Assembly: GCA_025677815.1 (NCBI GenBank)
Contig: JAIXMP010000027.1
Location: forward strand, 1 to 64,000
Origin: Phascolomyces articulosus
Lineage: Eukaryota > Mucoromycota > Mucoromycetes > Mucorales > Lichtheimiaceae
Length of the DNA stretch: 64,000 nucleotides
Direction of reading: 5' to 3'
A model generated the notes under the pieces. The model ran no database searches, was not told where the DNA came from, and saw only the letters and a list, made by a program, of their open reading frames with translations. Every line of letters starts with the position of its first letter. Position 1 is the stretch's first letter. This document shows positions 1-64,000 of this stretch, one piece after another. A program made the translations under genes and the position numbers.

Positions 1-3000
1 CAACATTGAATCCCCAAAACAATTATACAGCATTGAGTTCACAAAGCTATTATCCAGCCTTAAACGATAAGTGAAGGGGGGTCAAAGGGGGCTTGCCCCC
101 TTTGCGACGGAGGCGGTAGGTCTCCTAGTTATACTGAAATTGATTGATTAGTTAATAAATAATCAACAAATTAAATTAAAATAGTAAAAATAATAGTTTT
201 TATAATAAGAATATAAGAATATAACTAAAACAAAATTTTTAGAGCTAATTTCATATTAATTCTATGAATTAACGGAGTTTGAAATTATGATCAATGAATT
301 CTATGCATCTTGTTTACTTATATACATATAAATCCGGTTCCTATATATGGTAATTTGATCTCTATATAGGATTTTATTTCTGTATGCTTATCTTAGGAGA
401 GAACCAAGAATATTTATAATTAAAGGTAGAATCTGCTTATTTTTTTCTACTTTTTTTAGTGGCCAACAACAATCTTTATAGCCCTTTGTTCATAACTCCA
501 GATATTTCTATAATGCCCTACCTCTACTCATCTGTGATTCTAGTTAATATCCTAGTAACTAATACTCTCAGCTACTTATCTATTACTAATTCCATAAAAA
601 CAATAACATAAACTAGTAGATACCTAATTCCTAATATTAAGAAATAAGATAGAATAATAATTTTTATATACTCTCTTCTAAACTATATCATTTTGATCAA
701 AGGTAATTAACAAGTATAATGGTCATAGTTCTAGCTTTTTACAATTAGTAAAACTTATAATAAAATATTTTGAAACTAATTATCAATTTCTATTACAGCA
801 AGAGATAGAGTGTTATAAGACAGTATATTGCACATTTATGACTAATATACTATCTATTATTAAATTAATATGATACAATTCTTAACTATATTATTATTAC
901 TATTCCTTTTTCTTAACTTATAGAATTATATTACATTATATAGATATAAAATTTGAACAATATATATAAGTAGCATCAAAATAGGTATATTTACATAATG
1001 AATTTCCTAATGAAGATACTGTATATAATAGTGCACTTGTAGCATTAAAAGAAATTAACAATATTCCTATCTCAGGCATGAATGATCTTCATATTCCTAA
1101 TCAAGCTATTATCAAAAGTATAAGTAGTTCTTTTTGTTCAAAGTAATTTTTATATATAACCTTTACTAATTTACTTTTTAGCTTACTTTTTTATATACAT
1201 TAGTCATTTCCTCTTACTTATTTATAAAAGATATAGCACATGTTACAAATAAGTAGAGCTTTAGATCTATAGGTATGCCTTTCCTATTAATTCTTTTAAA
1301 TCTCTTCCATCTAATGAAGCCAAAGATATAAAAAATATATTTAAATATTTGCTTAAAAATATATAGTATATAAGATAACATCTTTAGTATTTTTATATTT
1401 AATGATTTATTAGGCTATTGGTATTAATCATCTTTATCCTTTAATAACTTTCATATATAGATTTAGTTAAGAAAACTATAAGAAGGATGGTAGATTGTTG
1501 TTGAATAATTATATAATTGATTATCTAAAATACATTATGCTCAATAATATATCTTCTAGATTATTCCTAAAATAGCTACCACAGTAGTTTTCCTTATATA
1601 AAGGCTCTATTTCCTATTATAGAAATGGGGTTTAAAGTTATATAGATAAATAAAATACATAAAATTCAATAAGCATAATTTCAAACTTAGTTAATTAGAA
1701 AGAGATAGGAGATAATTTAAAATTATTAAACTTATATATTTTTTAAAAACCTATATAAAATTTAGTAGTAAAAATTAATAATTTTCTTTAATTAATCCTA
1801 AACTTTTTATCTTTTTAAATTTCTTTTTATATTAAAGACATAATTTGGATATTATACTATCAATATAGGATTTAACATCCCTTATCTAGGGAATATAAAA
1901 AAAGATATATATCTTACTCTATTTTATATTAAAGGCTATATCTAATGAAAGAAGATACTAATACTAATAAAAGTTATATATTTAGAATCAGTGAAATATA
2001 AGCTTTCTAATGATATATAATTTGTATATTAATCTTAAAATTTTTATCAATTATATAGCCAAATTATATAATTAATCAGAAATTGAAATTTTTTAAAAAA
2101 TATAGTTTTTTTAAATTGGTAATAACTTTTGAACCAATTAAAATTTTTTAAATCTAAAAAAAAATTTTAGATTCCTAATATATCAAAGATTCATTGTAGA
2201 AATTTAAAGTCAACTGGACCATTATTACAGCTAATACCTAAGATATCTGCTGTGGCAGCTATCTTAGGAAATAGCCCTTGTCCTTAAAGAAGGGGAAAAT
2301 AGTAAAAATAATAAGTATGTTTATAATACATTCATTAGGTGGCAATGTCAGTAGATCAGTGACAAAAGCAAAGGTATAAATAGGATATATTATAAAAATG
2401 TTTAGGTGGTATCTAATGTATGAGATATAACATATAGATTCAACTAAAGTCTTCCTAGAAGCATACTGATTAATAAATAGCATAAAACTGTACTATATAT
2501 GATGCTTCTTTATTGGAATATATTAGTTGTAAGTATAGAATTACTATATATATTCATAGAAGTAAAGATAATGTATAATTTGTATATAATCTAAATAATA
2601 GGTATAGGTTTATATGTGAAAGAGAGTAGGCTAAGAAATAGTTATAAGAGAGAGCATATAAGATGAATATTATATAGATACACAAGTTATTAATTATATA
2701 GTATTATATTAGAATTATAATAGGAGAGCTAGTATATAGAGGAACACATACATATAGCAGATTCATTCTACTTTATTTCACTATGAAGATATTAGATGAA
2801 GTTGAACAGTATATATTAGAATTTCCTTAAGAAAAGCTATAAGTATTGAAGATTGAAATAAGTCATTCTTATATACAGATGCTAGTAAGACTAATGTATT
2901 TGATTGATAAGAACCTACAAAATCTTAGCATTATCAAGAGGCTTTAATGTAATTATCTTATTAAAAATAATAAACTGCCATCAGCATAACTAGCATTTGA

Positions 3001-3660
3001 ACAGGCATATATGGAATTAGCTGATCTGATGATGGAATTTCCTAGATATTTATAAGATGTAAATATCATGCCTAGTCAAATGTGCTTTACATTTTGTGCA
3101 CCTTGAGATGAAATGGTAATAAAATCAAATGTAAAAATAAAGAGACGGATAAGAATATAGTTAAGAATCTTTTTATTGTTCAAATTTGCTCATATTTATA
3201 TGTTTTGTCTATCTAATGTAATGATGTTGTTCACTAGATCATTCTAGTACTATGTTTCACTGACTTTGATTAAAGGATGATTGATATCCAATTATTCAAG
3301 TGTATATGCGTACTTGGTTCTAGATATTTCTTTATGTACCTAGCAATAGGTGTATTATCCTGTTTAGTAATCATTCTTCATCTTTCTTCTGTATTCCAGA
3401 TTATTAGTAATGAGGAACAAATCAAGAGTAATATAGTGTGTTATTGGTTATATCATGTTTTATTATGGAATGATGTTTAACTAGTTATTTATAAATGAGT
3501 GAATCTATCATGTATTAGTGTGGTTCACTATAATGATGTTTGTTGCATCAGAGAGAAAATATCACAAATAAAAGAAAATAATGGAAGATGAGATAAGTCA
3601 AAGAGACCTAAAAATATTGAACTGAAGTTTATTAAGATAAAAAATAATCTCTCTATTTAT
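1..3660. other. AT-rich gene-free region with probable transposon debris
   Basis: No open frame in this stretch reads like a conserved protein, and stops are dense in all frames. Around 1000-1145 a short + strand frame (reading ...NEDTVYNSALVALKEI...) vaguely recalls the linker segment of Helitron/PIF1-type helicases, but it is too short and diverged to call. The GC-rich hairpin at the left edge is listed separately. I see no tRNA, no splice-supported exon and no CRISPR-like array. The most likely content is decayed mobile-element sequence. Confidence 0.5.
83..128 (+). repeat. GC-rich perfect hairpin followed by CTAG-T; candidate Helitron 3' end
   Basis: Bases 83-92 (CAAAGGGGGC) and 95-104 (GCCCCCTTTG) form a perfect 10-bp stem with a 2-nt loop, in otherwise very AT-rich DNA. 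Twenty nt further is CTAG (125-128) followed by T. Helitrons typically end with a short hairpin and then CTRR, inserted before a T. The spacer is longer than the usual 10-12 nt, and any element body would lie to the left, outside the window. The structure is seen directly; the Helitron reading is inference. Confidence 0.3.
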
Positions 3661-3945
3661 AAGAAAGTGCTCATCATGGATGGACTATCACAACTTGCAC
3701 ATTATGGTGTAATATTAGAATATAGATTGCATCATTTGGATTGCGTGTTATGAGGACAGTATATTTAAGTAGACCATGAATGATATCGTTAGAAGGATTG
3801 CGTGATCCAGCATAATTAACAATATGTGAAAGAGGATGGTGCAATACTGTGTGTAACATAAGTAATTATCCAAATAGAATCACTGCACAAGTGAGATATA
3901 GGGTGAATGACAGTAATAATAATAATAATAATGAAGAATTATTAT

Positions 3946-6197
3946 TTATTGTGAAGCCATTATATGTTGGATACAACAATCATTATCCTTCAGTAAAAAC
4001 CGTTCTAAAACTTGAGTGCAAATTTCAGACAAGCTTATTCTTTGTCTTTTAATAGCTCTATGTTCCTTGCAATATAAGGCAACATCATATCTGCCAACAC
4101 AAGTACCAGGATCAAGACCAAAGTTTCGTTCAATTTTTTTTAAATCACCTTGTATAGCACGTCCAAACTTGATAATGTTTGAATTAGATAATACCTCTAT
4201 CAATGGTTCAGGAAGGACATCCAAATGATGAACACAGTATATATCAACCATATTGTTATAAGCAATTTGTATTGTGGCAAGCTTTCCTGGTTCATGAGTT
4301 ACAGGATCAGTAGGCCATTCACAATCAAAGCTGACTACTATTTACTTTGGTTGAGTAGGCTCTGAAATACTAGCGATAGGTGTTTTGATAAGATTAAGCA
4401 ACTCTTGTGCAGCAGATGCTATACGATCAGTTTCATATATGCAACGAATTTCTACACTGTCTCCAGGCATTGTTAACTTTGGATAATTGCTATAATCAAT
4501 GGATTTACCAGGTTCAGGATCTGTTACAGGTTGGAGGGCTTCCTTCAATAAAGGAAAAACATTTTCCAGAAAACCCTTGTCGCCTCTATCTTATGTTATC
4601 CATAAAAAAAATTTTGGGATGACCATGACTGTAGAAATCGAGTGAGCGTCGTACAGCATTAAAAGCATATTTTAAATGAGAAAGGGATTTTGTTGGAACA
4701 AGGTATTGTAAACGTACTTCTTTATACTCGTTGAGAATTGTGTATAAAGCAGTAAAAATTGGTGAGCCATCAACTTTTCCAGTCAGTTTGATGATTTTGA
4801 ACGAATGATCTCCCTTGAGATACTTTGCATCAAGGACCATCATTTGTTTGTCGAGTAAAGGCCTGATTTCTTCCATGTAGTTGGTGTAAAACGATCGAAA
4901 GTACTGGGGTGAAGGTATAAATCCTCCATATCTATTTTTATCGTCGAAATCAGAGAAAGAAGGTAATATATTGCTGCTGTTATTCAAAGTGAAATAATTA
5001 TCAATTAATAGGTTTTCGTTTCGATATACAGCTGCAGTAAGGTATTGGAATTCAAGTCTGGCGTGTTTGAGCTTATGTAGTTCGCGCAATATTTTCTGGA
5101 GTCGCTTTGGTCCGACAGAATTTTGCATGCAATGTCGTAAAAGATCACCAACTGTTTTTGACATGCCACTTCTGTGTGTTAAGTATCTAGGATATTGACA
5201 TTGAAGGAATTTTGGGAGTTGATGAATAATATTTTCATTATTAGCAACCGATGTAAACATGCAATTACTTTTGTTTTTACATTTATAACGTGATGAAAGA
5301 ATATAAAAGCAACTTGAATAATGAAAAGAGTTAGTAATATTAACTATATATACAGTAACATATGTCTCACATTATTTTATTAAACTTTCAGATTACTTAC
5401 TCAGTAAGATCCACTATGCGACGTGCTTTTTCTACGTACCCTGTTGATTTGAGTTCGGATTTACATTTAGGGCATTTCAATACTTTTTTTCCAAGTTTTT
5501 CCAGTAATAAATGAGGAAGCCAAAGAAAAATATGTGGATAATAAAGACTATCCAGGTTCAGATCATGTATTAATGCAAAAAATGGTTCTTTTGGCTGCAC
5601 CCAAAAGGTTCCTCTTTTGTATTCATCTAGACATTTCTTAAGGACAATGCGCTGATGGATATCATCAAGGTATTTTTGAATTACACCAACTTGTACCTCA
5701 GGTTCATCACCATTATTATTGGAGGTGTCATTATTCGAATCGTTATCGTCTCTCGTGGTTTCATCAACAGTTGCATTAGTATCATAGTCATCCACTGCTT
5801 CACATGTCCTTGTAATAATGTTATCTTCAGTGCCTTCTTATCTATCGATATCTTCTTCTTCATCTTCATCATCAATATCAATTTCATCAAGCACCTCTTC
5901 TCCTTCGATTTCTTCTTCTTGTGCTGGCATCATAGTGTCAAAGATTATTTCCCCAAGGGGTACTTGATCATCCAATGGTAATGCTGTTGTTTCTTGTTGC
6001 ATATGTGTTATCGAGGTGTCATGTTTCTCGCTGGCAGATGAGTTTGATGAAGATGGAACATTGTTACTATTGACCGTGTTAAACGATAATTTTTTTTGTT
6101 TTTGATCAACTTTTTTAGGTCTCCCAGCATTGTGTCCTTGGGCATTCTTTTGGCCAGAAGGTCGACCTCTTTTTTTAAAGTTGAGATTCCCTTCCAT
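3946..6197 (-). pseudogene. decayed transposon protein: AT-hook + DUF6729-like + DDE transposase-like + 3'-5' exonuclease
   Basis: Read on the minus strand, the frame starts at 6197 with AT-hook-like basic patches (KKRGRPSGQK, GRPKK), followed by an acidic tail. An in-frame TAA at 5838-5840 is followed, in the same frame, by a DUF6729-like block (FLWLPHLLL, CPKCK, RRIVDL) to about 5401. A canonical intron (5313-5400) joins it to DCFYILSSRYKC and then LTHRSGMSK. A transposase-like core follows (LDAKYLKGDHSFKI, FFMDN; two candidate catalytic Asp). Near 4580-4590 the frame shifts to reach FLENVFPLL. A second in-frame stop (4342-4344) precedes a WRN/DnaQ-type exonuclease block with FDCEWP (Exo I Asp/Glu) and GRAIQGDLKKI (Exo II). 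The Exo III region is not visible. The domain order matches a fungal transposon-borne family I know only as DUF6729 plus exonuclease; its superfamily (KDZ- or MULE-like) is unresolved. Two stops and one frameshift mean it is inactive. I found no terminal repeats. Confidence 0.75.
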
Positions 6198-6309
6198 CGA
6201 GAAAAAGAATTCAAGAGTATTCTGTACGTTTGAATGTAGTCGAATGTAGGTGAATTGAGTTGAATGGGACAGAGTAAAATAGTGGTAGGAAAGAAAAGAT
6301 GAAACACTT

Positions 6310-8920
6310 GATCTTATTTCTCACAATAGACAAGAAGAAATATATTTTATAATGCATTATGCAGGCACACACAACCTTTTGCTCTCCGAAAAATGTATTA
6401 CACATATATAGACTCCAGGCATAGAAACAGATTTTATTAAATCGAGATTTTATTGGCCAAAACCATTAAATTTATTAACTTTTTCTCTGATTGGCTCAAG
6501 TAGGCACATCTATGTTATCCCCACCATTTTTTTTGGGGCCGGTGTTTGAAATGTCAGAAAAATGTCTTTTTGTCTTTTTTTTTTCTAATGTGTGATAGTA
6601 TGAATGGAATGGAAAAAAGAGAAAAAGAACAATTCGGGGTCGGTTCAGTAATTAACAACAATGAATTCATTATGATAGAAAAAAATCAAGCTAAAAATGC
6701 CGCTTTAAATGAATTCTAGGAAAGCCAGTTAAACAACTATGAAAGGAACGTAATCAAAAAGAAATCCAATGAGGTAAATAAAATATAAAGAACAATAAAA
6801 ATTATGTAGTGAACTTTAATGAAGTTTGGTCACTTGCAGGATTTTGCATTGAAAACCGTGCCAAGGTGTCAATTGTTTATTTTTTACACACTATGAACGT
6901 AACTAAAGGACAAGCAGCATGCATGCTCTTCTTTCAAGAGTTTAACGAGGCGAATGAAATAAAATTGTTAAACAGAATTGACAGCATTGGCGATGTTGAT
7001 ATTTGCTATGAAAAAGATTCAACTGAGCCTTTCCTGCTCTACATCCCGAGGATCCACTGCAATCCGTATTGATACCACCGATATTTAGTAATTCCATCAA
7101 AACCACCGCAGACACTGGAACAACAGTCAAACGATGAACAAGGGAATGTAACGAAAACTGATAAAAAACTAAGTATTTGAAAGACACCTTTTAATAAAAA
7201 TTAAACTGTATTACAACTTTCTAATGGACTCTGAGTTAGGCTCAATCCTGCATGTTGTATACTTCTTAAATGGGGTATTCCTGTCATACAATCCTGTAAG
7301 CAATACCCCGTCATCACATAATCACTTCCATCAACCTCAAGCCGAGACAACATAAATCATAATAACAATAATACCAAGTAATTCTTATCCACATCAATCA
7401 TAAGATAATTATTAGTTATTAGAAGTATTGCCAAGCAGTTAACCTAGAAATTAGTGTAAATACAAGTAGTTTATTCATTGAAATGAAGAACAATTTGATT
7501 TTGATATAAAGTACTCTCAATTCCCTATTTGGTCTTTCTATATTTATCCGTCTTATATCATTACAGATCCTTTTAATAAAGAAGTATATGAATACTGTGA
7601 ATGCACACAAGATATGATTTTAGAAGTTACTCGTCGATATACCAGTATGCTAACTCATTTTAATTCTTTTTGGTAATAATTGGACCTTCTCTGCCAGATG
7701 ATTGGCTGTTTTAACTCAGAACATTTCTAATTTAGGAAGGAGATGAGTTAAGAATACTGAAATTAAGTAATGGACACCAAGATTTCGCTTAAGGACACCA
7801 AAGTTTCATCTTCACGCGTTCCTTACAAACACCAAACCCAGTTTTATATTTTTTTGTTTTTGTGATAAAGGTTTGTACTAATGTTCTTTTATTATGTTTT
7901 TTTTTCAAGCATGTTTATATCAACTTTACGTTAGTCATGGTATCTACAACTAGGATATACCCGCAGTAGTATTCATAGGTTACTTCTATAAATATATTAT
8001 TGTCAATAAATGTAATTATTACTGTCTTCACCACAACGGTTTCTTTTTCATGCATGATAAAAACTACGGAAACATAAGCTTGCATAAAATCAGAGAAATA
8101 CGTAACAAGAAAGCTCTAGATTTTGTATATTTTAGTTTCTTTTCGATGACAAATCATCAGCACATTGGCATAAATGAGTTAGTAATATTTATTTATTTAT
8201 CTGGAAGAAAAAGAGTACTTTTAATTAGAATGGTTATGAAGAAAATATAAACCCCAATATTGTACTTTTTTGGCAAGTTCATATAAGAAAATTACCACAC
8301 AGTAAATATAAAAAAAGAAGTAGTAATAATAGATGCAAAACGATATATATATATTTATCAAAAAAGCGCGTATCAGCATAGTAAGTAATATATACTTATG
8401 GTATGGTGTTATTTAAAAAGTTGTGATGCTTGGTCCATATGTATAAAAGAATAATGAACAAACATAACACTATGGGAAAGAAACTTATTAAATCCAGTTT
8501 ATGTATTTGTAACTTGTTATGGGGGTACGTGGTAAAATATCTGTTTGGACCAATTGTATTGAAATTATCAGAATGAACTATATTTAACATGTTTCCTTCC
8601 TGGGTGCAAACATTCAATATTTTGGTTGTCCAGAAAAACTATTTTTTTAATAAAGTAGCTGATTCTTGTTTTGTTGCTGATATCAATATAAATAAGAACA
8701 ATGAAACAGAATGGTCAGATACTATATATAGTACATAATAAAGACATTGACATGAACACCCCCCTCCCCACTGAAGAATTAGTGTATGTATTGAAGATCT
8801 AAACTACATATCATTAGTGACTATGAACTCGATTAATCCTCTCCAGAACTTAAACCACAAAAATGAGAAGTAGTCAACTATTTTTTTTTTAAATTAGGGA
8901 TAATAGAGACAGGCAATTTT
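6310..8920. other. intergenic, no supported gene
   Basis: Only short frames occur. The best is 6809-7072 (+, 87 codons), which is less AT-rich than its surroundings but resembles nothing I know and has no clear splice sites. A minor hairpin has arms 7272-7279 (GGGGTATT) and 7302-7309 (AATACCCC). The stretch just upstream of the transposon pseudogene (about 6340-6560) could hold its promoter or terminal sequence, but no inverted repeat partner was found on the other side. Confidence 0.5.
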
Positions 8921-9300
8921 AGTTTTTTTTTTCTTTCATCAAAAAATATAATACTCCTGACAACATAGGTTAAATCAGGTTTTTTCTGGTAAAATAAATA
9001 ATACGTATACATAGATTATGATTTTGTTAAATGAAATACTTTTTTTTTATGCAGTCTCTTTCTTGTGATTTTGTATATGAAAGAAAGGAAAAGAAAGATC
9101 ACTATATTATTCCATTAGCATAGTAAAATATAATAAAAATAGCAGCTATCATATCATTGTCATGATTGTTCGTATACGCACAATGAATTGTAAATAGAAT
9201 AAAGAGGTATTCTATTAAAATGAAATTATTCCTGATGAACTTGCATTTTTTCATGTATTCATCGGACTATTCGGGTTAATTACTTCTTATGGTGCTAAAA
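8921..9300 (+). repeat. diverged direct repeat, copy 1
   Basis: This block aligns by eye, in the same orientation and order, with 10470-10880. Shared landmarks: a T-run then TCAAAAAATATA, then TTCCTGACA or CTCCTGACA, then ATCAGG, then CCATTAGCATAGTAAAATA, then ATAAAAATGG or ATAAAAATAG, then AAAATGAA, then ATTCCTGA. The two copies are about 1.5 kb apart and differ by many substitutions and small indels. No coding frame is preserved. It could be a duplicated promoter or UTR, or an old mobile element. Confidence 0.7.
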
Positions 9301-9531
9301 TTAAGTTTAATACAGGAAAACAAAGAATCATTTCTTTGTTTTGAGGAAGTTGTTATTGGGAAAAATAAAAAGTCGTCAGTTACAGAAAGAATTGATATTA
9401 TGTTTATAGACGACAAAGAACCAGCAATAAGATTGGGTCCAAAAAAACAACTATAAAAGGAGTGAATATTTTTTCTTTTTTTTTTTCTCCATCAAATCTT
9501 TCACACACAAGCACAAGCACTCTCACAAGTA

Positions 9532-9532
<1 letters not shown>

Positions 9533-9568
<36 letters not shown>
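9533..9568. repeat. (TC)n/(AC)n microsatellite
   Basis: A run of TC dinucleotides (9533-9552) passes directly into AC dinucleotides (9553-9568), inside a longer pyrimidine/CA-rich strip (9480-9600). The NOT4 gene of this window has a very similar strip just before its start codon, so this one may also be a promoter or 5' UTR of a gene starting near 9601. Confidence 0.8.
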
Positions 9569-9569
<1 letters not shown>

Positions 9570-9600
9570 AGCACACACTCACAAGCACAAGCACGCACGC

Positions 9601-10380
9601 ATGAAGTGTAATTACTACTATTTCTCTTTTGTGGGTAGCGTTGGAATTCAATGTTAAACTTTAATGTATATATATCTAATATGTTATGACGAACTGTTTC
9701 TTTATTTTATAGTTCCGTTGTCTTCGACAACGGTCTTCTGGGTGCCCTGGGATGGTTCCTCATTTTTCATCAACGACCATTTGCTTGGAGTTCCTGCAAG
9801 GTTTTCTATTGTAAAAAAAGCCTTGTAGTTGCTCAGTACAAGTATGGTCACATGTTGATAAATTATGGGGGGTGTGGCCATCGGCAGGAAGCATCCTCTA
9901 TACTTACGTGGTAAGCATTAAATCTTTGTTTATTGTATACAGCCATTACCAAGCAATAATACTAATACGAAATCATTTTTTTTTACATGTCAAGATATTC
10001 CTTCTGGCCAGGGCCTTACAATTTGCTTATATGGTAAGTTATTATACATTTAATAATTTATTGAGAATCGGATCAAAGAGGAATGTCATTGTGGTTACTT
10101 TGTAATCGTTTACTAACTTACTCCTATCATTGTTGTTTCTTCATTTAGATATAAGCATTTTGTTTGGATCTGGTTTTAGATTAGAAATATCTTGATTTGT
10201 AAAAATAATTTAATAAAATGTTACAGTATATTTGATAATAAAGTAAATGTAGGATTTGGCAAGTGGTGTTCCGAAAAAAAGCTTCATTTCACGAAGGTCA
10301 CCCAAAAGCGCAAAAGAATCGGCGATTCACGCTTTCGACCTCTTACTTGGCTTTCAATGAGACAATTTACTTAATAAAGA
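9601..10380 (+). other. exon-like fragments of an unrecognised or decayed gene
   Basis: Downstream of the microsatellite strip there is an ATG at 9601 and a possible donor (GTGG|GTAGCG). A pyrimidine-rich acceptor follows at 9711-9712 (TTTTATAG), then exon-like, less AT-rich sequence to 9910, a donor (GTAAGC), an acceptor at 10010-10011, a 22-nt candidate exon (10012-10033) and another GTAAGT donor. One frame of 9713-9910 is fully open (SVVFDNGLLGALG...), but it is not the frame reached from the ATG by the splice shown. A hairpin (CCGTTGTC/GACAACGG, 9715-9733) opens this exon. A further GC-richer piece lies at 10250-10370. No family is recognised, and it may be a pseudogene. Confidence 0.25.
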
Positions 10381-10469
10381 ACGAAAGATGTGTCATTTTT
10401 TTAGGTTTACTTTATATTGTGAAAGATAATCATCAATACTGAAAATGATATCACAATAAAAAAGTATAT

Positions 10470-10880
10470 AGTTTTTTTCTTTTATCAAAAAATATAAATA
10501 TTCCTGACATATGTTCAATCAGGCTTTTTCTTGTAAAACAAACCGTGATATACTTAGATTACGGTTTTTTCTCATTATTAAATAAAATACTTCTTTTACC
10601 TTTTTTTAGAAGCCAAAGTATATTTTTCATGCAACCACTTTACTACTTTTCTTATGATTTTGCATATGAAAGGTAGAAAAAAAATTACTATATTAAACCA
10701 TTAGCATAGTAAAATATAATAAAAATGGTAATTATTATATCAATGTTCTTGTACATAACACACAATGTACTGTAAATAGCATAAAGTGTACGATTAAAAT
10801 GAAGTCATTCCTGAACTTGTGTTTTTTTTTCGGGTGTTTACCAAAGTATTCAGGTTTATTATTTCCTATGATGATAATTT
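10470..10880 (+). repeat. diverged direct repeat, copy 2
   Basis: Second copy of the block at 8921-9300, in the same orientation. The best-conserved core is around 10690-10730, with CCATTAGCATAGTAAAATA in both copies. Sequence outside the block does not align, so the duplication is limited to about 0.4 kb. Confidence 0.7.
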
Positions 10881-11813
10881 ATATATATTGCATATTAATA
10901 ATTACATTCTTTCTTTTGCAAATAATAAGAAAGACAGGATAACTGTGTACCATTATTCGCTTTTGCGTAGAACATCTCAGTGATAATGTCATTGGATATA
11001 TATCCGACTTCTAAATAAATATTTGACGCCAATAAAAAAAATCACTAATAGAAAATTATGTAATTATATGTATTAGTTGCTATTTTCCTTTTTTTTTTTT
11101 TTCAATAACAATGTTGAGGAATGCTCTAGCGATCAAAACCTTTGAGGAATGACCGAATCAAGTCCGTGTTTCTAAACAAAGAGATACTTCCTTGCTTTCT
11201 TTGGTTCTTGTAGCAACACTTTGTTGTTCATATAATATTTTTCCTGACCATATTATTTTTTTTTCTCCCTTCTTTTATTATAGATCCAAACAAGACCTTT
11301 TTTTTTTTTTGATAGGTCTTGTTTGCTTGAAGCAAAGTGTTCCACCCAGTCACATAATGTTCATTAAAGTGGTATCAAAGTCCATCTTTTGAGGTCAGAG
11401 TATAACCGCATAATCGCATAATTATTTTTAAACTACATTCTTTTGATAGTGAATCGTTGCTATATATATATATTTAATTTCTATTTTGTCAATAATTTAC
11501 AGATTATTATTATTCTACTGCTAGGACGTTTTGACCTATCACTGCTGGTAAATTATCAAAAAACGGAAGTTTTATATGTCAGTAATAAAGTGAGTGGCGT
11601 ATATTTACATGATGATGATAAAAAATGTTGGTACTATATATGTTATGGTATGATGATGCTAGGAATATTTAATTTCTACATATATATGATAATGAAATAA
11701 AGAACTGGGGAAGAAATAGGAGAAATATGAAAACAAACAAACAACTACCACTGTAACACATGATGTAATATACATATATATATATATAATGGTAAATGTG
11801 CTCCTTGTTATAC
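10881..11813. other. intergenic, no supported gene
   Basis: AT-rich spacer with poly-T runs (about 11088-11102 and 11299-11310). Frames at 11192-11392 and 11443-11700 (+) are short, hydrophobic through AT bias and unlike any known protein. The last part, before 11814, should hold the 3' UTR of the minus-strand transporter gene. Confidence 0.5.
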
Positions 11814-13326
11814 TTAATGAACATGGTGCGGCTCAGTGCCTGAAGAAGAGGAATGGGAGCGAATACGTTCTCTGGATTGTCGACGTTGAATGGCAGCAGC
11901 TTTTCTTGCAGTAACAATTTGCCAACGATGGATTCCTAAAGCAGTTGTCATGCCGACAATAAGAGCGGCTCCTAAAACGGTATAAAGGTCTGGATATTCA
12001 TGAAGAAAAATGCCACCAACTGCATAAGCTGACAAAACTTCGCTCATTCGCATCAATGTTCCTAATATAATAATAGATACATATCAACATAAAATTCATA
12101 TAAATCCACATCCTTCAAACCATAGCAGTGTTATTTTTTACCTGGACCGGCTGGAGCTAATTTTAACCTGAAATTAAGTTTATAATAACTGTTTATTAGT
12201 ACGACAAATCAAGTTATAACACATGGTTAAGGAGTAACAAATGGAAATCAAGAAAAAAACACCATAGATATTTTTACCCTTGATTAAGAAGACATTGTCC
12301 AATAAATGCCAAAAGTCCAACAAGTGCCAAATGAATCCAGTCCACGAGTAGATGTTCTTGAGGAAGTATAAACTCTTGAAATGCAAATAATCCAACCAGA
12401 CTCATAATGGTTGCAATGAATCCAACGTAAAATACATGCGTCATAAAATGTACACGTTTCCCAACTTTTCGCACTGCAACATAAGCGGCAGCAGACATGA
12501 ATGCACCGGTTAATGCGCATACAATGGCAAATGTTCGCTGCATATCTTTTGATGAGTTGTCGTCATCCCTTCTACCGAATAAATGTCGTGGTTGAGATAT
12601 TAAAAGGACCCCAGCTGTGCAAAGAATGGAACAAAATCCATCAAATACCGTAAATGTATCGTTAAATAGAATAGCTACTAAAACTGTCGTAAAAGCAGGT
12701 CCTAAGAAAAACATGACTATAATAATGGATAGTGCAATTATTATACCAAAATCCAGTCAATCGTCTATCCTTTTATCATTTCTCTCTCTTTCTCTTCATA
12801 AAATCCTCTTGGTTTTATTACCTGTTGCTTCGAAAAGAGATAATTTTGTAAGACTATAAAAAAATAAAATCAATCCGAGAGAACCAACGAACCCTCTCAC
12901 AAATAACCATAGGCACACACCGGATTTGTTACCGAAAGGATTCACGCGCAGTAGTACACAGCTTGCCAAAGCCAAAACAAGTTGTATACTTGAACGAGCA
13001 AACACAATCTCAAAAATTGGTAACTTGTTACCACATTGTTTGACAAATAAAGCACTGAATGTAAATGCGAGTGCTGATAGACCAAGCAATAATAAACCAT
13101 GTACTTCTTTTTTAAATATCGATGGATCGTTGCTTAATGACAGTACTTTATAATAATCCGGGTGTTGCTGATTTGTTGATAACGAAGACCGTATGGAATT
13201 CGTCGATTTTCCATATTTTTGGATAAGTGGTGTGGATTCATTGACAATGGTTATACTGGTAGGAATTTCAAACGTTGGCCGGTTTGTTGTTGCTGTTGCT
13301 GCATGTGTGTCAGTCTTTTTGGTCAT
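11814..13326 (-). CDS. EamA/DMT-superfamily transporter (SLC35G-like)
   Basis: Four exons on the minus strand: 13326-12822, 12716-12278, 12167-12142 and 12061-11814, all with GT-AG introns; the model is 405 aa. The N-terminal ~75 residues are polar and probably cytosolic. Hydrophobic segments characteristic of a ten-helix drug/metabolite transporter follow (GLLLLGLSALAFTFSAL, LVLALASCVLLRVNPFG, FVGSLGLILFFYSL, FFLGPAFTTVLVAILF, and later LIVGMTTALGI). Two EamA repeats can be seen, as in SLC35G-type proteins. The third exon is only 26 nt and encodes the conserved-looking segment LKLAPAGPG that links the last helices. The substrate cannot be read from sequence. The basic, Ser-rich C-terminal tail ends in HHVH. 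The start codon at 13326 is the first ATG of the open frame, but it is not proven. Confidence 0.85.
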
Positions 13327-14750
13327 GAGTTTCTTCTGCGTTTTTTTCTTGTTTTTGAAATAATGAAAAATGGGAGAGATGGGTGGTGGGTGGTGCTTGA
13401 GAAGTAGGTTATTGAAAGAAAAAGAGAAAGAGAAGGGAATAAAACTCTTGTTGTCAAGTTTTTCTATGTATGTGTGTATGCGTATGTGTTTGGGATTGAA
13501 GTGAGTGAAAAAAGAAAGCAGTAGCCCACTATTCTTGTTTCAAGAAGAAAGAGAAATTACAAGGAGACCCTTTCGGAACAACAGAACAAGGCTTCCGTGC
13601 GGATTATGAATTTTCAACAATGGAAAAAGACATTATCACACGCATTATTTACTTTTATATTATGCAAAATAATGAGGATGGTATGCAAAACTATCTTATT
13701 ATATGTAATAGCATATAAAGGCATAATGAAAAGTATTGATTTGGCCTGCTATTATGGCCTGCGCATCGTTACTATCATCATTTCGATGCATTGTATATCT
13801 TGCGCTGGCATCATGTTTTATTCACACTCTTCTTTTACAAGTTAATTAAAAATAGTTCATTGATCGCAATTTTTCTATCTCAAGAATTGACCAATCCGCT
13901 ACTAATTCAAAACTTCTAATTCAAAACTTTTAAAGTGTCCGGCAAGCATTTGTTCAACTTTTTCTACTCAGTATAAATGTCTATTCAACATATTAAATAA
14001 TGATAAAAATATACGTTCGTAAAAAGTACATTATCATCTAATAATATGCAGCTGCTTTTAAAGTCTTTCTTTGTCTTAACGTTCTTAGCATCATCATGGT
14101 ATGTCATCACACTTTATGGAGGTCCAAGTTTTATTTATTTATTCTGGGGCTGGTACTATTTTCTATCCATGAGCATATGTGTCAGGAAACAATAATAAAC
14201 CTTCTTTTATTGGTTCAATTCAATTCAAGTACTTGAATCATAAGTAGTACCGTAGAGGAGCTTCACTGATATTCATGTTTTTGACAAGAGTACAGCACTT
14301 ACACATGAAATACTCTATGATCATCCTTTGATATATGTACGCTTAGACCAATCCCTACAACACTATTTTGCTATATCCAATCACCTACTTTTATACATAC
14401 GATGAAATAAACAACATATTTATTGATTCAATATGCATGCTTCCCAGTTCATTATTTTGGGCGATCCATTTATCCTCCAGAACCACAGTGCATTATGTTT
14501 TTCGGAAGTGACCAAGAGTATAAAATTTACACATTCCCAAAAAAAAAAAAGAACTATATCGGACGTAAATAAATTTATTATATAAAACATGAACTATGTA
14601 CTGTACTGCAAATATTCATAACGTATTAATAATAATGATAATAGAAAAAGTCAGAAAATAAATGATGTGTATGAAAGAATTATCATTAGTTTTCTTGAAC
14701 CTATTTCAATAAACAGAGTTAGAATACTATTTAAAATAAATTAATAACAT
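13327..14750. other. intergenic, no supported gene
   Basis: Contains the promoter side of the transporter (purine-rich strip 13400-13570) and the 3' flank of the TPX2-domain gene. The + frame at 13597-13845 (82 codons) has no homologue I recognise and no exon-like context. I see no RNA gene or repeat beyond short poly-A tracts. Confidence 0.45.
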
Positions 14751-16634
14751 TTATTCATATTTTACCTTTCGTTTGGTACCACGATGCAATTGAGGAGCTG
14801 CATCACGAACTGCACGACATGCTTCATCCTGAATCTTTTTCTCTTTTTCTTTCCACAAGTCGAGTTTCGCTTTGAATTGCTTTTGATGATGTACTGCACG
14901 TTCATCAGTTGCGAAGCGGAATGGCTATTATATTCATTTATGTATTTATATAATTATAAAGATCATGATCCTAGGTTTTCCCTATTTGTTCTTATCATTC
15001 CATTCTCATCCCTGTTCTCTCCTTTTCATGATGACTTACCTGTACTGAAGTTGTATGAATTGTCTTTTGTTTTTTGCTAGGTTTCAATGGGATATTACTT
15101 TCCAATGTTGATGATTTAGATGTTGGTGCGGTTTTTGAGGAATGGCTAGCTCTGTTTGCTGATGCTAAAGTACTGCTACGATGTCCCTTACGAGTTATAG
15201 TTGTACGTGTACGATTGTAACGGGATATGGTACGATGGCGATTATTAGTTGTATTTGCATTTGTTTGTTCAGTGGATAATGGTTGTCGTCCCTATTCAAT
15301 AGTTTGATAGAGAGGTTAAATAAAATTTATCATTTGTTGTTATAAATATGTGTGGAATTTGCTATTGAAAAAAAGATACTATGTACCTCTTGGCTAGATT
15401 GTGATTGTGATGATCGTTGACTATATATAAAAATTATATTAGGAAAAAAGGGTTGTATGTCCATTTTTAAATATCATGTTACTTACAATGAATGTGTACG
15501 TTGTCGTGTAAGAAGTTTGGGAGATCGTGGTTTTGTTAATGATGATGTAGTCGATGGAAGGTGGGTATCATTTGGCTATAAATAATACATATATTTATAA
15601 ACAAATAGAACTGGAGAAAAATATCAAAAGCTATCAATTCAATTTCAAACAGGATTACCTTGTTTTGACGCGGTATCGACCCAATGGATCTTGATGAAAT
15701 TGGGTTACCACCCCGTAAATTTTGTTCGAATAATTTGATCCGTACAGCTAATGGAATATAAACATCTTCATCTCGCATTTCATTATGGATATCATCCATT
15801 GCATTAATCCGCGTAGATGATTGAAATCTTGGTTTCTATGGGAACAACATGTATCACAAGTTTAATAAAGAGTGCCCATCCCTATACTTTCCTCGTTTTC
15901 TTTGAAAAAAAGAAAAAAAAAAGAATAAATTATCATGTTATACATACTATGTTGCTATACTTTTGACGAGGAGTATGGGAAAATTCATGATGAGGTCGAA
16001 GAAGTCTACTTTCATAGGACGCTGTTGCACGCATATAAGAGGGAAGGTTAGACGATTTTGTTGGTTCACTCAATAAAGTGCTGGACGTTGTTGTCATGTG
16101 CTTCTTCTGGTGCCTAGCAGTAGTAGTGGTTTGTTTTTGTTGGATGGAAACACTATTGCTTTTTTGTGGTGATAAAGCTGCTTTTGCTGTTACTGTCGTG
16201 GTCGCAGCCTTCTCAGTAAGTGTGTCGTCTTTTTTATTGTTGGGAGGGATTATGCCTTTGCTTCGCATCAATTCATCCCATTCACTTGGTGTTCGAAATT
16301 CACGAGTGATTGGGGAACTGTGGCTACTACGTTGTTTTATTGGACTGGATACAACAGGAGAAAGTACTTTACTACTTTCACGTTTGAAAGGCGATGGTGT
16401 ACTATGTTTTAATTCCATACGTTGTTCATCTTGAGGTGTTCTTGCATTGAAATTGGCCGGTGGTGATTCGTTAACTAAGGAACGATAACGATCACCACTA
16501 ACAACACTGGTGTGAATATTGCTGAATGTAGGTGAGGTTGTCAAAGGATCGTCATTATCTTCTCCTACAAATGAATGTTCGAGACTTTCACTACGTCGTG
16601 GTTGTTCCATTTCAAAAGAACGCAAATCAGTCAT
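14751..16634 (-). CDS. TPX2 C-terminal-domain protein (microtubule/spindle-associated)
   Basis: Six exons on the minus strand: 16634-15948, 15835-15659, 15575-15487, 15420-15387, 15291-15040 and 14924-14751; the model is 470 aa. The C-terminal exon starts PFRFATDERA, the TPX2-domain signature, followed by a charged helix (LDLWKEKEKK) and a basic tail (GTKRKVKYE). A second short motif, IPLAVRIKLFEQN, near residue 250 is also TPX2-like. The rest is low-complexity, Ser/Thr/Arg-rich with SP/TP sites, fitting a CDK-regulated, disordered microtubule binder. TPX2 relatives nucleate spindle microtubules and activate Aurora kinase; that role here is by family only. The start is set by an in-frame TAA shortly upstream of the ATG and a pyrimidine-rich acceptor at about 16660, so a 5' UTR intron is likely. 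Confidence 0.8.
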
Positions 16635-16800
16635 GTATAAGTTTCGTTACTATGTGTATCTAGTATTTATGTGAGAAAAAGAAAAAAAATGTAAATTGAG
16701 AAAGAAAACGCCTGAACGCGATCGCTTTTATTTTGAGCGCTGAGATTTTTTTTTTTTTTTTTTGGAAAAACCTGCTGCATCCTTATTACCTCATCCATTC

Positions 16801-17455
16801 TTATTCTTTGTATATTGTAACAATGAAAAGTATCTGGTATTCAGCTATTTTCCATATAATTATCTGTAAATCCCATTGTATTTATATATCCTTATATATA
16901 ATTTTACTTTGATTACAATCATCATGTTAGTAATAAGTATAAAAATAGTAATCATTTTGGAAACATACCTTTAAATGTTGATGAGTGTAAAGAAAGACCT
17001 TTCTCTTTATCGATTTATCTTCTCTTATATTTAATCATCCATAATGATTGTTTGTTTAATAATGATAAAAGTGAACGATATTGATAATTTATATTAGAAG
17101 ATGTAAGTAAAAGAAAGAATTTGTAAAATGATAATTATTATCCTTCTATATTAATCAAGTCCAATACCATATTCTTGACAACAAATGCAGTATTAAAACA
17201 CATACATACCTCAAAGTAGCGACGTGCTTAATACTTATGAGAGGGCGTGAGTTTTCAGTGGTCTTCAAGGCACCGCCAGTTCGGAATATTGGTGTTTTCT
17301 TTATAATAGTATTGCTCTCCCGCTCATATACAGTTACAGACGAATCCAAAGAAGTCAAAGAAACATATAAAGGTAATTGTGTAGCCTAAGATTTTTTTCA
17401 AATAGATTTATCTTTTTAAGGATGTACATATCTTTTGGTTGTATAAAGTTACCAT
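16801..17455 (-). CDS. small gene of unknown function, start codon split off by an intron
   Basis: Assembled from splice sites. The ATG at 17455-17453 is directly followed by a donor (ATG|GTAACT). The exon 17385-17210 begins ATQLPLYVSLT and continues VYERESN, KKTPIFRTGGALK and RPLISIKHVATL. After a GTATGT donor, exon 17023-16969 adds EDKSIKRKVFLYTHQHLK, and the next donor (GTATGT) is good. The last exon is uncertain: one acceptor gives an immediate TAA (16904-16906, 78 aa), another (exon 16863-16801) adds about 20 residues. The product is small, basic and not recognised. It cannot be the 5' part of the TPX2-domain gene, because every frame into that gene's first exon meets a stop. It is divergent from the methyltransferase gene, with only about 160 bp between start codons. 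An alternative is that these are non-coding 5' exons. Confidence 0.45.
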
Positions 17456-17615
17456 TTTGCTTAATAAATTTTGGTAACCTGTCAGGAGGCGCGTATGCAG
17501 CGGGGAAATCAAAAGTGTGGCGCTAACCTTGTTTTATCACCTATTCTACTTTTTTTTTAAAAAAACTATTTCTACTCTATTCTTTTTTCACTCGTTTGTA
17601 TATAAAAATATTAAT
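17456..17615. promoter_or_regulatory. candidate bidirectional promoter
   Basis: Only about 160 bp separate the inferred minus-strand start (17455) from the CARM1 start (17616). The segment has a GC-richer centre (17485-17530, including GGAGGCGCGTATGCAGCGG) flanked by AT-rich tracts, as expected for a shared promoter. TATATAAAAATA lies very close to the CARM1 ATG and may be leader sequence rather than a TATA box. Regulation itself is not visible. Confidence 0.4.
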
Positions 17616-19509
17616 ATGTCAAAGGACGAATCAAAAAACCCCAGTGTTGAACATAGAGATCCACAATACTTTGGATACTATGCTCAATTACAACATCAGG
17701 TACCCCCTTTCTTTTCCTTTTTCCTTTTTGGTCGCGTAATATAGGGATACGCGTTGTTAGTCTTTCAACATACAAACACACACTCTCGCTCTTAATTGAC
17801 ACTTGGCGTTTTTACGAACATGGGTTAGCAAAATATGTTACAAGATACTGTACGAACATCTACTTATCGTTCTGCCATTTTATTAAATGGTCCTGGTTGT
17901 TTCCAAAACAAAACTGTCATGGATGTTGGTGCTGGTTCAGGTATTCTTTCTTATTTTGCTGTTCAAGCAGGTGCATCACAAGTTTATGCTGTTGAAGCAT
18001 CCGCCATGGCAAAGAAAATGAAGAAACTAGTTGAAGCTCCCAATACAAATGAATTTTTGAAGGGAAAAGTCCAAGTCATTAATGGTAAGTGGCCTTATTT
18101 AACCGAAACTAGTAGAATAAGAAAAGGTAGCTAATTTATATCACAATATTTCTAGCCAAGATTGAGGATCCAGATCTACCGATCCCAAAGGTGGACACCA
18201 TTATTTCTGAACCCATTGGCGTTTTACTTTTCCATGAAAGAATGGTGAGTAATATATATTTATATTGTTGTTGAATATTTGGAGGAAAAAATAGAGACAC
18301 TAATAGAGCATTTTTTTGACAGCTTGAATCATATATTTACGCACGCGATCATTATCTGAAACCAGGAGGTGCTCTTTTCCCATCCAAGGGTAATATTTAT
18401 TTAGCACCATTCACCGATGCTACGTTATGGAGTGAAACTATGGCAAAAGCACGATTTTGGTAAAGAAAAAACAAACTAACTCATAATTGAATATTAACTA
18501 TCACTTTCATTGTCAAATCTATGATTACTAAAGTCATTTTTAAACTTAGGGAACAACCTTCTTTCTATGGCATTAATTTGACTTCTTTATATAAAGATGC
18601 TCGGAATGAAATGTTTGGTTAGTATATAATAATCTTGGGATAAGAGAAAACTACCAAGAAAATATCTCAGAGAAGCTAGGAAGGAATTCATACATCGAAC
18701 ATCCAGAAGAAATTAATGTAGTGTAAAATGCTATAATAGGTATGCCTGTTGTTGGTCACTTCGATCATCGTAATCTTATTACTACCCCAACTGTTTTGGA
18801 TACTTATGGAGTCGATTTTTCCAGTGTGACACTTCCCGAATTATTGGATATGACGATGCCATTCAAATGGTCAGCAGGATATACAGGATTAATGCATGGT
18901 GTGGCTGGTTGGTTTGATCTTATTTTTGCACCTCCACCTTATGACAAGACTGGAAATAATGATCCCAATCTTCTCAATACGACAATCGAAATGTCAACCG
19001 GTCCAGCTGCAGATCGTACTCATTGGCAACAAGTGCGTTTCTTATTCAAGGAACCTTTGGCTGTTAATGCCACTCAAACAATTCGTGGATGGATGCGAGC
19101 TGTCGTCAATGACATGCGAAGTTACACAATCTTTGTTGAAGTTGTTGTGGGTGATGATACCCCCTTGTCAGATCCTGCTACCATGGATATCAAGACATTT
19201 GCAACATCTGAAGAAGAAGAGAAAGAAGAAAAATCTCATCCATTAAGACGACGGGCTCGTTGGGAATTGCATGAACAAACTTATAATTACAGTTATACAC
19301 CCGGATTGGTGACAGATCATAAACCAGAATATTCTTGTTTGTATCAACCTGAAAATGTTATTGATCAACAAACAATCGAACAACAGCAACAACAATCAAT
19401 GATGCCAACAGCATTACCAACTCAACTATCATCTCAAGGACAACAAGTGATTGACCTTACCGGAAGTGTGAACAATGTCATGGAAAATTATGAGAACTTT
19501 AGTAACTGA
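17616..19509 (+). CDS. CARM1: type I protein arginine methyltransferase, CARM1/PRMT4 family
   Basis: Six exons: 17616-17699, 17829-18084, 18156-18244, 18323-18459, 18550-18617 and 18740-19509; the model is 467 aa. It uses S-adenosylmethionine to dimethylate arginines in histones and RNA-binding proteins. Visible motifs: the N-terminal clamp [13 protein letters not shown], motif [13 protein letters not shown], the acidic post-I residue in YAVEAS, the double-E loop [14 protein letters not shown] with both glutamates, KARFWEQPSFYG typical of CARM1, and the THW loop (DRTHWQQ). The beta-barrel/dimerisation region is complete. The human CARM1 N-terminal PH-like domain is absent. The C-terminal tail (from about residue 375) is acidic and then Gln-rich, and may act as a transcription-type tail. 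No catalytic residue is missing. The ATG is the only one in frame before the conserved clamp. Confidence 0.93.
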
Positions 19510-19899
19510 GCAATAACAGCATCAGGAACAACCGCGATATTTTATATATAGTTTACCATTATCTACCTTCTATTTCTATTTGAGTATTTACAGAAGATTT
19601 TTTTTATATGTTTTGACATTTTCCTAAAAAAAAGTGATAGAAGAGGATCGAAAAAAAAGATTGAAGAGCAAATCGACCAAAAAAAAAGTATATATTATAT
19701 GTTTTTATTATTTTACAAAAGAAAAAAAGAGACACTATTTAATTTCTAATTATCAATTGTTTTAAACGAAAGGGGATTAATGGAATTATATATATTAAAT
19801 TGAGAAGGGAAGAGAACACATGGAAAAATATTGATGTATCTAATATTAATGCACAAAAAAAGTTTCAAACGTCACTTGCATCAATTGTTACGTTTTAGA
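19510..19899. other. 3' flank of the methyltransferase gene
   Basis: AT-rich 3' UTR/spacer with several poly-A runs and no gene. It separates the convergent CARM1 gene from the decayed surface-protein gene on the other strand. Confidence 0.5.
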
Positions 19900-19904
19900 T
19901 ATAA

Positions 19905-22440
19905 GAATTATGTTTCTTTTCTTATTATTCCACTCATTTTCACCATCACAACCTTCATTGTTATAGTTATAGTTATCTTTGTCATCATTACCACCAGCTT
20001 CGCCATCATTATCCCATTTTGTCTATTCGTCTTCCTTATTACCGTCATGTTTCCATGAGTCACTCCCCACACCTTCTTCATCTTCACCGTGTTAGTCCTT
20101 ATACCATTTATCCCATATTTTTTCATGGTCCTTCCAATGTCGATAAGCCTCCTTTTTTTGATCTTTCCATCTACCATCTTTTCCACAATGATTCTCGTTC
20201 CAGCTATCACGCTTTCCTCTTCCACCTTTACCATGATGAGTGATTCTATGAGAAGTCATTTCCGGAAGAGGTGAAGTATTAGTCATGTAGCGCAATGTAC
20301 AGGACCACTCTTTTTTCTTGGCGGCAAACCGTTATCAAAACCGTTATCGATAGCTAAATTTTTATAAGGGTCATGTAAAATACATACTAAAATAAGGCAA
20401 TATTTTTGTTTATTACCTCGCCAAAGAGGTATTTCCACTTGTACTACGTACATTTCATACTAGATAGTGGTTGTTGTGTGCTGATAGTTGTTTTTACTGT
20501 GGATGCGTTATTCACTGAAGTTGCGGTTGTCATTTTTCCTGTGGGAGTAGTTGTTATTATGACAAAAAATGTCGTTTTTGTCGTAGCTGTATCAATCTTA
20601 CTACCACTGCTACCGCCACTACTTGATACAGAAGGAATCACAGAGCTACTAGTAGTTGAAGTTTTGGTACTTTGTTCAGTAGCAAATTCAACATTAAAAT
20701 CGGCTCCAAATTCTGCACCAATTTCTAGATTTTCACTGCCGCTGAGGAAGCCCAGGTAGGTATTGGTGATGGTCAATGTGTCAGATGGGAATGTATATAC
20801 CCGATGGAGACTTTGTTGTTCTCGTGGAACTGAGCTTTGGTAATGTAATTGTTGGTTTTACTGCAGAGGTAAATGTTGCCTTGTATTGGTTGAAGTAGAA
20901 ATGACATTATTACTGCTCAAAGTCTTGTTTCCGACGATAAATAATTCTTGAAGTAGTGCTATATTCAGTTATTGTATCTATGGTTGTAATTTCGGAAATC
21001 TATAATGTTGGACCGATAGTATTTTCCACACTTGTTGCTGTTGTAATCTCTCCGCCGTCAGTACCTGTACTGCTAGTCAATGTATCTGAAACGGAAGATC
21101 CCGAAAGTGTTGTAGTCACTATATTCTTACTATTTGATAACGTTTGTTGAGACCAACGGTCCAGTTGCAATTGTATTTGTTTCAAGAACTAATGTTAATG
21201 ATGTACCTCTCGTCTGTTCTATACCTGTTAATGTTGTACTTTCTTTATTACCATCAGTCCTACTTTTATTCGTTACTGTATTTGAACCAGATGGTTGAGA
21301 AAGAGTACTGCCAGTGATACTCGCTGTTGTTCGATAATTTTATTCCATAGACCTTGCTAAAATAATAGTGTTTGTCACAGTCGTTGTGGGTATTTGTACT
21401 CTAGTTGACGTTGAACTTTCACCGTTACCGCAACTTCTACTTCTTGTCGTAACTGTGTTTGAATCAGATATACCAAGAATATTAGACTTGCTGGAATAAC
21501 GACGGTTGAAATTCCTTTGGCCATTTTTACTCTCTGTGGGTGCAGTAGTGGTTATTCCAAATGTGCTTGCTGCCGAACATGCAGGTGATAATGACAATTC
21601 TGGTAAAGATGAAGGTCCAATAGAATCACCGATGGTAACTGTTACCGTTGCAGTTATAGTCTTAGCAGTATTTGCTCACTGTTCCGTTATTGATGATGAT
21701 AGTGGGATGAACCATTCAATGCCGTTTTTGCTGTATTATTATTCTTACCACTATTTATTGTCAATGGTGTCTCATTGCATTGCTGATTAGCTGTTATGGT
21801 GGCAGTAGTTGAAGAAGCTGTCGGCTGTCCAGAAACAATGAAAGATTGCTGAGTGCATGTAGAGGATGATGCTGGTCGGTGATTTGTATCATCACTATTA
21901 TTACTTGCTTGGGTGAAAATTTCTTGGGTTTTTGTTTCAGTTACTGTGGCTGCTAGTGAACATGTACTGACATTTATATTACTAATGGTGGTAGTTGGAG
22001 TTGATATTGATGTTGCTGGTGTCAGTGACGTTAATTCACTATTCCCCCCTTCAGTCACAGTAATCGTGGAAACAATAGTAGCAGTGTACTGTCGTTCAGT
22101 ATATGTGCATTTCTGTCCCAAATCAGATAGTACTAAATAACTATTACTAGTCATAGATGTAGGAGTTGTTAATTTGGATGCCCCTGTTACAAGATTGTCA
22201 CATTCATTCGAGATTTCCATTCCAGTAGTTACTGCCACTGTGGCAGTGGAAGTAACATATTCATTAGAACACTGTTGCTGTGCCAAAGTCGTTGTTGAAT
22301 GAACAGACGCTTTTGATAATTGTTTTGCTAAAGATTGTGTATCTGGTGCTGATGATAATACACACTGACCACTTTCAGTCATAGTTACAATAGTTGTCGC
22401 TGTTGAAGGGAGATGTCTCTTATATGAAGTTTTCCTGTGT
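19905..22440 (-). pseudogene. decayed Ser/Thr-rich mucin-like surface protein gene
   Basis: On the minus strand, long stretches in several frames read as Thr/Ser-rich sequence with periodic Cys (e.g. CSNEYVTSTATVAVTT, CTYTERQYTATIVSTITVTE, CSLAATVTE), typical of O-glycosylated fungal wall or adhesin proteins. The frame is interrupted: open pieces 22382-21687, about 21650-21340, 21330-21190, 21185-21000 and 20776-20444 are separated by stops or shifts. Further downstream, a donor (20418/20417) and acceptor lead to a Lys/His/Trp/Gly-rich tail (RITHHGKGGRGKRD, HWKDHEKIWDKWYKD) that has a stop at 20092-20094 and another near 20019, after which the same frame continues D/N/G-rich. Two pieces around 21490-21400 and 21330-21236 are repeat units (SNTVTTRSRSCGNGESS versus SNTVTNKSRTDGNKEST). 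No signal peptide was found at the 5' end. A heavily spliced functional gene is less likely, because the breaks lack splice sites. Confidence 0.6.
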
Positions 22441-23709
22441 GTGTTGCCATTGTTGTTTTATTTGGGGGATTTCTACTGGTGTCGTTCAGAGAGGGAATAA
22501 GGTGAGAGCGTGTTGAAATTCTTAATAACTAATAGAGACGAAAAAGCGATCCAAAGGTGTGGAAAAAAAATTTACAGGCGTTGACAGAGGTAAAGACGCA
22601 TAAAGAAAGGTGATCAAGAGTGCTAGCCAGTAGAATAATTTGGATAAGAAAGCTGCCAATAATAATAACAAGAAACATGTAATAATAAATAAAGTGTTTC
22701 AAAGAAACACTTGGAGGAGTTCTGTACATTCCATATAGCTATTAATCCTAATTTCAAAGAAAAATTGGTTATACATATATAATTATCCTTTAACTTTCTA
22801 TCATACATCATATTCTTTATTCGTTAGGTGACAGACAGCACAGATAAATCCTAAATAGGTTCTATATTTCACATTCCGCTGTCGAACGCCTAAAAAAGGG
22901 AAAGTAGGAGTTCTATTGTCAGCAATGCATGTATATTTTCAAAGTATAAGAAATATTATATATTCACTAATGCACTAGTGCATTATACCTTTTATCAATT
23001 GTAAACTGGGCGTATTCGATCATGGGTTAGGTCTAATTTCTTATACTATTGGTAATCGCGTGTAGCATTCTTTCCTTTTATTTTTATGTATTGTTTATGC
23101 AATCGTGTTTTTCTATATGTTATTGTAGAACTCGATGGTTTTTAATGAGTAATGATATATTATAATATGAGATAATTAAAAAGCAGTAAAAAAATAATTG
23201 GTTATAGTAAAACAAGATGACAACATATTGTTCACGCTTTTAGAAAGAAACGAAGCATCACTTATCTCTTTAAACATTGTCAACACCATTTTTTTATTGC
23301 AGAGATAACGTATAAAAACTTGTTATTTGTATCGAATGACGACACGATAGTAACTCTATTACCAAAAATATCATGATCCAATAATGTAAATAAAATGACA
23401 GATGGTCAAAATAACCATCAGCTAATCTCTTATGCCAACGAATAACATCAACAGCGTTATCTTATAGATATATAGCAAAGAATGAAATAAAAAAACATTG
23501 TACGGAATATAATGTAATTCTTCATAGTATAAAGAAGAAGAATATGTTGATAAAACAAAAGAGAAGGGACAAATTTAAAAATCTACACTCATGTGTTACT
23601 GTTTTTGGGAGAAATCTGGTGATCTTTTCTTGAATCAACCTTGTTTTTAATACGTTGAAAACAGTTATGTCAAGATAACTCTCTCCTTGCTCGCTCCTTT
23701 CCTTATTTC
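22441..23709. other. intergenic, no supported gene
   Basis: AT-rich sequence with only short chance frames on both strands. A palindromic-looking ACTAATGCACTAGTGCATTA lies near 22965-22985. A 21-base poly-T run (23710-23730) sits right before the next gene and probably belongs to its promoter or leader. Confidence 0.45.
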
Positions 23710-23739
23710 TTTTTTTTTTTTTTTTTTTTTGCTACATGC

Positions 23740-24315
23740 ATGGAGTACGATCCGCCCTTGTTTGAAGGCACCACTGCTCAGGTAGATTTATATATCTAAT
23801 TTACTCTTACTTTATTAACATGCTAATCATTAGAAAAACGACTTTTATATAGGAACGGCTAATTAATAATGCCACTTCGTTCTTTGTAATGGGCTTTGTG
23901 CTCTTTACGCTTGCAAGTTCAATTGTTCATGGTTTTGGAAAATCACCTGTCCATTTACTCTTTGGTAAAAAAGAATGAAGAACTGTACCTGGTCTGACCT
24001 GCCATTAATAATAACGACATATTTCAATATAACTATATAATATATCATAGGAATAAGCGTTTTAGTATTTGCCTTGTGTTTAAGAAAATTGGTAACTTTT
24101 TTTCTTAGTTTTCTTGAATGAGAGATCATACTATGGATATGGATCATAAAAGTTAATATTTATAATATGGTTTATATTAGATGAAATGGTGGAATATTGG
24201 TGATCTTGATCCAAAATTCAAGTGGGTAATTATTGCTCATGCTGCGTCCTTATCATTGCTATGTGTCGTTGCTAATATTTATATTTGGGCAACACCGAGT
24301 TGTTCCGTATGTTGA
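23740..24315 (+). CDS. small three-helix membrane protein, unknown function
   Basis: Four exons with canonical sites: 23740-23781, 23853-23964, 24051-24091 and 24181-24315; introns of 71, 86 and 89 nt; product 109 aa. All exon phases agree (0, 1, 0), and the total is exactly 110 codons. The protein starts MEYDPPLFEGTTAQERLINN. A first hydrophobic helix follows (FFVMGFVLFTLASSIV), a second (LLFGGISVLVFALCL), a short polar loop (KWWNIGDLDPKFK) and a third helix (VIIAHAASLSLLCVVANIYIW), ending near CSVC. No exon is long enough to be found by ORF length alone. The family is not recognised. It could be an ER or organelle membrane subunit, but nothing in the sequence says which. A T-run (23710-23730) precedes the start. 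Confidence 0.65.
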
Positions 24316-24903
24316 TCATGAGGTATCACCGACTTCATACGTGACAGAAAATACCTTAACATCATCCTCTCTCACTCTATTTATATATATTTAATGATTA
24401 TTATTAATGAATAATTCTAATGGATTGAACAATATAATATATTTTATATCGACATAAACACAGATTATTTTCTTATCTCTATTGACACCTTTTTAATTAT
24501 ATAAAAAAGTAGTTTTTTTATAATGATCCACATTTATCTCCTTTGAATTTTCTAAATATTTTTTCATGTCAAATGCAATTTAGGGAGGAGAAGCAAAGAA
24601 GAACAATAAAATAAAACGAAACAACAAATGGACGTGCAGATAAAAAAGGATGTAAAGTGTATATGATGTGGGAAAGAGAGAGTGGAATGTGTTGGTTTGG
24701 TTATTAGATATGAATAATCATGTGCAGGGAAAGAAGAATGAGGATAAATAATGAGTTGATGAACAAAAAATATAAAAGATTCAAAATGTTACAACAAAAA
24801 AAGAAAGGGGCAGTGTGAGTATGTATATATAAAACAGTGAAAGAAAGAGAAAGGGAAAAGGGAATGAAGTCTATAAAAATGGAGGAAATGAAAATTATGA
24901 AAA
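24316..24903. other. convergent spacer between two genes, no gene seen
   Basis: 3' flanks of the small membrane-protein gene (+) and the SLY41-like gene (-). Purine-rich strips on the + strand (24580-24900) are probably the minus-strand 3' UTR. No RNA gene or repeat was seen. Confidence 0.5.
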
Positions 24904-26737
24904 TTATTGAATCTTTCCTTCCCGATTAGCCCATGTTCCATTCCATCGGTTACTCATCCAAGATTGTATAGAATTGTTGCTATTATTATTATTATTATCA
25001 AATAAAGAACTTGAGGATCCCATGCCAGATGCCGGTGATGAAGATGTTGGTAATACATCCATGGATTTTTCACGAATCTTGGTTTCTCCGCGATCCACAT
25101 CTCGTTTAGCACTTTGATACATCCATAATCCAACAAATGTAAGCATGATACCCAAAGACTGAGCAAAGGACACTTGTTGTCCAAACCAAAGAATACTCAT
25201 TGTGATGACAAAGATACGTTTGACAAGTGATGCAATTGAATAAGTCACTGGTGAAGTCATACTCAATGTTGTAAATGCAAACCAATTTTGAGCAAAATTG
25301 GTTGATCCATTCAATAAAAATAACATGAATAATTGACTGGCACTGACACCGTTCGTTGTCGATGTTGTGTTTAATGATTCCACATAATCACCACTATTAT
25401 TATTGCTAAACAAAAGACCGGCACCATCCGAATAAAACCAAAGGGGAGACATTAAAATAAAGGATAAGAATGAAGAATAAAATAACATATTCATCTTATC
25501 CAATTTGTTTGGATCGCCTTTGCCTAAATTGGCTTCCTTGAAAAGTAATTTCTTGTTGAAGATGTTTTGAGAGACAAATACTAAGCAAGAGAGGAATGCG
25601 CATAATAAACCAATCAAATTGTTCGAGAACGTAAACGTGCACGCCAAAATGACACCCAACGTTAATGGCAATAATGAAATATAGACTTTGAACGTATATC
25701 GTACTTGGAAAACAAAACGATAAAACATGACGGTAAATAAAGGTGCCAATGCCTATTTTTATTACCAAATCAAAAAAAAAATCAGAGTGAGCGTTTGCAT
25801 TTCTTTGCCTTTTTTGAAAGTTAATGACGCACGGATGAAAAAAATAAATAAATAAATTGAATTCTGTATCCAAAAATAGGTTACTTATTACCTTAATCGT
25901 ATGAACTAAACTCACAGGGACTCTACTGATGGCAATACTTGAAAAGACATGACCCACAATCAAAAATACAGCGAGAGGAGCCATGGTTTCCGCAATACGT
26001 CGTGTAGGAGGTCGTATCTGAGTAACACCAAACACCGTAGCAACACCATAACACCACATGGCAACCAAACCAAATTGAATAAATGTCAAAGTAACAGGAA
26101 ATCGAAACATGTTGAGGATTTGTTTACCAGTATTATTGGTCAAAGAAGAAGACATATACCACATACAACAATTCAAGATAAATTTGAGGTTATCGGATAA
26201 TCCAAAATGATGTTGATTATTAGGCATAACATAATTCATCAAGTTTTGGATTGGGTTATTTGTTGTAGTATTTGATGAATCAATATGGTGGGTTGAAAGA
26301 TCTGATTGTACATCAGGGCTACTGTTACCATGATGATGATTTGTAAATATAGATGATAAGTAGCTTTTATTGTTGTTATTATTATTGCTACTGTGAGAGG
26401 TAAATGATTCCGACCGATGATGTTGATGATATGGATGATAGTCATCTGATGATGATTGTAATGGAGGTGTGGGAAGCGATTGTGGCATTTCATCATAGTT
26501 ACTATTTGTTCCTGGTACTAGAGTTGCGCTTGCCCCTCGGTTATATAATTGTTGTTTTCCATTGCCAAAGTAATTGCTTGTAGTTGTTGGGGAAAGTGGC
26601 GATCGGGTATCAAGAGTGGTTGATTCAAGTTGTCGTTTTAATGTCAAGTCTTGCTGTTGTTGTTGATTAAAGCTACCATCGCCAGCGTCGGCAGCAATTA
26701 TTGCAGGTTCATGAGAGACAAGTGTTGCAGCAGGCAT
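24904..26737 (-). CDS. SLY41: triose-phosphate-translocator family carrier, SLY41-like
   Basis: Two exons on the minus strand, 26737-25892 and 25752-24904, with a 139-nt intron; 564 aa. The N-terminal ~180 residues are disordered (poly-Gln, poly-Asn, His-rich). The TPT-type nucleotide-sugar/phosphate translocator fold follows: NLKFILNCCMWYMSSSLTNNTGKQIL, then FPVTLTFIQFGLVAMW, then a conserved-type loop VSLVHTIKALAPLFTVMFYR where the intron splits HTIK|ALAP. Later helices include LLCAFLSCLVFVSQNIFNKK, TNFAQNWFAFTTLSMTSPVTYSIASLVKR and LGIMLTFVGLWMYQSAKRD. SPVTYSIASLVKRIFVI is the family hallmark near the C-terminus. Yeast SLY41 is an ER membrane protein that suppresses loss of the Rab GTPase YPT1; its exact cargo is less settled. 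The C-terminal tail is Asn/Ser-rich. It is divergent from the helicase gene. Confidence 0.88.
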
Positions 26738-27591
26738 TTGTCAATCTTGAAAGGGCAAAAAAAAAAGTTCTGGAAAATAATAATAAGAAACCAGGAAAAA
26801 AAAGCCTTTTTGGAAAAACTACTACAATTACACCGCCTTCGTCGGACGATCGACCAGTGTAGATTAAAACAAAAGCGGCGACCTAAAATGATTTTGTAGA
26901 TTAAAGAAAAAAAATATATATTGTTTGTTTGCTCTGATCAAAAAGATAATAATCAAAATGATAAAAAAGGAGCAGATGGAATTATTAGTATAATAAGTAA
27001 TATTCTTCATTTAATTAATGAATTTATAAACTTATATTTATATAAAGGAGATCGTCAGTTTTTTTTTGTTATTTCTATTAGATTATTATCAGTTAGTTGT
27101 GTCATTTTATTGTGCTGTCTACCTTATATTACATATAGTAAAGCAACCATACTTCTCATTATTGTGTTACCATATGGAATGAACATCTAACTGAATAATG
27201 ATCTGTACCATTATCATATTAGATATTAGGCTAAAGAACATGATAATGATGATAATGGGATGATATACTCCTCATATTCTTTCTTTTATTTTCCCTGAAC
27301 ATCAAGGAGTACCTTAAGTTGAATAATAATAATTCTATATATATCTTTTTAAATAGAAAGGGCCTATCAAGTTTGTAAATATGTACATATGCTACTATGG
27401 TATATGAGCTATTTACAGGATTGTAATAAGTTACTCGATCTACTTGATATGCAATTTTCATGTTACACATTGAGTCGCTACATAAAAACTAAAATTACGC
27501 ATTTTCAATTCTGTTTATACCATTTTGATACCAAACACAACTTTTAAGTACGCGTAGAAAAAAAAAAAAGAGGAACATTGAATAGCATAAA
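26738..27591. promoter_or_regulatory. divergent intergenic region (SLY41-like / HCS1-like)
   Basis: About 850 bp between two divergent start codons, so it must hold both promoters. No open frame in it looks real (the + frame 26921-27190 is AT-driven). An A-rich tract lies directly before the helicase ATG (27560-27570). No specific binding site can be claimed. Confidence 0.45.
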
Positions 27592-30585
27592 ATGGAAGAC
27601 TTTATCAATCACCAGATCAATCTCGTTGAAACAGAGAGGAAAGTCGATTTTGAGGAAACCTCGAAAATGTTGTCCATGTTTTCTCCCATACAACTTCAAA
27701 AACGTGGTATAGCTTTAGTCAATCTTAAAGTGTCAGGTATATATGTCATTTTATGCAAAAAATAAAAACGAGTAAAGAGTATAAAGGCATTAAATTTTCA
27801 TCTATATAGGCATGCGGACGGGTCTTGGAGGAAAAAGGTAATAATAACCCGTGTCATTGTTCTTGTCATTTGAATTAGGAGTTAACTGACACAATGCATT
27901 ATATAAAGTTTGATCGATCTCGAATTAGGGAATGCCACCAAAGGTGATTCAGGAACGTTTCCACCTCATAAAATAACCTCGGGAGATATTGTTGGATTGG
28001 ATGAATATAAAAAGGATAAACAAACCAAAAAAGTGATTGGATCAGAGTATTCAGGTGTTGTACTTCGTGCGTCTGATACAAAGATCACTGTAGCATTAGG
28101 TCATGATATAGAATTACCTCAAGAAGTACAGGAACGTTGTGTATGGTAAAGTTTGTTTTTGAGAATAAAATTTAGGAAACATGATATAAATACACTCTAT
28201 TTTCTCTGTTCTATTATATTGACAGCAAATTCTTTATTACAGTGTGAAGCTTGCGAACAATATAACTTATAATCGGTAAGTTTTCAATATATTTTATATA
28301 AGAAGGAAAAAAAAGTGAATGTTATAAGAAGTAACTGGATGATATTTTGGTTTCAAGAATGCTGAAAGCATTGGAACAGTTAAAATTCACAGCACCTGAT
28401 AATTTAATACAAGTATTACTCAATCAGCGTGCACCAAGTACTCCACAAGATATACCATCAATCGATTTCCTTGATGATACTTTGAATGACTCCCAAAAAA
28501 ATGCTGTTCGTTTTGCTTTGGAAGCAAATGAACTTGCACTTGTTCATGGTCCACCAGGTATATAAATATAAAGAATAGAGACGAATTCTTCTTTATTGTT
28601 ATTTTTATTTTTTTTTTTGCTAATGATATATACAATTTCATTTCATTTTATCTATAGGGGTAAAGATCTAGTTCAAAATAAGTTTAAAGCCTTTTGTTTT
28701 TTTACATAAGAAACTGATGATAAAAGGTGACATTATAAAATATATAGACTGGCAAGACATATACGCTTGTAGAAATTATTCGACAATTGGCTGTTGTTCA
28801 AAAGAAAAAAGTATTAGTATGTGGGCCATCTAATATTTCTGTCGGTAAGTTAAGATATATTTATGCGGGATGGGGTGGTTGAAAGAAGTAACTATATATA
28901 TAAAAAAACTAATAAACAACTTATTCATATTGTTCCTGGTATATTGGATATATGTACGATGTAGATAATTTGGTAGAACGTTTAGCAAAACATAAAATGA
29001 ATCTTGTTCGTGTTGGCCATCCTGCTAGAATTTTACCTACCGTTTTGGAACACTCCCTTGATATTATTACTCGAACATGTGATTCTGGAAAAATTGTCGC
29101 AGATGTACGTCGAGAAATGGACGATACATTGAACAAGATCAGTAAATGTAAACGACGTGCTGAACGACGTGAACTATATGGTCTATTAAAAGATCTTCGA
29201 AAGGATTATCGTGCAAGAGAACGAAAAGTATTGGATGAAGTGATGATGGGTGCCGAAGTGCTTATTTCTACATTAAACGGGTAAGAATAAATCAAAAAGG
29301 AGGGGGTCATCATCTTAGATTGGTTTTCATGATTTCATTGGTTGGGTGTTAATATATATATATATATATATATATATCTAGTTGTGGAAGCAAGAGTATG
29401 TTAAAGCATGAATTTGATGTAGTGATTATTGGTAAGTTGATAAACAAGAAAAAAAAATGTACTTGGCAAATAAGTACTTGAGAAAAAACGAATACAACCT
29501 GACAAAAAAGAGCCTACTAGATGAAGCAACACAGGCACTTGAAGCAGAATGTTGGATTGCTTTACTCAAAGGCAAAAAGGCAATTTTGGTAATTGTATAA
29601 AATAAGATTATTTATAAAAATATTGACGTTATTTTCTTCTGTACTGATAAGGACGCCATTTCTAAATGAATTATGCTAGGCCGGGGATCATTTACAATTA
29701 CCACCTACAGTCAAAACTCCTATTTCCTTGAATAAAAAGAAACCCAAAGGCATGTCTACCGATACAGATCTTAGCACCACCCTTTTCGACCGGCTTCTCA
29801 GCATGTACAAGAGTAAAAATATCAAACGGATGCTTGTAGTTCAATATCGTATGCATCAAAAAATCATGGAATTCAGCTCCAAGGAACTTTATGGCAACCA
29901 ATTAGTGGCGGATGCAAGTGTGGCTGAACATTTGTTGGCTGACATGCCAGATGTCACAGCTTCTGAAAACACTGAAGTACCTGTTGTCATGATGGATACC
30001 AGCGATACAGGTGTTGGTCATGAAATTGTGGATGATGCACGTGATAATGGAGAACAAAGTAGAGCCAATGAATTAGAAGTCGAATTGGCAGTCAATCATA
30101 TTCAACAACTTTTGGATGATGGTCTTTTACAAGAACATATTGGTGTCATTACACCTTATGCCTTCCAAGTCACTCATCTAATACGCGCAATTCGTGAACA
30201 ATGGCCTGCTATTGAGGTTGGTACTGTCGATGGATTTCAAGGGCGTGAAAAAGAAGCAATTATATTATCATTGGTCAGATCCAATGATGAAGGCGAGATT
30301 GGCTTTTTGGCTGAAAAGAGACGTTTAAATGGTAAGGGAATGGATGTATTTTTTATTATTATCATTGAAGATACAAAAGTTATGATATTCATCGTGACCC
30401 AAAAAAATGATGTTTTTTTAGTGGCAATGACACGTCCTAAGCGGCATTTATGTGTTATTTGTGATTCTGAGACTCTTTCTGGTATCAAGGCTAAAGCAAG
30501 TAGAATGGATGGTGGCTTTTTACGTCGCTGGATGGATTGGTTAAGTGAAGAATCTGATTTGAGATTCAGTGAACAATGTGTTTAA
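27592..30585 (+). CDS. HCS1: SF1B DNA/RNA helicase, HCS1/IGHMBP2 (SMUBP-2) family
   Basis: Twelve exons: 27592-27736, 27810-27837, 27909-28145, 28243-28275, 28358-28557, 28658-28659, 28748-28844, 28965-29280, 29382-29431, 29521-29588, 29680-30331 and 30422-30585; 663 aa, close to yeast Hcs1. This is an ATP-dependent 5'-3' helicase of the UPF1-like group. N-terminal family block: TGLGGKSLIDLELGN, PPHKITSGDIVGL. Motif Q/I: LNDSQKNAVRFAL and HGPPGTGKT. Ia: VCGPSNISVDNL. II: VVIIDEATQ. III: GDHLQLPPT. IV: QYRMHQKI. V: TVDGFQGREKEAIILS. VI: VAMTRPKRHLCV. All are present. The R3H and AN1 domains of the human protein are absent, as in the yeast protein. Gly of the P-loop needs a 2-nt exon (28658-28659). 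The last intron (30332-30421) is 90 nt with no stop, so retention would add 30 residues before motif VI. Confidence 0.93.
28658..28659 (+). other. inferred 2-nt microexon (GG) inside the helicase P-loop codon
   Basis: The upstream exon ends CCA CCA G before a GT donor at 28558. The next exon begins ACT GGC AAG at 28748. Direct joining breaks the frame and soon hits a stop. Between them TATCTATAG|GG|GTAAAG gives a perfect acceptor and donor separated by only GG; including it restores GGG and GPPGTGKT. The flanking introns are 100 and 88 nt, normal here, each with a branch-like site (GCTAATG, CTGATG). The rival reading is one 188-nt intron with a non-canonical AT-AG border starting at 28560. 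Confidence 0.65.
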
Positions 30586-31115
30586 AAAAAATAAAAGGAG
30601 AAAATTGTATTGTATTATACAAATGCGATCCTGCTGAAAGAAAAAGGAGTTTGTTATTATATTTAATGTTTCTATGTGTTATATAGATTTGTTGTTATAT
30701 GCAACAGGTTATATTAACGAGAGAACAATAATGATAGTAATTGATACAAAGATGAACCATGTAGCAAAATTAAAGTCATTTGAATTGCCCTCAGGTTTGA
30801 TGAGGAAAATCTTTGTGAAAGTGCCTAAATTGCATTAATTAAAAGTTTTTTTTTTATATAAACAGTCCAAGTAAATAGTAGCAAGTGCTATTATTTCTAT
30901 GTGAACTGCACTCGAAATAACCGATGAAAGAAGAGTAATAAGAGAAAAGAGGAGAATAAGCATATGGTACATTTAGTGGATGATGATGATAATTGATACA
31001 TTTGGTATCATCATATGATACTATTGTTATTAGATTAACCTCTGTATGAAATACAGTGTGAGTCAACAAAAATTCAAAATAATTAAATGGGAAAATTGTG
31101 CATGTATAATGTACT
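30586..31115. other. convergent spacer, no gene seen
   Basis: Contains the helicase 3' UTR and the 3' flank of the coiled-coil gene on the other strand. Short frames only. Confidence 0.5.
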
Positions 31116-31974
31116 TTAATAAAAATATGGATCATATTCTGGTAAATCTACAACCAAGGAACCCGTTGGTGGGGGATGATGGTGTAAAGTAGTAATATTG
31201 GTAAGGATATGGCGCAGATGGATATGTAAATCCTCTGGACAACTGGGTTTGGGTAACAATTGCTGTTGTCTTTTTTGAGTGGATGATACATCTCGAACTG
31301 TATCCACTAATCCATACACTTCCTGTAACTATATAAGATATGTTAATACCCTTTTGTTTCAATCTTTTATCAAATATCACACGTGAAAAGCATCTTCTTT
31401 TCAAATACAAAACAAATAAATAAAGCATTTTTTTAATACCTCGCGTTGTTCTTGGTGACGAGCCTGTTTTTGGCGTGACACCTCCTGCTGTAACTATTGC
31501 ATATATTTATCTGCAAGTATGAGATGATACACGTTTTTTTATTATTATTTCGAATAGAATTTATTTTTTTAATATTACCTTGATGATTTCTTCATTAGCT
31601 CGTTCCGCTTGTTCTTCCAAATATTCATTTCTACGACGTTCTTCAGCATATAGATTTTGTAAAGCTTCAATAGCTAAACGATGAATATCAATCAATGATT
31701 TTGATTGTTGCTGAGGAGAGCAAGATAATGAAGATGGGGATGGTTCGGAAACGGATCGTAAATAAGTAACTCGTTGTTGACTTTTTAAATGATGTTGTGC
31801 TTGATCAATATTTCCAAAACACGTTTGTAAACGATGGGTTGTCGAATCATCCAATAAAGGTGTCACGGCAGCAGTATTGAACTTTTCATCATCTGTAATG
31901 GAAGATGAAGGTGGAGAAGGTGGAGGAATAATTTTTTGATGGTGATGATGGTGTGTTCGTTGTTGGTAATCCAT
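31116..31974 (-). CDS. small coiled-coil protein, unknown function
   Basis: Three exons on the minus strand: 31974-31579, 31493-31440 and 31328-31116; 220 aa, all phase 0. The N-terminus is polar and disordered, with a His run (THHHHHQK) and Pro/Ser tracts. A predicted coiled coil spans about residues 100-165: IHRLAIEALQNLYAEERRRN, EQAERANEEIIK, then LQQEVSRQKQARHQEQRE and LQEVYGLVDTVRDVSS. The C-terminus (LVVDLPEYDPYFY) is aromatic and acidic. The middle exon is 54 nt and encodes only coiled-coil residues, so skipping it would keep the frame. No family is recognised; it is probably a scaffold or adaptor, a weak inference. An earlier in-frame start exists upstream, but its product would begin with an AT-bias hydrophobic stretch, and the chosen ATG lies about 100 nt from a TATA box. 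Confidence 0.7.
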
Positions 31975-32074
31975 TGAGCAGGGTATAATAATAAAAGTGT
32001 GAATGGGTATAAAGATGAAAGAAGAAGAAGAAAAGAAAAGAAAAAACAGAAGCAAAGAAAGAGAATCGGATTGT

Positions 32075-32085
32075 CCTTTTATATA
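32075..32085 (-). promoter_or_regulatory. TATA box of the coiled-coil gene
   Basis: TATATAAAAGG on the minus strand, about 100 nt upstream of the ATG at 31974. It is the best TATA match in this spacer. Confidence 0.5.
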
Positions 32086-32880
32086 CAAAATAAATCTGAC
32101 ACACAACAAACATTTTGAAGCACTCAACCATCCTTCTTTTTTTTTTGTGCGTGTATAAAGATGGATATAATTGATTTTTTTTTTACAGACCCGGGCTCTT
32201 TACTTTTTAGTTATAATGAAAGTGATTCTTCTCTCTTATTGTAAATATACAAGTGAGAACGGAGGCAATTATATTGGGGGTGGGGTAATAACAGGGGGAG
32301 AGGAAGTATAAGTATATATATATATTCATTTATATAATAATAATATCAGCATGCAGACACAACAACACACGATGCATATTTTGCAGATATAGTTTACATT
32401 CCCCGGTTTTCCTTTTGTGTGTAGTGCTAAGTAAACTAGCTAAATAAACCAGTAATATCGACAGAGAAGCTTTTATATATCCAGTCCATGTTGGTATAAT
32501 TCATCAATAATACATGTACATTTCATTGTTTTGTTGTTCCGCAGTTCCATTTTATAACTATAAACAAATAGCAATGGTTTATTAATGTTGGTATGGATAC
32601 TATCTTTTCCCGATGATGATGGAAAATATGTGATAGATGTGATCTGAAACGCGAAGCACAAAATCTTTTTTTTTCCTCGTTTGTGTTCCATAACATTTCC
32701 TAATAAATTCTTTTTGTGGTTTTTTTAAAAAAAGTAATACAATATGATCGATTCCTTAGTGATGGTTTGTTAGAGTAAACAGATAATTATGATATGAAAC
32801 AAGAAGAATTTACCATGATCATGAAGAAGAATTTTACCTTTGTGCCCATTACTATCTGCAACTATTTGTTAAATGACGAC

Positions 32881-32921
<41 letters not shown>

Positions 32922-33419
32922 AAGAGGGGCTTAGAAGAAAAAAAAAAGTAGGAGGCACCCTGTTGTTTTTTATCATTTTGTAAAGAATAATGTTTATTTA
33001 TCGGATGTTTCGGTATCTATCCAGTTTAGTTGTTGCTTATTCTCTCTCTTGGCAGCACAGACGTTTTTGGTTCCACCATCAACAACAACAATAACAAGAA
33101 GCAACTTTTATTAGGGTTTAATTTTACCAAATACTGCTGTTCATGATAGATGGTGGTACATACATTTCTTTTTCTTTTTTGTCAAAACCATGTTTTCTTA
33201 AAAAAAAAAAGACTTTAGTGTCCTTGAATTGTCTTATTAGAAAAAGATATCGGAAATAGTACGTGCTCGCTTTTTGTATGCGTAGCTTAGATCTGGGTTT
33301 TTTTTTTTTTGCTATGCATCAACTTCATATTTATGCAGGTGGTTATGTATTATTCGTAATGATGACTTTATATATCAATAATAGTATTTACAAGTGAAAA
33401 AAAGATAGTCTATTATTAT
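32086..33419. other. intergenic, no gene; TA microsatellite
   Basis: AT-rich spacer between two minus-strand genes. A (TA)n run lies at 32886-32918. The minus frame at 32473-32691 is not convincing. The part next to 33419 is the 3' flank of the lyase gene. Confidence 0.5.
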
Positions 33420-35177
33420 TTATCTGGTACTTCTATGAAGTACTTTGTTAAAGATGGCCTTTGCTTTATTGCCTTTGCTGTCATTATTGTTGTCGTTCTC
33501 GTTAATAACTTCTCCACCGCCAGCACTATTGGTACTATTACATGTATTATTTGTTTTGCTGCTGATACTTGGCTTACATTCTCTTTGTGGAGTTGGGAGT
33601 TGTGTTTCATTTTCATCTCTAAACCATAATCGAGAAATGGCTTGTTTGGGTCCACAGTAAGTATCCGCATCCTTGCAATTGCGTGCCATCTCCAAGAATT
33701 TTGCATAGCACTGGTCTTTGGTATCTCCATAACGACTTTTCACAATTTCTACTGTTCGTATACCTTCGGTCATATTTTCTTTGGTATCCTCTTTACAAAA
33801 CCCGACCATGAAAGTTGTTGCCAAAGGGATCAATTTTTGTTGTTGATACACATTGCAGCACCCAGCATCTAGACCCAACTCGGCAAGATAAATAGCTCCA
33901 TGCAAATTGAATTCCAAATAGTGAAAAGGACGCGTGCGTGTTACTTCCAAAGGTTGGTTACCTGTTTTTGCATCGATCTGAGTTGGAAGCATCTTATTGT
34001 AGTAATTTTCAATGGTCTTTTTTGCTGACTCACAATAAACTTGTCCTTCTGGACGAAGGAATTGTTGGATGACAGCCACTTGAACAATATAGAATGTGTG
34101 ATGATTGTTTTTCATGGCAGCTTCTTCTTGGCCAATAGGACTTTCTAGGAGCCAACGTAGGTAATCTGTAAACCATAGATGAACTGGATGAAGGACTGTA
34201 TTGTATCCTTCGTAATCCTTTAATAAAGGTAAAATATTGGCAACCGTAGCCAAACTTTATATATATATATATATATGAACTTTAGATTAATACCATTACT
34301 TAACATATGTTTGTATATTCTTAGTGAGATATAAAATAAAATTTCATACAAGCGAGTACTGATGATGCCTTCACCACGTCCTATACCCGTTGGATTATTG
34401 ATGCCTCGAACCACTTGACCATAATTCACATGTGGATTCATTCTTGTATCATTACTGACAAAGAAAGTATCAATTAAAGTTATAGCATGAGCAGCATATT
34501 CGGGTTTACCCAACAAATAATAACCCAAACAAAGATAGATCAGATTTTCTGCAAGTGCTTCAAGCTGGGATTGGTCTTTTACATCACTGCAATCTATATC
34601 AGCGTAAAAAAAAAATCAGTGCCCCCCAATTTTTGCATAAATTTGTCTTTTTGGTTGATCGATTTTTATACGCTGATTAACCCATAATAGTAATTAATTC
34701 CATTACCTGGATTACGTTTCCCATCACGACGAACATATGCTACTTTCCCTTGTTTTTCTTCCTAATCAATATTTTTATATCCATGTTGGTTTTTAATAAA
34801 TGAATAGTTTTTATACATTCTTTTCATAGATTTAAAAATGAAGTATATTATATATTTACCGGCCACCAATATCTATTTTTTTGTGAAGTTGCGATATAAA
34901 AAATCCATTAATTGAACACTTTGTATTTTCTTTAAAAAAAAAGAATGCCTTACGGTGCATAGCTTAAAAAGTCGCGTGGATCACCACTAGCTGCAATATG
35001 CGGAGCACATTTTCCTGTTGTGATACTAAAGGGTCCTTTCTTTAATGAACCCTGTGCAAGTTTACGTAAACTTTCATAAGCTTCTTGATATTCCCCTTTA
35101 GATGCATTTTTATTTTGTCGTAATTCAGCAAGTCGACGTAAATGAATATATTCAATTTCTGGTTTTTTGGGACCCAT
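33420..35177 (-). CDS. alginate-lyase-family (PF05426-type) polysaccharide lyase
   Basis: Five exons on the minus strand: 35177-34954, 34872-34860 (13 nt), 34761-34707, 34593-34350 and 34254-33420; 456 aa. Family landmarks: SGDPRDFLSYAPYWWP near the start (the tiny exon supplies YWWP), YVRRDGKRNPD, YAAHAITLIDTFF, MNPHVNYGQVVRG, RGEGIISTR, the catalytic-type NNHHTFY, and RTRPFHYLEFNLHGAIYLA, which carries the usual Arg/Tyr region. Such enzymes cleave uronic-acid polymers by beta-elimination; the substrate (alginate, glucuronan or other) cannot be told. No signal peptide is visible at the chosen start, which is unusual for the family, so an extra upstream exon is possible. The C-terminal tail is Asn/Asp-rich and basic. 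The last intron's acceptor follows a TA repeat (34259-34276 region). Confidence 0.85.
34860..34872 (-). other. 13-nt microexon of the lyase gene
   Basis: Bounded by AAAAATAG acceptor and GTAAAT donor; it encodes (P)YWWP, the continuation expected for the family after SYAP. Without it the frame is lost. Confidence 0.75.
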
Positions 35178-36120
35178 GGTAAAAAATTAGGTTAAAAAGA
35201 TAAGGAAGAAAGAAAAGTATCTTTATATTTAATACTAGGGATTGTTAGTATATAGAGAGCAAAATGACACAATTATTTTTAATTAATTTCCCGAATGTAC
35301 TTTTTTTTTTTTTTACTTTATATACGCAGCCACATTTGCTTGAAAAGAAGCATATCTCATTTAATAATTACATGTTTAGTCGTTATCGCCGTGATTAATT
35401 AATAAAGGAGGGGTAAGGAGGAATGGCCGATCAGAAAAAAAATAACTTGTTTGTATCTCCAGAACATGGTTTTTAGAAACTGCTGTATAGTCCTTTCATG
35501 AAATTGAGAGATTCTTTAAAGCCAAATGCTACCATGATATTATCATCTAATTCACATATCATTACATGCACCCCTTCATCTTGCACAAATGAAGGTGAAG
35601 TCACATTTATACTTTTGAGGGTTCAAGTGAATTGTAAATGCTAACAAAATGAGGGTCTCATCCCATATATAGTAATTTGTTCCAGATAGACTTGATAAAC
35701 CATAGTCGTGGTTTTTTTGTACTAGGCAATTGGAAAAAGAAGTGGGCGAAGGGTTTAGGCTCTATAACATATTCGTTAGCGTTGTTTTATGTCTCCTACA
35801 ATATGAACATTTGTACTTTGTTATTGAGTCTTTACAATTTTGAAAATGGAACAAACCGAGGAAACAAAAATAATAAAAATGGTAAGAAGTTAGTAAGAAT
35901 TAAACATAAAGAAAAAACAAATGCATCCATGAATAATATAAACTACTCACTAAATAAGTATGCCGTATAATGAAGGTAATATATTGAAAAAAAGATTTAG
36001 TTGATTTCCAAAAAATGATAAAGTAATAAATTAATAAAAAATATAACAATTTTTACCTTTGAATGTATAACAGATCTTAAGACCTTACACAGTTTGAAGA
36101 GACTGTTCAATTTTGTTCAA
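35178..36120. other. intergenic, no supported gene
   Basis: Promoter side of the lyase gene (a TATA-like AAATATAAAG on the minus strand about 50 nt upstream of the ATG), followed by AT-rich sequence. The + frame 35677-35970 is Asn/Lys-rich through base bias and matches nothing known. Confidence 0.45.
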
Positions 36121-36161
36121 TGGGCAGGTCTCGTGTAGGACGAATAAGGCAACCAGGCCCG

Positions 36162-36510
36162 CTACCTGTATTGTAGCATACAGCGGGCAATGATAGCTTG
36201 GTTATCGGTAGTGTTCACATCCCGATGAATGGAAGGTGTACGATTAGCAACATGGTTAATACCTAGAAGTTGATCTTGTTTATCTTGTGGGAAAGCAGCA
36301 TGCCGATAATGTTGAGATGGAAATGGCCGCGATGGTGGATGATCTGGCCAGTTACACGACACGACACGTAGAATAACAGTATTACCATGCTGGTCAGTAG
36401 GTGGGTGATGATTTGGAAAAACTGGTGGACAACGTAAGTATTGCATACAATGTTCACAATCAATCTCGATATCGCAACTACATATTTGAGACGAACAATA
36501 TTCATCAATT
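36162..36510 (-). other. Cys-cluster protein fragment, possibly transposon-derived
   Basis: One minus-strand frame is open across about 36530-36162 and reads CVCAIIDEYCSSQICSCDIE, then DCEHCMQYLRCPPVFPNHHP and a Pro/His-rich stretch ending QAIIARCMLQYR. The dense C-x-C / C-x2-C pattern suggests a small zinc-binding cluster. The G+C is higher than in its surroundings. No start codon is in a good context, and upstream pieces (about 36700-36540) shift between frames, so it looks like a remnant. A hairpin with GCCCGCT/AGCGGGC arms (36157-36163, 36182-36188) overlaps its end. The family is not recognised. Confidence 0.35.
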
Positions 36511-36845
36511 ATTGCGCAGACACATTGTTATTGCATATTGTGGATTTGGCGATAAAAAGCACCAGCCATTTGATGATCCATATTTGCCATTGTACCAGGT
36601 CTTGATTTGGTGGACATGCCATTTAATCCAAACCCATAAAGAATCCAATCATTTTGGAATTTTATCTACATTGTTTTTTAGCCGGTCTCTTTCAAGCTGT
36701 AAGAGTTAGTTAGGATCTAGTTGCTTTTGTTTTTATTATCTCCCCTAAAAAATCATATTATAAATGATTAGATATAATCTCATGAACCTACATGTGCAGT
36801 GTTATTCTCCATTCTACATACTAACCATCGTTGCGAAAAACAAGT

Positions 36846-36934
36846 CTATAACGCACGTTATGATTCGTTAAAGGTACAGCTTATTAATAGAAAACACACC
36901 AAATGTGTTGATTGACGCGCCTATAACGCGCGTT
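36846..36934 (+). repeat. pair of CTATAACGC(A/G)CGTT direct repeats
   Basis: CTATAACGCACGTT (36846-36859) recurs as CTATAACGCGCGTT (36921-36934), 75 bp apart. The second contains the palindrome AACGCGCGTT. This CG-rich motif is unusual in the local AT-rich DNA and may mark a transposon end or protein-binding site. Confidence 0.4.
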
Positions 36935-37044
36935 TAAACAATGTCTATTTTTCACCACATTGGAGAAAAGTAAGACTCAAATAATGCACTCAGAACTTTA
37001 TCAAAATGAATAGTTCATTGCACTTTTGCGAATAATCGTTTGTC

Positions 37045-37046
<2 letters not shown>

Positions 37047-37080
<34 letters not shown>
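37047..37080 (+). repeat. 34-nt poly-T tract
   Basis: Uninterrupted T run. It may be the poly-A tail of a retrocopied element on the minus strand or a simple repeat; no coding remnant of a retroelement was recognised next to it. Confidence 0.7.
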
Positions 37081-37081
<1 letters not shown>

Positions 37082-37411
37082 GAATAATTCCTAATCAAAA
37101 ATACGAATATATATTATATAGGTTTTAGTTTATGCCAGTATATTATAGATACTATGCCGTTTATGTATATAATTTACACAGTACTTCTAAAGATTATTTT
37201 GTATCGAAGATCAGTACGTATGATTTTTTGGTAAAAAGACATGGACTTAGTCAAGGCATTTGCTTATTGACCGTTTGTCTGCAATGTAGAAAGAATACAC
37301 ACCCACCCACACACCCACACACACACACATATATATATATGTGGTCATGAATAGTTAATAGAACAGCTTTTAATGAAGAAGTATATAACATGAAGTTTGA
37401 TAGCATATTTA

Positions 37412-37690
37412 CCTCAATTAATTCCATAATATATGAAAAATCTTTTTCTTTATTAGTAAAATTAGACGGGAGTTTCGTGATTTTCAACTGAGTTCCAGGA
37501 CTATCATTTGGGATGTCAAGTATGGGGTTTCGGCTAATTCTATTGTGTCGCAATATAAGAATAACAACAGCCAACAAAACGATAAAAGGTAAAAGATAAA
37601 ATAATAATAGGGCAAACAAGCAAAAGAACTGGAAACACAAACACTCAGAAATATTTCGTGTAATTATTTGCTGCTTCAAGCATGTCGCTC
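37412..37690 (-). other. possible exon of an unrecognised membrane protein
   Basis: Open minus-strand frame containing CLCFQFFCLFALLLFYLLPF IVLLAVVILILRHNR, one strong membrane segment followed by a polar part (ILDIPNDSPGTQLKITKLPS) and a donor-like GAG|GTAAAT at about 37411. There is no ATG at its beginning and no clear partner exon. It may be a fragment. Confidence 0.25.
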
Positions 37691-39314
37691 ATTTCCAAAA
37701 GCTTAATACCAAGTTTTCCTCCATCTGGGAATTTGTGTCTAGAATAACTTTTAGATCAAACTGTTTCTTGTTGGCAACCAATTGATTGTCACGCTTACAT
37801 TACATTATATTTTTTGACATATTGTTTCTCTTTTCGTTGGCTATGAGTTACCGTTTGTTTTGATTCATTGTTGTTATTCGAGGTTATTATAAGATTTCGT
37901 CGTATTTTTTTTTAAAAAAAAATATTTGATGAATCAGCATGTTCCTGTTCAAGTACTTGAGCGAAATTAAAGGCATTATTAGAGTAAGTTGTATTTTACG
38001 TCCTCCAGTTCTTGTAGTTGCTTTCTTTTTGTCAGTTTTTCATTTTTTGGTGAGTTGAACTTGATATAGTTATATAAAAAGACCGACGCTCAATTTCATT
38101 TTCATAGTTACAGCCGACTTTCTGTGCATGAATGTTGTCAACAGACCTAGGCCAGTCAATGAGCTAAAAAACCAAATCAAATGAAATCAAAGAGAATAAA
38201 AGAAAAATCCTATAAAGTAGATAGTCTAGTACAGTGATACGAAAGAGTAAGAAAGAATGTTTTATCTTGTTTGTTCATTCATTTCAAAAATGATCCAAGA
38301 TCCATACTTGATTAGATTTTTAACATTTGCATAATGTTTATTGTATATTTACTCGGGTTCAAATGGGATGGTTTGAATATATAATACAAGGAAAAACTTT
38401 AAAGAATACATAGCACAGCCATATACAACTATCACAAACAGCTCATGTGCGATTTTGGTAAAGTTCCTTTATTTCTGTACCACGTTCATCTTTCAAAAGT
38501 CTTGCCAGTAAAAAAGGGACACAGATAGTTATATCTTTAATTATCTTTTAGTTTAAGCTTTATTTCTCTCAAGTACTCACAAATTTTTTATATGACATGG
38601 TAGTTGAGCTTTGCTTGATGAGGTATTTTCATCGATGTAGTAGACACACAAGCTCATCTTTGACTATCATACATGGAATCATTGTTAAGAATAATATATA
38701 AATTACTAATAATTCGTCCAAAGAGAACGTTGCAGCTGGAAAAAAAATGCATTTCATAGCATGTCCTTTGTTGCTTTACAAATTATGCTGTCTCTAGTTT
38801 ATTGCCACTAAAATAAGCTCCACCATTGATGCAGCACTCAATTCCTTGTTCACTTTTTCGGAAGAGGAGGAAAATTCGAGTGCTTATTATAGGTTATAAA
38901 TGCATTACACCACAGTGGTCGACTTTGAATAGCTCTAAGTATTAGTTGTAATATCTATAAGGAGTAGCAGCATCAAAGCCAGGCTTACATGAATTAAAAA
39001 GTGGTGCATTTATGCATATTATCAATGAGTGTTACATATCAGGATCTAAGTTAGCATAGTGGTTCTAAAACAGGATTGAGTACATTACCGAATTCCAAGT
39101 AGGAGTTACTAAAATTAACTACAAAAAAGAATCTAAATTTGGTACTCTTTTTTTTTTTTTCAAACGCTTCTTGAACTTTACTTTCTATTAAAACACTTTC
39201 TCTTTATATATATTTTATTTTTCTACTGTAAAAGTTAGGACTCTTCTGTTTCTTTCTCTTCCTTCCAACAAAAACATATAACGTTTTCAGTATATATATA
39301 TAAATAGATAAAGT
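37691..39314. other. intergenic, no supported gene
   Basis: AT-rich; only short frames. The last ~100 nt before 39315 (pyrimidine-rich, then TATATATATAAATAG) is probably the RIC1 promoter/leader. Confidence 0.5.
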
Positions 39315-42300
39315 ATGTATTGGCTTAATGGTGTAGCAAGTCAATTGTCACTCGCCAATGCATTGCGTGGCAACACAGATAATCCAACCCAGGATGCCGA
39401 CAAACATTTTCGACAACCACTTGATATTGTTAGTGTTGAACCATCACCTCACGCGTCTCTTTTTGTGAGTTGTACCTCCACTGCTGTTTATTTATGGTCC
39501 GTCAAGGTAAATTGTTATTTTCTTTTAGAAAAACTTCATGTCGATCTTCCATCACGTATATAATAAACATAGATAAAAATACGAACCTACCACCTCTATT
39601 GTCAAAAATGGAAGTTCGAAAGCTCAACTCACATTTATATATCCCCCCACCTCTTACCCGCTCCCTCCCCTTTTTTTTTTATAATACGTGTCTATTTTGA
39701 TAGCCAACGGCTGTTTTATCTTTTGTTGAACGATCCGAAAAACATATTAATGAATTTGGTGCAAATAAACATATCATGTGGAAACCAGATGCAACGGCTA
39801 TCGTTATATTGGTATGTTTTTGAGTGAATATAAAACTGTAATGGATATGAAAAGGGAAGAGGAATAATAATAATCAGACAATTGGAGTACAAATTAATTG
39901 AGAATCATGGTGATGATCATTGTATTATGCCATCCAAAAAAAAAAAATCTTATATTAGACTACCAAAAACTATCTTTTGCTTTATGCTATTCTCAACTTT
40001 GATCAGCGATCATTTGAATTTAACTTTCCGCACTCTCATCATGCGTTTGTTACTGGCCCTGGTGAAGGTGGAGGTCCAAGGACAATGTTATTAAAGTTTC
40101 GATTAGCTATTCGAGTGGATGCAGGTGTAGCATGGTAATGAATAATCATTGGAATATGGGTTGAGGAGAGGAGGCGTTGATGATATAAAAACGAAATAGG
40201 AGAGAGAAACGATGAGAAATTGATATATACATATATATTTAGTGGTACATCGTCGGATGATACTCTTATTATTGCGACACAAAAACCTGCAGCTATTCAA
40301 TGTATTTCTTGGAATCCACACGAAGTGAACTCGACACAAACTGCTGTACAAAGTAAACTTGGAATTTTTGTTAATCCATCAGGTAACAAGTTATTTTTAT
40401 TATGGAATTTTTATTTGATTGAAAGGGGGGGGGGAAAAGAGAAAATTCAGATTTGCTAATTTTTGTAATTTATAGAAAAGGTTGTTTCGGCCACTTATGA
40501 TAAGGCAATGAATGTATCGGTTTGGATTACAGATGCAGGACGCGTTTATTTTATTCAAAATACTGGTTCAACTACTCCAAGACAACGTCGAAGGAGTAGT
40601 AGTAGTAGACGGGTACGTGATGTTGATGGAAGATATATATATATTTATGTCAGATTAGGTGGTTGGCGAGAAAAGAGGAACTCCAGTAATGGATAGGCAT
40701 ATGTTAACATCAATGTATCTTTTTATATAAAAATATATAGTCAAGTTCTCCAACAGCCAATCCATCAGGTACATCACCTACTGTTCCCAGTTATAAAGAG
40801 ATGATTACATGGACTGGTACATGTTTCCATGGTGAGGAAGAGTTATTGGATGCTGGGAAACAAGCAACATCAATTGCTGTGAATGGTAAATTTTCACTTA
40901 TTGCCGTTGGAACAAAAAGGTTAGCTGAATGATAAAATAACTAATTTATAAGGGAAGAAGAAGAATTATAAATATTCATCAACAAAAAAAATGATCATAT
41001 ACTAGTGGAAAGGTATATGTTTATTCAGCCAATAACTATATTTCAGCCCCAACACTTTCACATGAATTTATACGACAATCCAATGGCCCGGCGGATATGC
41101 GCTCCAAAATAAATGCGACAGAAAGTAGTATAAAATCACTTGCATGGACATCGGATGGATATGCATTAGCTGTTGGTTTTGAAAGTAAAGGAATTGCTAT
41201 ATGGAGTGTATATGGACATCTTTTATCATCTATCAGTGATATAGATGATATATTCTTTAGTCAAAGGGATGGTGATGAGTAAGTTTATTTATTTATTTAT
41301 TTTTTACAAAGAAAAAGGAACTGGAAAAAAAAAAACTGATTTGATCTACCTTATATAGGCCTTATCTTTCCCAAGATTCGTATATTAAAGGTGTCAGCTC
41401 CTTGGTATGTTTTTTTTTTAGACTATAAAAAAAATCCAAGAAAAAAAGATCCATGGATAGACATTCATATAGATATAACTGATATATTTAGAATTTTTCA
41501 TTTTAAATTATAGTTTTGGGGACCTGGAAATCATCACTTATTTATTCTCAGTGCACCTGAATTGAAAGATAAAAGTGACGATTATTTTGCAATTGAAAGT
41601 GAAAGAGCAAGTTTATTTACTATACCTTTTGCAAAATCAGCCATTACCAATTTCCACAATGCTGTAAGGATTTTTTTTATTGGGTTGGGTTGAATCGAAT
41701 TAGTTAGATAGGTATATTAATATCACTTTTGGATGAAAATACAGGATAATGCACGACGAGGATTATTGCAGATGGATGACAGAATTTTATTATATAATTA
41801 TGGCGGTGATTATCAAGAAAATAATACAACAACCATTGACCCAGATGCTGTATTATGGACTCAAGTGTTGGTGAGTTTAGCAAATCAGTAAAAAAAAAAG
41901 AGAAATTGGATAAATTATTTATACTAAAGATAAAAAAACAATGTTAAATGTATAACCTTAGTATCCGCCCATGTACATTACTGATCACTGGCCAATCCGA
42001 GTAAGTGGTTCAAAGAAGAAAGGGGTAAAGGGGAACTATGTAGAAAAAAAAGAGCTAACTTGTATAAATATAGTATTCATCTATCAGTTCCGATGGGAAA
42101 TTTGTTGCTGTTGCAGGCCGCAGGGGGTTAGCGCATTATAATACATTTTCTAATCGTTGGAAAATGTTTGGTAATCAACAACAGGAGCAAGGTTTCCTTG
42201 TACGCGGTGGTATGGCGTGGTATAAGAATATATTGATTGCAGCTTGTGAAGTATTGAATGCGCCGGTTGCTGGAAAACTTTACGAGGTATGTTTTCATGG

Positions 42301-44780
42301 CATTAAAAAAAAAAAGAGAGAGAGAGAGAGAAACAGAAAGAAAGAAAAAAATAGTAAAATATGTTGATTAAAAAGCAATCCATATTTTGGGTTTTTTAAA
42401 TATTATGTAGTTACGACTCTATTCACGCGATAATAACCTTGATAACGCCCATATTTTATATACAGAAACTTTACAACATACCCCACTCTATATCAATATT
42501 TGTGGAAATTACCTTTTAGTCTATACAGCCGATAATGTTTTAAATATTTATAATATCATCACACGATCTGAAAGTATTAATGCAGCAAACGCAGCTATTA
42601 TGAATGGGAATGGAAATGTCAATGTTGCTCGTTTGGAGCGGGTACGACGAGTTGCTTTTGGTAACGTGGTAGCTCGGGTAACGCGAGTACGTGGTATTAG
42701 TTTGTTTGGAAGTCATAATGGAGGTAATGGAAACTTGATATTTATTATTATTTGTTACTAAGTAGCATTCGATTAAATGTTTATCGATTTTCTAATACAC
42801 CCTATTTTTCTTTTCTTATTTATAGATCAAATGAATTCATTGGGTGATATTATTTCTGCAAATATTATTATTCTTGTGGATGGAAAGTTAATTATGCTTT
42901 GTCCTCGTGTACCTGTAAGTCAAAAATAGATAAGAAGAAAATGTGCTAATAATATGATTTCATCACATTTTTTTATATTAATTTTGCATGCATCTCGTTT
43001 TATTTTTGTATTTCAGGACGATGATGATGATTCAGATTTGACAGGACAAGCCAATTCACAATCACAGTATGATTTACACGTATTATCGGATAAAGTAGAA
43101 TATTATTGGATTGGACGAAAAAGTATAGCGAATCTTTTGACATCTCTTTGGATAGTCGATGGGAAAGGTGTCAAAGTGTTTGCCAATCTTTTACGGAGTG
43201 ATGATTATGGATTTAATACATTTAGTAATGATCCATTTGAAAGTGAACCTTCCACACCTACAACACCAGGCATTCTAGCAGCAAGAGCCAATATTGGTCG
43301 ACCTTATTCATTAGGTTTTCATATTGGACCAGAACCATTATCTCCTTCCATGTCTGTTGTAGAAATGGATGGTTATTCACGTTGGCGAATTCCAAGTATC
43401 CGACAATTGGATGAAGGCACTATATTTATTCCATTAGATTTTTATCCTCATTGTAAGTTTAAAATCATATCCTCCCCCCATTTCATATTCGATATAGCAA
43501 AAAAAAAAAAAAAGATCAGCATCTGCATGTAGATATATCTGCTTTACTATACACACACATTACTTATTCGTGCATTATCACTTTATAATTTTTATTTTAG
43601 CTGTCCTTCTTGAAAAGGGTGTTGTCATTGGTATAGAACAAGGCATGGTGTTTAAAGAATCATTAGGATTTATGATTTATAAAATGAGTAGCAAGGTAAT
43701 AAAAAGGTGTTTCATGTTATGGTAATGAAAGATGTATATCTTTACTGACGAGAGAAATTATTATTACTATTATTAGACACATTTATTTATCCATCATATA
43801 TTACAACATTTATTACGCCAAAGTCTTGAAGAAGATGCAGTAGTGTTTGGTCGTGCTTATGAACGATTAATCTATTTTGGACATTCACTTGAAATATTAC
43901 TTCATACTGTCCTTGAAGAAGAAACGGAAAATCGGCCACATCATGGTAGGTTTATTTTTGTATTTTAGATATTGCGTTGCATTATCCTACATAATTCTTA
44001 TTTATTTATTTATTTATGCAATATATGTATACGAACTATTATTAATAACAATGATATGTTAAAAAAAATAGACCCAATATTACCGTTAGTGATCAAATAT
44101 TTGGATCAATTTCCTCATGCATTAGATGTCATTGTCAGTTGTGCAAGAAAAACCGAAGTTGCCTTATGGGATCATTTATTTTCAGTGGTTGGCGAACCTA
44201 AAGATTTATTTGAAGTAAGTCAAAACAAAAGATGTAACTCAATTTGAAACGCTTTAAAGACTCATCATTCATTTCTTGCAGTTATGTTTATCTGATGGTC
44301 GACTACGTACTGCAACTTCATACTTGATTATTCTTCAAACAATGCAGCCATTAGCTGTTGGTGGCAAGGTAAAAAAAAAAAAAAAAACCTCCTTCCTTCA
44401 TCTCCCTTTTTTTCTGTATATCAATGGAAATAGAATTATACTTAAATATTATTACTATTACTATTTATTAGGATACAATACGCCTTTTACAAAAAGCAAT
44501 GGATGTAGAAGATTTTGAATTATGTAAAGAACTCGTTCGATTCCTTAGTTCAATTGATAGTAAGTTTATCATTAAGGAGAGGGTTTAAATGGGATAATCA
44601 TAGTATTTTAAACCAACCTAACCATTATTATTATAAAATTAAGATTCGGGTAAAACTCTACAAGAAGCATTAGAAGTGATTAAAAATCGAATGGATCCGA
44701 CAAATCCCATGTCACCCAATACTGAGGACGCACAAGTGGCTAAAGTTGTACAAAGTATGCAAGGATTAACCACGACTTAG
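39315..44780 (+). CDS. RIC1: RIC1, Rab6/Ypt6 guanine nucleotide exchange factor subunit
   Basis: Twenty-one exons: 39315-39506, 39704-39811, 39959-40134, 40243-40382, 40476-40612, 40741-40919, 41006-41278, 41359-41404, 41514-41663, 41745-41870, 41962-42000, 42074-42286, 42411-42723, 42826-42914, 43017-43452, 43601-43695, 43777-43945, 44072-44214, 44282-44368, 44472-44559 and 44644-44780; phases all agree; 1111 aa. RIC1 with RGP1 activates Ypt6/Rab6 at the Golgi for endosome-to-Golgi transport. The N-terminal half is WD40-like ([72 protein letters not shown]). The C-terminal RIC1 domain includes [59 protein letters not shown] and [19 protein letters not shown]. Length lies between the yeast and human proteins. 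RGP1 is not in this window. Confidence 0.95.
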
Positions 44781-45544
44781 TGTTATTCTTTTTTAGTTAC
44801 TTAAAAAATATTTATATAATAAATAAATAAAAACAACAACAGCAACGACATTTGTTCTTTCAATTTATAAAACATGATGATGATGGTCACTCCTATTGAC
44901 AAAATAATAACAATAGTTCGTTATTGTTATTAGCGATTGAATCAATTAGAGGAGGTGTATAGTACAACCAATGGAATGGAAGTAATACGAAAATGAACAG
45001 ATGACATGATCACCCATTCGAAAATTGTAAAGAACATCCAAACTTAGTAAATTAGACCCTGGTGGATGGTGTTACGGTTTTTTTTTATTATTATGATTAG
45101 AAAGTTATTATAATAGATGCGAAAAGGAGGTGAAGAAGAAAATAAAGTGGCCCCCATAACTACCATCATCATCATCATCATCATCATCATATATATACTT
45201 CTGCACACATGATGATGTACCCAGAGGAACGAATGTATTGGAGAAGTAGGGTTTTTTTTTGGGGGGGGTGGAATAGAGAAATAGATAGGGTATATAAGAT
45301 AGAATAACAAACGCCATACAACATTCATTATTAAAATATCAAATCTGTGATTTAAATAGGCTTTTAAGGTGTGGTTTGACTTTTCTCTCTTTTTTTCATC
45401 CCCTTCTCCTTTTTCTATATAATATAATCATATCCCTTCCTTTTTTATTATTATTCTTTCTTACTTCTTTTTTTTCTTCTTCTTTTTAATATTACTATTA
45501 ATAATAATACTTGCCAGTTTGCATATATATAAATACTAAAAAAA
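44781..45544. other. intergenic, no gene; CAT microsatellite
   Basis: RIC1 3' UTR and the pyrimidine-rich promoter strip of the Mg2+ channel (45370-45490). (CAT)9-like run at 45164-45190. The minus frames across the repeat are artefacts of low complexity. Confidence 0.6.
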
Positions 45545-47981
45545 ATGGTCAAACCAAAAAGACGTAATAATAAAAATAGGCCAACTTCAAGACTCATGCC
45601 ACAACAACACCCACACCATCAATTACAGTTTTCTCGTTCTGAATTCGATCAAGACGAATCTACAATGCATCCGACTTCTTCTCCATTTCAACCACTTAAC
45701 ATGTTTTTTAATCGATCACGAAATACTCGTTACGCAGCTATTCCCGAAGTGTCTTCACAAGTGAGTTTTTATATATATATATACTTTTTGTTCTTATTGT
45801 TTGTCCAACAATGCATTTTTATTTTTGGGTTTCTGTGAAACACAAGAAACAAAAAAAAGAGATATTATATATAAATATTATTGGCGCAGTACCTGACTCA
45901 ATATCATGATAATAACGACGAGATAGTGCGATCCAGTACCTCCTTATTTTACATCAAGATCAACTGGAGGAGGAGGAGAACGAGGGGCATTAACAACAAG
46001 AGAAGGAGTATTCTACGACAATAATGTTCTTATAAACATGACCAACAACAGCAGTAATCACCAGAATCATCATGGTGCTGGTGGATATGAGGATGAAATA
46101 CATAGTCATCATGGAACCAATTCTTCATCTTCAGGTGCCAATACCCTTAACAACAATAGTAAAGCAAGTAGTACAACCCCATCACCTTTACCTCCAGGAT
46201 TGAATAATCTTTATAATTCAGATGCAGATACGGCCGGATCAAGACAAGACTCAATTGAAGGAGATGTTTGTTTTCCAACAGTGGATGATAAAGATGATCA
46301 AAAGGGAATTGATTTTGATGCATTGGAAGAATATATCCAAGAAGAACAGCGGAACCATCATAATGAACATCACCCACGACGACGGCGTCTTTCTAATATG
46401 ATATCTGATACAAGAAAATTGGGTAGTTGGTATGGTGATCGACTCAAGGTAAAAAAAATAAAAATAAAAATAATTTCCATTTCTTAAAATGTGATATACA
46501 AAATCATTATGGGCATTAAATGGATATAAATATAAATTCACATAGCATCAACAGGAAGAAACTGATGTTTATCGATTTACCTATTATTCACCCTCGGAAC
46601 CATCCACTATTCATGCGCGCTCCATAAGTGAAATCCCTTCGAATGGTGATCAGCTGAGTACAATGATTAAAAAAGGATGTTTTTGGATCGACGTGTTATG
46701 TCCCACCGATGCAGAAATGAAAGCATTTAGCAAGGTTTGTTTCTATTGGATGCAATGATTCATTGATATTTTATCAAAACGAATGTGTATGAATGGATTG
46801 ATTGATTTCATGTGTTAAATTAATATGATTCAGATTTTTCATATCCATCCATTGACGGCCGAAGATATTACAATGGAAGAACCAAGAGAAAAATGTGAAG
46901 TTTTCAAAAATTATTACTTTATATGTTTTCGATCGTTTGATCAAGATCAATATTCAATCAATTATCTTCAGCCTATTGGCATGTATATAATCATTCTTAA
47001 AGAAGGCATCCTTACTGTAAGTTGATTATTCAGGAAAAATATACTTTTTTTTTTGCATCATATTGACTTAACCTTCGAATCACTCATATATTGGATGAAT
47101 CTATATATAGTTTCATTTTCGAAATATGCCTCATCCATACAGTGTTAGAAAACGAATTAAACAATTAAAAGATTACATCAATGTTACGCCAGGTATAGGT
47201 TACATTTTTTTTTATACAGAAAGTTTAGCTCAGCTCGGCCAAATATATATATATTGCCAAGAACTAACAAAATATCCTATAATAGACTGGATCTGTTATG
47301 CAATTTTGGATGACATTACTGATTCGTTTGCACCCTTGATTCGAATGATTGAATTTGAAGTCGATTCAATCGATGAACTCGTTTTAATTCTAAAAGAATC
47401 AGAACAATCGGATATGTTGAGGAGGATTGGCTACTGTCGTAAAAGAATGATGGGATTATTACGACTTTTAGTCAGTAAAGCGGATGTTATTAAAACCATG
47501 ATTAAACGTGGTGAATCCAAAGCTACAGATGGTACTCGACCAGCATTATCAAGTGAAGTGGCACTTTATCTTGGTGACGTTCAAGGTATATCATTTTTTT
47601 TTAAAAAAAAAATCTTTTTTTCTAAATGAAGAGACTGATGATGTTTTATAAAATATATCTATCTTAGATCATATTATCACCATGTTACAATCCTTAAATC
47701 ATTATGAAAAGATATCATCAAGGTCTCATTCCAATTATCTTGCACAAATATCCATCGAAATGACGCAAACCAATAATGAAATCAATGATGTTCTTTCCAA
47801 ACTCACTGCATTAGGAAGTGTACTTATTCCCATGAATCTTGTCACTGGTCTTTGGGGTATGAACGTTATTGTTCCTGGACAATTTAGAGAGGATTTAACA
47901 TGGTTCTTTTGTATCATGTGTTCGATTCTTACATTTTGCGTACTATCCACTCTTTTGATGCGATATTATAAAATTATTTGA
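45545..47981 (+). CDS. CorA-family Mg2+ channel, MNR2/ALR1-like
   Basis: Seven exons: 45545-45760, 45927-46448, 46546-46734, 46834-47016, 47111-47192, 47286-47585 and 47668-47981; 601 aa. The second acceptor (45926) is the least certain; an earlier acceptor at 45889 puts a stop in frame. The N-terminal ~250 residues are disordered (KPKRRNNKNRP, His/Asn runs). The cytosolic funnel follows: GCFWIDVLCPTDAEMKAF, IHPLTAEDITMEEPREKCEVF, ILDDITDSFAPLIRMIEFEVDSID. The long stalk helix leads to two C-terminal membrane helices. The selectivity motif GMN is in LWGMNV, and the helix after it (LTWFFCIMCSILTFCVLSTL) ends the protein. It is shorter than yeast Alr1 or Mnr2, mainly in the N-terminus. Vacuolar versus plasma-membrane role cannot be told. 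Intron 47193-47285 is 93 nt without a stop in frame. Confidence 0.9.
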
Positions 47982-49670
47982 TTTTTTATTCCACTGTCCT
48001 CCAACCTTTTCTTCTTTTTCATTACTCGCTCACAATCACTATTAGCTATTATTTTACCCGTACTCCTGTGTCCTCGTTTTCATTTCTTAGATTCCATATA
48101 AATACTACTACAAAGCTCATCCCCTTTGCTCTTTTCAACTATTCTTATTTTTTTTTTACTAGCACTCCTTCCTCACCATTCTGGCATTTCATTTTCTTTT
48201 CTCATTCTTATATATTATATTATACAATTGTCTTGTCTTGTCTTGCATATTTTTTTTTAAAAAAAAAACGGGTTATATTTATTATTTGTATTGTTTTTTT
48301 CCAATGATGAAATTGCATATACTGTGATATTGTACAAAACTTTTGAATATACCAAGAAAAGGTTATAACTACACGACAATTTAAGAAACAATAATGAACA
48401 CTTGTTTTGACATGATTACCCGCTTGTCTTTGGAAATAGCCTAGACTATATATCATATGGTTTCTTAACTCCAATTCAAATCTTTCTTGAACTTGGATGC
48501 ACGTAACAACCAGGATCAATTGGACTCCAGTACAAGGATATAAAACTCATAATTCTGACACTTTGGTATGATAAACGGATGTAACAAGTTTTTTGTCAAC
48601 TGTATTGACCATACTAAATCACTTGCAAACCTCTCAATTTTAGCATCCAGTAACACGAAACCCATATTCGTTTTACATAAAAATACACAGCCATTGGTTT
48701 TTTCACATTCATAATAATGATCAAACGGAGTCTACTTTAGTGGAACTGAAGGACTATTACGTATCCAAATTTTAATATTTCGTTGGTAAGTTTTCACCTT
48801 GAATCCTATAAAAAAGTTCTCACAAAAGACATGATCGAATCTATCACGCAAAAGATCCATCCATTAAGTATTTATCTTTATTGAATCTGAACGACATGGC
48901 AGCTGATTCTGTTAATATATTATTGGATGGACTAATAAGCTCTTGTCTGGAAATGGTGGGATTTAAAAATAATTATTAGTCAAATATGCCGACCTTCTCT
49001 GGATGTACAAAACTGAGCCGCATTAACTTAAAAAAAAACGTATCTGTTGATGATAAAGGTATTATGGATGTTGTAGATTATACATGTGTCATCAAAACTC
49101 TCAATATCTCCAAATATCAATTTGTTCCTGAGAGCGCGATTAAATATATAAAAAAAACAAGATAGAAATTGTTAAATTCAACTGAACATTTATGATAATA
49201 TATATATTTTTATCTTACTATCCTCCCAACAAAGTAAAAACAAAATATTGTGTTGAATTATTCTTCTTTTATATAGATATACCTATGTAACGTAAATGTA
49301 TGAAGTTTCTTTTCACAAAATCACAGGAAACTTGAGTAATACATATGTATAGTTATCTAATAACAGTTTCAACTACACAATGATTCAGACAATGAAAAAG
49401 AAAAACTCCATTTACGAATCAAAGCAAATGAGAAACAATCTGAGTTCCATTCTAGTCAGTCAGTCACTTTATCCACCAACTCCACTTGACTTGCACACAC
49501 ACACACACACGCACCTCTTTTCAGACACACATATACGCACACTCACTCACTCTCACTCTCACTCTTACACACACACTCTTTTTCGCTCTTTCTCTCTCTT
49601 TCTCTCTTTCTCCCTTTTTACAACTTGAAGATAATAGTCGATCCGTCAATTTCCATCTTGTTGAAGTAAA
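47982..49670. other. intergenic, no gene; CA/CT-rich promoter strip
   Basis: AT-rich spacer; the minus frame 48220-48519 (99 codons) has no recognisable family. A (CA)n run (49493-49510) and CT-rich strip (49540-49615) directly precede NOT4 and are probably promoter/leader, resembling the strip at 9480-9600. Confidence 0.5.
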
Positions 49671-52600
49671 ATGGTTTCGGACGACGAAGATTTGGATTGC
49701 CCTCTTTGCATGGAGGAGTTCGACATTGCTGATCGCAATTTTCGTCCTTGTCCATGTGGTTATCAGGTATATTTAGGATATCTATTAATCCCTTTTTTGT
49801 TTTGGATTTCCCCAATCGAATATTTCTTAAGAATACACTCTCACCATAGCTATGCTGATGTATGATTTAGATTTGTCGGTTTTGTTGGCATCATATCAAA
49901 TCCAATCTGAATGGACGATGTCCTGCTTGTAGACGTCAGTATAGCGATCAAATCGTCCAGTTTATTCCTGTGAGTGCTGACGAGATTGTTCGTCTCAAAA
50001 AGGAAAAAAAGGATAAGGAACGACAACATAAAGATATGAAGGACTCGAATCGTCGCCATTTGTCCAATGTCAGAGTGGTGCAAAAGAACCTTGTCTATGT
50101 GCTTGGCCTGAGCTCAAAATATGCTAATATGGAGGTATGTATGACGAATACTTATGACGATTTGATTATTATTTATGATTTCGATTGATTTATTTAATTT
50201 GAATATTTTCTCTCTCTTTCTCCTTTGTTTCTTTTCTTTCCAAACATCTTCCCAACCCCTTCTTCTTCTAACCTTCTCTCTCTCTTTCTCTTTTCCCCTC
50301 TTCAATTTCCCCTCTCTCTTTCTCCTTGCTCCTTTTGTTAATAACAAACAAATAATTCCATATATATTTGTTTGCTTTCATATGTATAGAACGAGTTCTT
50401 TAAAAAGTATGGAAAAATCGCCAAATTAGTAGTCTCAAAACGATCGACGACACAATCAGGCAGTCAATCGTCCGTAGGAATTTATGTCACGTATTGTCGT
50501 AAAGAAGATGCTGCCAAAGCAATTGAAGGTATCAATGGAGCTACATGTGAAGGGCGTTCATTGAGGTATGTTTTACAGAGGAAAAGAATGGAAAGTGTCA
50601 AAATGAGTTGGGTCAAATGTATGTTGTTATTGATTTTTGAATGAACTATTTTATCACTTTTGACGAATCAGAGCGTCATACGGCACCACGAAATATTGTA
50701 CCTATTACCTTCGACACATGTCATGTCCAAATCCGAATTGTATGTACTTGCACGAGCCTGGTGAGGATGTTGATAGTTACACTAAGGATAATTTGAATAT
50801 TGGGTAAGCATTAATTTATATTCTACAGAAAATCACCTGTGTAGCCGTGAGTGATTGGGGATACTCATACATATTTTGATAAATGTGAAATTTGTGTTAT
50901 TATTAGCAAACACCCTAGTGCTAGTGGATCCGGAAATCAAACCTATCCAAATAAACGTATGACACCAACATGTTCAACATCCACTACAACTGCATCTGGA
51001 ACAATAGGTTCATCGAGTTCCGCTGTAGGCGTGCCATTGTCTACAACAGCTACAGTAACAGCAACACAAGTACCCGCAAAGTCATTAGTTCGTCCATCGA
51101 CATCGAATGATATGTTACCTGCTGAACCACCACGTAAAAGTGCTTGGGCGCCTATACCAAAAGTTGTTCCACCACCACCACCTCCTCCTGTCGTTCCCGA
51201 GCCTGTTGTTGAAATACCTGAACCACCATCGCCAGAATTTGAACCTGAACCACCCAAGGTCGAACGAAAACCTGAGCCAACTCCAGTAAAACAAAAACAA
51301 GAGCAATCGGTTCAACAAGAAACACAACAACAGCAGCAACAACAGCAGCAGCCCAAACCTAAACCCTCGACCTCTGGATCTGGATCTGTATCTGAACAAC
51401 AACAAGGAGGAGGAGCAGGAAGTGGTAAAGGTAAAAATACAATTGAAAAAGTGAGCAAGCCCATTGCAATTGAAAAGAAACCTGCACTTCCAGCAACGGC
51501 ATCCTGGGGTAAAGGAACCAATAATCTTTCGTCTAGTCATGAAAGTGTATCAACACCTACGAATTTCGGTCCTTCCTTATCTGACGCATTGACAGCAGCA
51601 CAAAAACCCAAACATTCGCCATCGATTCCACGAAAGAAGGAAAAGAAATTAAAATCCAAAATGATTCGATTAGAAGATTTCGAAGAAGGGTTACGTTCTA
51701 CAGGAAAATCAAACAAGAAGCAACAAAAGGAAGTGGTACGTCCTGCTGGTGCTGCTGGAACGACAGCAGAAAGTGCATTGTCAGCACAAATTAAACAACA
51801 AGGATCACCATGGAAACCTATTCAGGTACCAGCATCAACAGCGCAAGACACCAAACCTGTTGTTTCAGAATCTATGCAACAAGAACAACAAGCATCCGCT
51901 GCTACTACACCTTCTCCATCTGTTCAAGCTGGCCCTGAAACATTGACAAAGGAGAAGAAAAAGGCACCTGCTCCTACATCAACTACAACGGATCAAGTGG
52001 ATGCTATGGAAACAGATGAAGCAGCACTAGGTGAATCACGTGCTCAGAAACAACAACTAAAACAGAAACCCGAAACAGCAACAGAACCCAAGGAACAACC
52101 TGTTGTGGCTAAAGCGAAGCCTGAAGAAATTCCAGTGCCAATAACAAAACAAGTTGAACAAGTTCAAACAGAGAAGGAAGATGAAGAAATGGTACCAGCA
52201 ACAAAACCTGAGATGGGAGAAGAAAATCATATTCATGAAGATGAAGAACAACTTCGACGTGATTCATCGGGTGATGCCATTATTCCAGTAGAAGATAAAA
52301 CTGCTGCATTTGATCAATACAGATCTTCCCCCGACACTGTGGATCAACCCTCGTTTGCGAACTACATCCTTGGGAGTGTTATGGTGGATAATGATGATAG
52401 AGTTAGCGAAGATGCTTTTGACATGGAAGGCAGACTCTCGAGCTTGAAGGGTGATCTTGATTCGGAATATGATGCAATGACAAGTGCTGCTATTCATGAA
52501 GAACAACAACTTCAATTCCAACAACAACAACAGCAACAACAGCAACAACAACGACTCAATACATTGGATGAATTGGAAAGATCTGAAAAAATTCAGGAAG

Positions 52601-54509
52601 ATGAACACCATGGGTTTACATCTCCTTTATTGGCTATGGAACGATTCTCGGCTCTTATTAATCAAGAATTGGTTGCCAATTCTCCTGAGCGACCCATGGA
52701 TGAATACGATCGCCGACCTTCTCATCCTCATCCAGCGTCAAGTTTGTTCCAAGATCTTGGATTGCCTTTCGATCAGCCCATACCACAACAACAACAACCA
52801 CTACAACCGAATCGTGCGCACGGACCACCTCCAGGTATTCATGGCCCACCTGAGTGGCGATCGCATAATTTCGACCCCTTCAATGGTCAAGACCCTGCTG
52901 CAGCACGACGTTTACAACATTCACAACAAATGTTGGAAGCATCTGGTCTTTTCCCTGGTTTTCCTCCACGAGGTCCTCCTCCGATGTTTGGTGTCTCACC
53001 CGATTTTCATGGATCAGGTGGTACTCCGCCACCGCCACCGCCACCACCTCAAGGACCTCCTCCTCCACCAGGCATGTTTGGACCTCCCCCTCATCCACCA
53101 CCACCTGGTATGATGCATCATCGGCCCGAATTCATGAATATGCCTCCCGGTTTGAACCCACCTCATCCACCTCCACCACCAGGTATGATGGATAATAAAC
53201 CTGACATGAGCCATTTGGAACAAGGTTTACGTGATATGAATATACATCATCATCAGCAACAACAGCAACAACGACAACAGAATGATTCTTTACGAACCAT
53301 GCAAGATAATTTACGTGCTCTGTTACCTAATGTGAATATCAGTTTTGGTCCTATGCGTGGTAATGGAATGGGTGGCAGTGTGGATGAAAATAATAACATG
53401 CCTCCATTACCATTAAACAATAAACCACATACACCAAGTCATGATGAGCCCGAATTCTTGGTACAGCGTCGTCCTTCGGATCATATACATCCTCGGTTTG
53501 ACTTTAATCAACCACCACCTCCATCACAACCACCCATGAATAATTTCAGTATGTCATCCCCTCATAGTAATGGTGAAGAAAAAATATTCTTTTCAAAGAA
53601 CGGAGTACCTACTACACATAAACCCGATGCTTATCCTGAGCATGAACATGAACGGATTCAAGAGGAAGAACAAGGGGAAGGAAGTCATGATGTTAAACAG
53701 GATGCACAAAATTTCTTTGGCGAATTCCTTCGTAAGGCTGCTGCTACAGGACCACCTGTAGGAGGAAGTGGACCATCACCCATGCATATGCCGATGGAAG
53801 AAACGCCTAGAAAAGGTAGGAAATAAAGAAAGAAAGAGAGAGGATGTGAAAAGAAATGAACTGGTTATATATATATAAAAATCAATTTGTGTATTTTTGC
53901 ATACTCATGGCACTTATATTTTTTTTAGCATCACTGCCATTCCAAGACCCAGCCATTATGTCTATGCGTATGAGTGGAGAAAAGAAAACACCAGATATGA
54001 CTGAATCACAAAATACAATCTTGCAAATTCTTGGTGGACAACAGCCTCCCCAACAACAACGAGAACAGCAACAACCGATGTTGTTAAATCAAGCGATGAG
54101 ATCTCCGCCAGAAGATGTTTTTGCAAGAGATATTCCACCTAAACCATTTGATATGTTTGGAGAACAACCGCCTTCTCAACAGCAACAACATCCTCCGCCA
54201 CATATGCCATTCCATCACCATCAACCGCCTCCACCACCTCCACCTCAATTCATGTCAGGTTTTATGGGTGGTATGCCCCCACCACAATATCAACCCCATC
54301 ATATGCAAGATCCGCCACCAGGTATGATGCCTATGCCACCCCCTCATCATCAGCAACAACAACCACAACAACCTCCTATTCCGCTTCAAATGCAAATGGA
54401 AATGGGTTATAGACCAAGAAACGGAAGTATTCCTGGTAATTTCCCTCCTGGATTATTTCCAGGTGGTGGTACTAACGGTGGTGGTGGAGGAAGATTTGAT
54501 GGAATGTAA
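49671..54509 (+). CDS. NOT4: NOT4/CNOT4 RING E3 ubiquitin ligase of the CCR4-NOT complex
   Basis: Six exons: 49671-49766, 49871-50134, 50390-50565, 50672-50803, 50907-53815 and 53929-54509; 1385 aa. The N-terminus is a C4C4 RING: CPLCMEEFDIADRNFRPCPCGYQ then ICRFCWHHI and GRCPACRRQY. A basic coiled linker follows (LKKEKKDKERQHKD), then an RRM (NLVYVLGLSSKYANMENEFFKKYGKI, GIYVTYCRKEDAAKAIEGIN) and a C3H1 finger (KYCTYYLRHMSCPNPNCMYLH). NOT4 ubiquitylates ribosomal and other proteins and links translation to mRNA decay. The remaining ~1100 residues are low-complexity: poly-Gln (51310-51350, 52500-52550), poly-Pro (51165-51190, 53020-53110), and a short acidic/amphipathic stretch. The protein is more than twice the usual NOT4 length (about 575-590 aa in yeast and human); all the extra length is in the tail. 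The catalytic RING cysteines are complete. Confidence 0.95.
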
Positions 54510-54925
54510 AAGAAAATTAGGGTCTTCTTAATTTTTTTTTGTTGCGTGTATTTTTTGTTTCATAGTTGATTTTTCTTTTTCTCAATTGTTTGAACTTTTT
54601 TTTGGCATTTCATAATATATATCAGAGGGTTTATTTAAATTCCCCCCACACTTACTATTACACATCACCACCCTTCCCTCTTTTTCTTCTTTATTATTAT
54701 CTGAAAAATAACTCAATTCAATAGATATATATATATATATATTATTATTATTATCAAAATTCACTCATCCATCTTTAATAATAAGCCTTTCCTTTGCTTT
54801 CTTCTTCTTCTGTATAATGCTGTATATATAATAATGTAAATGAAATGGGTAAATCTTTTTTTTTGTCCCGCACTAGCCCAACAAAACTTTAATATCGCAT
54901 GCCTGCAGTGATTCATATTTTAATA
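54510..54925. other. NOT4 3' flank, no gene
   Basis: T-rich 3' UTR-like sequence up to the transposon insertion. Short TA/TAT repeats near 54725-54755. Confidence 0.5.
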
Positions 54926-54929
54926 CTTA

Positions 54930-54989
54930 TGTTAAAGGCGAATTTGAACTCTAGACGAATCTGAACATTCATTTCCGCCTAGTCCAACC
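54930..54989 (+). repeat. left terminal inverted repeat of the Ginger-like element
   Basis: Begins TGTTAAAGGCGAATTTGAAC and continues through CTCTAGACGAATCTGAAC. It matches the reverse complement of 56596-56655 with about five differences in 60 nt. Confidence 0.85.
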
Positions 54990-55242
54990 CAAATCAATAT
55001 GACTACAGCGATTATTACAAAATCTATTAGTCCGCCTTTATTGGTAGCCTAGGAATAACTTCGAAAGCCCTTCACTACTGTTGCAATGCTTGTAATTGGT
55101 AGTATGAAGGTGCATTATTTACATTTTAAAAATGTTTCTTTATTGTTATGATATATATTTATCTTTGACAACTTAAAAATGAAGAAATGGATAAGATAAT
55201 AATAAAAAATAATTGAAAAAAAAAGGTTGAAGAATAAAATTA

Positions 55243-56148
55243 TTAATATTTGTTGCAACAACGATTGTTGGATTTTTTACAATGGCATTTCTCTAATAAG
55301 CCTTGACTTTGGGAGTGTCTAGGCCGGCTATTAATCAGGTTCAAATCTGGCCATTGTTTGGGAAGGTTTTTCTGGTAAATATTTATTACATTAATTAATA
55401 ATTGACAAGCGTGTATTATGATACAGTAGCAATAAAAAAAACTTACCACAACTTCAGCCACAAACTCCTTACCATTATTGCTTTGCAAAATGATGGCGCA
55501 GAAGCTTGGCCAAACATAGAATGCAGTTTTTCGGTAACAGTTGCTGCTTCTTTCGATTTTAAGGGAAACGCCCACGACCATTTCGTGAAGTGGTCCTTGA
55601 CATGAAGTATATAACGAATTTCGGAAGTATTTAACCTATGCGCCTGATAATCAATAAGATCCATCTTGCATTTTATATCAGTTATACCAGACCAGTTGTT
55701 TATTCATGATAACTTTACTTTATACATATTAATAGTATCAATACACATACTTGTAAACGGTGCCTAAACCCGTTGGCTACAATAGGTTTTGCTGCCGTTG
55801 TTGTTTTGCATATTTGGTGCCTGGTTGCACATTATGAACAGTTCCTAACCATTTCCAGTACAAGATCCTGTGATATATGGGAATGGGAGATACAAAGCTT
55901 GAAAATGGTAATGTAATAGTATATTATATTTGAGAATTAAAACAAGCTTTATTCCATGAACAGTTCAACAGGTAATAGATGCTACTGTATATATTATACC
56001 TCTTCAAAGTAGCATCTCTGCCACCATGTTGAGTTCGTAAATGTGCATTCACAATAATATTATATGCTTGTTCTCCTACAGCAACAGGTTTTCCGGCAGT
56101 GCCATCCTTCAGTTTTTTACAGACGATGGTTGCTCCAATCGTTACCAA
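55243..56148 (-). pseudogene. integrase/transposase remnant of the Ginger-like element
   Basis: Minus strand. The upstream piece (56148 down to about 55960) reads EQAYNIIVNAHLRTQHGGRD, like the HHCC zinc-binding domain that precedes this class of integrase. The next piece (55664-55490) reads MDLIDYQAHR, YILHVKDHFTKWSWAFPLKSKEAA, the first catalytic Asp region. A frameshift near 55500 leads to LQSNNGKEFVAEVV, where the second catalytic Asp is replaced by Asn (family: SDNGKEF). A GTAAGT donor (about 55447) and TTTACCAG acceptor join this to NLPKQWPDLNLINSRPRHSQ and SQGLLEK, which keeps the catalytic Glu, before an early stop. The family (KRBA2/GIN1-like integrases) is recognised from these motifs. 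Frameshift plus Asp-to-Asn means it is not functional. Confidence 0.75.
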
Positions 56149-56595
56149 GAGGAAATGCTTTTTGGCTCACCTTCGGAATACAGCAATACGATGTAATCTA
56201 CCTCTCTGGAAATTCATAAATGCATAATATTATATATCAAGCAACTATACAAACAACAAATAAACAGCATTCTATAGTAATAAAAAAAAACAGCTATACG
56301 TATAGTAAGTACATACAGATAAAACTATTTTTATATCTTTATAATCTTTTGTGGTAATCAGAAATTATCTTTGAAATAAGGATGGGAGCGCTCGGTAAAA
56401 TCCTTAACGATTTCTTCGAAGCGTTTTGTTATCAACCGTATAACTTCCTGAATCATGATACGAATATATATATATATATAATAAATGGAAAAGACAAAAA
56501 AAAGAAGCACGTGCAAGTTGGTGATAATTCAAACTATTTTATTTATATTATTGTTAAACTGTCTTAAAATATTCGTATAGTCATTGTTTACGTCG

Positions 56596-56655
56596 GATTG
56601 AACTAGGCAGAAATGAATGTTCAGATTCGTCTAGAGTTCAAATTTGCCTGTAACA
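56596..56655 (-). repeat. right terminal inverted repeat of the Ginger-like element
   Basis: The reverse complement starts TGTTACAGGCAAATTTGAAC. It is followed on the + strand by the CTTA target duplication. Confidence 0.85.
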
Positions 56656-56659
56656 CTTA

Positions 56660-57603
56660 TGTACAATTTATGCAGATTTGTAGTCGTACAGGAACTTTTT
56701 TTCAGGCATTTCAGCTTGGTTAATTGCCAATTTTGGATGAAAATGACCGATTCTATTCAAAATGGCTTGCCAATTTTTTCTTTTACATATATATATATAT
56801 ATATATATAGTGCTTAGTTACAAGATGACAATGATTGTCATGAAAATAATGATATGTTTCTTTGGCAACTCTGTGGTGATACATTACTGATTCAATAGTA
56901 CGTTCATGATGGATTATACAAGTCAAATAGCTGTATAATGCCATTAGGAAAAGCATACCAAGAAGACTAGGTAAAAGCCTTATTGGATAATATCATTGGA
57001 TAGGGTACTTCTATGTTTATATTTCTATGAATACTACTATAAATTATAATAAAAAATTTAGTTGGTAATATATAGTCAATTATTATGTTTATATTTAACC
57101 ACGTTTTATATATAACTGATAGTCTTTTGTCAAATTTCATCTACTTCCTATAAATTAAACACCAAAACCCAGTACATGGTCTTTTTTATTTCTCTATATA
57201 AGGAAAAATAATCCATGTACTATGTTTGGTCTTATTACAGTATAAAAAATAAACTTTCATTTAGCTGAATATATTACTTCTTTTTCCTATTTGCTGGTTT
57301 TTTATTTTTATTTTTACAAAAACATTCTCTTGTTGCTTGTTCCAAGCTAAAGTAGTACAAAAATATTTCGGTCAGAGGGCCGTTTACTATTACATTAAGA
57401 AGCAGCAAGAAAAATTCCAATATTCATTTTGGTGAATAAAAACTAAAATATGTATATTATTGTTATTTTGATACAAAAGGTTTGGAAATAAATATAAAGG
57501 ATGGAATAAGAACACACATCAATAAAATAAATTATATAATATATACGTATAAAGATAGTAGTACAAGTAATTTTTATCATCCATGGTTCTTTATAAGATG
57601 AAA
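56660..57603. other. intergenic, no gene
   Basis: AT-rich, with a (TA)n run at about 56787-56810. It holds the 3' flank of the first hydrolase gene, including the conserved motif listed at 57366. Confidence 0.5.
57366..57385 (-). repeat. conserved 3'-flank motif of the duplicated hydrolases, copy 1
   Basis: TTTCGGTCAGAGGGCCGTTT, about 220 nt past the stop codon of the hydrolase at 57604-59504. It differs at one base from the copy at 61423-61442. Both are preceded by TAAAGTAGTACA at a similar distance. The CGGYC-AGAG-GGCCG core could fold into a small hairpin. Confidence 0.6.
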
Positions 57604-59504
57604 TTAATCAATACGAATTCGGTCATCTTCAGTTGGACAATAAATCTAAATTATTTCAATAAATAAAATAGTTGATATCAATTACAGATGGCTTTTCAGC
57701 GGTTGTTTCTTTTTAATAATGATAATAATTAATTATTTACCTGTTCATTTGCATTGTATTCAAGAATGTTTGAGTACGGCTTTTCAGCCTGGGGTTTGAA
57801 AATATTGTTCCAGACAACCTTTATTTTAGAATCAAGAATGTAATAAAGGTGAGTATCATGATAATAAAATAAGCTAATATATGACTTTATCCATTTTATT
57901 CACGTAAATATTACCTTTGATATCCATTCATGGGCAAGTCTTCCAGGATGGAAACAATCGACATTACTTTAATAAAATGAACATGAATATGAAATGCTTA
58001 GTAAATACATGTAGATCACATTTGTGATTACTATTATTTATAAAATCTACTACCTTAATGCTTCCAATGGTAAACCGCCAACGTTAATATTGGCAGGGGT
58101 ATAAGCAATAGCAAATCCCTCTGTTTTTTCTGCATTATACTTTTGATAGATTTCGAATAGTTTAGCATTATATTGAGCTGATAAAGTATCCATATTGGCA
58201 CGATCTTGATCTGTTCCTTTAAAGCAAGAACACTCCATTCGATTGAGAATCCAATCTGGCTGGCCAAAAAGCGGACGACAATACTGTTGACCCCGCGTCA
58301 ATTCATATAATCCAGAAACATTAAAAGTACCAACAAGGTTAACAAGAACACGGGGAACATTATTGCGGATACGTTGAACGGCAGCATCCACATATGCAGC
58401 ATAGGCATCAGCCGTAACATCTGAGTTGTTACCAGAACAGGACGCACATTGGTCATTACCTATATATTATTATATATTGAATCTTTTATAAGTATATTAT
58501 TTGTGTTGGATATATAAAAATGAAAAATAAAAGAAAGGTTATAATGAATTGTTTCTTACTTCCAATTTGAATAGTAATCATCTTCCAATCTGTTACAAGG
58601 TTGACATTGGGTAGTTGTGCCATTCTTTGAAGGAGGTAATCCAGTTCCATATCTAAGCTTGCTGCAATTCCACCACTGATGGCAGCATCCAAAACGTCAA
58701 CTTCGCCGTGTTCTAGTTAAAAAAAAATATTAAAGGCAATATTAGTATACATATAGTACGAGAAAATAGTTAACTATTATATTATATTCCTTATTTGCCT
58801 ACTTACTGAATTGTGCATCACATCCGTCTCCATCATCCTCTTTTAAATTTTAAAGTGTAATCATCAGAAGGCAATTAAGTGTCAAAGAAGAGGATATAGT
58901 TAGTTTCGTTTATAGAAGCAATTAAATTAACAAATTCCACACGGTTAAACATATTTTTATACGTACCTTTACAAAAGTAAGCAAAATGTTTTCCAACGGA
59001 AGGACCTTCCAAGCTCGAGTTATAATGCTTGACAAGGTTTGCCAACGTAATTGCACCTTCATCTCCTCCAATACCCCAGCTCTTGCCACGGAATTCAGTC
59101 AAGGTACTCAAGTTCAAAAGTCCAGTACCACCCAAATCATCATTAATGCCTTCCAAAGCAAATCCAGCCATGATACTTTGAAAAAAAAAAAAAGGGGTGA
59201 AGAGCGAGAGGGAAGAAAAACAAAGTGTAAGACTTCAATTTAATCGAATATACTATCGATTGGATAGGACCATCAACTCTTTGTATTTATGCTTTTACCT
59301 GTCTCCTAAAGCACCTATCACCTTAATATCGTCTGGACGTAAGTCACCTATATCTGATGGTCCACTACGTGCAGGAATAGGTGGGCATTCACTGATATTG
59401 GATACAGAAAGCGAGGATACATTTTGAATTAGAATTGAGAATATCAATAATGGATTTAATAATAACGCAAGGGTATTTTTGTTTTTGCGGGTATTGATAA
59501 ACAT
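57604..59504 (-). CDS. secreted SGNH hydrolase, phospholipase B1-like (copy A)
   Basis: Eight exons on the minus strand: 59504-59299, 59175-58967, 58839-58807, 58712-58560, 58459-58054, 57966-57915, 57818-57741 and 57645-57604; 392 aa. The N-terminal signal peptide (LALLLNPLLIFSILIQNVSS) predicts secretion. The family block LRPDDIKVIGALGDS|IMAGFALEG carries the nucleophile Ser, whose codon is split by intron 1 (AG|T). Later: WGIGGDEGAITLANLVKHYN, DWKMITIQIGSNDQC (block III Asn), NLVGTFNVSGLYELTRGQQY, and VDCFHPGRLAHEW with the catalytic Asp and His. Membrane-associated phospholipase B1 relatives cleave acyl esters of phospholipids; the substrate here is inferred. Several Cys pairs fit an extracellular protein. 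It ends CPTEDDRIRID. Tandem with copy B, same strand, about 2.2 kb apart. Confidence 0.9.
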
Positions 59505-59553
59505 TTTTTAATGCTAAAGAATAATAAAAGTCGATAACGATGATTGCTATTGT

Positions 59554-59569
59554 CTTTTATATTTATATA
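59554..59569 (-). promoter_or_regulatory. TATA box of hydrolase copy A
   Basis: TATATAAATATAAAAG on the minus strand, 50-65 nt upstream of the ATG at 59504. Confidence 0.5.
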
Positions 59570-61422
59570 CTATTGTTGCCGGGAATATAGCATCATATAC
59601 TATTATGTCAATCATGAGTTCCATTTTTGTATAACTAATTCAACCATTTCATTCCCGAACGAGTTACAAGCACAGAACAAAACTTAGAAGCTGAATTTTA
59701 CTAATCTGGGATAAAAACGGATCCTTGTCATCTGTTACACCATGTTCTGAATCGTGCAGCTTTTTTTTTTCTTGGGAAAGTAAGATGAACGTGTGAAAAT
59801 ATATATATTTCATAAAAAATGCCTCGTCGCCACACTTTAGTGTTTTAGACTACAATTGCTATTATTTTAGATGTATCTGTCATTTATCGTTTTTCATTAA
59901 TTCACCAAAATCACATATACTCTTTTTTTTTTATAATATAATAACTAATTTCTCATTATTATACAAAAAGAATAATGTAATCAACTCAGCACAGGCTATT
60001 AGTGCTTCTTTTGTAAATATTTTTTCATACTAACTGATAATATAAAAGCTTACTGGCGGTTCTAAAAGATTATGTAGTACATAAATCCTTTCAGTTATTT
60101 TTTTCCGTTTTGTTTCTGTTTTATGTCTTTAAACTAAAAATGTACCCCTTGATTATAACCTATTTGAAAGTCCTAGACCTTCTTGTGCTCTTTTCCCATT
60201 AGTGCCATTGGTATCGTCAGCATAAAAATGAACGCCAAAAAATTCAAGATACGTCCATTATGATGATACAAGTTTACACAATAGTGTTCCATGTGAGGTG
60301 TACAGAATGTGTTATCACCATTTAAAATACTTAGTACACACTTCTGTAACTGCGCGCTCGTAGTCAAGGAATAAGTACAACCAAAGGAAGGGGGTTCACG
60401 GTACAAGAGGCAGCATTATGTGTAATTCATATAATAATTTGCACCCAAAACAGTATACTCTTAGAGATTGATATAAATTAACAGTATTCTGTTATAGCTA
60501 TCAAAAGCACTAATCTTAAATTAAACAAAGATATATGATTAATCAATAAAAGTGACAAAAAGTAATATAAACTATACCTAATAACAATCTCAATTGTTCG
60601 TGAAAGAATAAAGTAAGCAGTGTCTATATTTCCTTTTATTGTTTTAATGAAATGTGCTTCATTAGATGAAATACCTACATGGAGATGAATATTAAAAATA
60701 GCTATTACATTCATCAATGCAACAAGGAAAATCTTAAACTAATTCTGGAATAAGATTACCCATCAATCTCAAAGTTGCAGCCTTTTCCTTTCTCGATATT
60801 ATGCTGATCGCGCAGTTATATTGTTATTTTTGGCATTATTCCTTAGTAAAAAATACAACCACTATTTTTCATTTTTTTAAAAGAATGTTTCATGGGAAAA
60901 TATGATAGAAAGAGACGCTGTGTTTTATTACTTTCAGATGAAGAACCTCTTGATTATCACATCGTTCATAAATTCGATAATATCATATCAATTACTAACA
61001 TCAAGTCATGTAACTCGAATGCATGGTATGACTTTATTATCTAAGCACAATGGACAAGAAAAGATTGCTAGTGAATTTTCTTGACATAAATCATTTGATA
61101 AATACGTAACTATTATCATGTACATACCATGGCAAAGGAAATCAGGTAGGAGACACACCACCATTGTTTTTAACTATATTCTTAATGACAATACAAATCT
61201 CCACAGCTGCAATTCATATCCATTCGATCGGTTAAGACAACCACTCTAAAAAAAACTCCTACGCTTTCATACCGTCATTTCCTTATATGAAAGGAAAATC
61301 TGTGTTCCATTCTTGGCATGATATGAAATAAACTTTCACTAATCCTTTTTAGCTCATTTCTTTCATCTACCATTTTCTTACGAAAGGATGTTTTAAAATA
61401 AAGTAGTACAGAGTTGCGCGTC
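59570..61422. other. spacer between the two hydrolase genes, possible gene relic
   Basis: Mostly AT-rich non-coding. On the minus strand, two stretches look exon-like: about 60830-60580 (reading SIISRKEKAATLRLM, then after a GGTAATC donor and TGTAG acceptor ISSNEAHFIKTIKGNIDTAY) and 60440-60173 (FGCTYSLTTSAQLQKCVLSI, CTPHMEHYCVN, then a hydrophobic end NFLAFIFMLTIPMALMG). Together they hint at a Cys-rich surface protein with a GPI-type tail, but no start codon and no junction between them was found. It is probably a relic. Confidence 0.25.
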
Positions 61423-61442
61423 TTTCGGCCAGAGGGCCGTTT
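61423..61442 (-). repeat. conserved 3'-flank motif of the duplicated hydrolases, copy 2
   Basis: TTTCGGCCAGAGGGCCGTTT, about 227 nt past the stop codon of copy B; the CGGCC/GGCCG arms pair perfectly around AGAG. See copy 1. Confidence 0.6.
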
Positions 61443-61668
61443 GCACACACCATGGAAGAAAATGATCGAAATCGAGTATTTGAGTCTCTCCAAGAAGAAA
61501 AAAATGTAAAACAATAACCATAATATTTGGTGTAATTAAAGAAAAAATATAATATATTTTATTATTATAATACAAAAGTTGAAAATAATCATACAAGATA
61601 AGATAATAAAGAAGTTATAGAATAGAAAGTACTATTTTAAGTTCGATTACCAATGAATGGTTATTAAA

Positions 61669-63572
61669 TTAATCAATACGGATTCTGTCATCTTCTGTTG
61701 GACAGTAGATCTAGATTATAAATTGGTTGCTATGAATGAGTAACGGGATTTTTTTTATGCTTTTATCTTATATATAAAAATGATAATAATAACAGTTACC
61801 GGTTCATCTGCGTTATAACTCAAAATTGATGTTGGCTTTTCAGCTTGGGATTTGAAAAGACTGTTCCAGACAACCTATATAATTAAAAAGTAAATACAAT
61901 AATGATGAGTATATCCATGGTAACATGTTAACTTTAATAAATAACTTTCTACTATGTGCTACAAATCTTACTTTTGACACCCATTCGTGTGCGCGGATAC
62001 CAGGATGGAAACAATCGACATTGCTAATAAACAAGGCAGCAGAAAATATCATTAGTACTAAAATCCTCTATTACGCCAATGTATATTCAACGCCTTTCTT
62101 TTTTCATTCTTCTTATCTCTTTCAGCAATGACAGTAGTTACACCCTCCAATAATGATTCTTTACTATTGTAATTTATTACCTCAAAGTTTCAAGTGGGAG
62201 GCCACCAATATTGAGATTAGTAGCAGGTGTATAAGCAATAGCGAATCCATCGTGTTGCTGAGCATTGTATTTTTGATAGATCTCATGGAGTTTGGCACTG
62301 TATTGAGCAGATAAAGTATCCATATTGGCCCGATCTTCTTCAGATCCTCGGAAGCACTCACATAAAATACGGTTCAAGATCCAATCAGGTTGATTGAAGA
62401 GTGGTCTGCAGTATTCTTGACCCATAGTTAAATCATATACACCAGAGACATTAAAAGTACCCACAAGATTTACAATGACTCGTGGAACATTGCTACGGAT
62501 ACGCTCAATTGCAGCTTCAACATAATTACCATAAGCTTCTACAGTAACATCAGCAGTATTGTCGCCACATGATGCACATTGATCGTTGCCTGTTTAAATA
62601 ATAGTCATATGTGTCAGTTATTAAGTATGATAAGAGCACCCATATAGCAATATGGATCCCCAATTTTAAATAAAGTATGGTCATGACTCAACAAAAACAC
62701 CTACTTCCGATTTGAATAGTAATCATTTTCCAATCCGTTGCAAAGTTGACATTGGGAAGTTGCATCATACGTGGAATAAGGTAATCCAATTCCGCATTTA
62801 ATGTTTTAGCAATTCCCCCACTGATAGCAGCATTCAAAATATCAATATCAGGATGTCCTATAAATTACATAAGATTATCATAATGAGCCGTGTTACCATT
62901 ATTAATGAAAACATTGCATTTCTCATTATCTACATTACTTGTACTATTATAATAATAAATTACTTACTGTAATTGCAATTTTCATCGTCTATATAAAATA
63001 ATGTCAATAATGTGCATCATAGAATAGTATATATAAAGGTGAATTTGAATAATAATACCTCCACAAAGGAAAACCAAATGCTTTCCAACAGCAGGACCCT
63101 CAAGACTTGAGTTGTAATGCTTGACAAAGTTGGCCAATGTAATAGCACCATCATCACCGCCAATACCCCAACTTTTGCCACGGAATTCTGTGATAGCACT
63201 CAAGTTCAAGATACCGGTACCCCCAGGACCATCATTAATACCTTCCAATGCAAAACCAGCCATGATACTATTTTTTAAAAAGAAAACAGAGAGAAGGACA
63301 ATAAATTGTAAGACTTCAATTTGATCGAACGTGTATTGAATGATGGTCATGACAATCAATTTTTTTTTTATATTCAATTACCTGTCTCCTAAAGCAGCAA
63401 CAACCTTGATATCATCTGGACGTAAATCATGAACACCTGCTGGTCCACTTCGTGCGGGAAGTGCTGGGCAATCAGCAATACTTGATGCAGTAAGTGCAGA
63501 ACTGAGTGAAGCAAGTACAGAAAGTACCAAGAGGAACAACCCAATGGTCTTGTTATTACTATGATTCAACAT
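61669..63572 (-). CDS. secreted SGNH hydrolase, phospholipase B1-like (copy B)
   Basis: Eight exons on the minus strand: 63572-63382, 63267-63059, 62988-62968, 62857-62705, 62589-62181, 62023-61972, 61874-61800 and 61710-61669; 383 aa. Every intron sits at the same codon phase as in copy A; exon 2, exon 4 and the last exon have identical lengths. Signal peptide: GLFLLVLSVLASLSSALTAS. Catalytic landmarks: ALGDS|IMAGFALEG (Ser), IQIGSNDQC (Asn) and VDCFHPGIRAHEW (Asp, His). The third exon is only 21 nt (33 in copy A), so a surface loop is four residues shorter; exon 5 is one codon longer (NLNIGG). Both ends of the protein are strongly conserved between copies, consistent with two working enzymes. 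Different promoters suggest separate regulation. Confidence 0.9.
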
Positions 63573-63654
63573 AATATTTAATATGTATTATGTTCTTTAA
63601 TTTGATAAATGAGAAAGATAGTGAATAAACCTTTTCGTAATTCAATTTCTTGAA

Positions 63655-63665
63655 GTTTATATATA
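63655..63665 (-). promoter_or_regulatory. TATA box of hydrolase copy B
   Basis: TATATATAAAC on the minus strand, about 85 nt upstream of the ATG at 63572. Confidence 0.45.
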
Positions 63666-64000
63666 CCCAACAAAAAAATCGAAAAATGTATGTTGGTCCA
63701 TAGAAAGCGTTGTATCACGATCAAAACGGTTTATTCCTTTGGTTCTGTGCTACTGTGGGAGCGAGTGGATTTTCTATAGAAAAAAATAAAATGGGAAGAG
63801 GAGTTAAAGTTATATGTAATACGATCCTGCCAAATGGTTACGCCAGATCCAAAATTGTTACTCTGAGAAAAACTGCACCTGGGGTGAACGTGTGAATAAC
63901 TTGAATAAAGTTTTCTTCTTTTTTCATGTACATATCCACATTATACTTATACATTGTATACTGTTATAGCAAGGAAATCATAGAAAACATTATCGTTGTT
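63666..64000. other. window edge, no supported gene
   Basis: A + frame at 63710-63895 (61 codons; KMGRGVKVICNTILPNGYAR, LRKTAPGVNV) is less AT-rich than its surroundings and could be the end of an unknown gene or a transposase fragment. I do not recognise it and see no start or splice support. Confidence 0.3.

Follow-up and report, generated by a model that had tools for sequence, protein, structure and literature searches.

The window, a stretch of 64,000 nucleotides from the genome of Phascolomyces articulosus (Mucorales, Lichtheimiaceae; 47.4 Mb in 110 contigs), carries on its plus strand a gene of 12 exons at 27592-30585, whose translation gives 663 residues with zero internal stops and agrees in every residue with P0001, the protein deposited for P. 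articulosus. It contains the SMUBP-2/HCS1 1B domain (PF21138, 83.4 bits) and the AAA_11/AAA_12 helicase domains (PF13086, 229.2 bits; PF13087, 195.6 bits), each above a cut-off of 27, and this content places it among the SMUBP-2/HCS1 helicases; the closest solved structure is 4b3f, of SMUBP-2 (E 8.3e-150). It shares 86% identity with the Zychaea orthologue over its full length, and a search of the genome gave no second copy of similar identity, the next matches being pieces of 44% and 33% identity. In type it is an ordinary SMUBP-2/HCS1 helicase gene. Exon 1 (27592..27736) opens with the start codon at 27592 and an open frame, and is followed by exon 2 (28 nt; 27810..27837), exon 3 (27909..28145) and exon 4 (33 nt; 28243..28275). 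Downstream of the ATP-binding loop lie exon 8 (28965..29280), exon 9 (29382..29431), exon 10 (29521..29588), which encodes DEATQALE of the Walker B region, exon 11 (29680..30331) and exon 12 (30422..30585), which holds the TAA stop codon; all of these exons are given by translation and by identity to P0001. The residues of the small exon 4 are absent, with RCQI joined directly to M, from six of the 59 best deposited protein rows (P0011, P0027, P0035, P0045, P0047 and P0048), and this exon too is therefore easily overlooked. The Mucor velutinosus orthologue P0014 is deposited as 'Amino acid transporter', a name that does not fit its sequence.

The centre of the gene encodes the Walker A motif HGPPGTGKT, and it is here that the exon structure becomes unusual. 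Exon 5 (28358..28557) ends with CAT GGT CCA CCA G, in phase 1, and exon 7 (28748..28844) begins with ACTGGCAAGACA, read as ACT GGC AAG ACA (TGKT), so that CCACCAG joined directly to ACTGGCAAGACA is two bases short of GPPGTGKT. Every GT or GC donor was combined with every AG acceptor in 28520-28790, with introns of at least 40 nt, and GPPGTGKT was restored by none of 95 single-intron combinations and by one of 611 two-intron combinations; three of the 95 kept TGKT in frame but lost residues before it. The sole restoring combination removes intron 5 (28558..28657; GTATAT...TCTATAG) and intron 6 (28660..28747; GTAAAG...ATATAG, phase 0) and leaves between them a two-base exon 6, GG at 28658..28659, which would supply codon positions 2 and 3 of Gly215, a glycine that is present in P0001. 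The original prediction had placed a GG exon at this position as the only GT-AG solution, and a re-reading of the sequence confirms both the exon and the bases around it, as the enumeration confirms its uniqueness among GT/GC-AG solutions.

Several features of the two introns are consistent with their being spliced in this way. Their lengths of 100 and 88 nt compare with 71-120 nt (mean 90) for the nine other introns of the gene, whereas a single GT-AG intron across the gap would measure 190 nt, about twice the length of the others. The donor types are reused within the gene, GTATAT in intron 1 and GTAAAG in intron 3, and YTRAY branch-like motifs lie 34 nt before the end of intron 5 (CTAAT) and 30 nt before the end of intron 6 (CTGAT), as they do within 8-60 nt of the acceptor in six of the nine other introns; the normal sizes and branch-like sites foreseen for these introns are thus borne out. 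The splice sites beside GG had been described as a GTAAAG donor and a perfect ATAG acceptor. By a score matrix built from nine introns only, in which left-one-out acceptor scores fall below zero in five of the nine, the donor ranks first of seven GTs in the gap and the acceptor fourth of ten AGs, which makes 'perfect' an overstatement. When the 190-nt gap was shuffled with dinucleotide composition preserved, 132 of 5000 shuffles contained an AG-GN-GT arrangement with both introns of at least 60 nt, and in five of 5000 the sites of such an arrangement also equalled the real ones in score by the nine-intron matrix; among 12,654 overlapping 190-nt pieces of the window on both strands, 483 held any AG-GN-GT and none scored as well. 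The two bases thus share these features with ultra-short exons of the APC11 and CYP621A type: an AG upstream, a GT downstream, introns of normal length on either side, and a need for them in both the frame and a conserved motif. An introner origin for introns 5 and 6 was rejected, each matching only itself in the genome with no second copy found in a search that skips simple repeats and very common words, and a search for the joined junction pattern, at up to three mismatches, turned up no spliced (processed) copy of the gene.

As had been anticipated, skipping GG ruins the frame: the direct join of 28557 to 28748, which would compete with inclusion and create the junction CCACCAGACTGGC, gives a protein of 242 residues, and retention of intron 5 or of intron 6 gives 216 or 218 residues. 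Given that the alternative products examined all end at or just after the P-loop, it is conceivable that GG is included under regulation and so turns an active helicase on or off, as the original prediction proposed. However, this is quite improbable for two reasons: first, truncation upon skipping holds for any frame-keeping exon. Second, orthologues with a simple phase-0 intron have no such possibility. The end of the frame after residue 242 in the absence of GG could also be taken to mean that the gene is degenerating into a pseudogene or that a truncated protein is its sole product, but this is scarcely credible given that the remaining exons join across GT-AG introns without a stop, that identity to the Zychaea protein extends over the full length and that the genome search found no other copy of comparable identity.

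P0001 agrees with the GG exon, yet a protein does not reveal the codon used at Gly215. Removal of a single 188-nt AT-AG intron (28560-28747), perhaps by the minor spliceosome, would join CCACCAGGT|ACTGGC, giving the junction CCACCAGGTACTGGC and the same 663-residue protein, and hence the same as that deposited. The existence of a minor spliceosome in P. articulosus is suggested by a match to U6atac snRNA (L035; C25:40178-40320, minus strand) of 52.7 bits against a cut-off of 33 and a match to U4atac (L036; C41:366173-366296, plus strand) of 50.4 bits, just below a cut-off of 53, and the species has probably kept it. Introns of the U12 type have the donor RTATCCTT and the branch site TTCCTTRAY. 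The AT-AG donor ATATAAAT, however, differs from this consensus at three of eight positions, each of them within the central CCT, and within 45 nt of the intron end every TTCCTTRAY-like site has at least three mismatches. A U12-type intron was also rejected more generally, the three donors having three, four and four mismatches of eight and the branch site at least three of nine. A single AT-AG intron is thus highly unlikely at this locus, and the comparison with relatives bears on it further.

The original prediction had called for a comparison of Mucoromycota orthologues, and this comparison, run on proteins and read-through ORFs only, favours the two-base exon. The read-through ORFs are collection proteins in which the reading continues past the end of exon 5 into the intron behind it, the best 120 of 1118 being listed. 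After HGPP, 97 of the 120 listed read G-V, as a phase-0 intron GGN|GT would give, while five read straight into GTGKT with no intron and 18 have another reading. When 46 ORF fragments were compared with named full-length proteins, the ORFs that came closest to Mucor, Rhizopus, Absidia, Cunninghamella, Lichtheimia and Syncephalastrum had the G-V reading. In contrast, K, N, L, T or W follows the G in the Circinella-like P0144 and P0149, the Fennellomyces-like P0139 and the Umbelopsis-like P0150-P0154 and P0156 (P0144 is 98.5% identical to C. umbellata and P0139 is 83% identical to Fennellomyces), which means that these ORFs lack the phase-0 GT donor. A G|GT donor two bases upstream, like the one in the window and with GGT as the presumed Gly codon, would fit all of them. 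P0142, P0143, P0148 and P0155, whose nearest named relatives are 65-74% identical, look similar, and P0188, P0201, P0212, P0214 and P0231 likewise have no V after G. On the exon-7 side, six read-through proteins were found among 58 candidates: in P0241, P0242, P0244 and P0245 TGKT is preceded by Q, which is what a CAG acceptor would produce, in P0243 it is preceded by K, and P0246 lacks an intron at this place. A search for the DNA of fungal relatives with exon 11 as query returned 26 genome-contig loci, with titles all bacterial or archaeal, and no viral contigs.

These ORFs also bear on two of the alternatives. It is possible to suppose that the window contains an assembly or sequencing error and that the genome in truth reads CCACCAGGTGTATAT, its intron being a usual phase-0 one, given that the loss of one GT from GTGT would produce exactly the bases seen and that GGN|GT suits 97 of the 120 ORFs in the list. 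However, P0139, P0144 and P0149 (source ena), Circinella- or Fennellomyces-like and from other contigs, are also without the phase-0 GT, and GG with its two splice sites would in that case have to be there by accident, as happened in five of 5000 shuffles. The single AT-AG intron in turn is excluded in the Circinella-, Fennellomyces- and Umbelopsis-like ORFs, as a codon for K, N, L, T or W after GGN cannot begin with AT, whereas G|GT is possible in all of them. Since both the ORFs and the deposited proteins of relatives deviate at this junction, an error in the assembly is most improbable, and the AT-AG intron is made unlikely by the same observation.

The deposited proteins of several relatives deviate at this junction. 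HGPPGTGKT is found in 45 of the 59 best rows (P0001-P0059) and absent from 14, two of which, P0057 and P0059, are fragments that start at or after the motif. The five Umbelopsis rows are each broken differently at the junction: P0051 has an insertion of VRRLSVGMN, P0053 has lost two residues, P0054 (Umbelopsis nana) has lost VHGPPG, like the in-frame single-intron combinations that drop residues before TGKT, P0055 skips the exon and P0056 is shifted in frame (HGPP-D-RKDVHV). A frame shift is also seen in Jimgerdemannia P0058 (HGPP-D-WQDIHAG), and back-translation suggests that the residues of P0056 and P0058 fit CCACCAG joined directly to AC(A/T)GG, exactly two bases short. The insertion of P0051 has the form GN-GTN-(A/C)GN..., as if a two-base exon and its donor had been read as exon; the read-through ORF P0151, 97% identical to P0051, continues differently from exon 5, and the inserted stretch thus probably lies apart from exon 5. 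Both Apophysomyces rows (P0005 and P0046) deviate from HGPPGTGKT, and Circinella umbellata and Fennellomyces (P0003 and P0019) read GPPETGKT, which may reflect either a real shifted acceptor in place of the GG exon or misannotation. Glycine changes in this motif of the related helicase UPF1 abolish ATPase activity, and the E may for this reason be an annotation artefact. Zychaea, of the same group as Phascolomyces, is deposited with an intact motif. Models can also break for reasons other than a donor shift, since no such shift is known for two further broken rows, P0038 of Gilbertella and P0048, one of two from Parasitella.

The two data sets can be set against each other in the 24 rows that have a read-through ORF of at least 90% identity, the other 35 rows, including P0001, having none. 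All 19 rows with the phase-0 donor have HGPPGTGKT and all five without it lack HGPPGTGKT (Fisher P 2e-5), but these rows are not independent, as a single Rhizopus ORF, P0122, is the match for 13 of the 19; when each best-matching ORF is counted once, the comparison is seven against four and the Fisher test gives 1 in 330. By genus, a missing phase-0 donor and deviating models coincide in Circinella, Fennellomyces and Umbelopsis, and broken models only are seen in Apophysomyces and Jimgerdemannia. A tree of 36 proteins places Circinella as the sister of Phascolomyces (100/99), in a group that also holds Zychaea and Fennellomyces (100/99). On this tree, 'shifted donor or broken model', a label given to 11 rows, needs four changes, of which at least three are forced by starred branches; the broken Gilbertella row is unlabelled, only the intact one of the two Parasitella rows is in the tree, the root is the midpoint and the Jimgerdemannia branch is long.

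Taken together, the frame, the uniqueness of the solution, the deposited protein and the relatives give good support to the original proposal that a two-base exon completes the Walker A glycine, and we infer, with a probability of roughly 0.88, that the helicase mRNA includes GG at 28658-28659, most likely constitutively; the relatives with deviating junctions may share the same exon. Given the G-V reading of 97 of the 120 listed ORFs and the exceptions in Circinella, Fennellomyces and Umbelopsis, the 88-nt intron 6 would occupy the common fungal phase-0 site, GGN|intron|ACN, and the 100-nt phase-1 intron 5 would be additional, lying two bases before it at CCACCAG|intron|GG. It is implausible on steric grounds that a two-base exon would be recognized from its two sides at one time. 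As two bases are too few for splicing factors on both sides at once, the introns would most likely be removed one after the other: with intron 5 first, the product would be CCACCAGGG|GTAAAG, an ordinary phase-0 intron like those of relatives, and with intron 6 first, the end of intron 5 would stand directly before GGACTGGC. Either order would yield CCACCAG-GG-ACTGGC, with the junction string CCACCAGGGACTGGC. Recursive splicing had been offered as an alternative that gives the same mRNA; the identity of the product holds, but rather than a separate mechanism it appears to be the likely route by which such an exon is included.

With intron 6 at the shared site and intron 5 an addition at CAG|G, the simplest path to this arrangement would be for a new intron to be gained next to one already present, a step at which the frame is never broken, as opposed to the loss of bases followed by rescue. 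The history may have been a single ancient gain and subsequent losses, or the site may have gained an intron several times. It is tentatively suggested, as a reading with perhaps one chance in three, that the two-base exon is ancestral to Mucoromycotina and predates the split of Umbelopsis, Endogonales (Jimgerdemannia) and Mucorales, that Umbelopsis, Apophysomyces and the Phascolomyces-Circinella-Fennellomyces group have kept it, and that elsewhere exact loss of the upstream intron has restored a simple phase-0 intron. Were this so, a deeply conserved two-base exon in the ATP-binding loop of a helicase would have been systematically misannotated. The failure of gene models from several related fungi at one junction points to a shared tiny exon of a kind that annotation software tends to miss, and this would, if true, explain why the Umbelopsis, Apophysomyces, Jimgerdemannia, Circinella and Fennellomyces models deviate at the same motif; since a tiny exon would account for a shared deviation, a hunt for conserved motifs whose exons cannot be joined could bring others to light. 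Fungi with one and with two introns at one codon furthermore provide a natural test of how the spliceosome handles an exon that is too short to be recognized as such. If transcripts confirm it, the two-base case joins the few ultra-short exons reported in fungi and indicates that such an exon can arise merely by intron gain two bases from an existing intron.

Ultra-short exons have already been published from plants and Fusarium, and the interest of the present case lies in its possible conservation across Mucoromycotina; no two-base exon from Mucoromycota was found among the matches listed from titles and abstracts of the open literature. Exons of 2-5 bases are cited for Arabidopsis, Drosophila and humans in the introduction of the Fusarium report (PMC12940212). 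In plants, one-nucleotide exons are described in APC11 of Arabidopsis (PMC4674806) and in plant VPS55 (PMC8831610), where RNA-seq and RT-PCR were used, together with minigenes for APC11 (PMC4674806); these reports describe the exons as conserved in orthologues and, for APC11, as absent where flanking introns have been lost (PMC4674806, PMC8831610). The helicase exon resembles them, as they are described there, in being ultra-short and missed by annotation, but it is fungal and of two bases. With the stwintrons described in Ascomycota (PMC9024468, PMC8469720, PMC6616335) it shares two adjacent U2-type introns and, most likely, their successive removal. However, in a stwintron one intron interrupts the splice signal of the other with zero exonic bases between, whereas the helicase gene keeps two, and a stwintron was rejected here as no GT/GC-AG combination without GG keeps GPPGTGKT. 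Recursive splicing, as presented in PMC6224609, is similar in that the upstream join of a short exon leaves a usable donor, CCACCAGGG|GTAAAG, but here the donor lies wholly inside intron 6 and needs no rebuilding, and the two bases would stay in the mRNA. A close parallel is the one-nucleotide exon of Fusarium CYP621A, which has SRA-read support (PMC12940212): in both fungal genes a tiny exon, flanked by AG and GT and needed for the frame, contributes to the codon of a glycine within a conserved motif and was spotted because two exons could not join. The helicase exon differs in its two bases, its place in Mucorales and in being known here from sequence, and, whereas the authors of the CYP621A report propose the loss of a base rescued by a cryptic exon (PMC12940212), the comparison of helicases points to an extra intron two bases from the common one.
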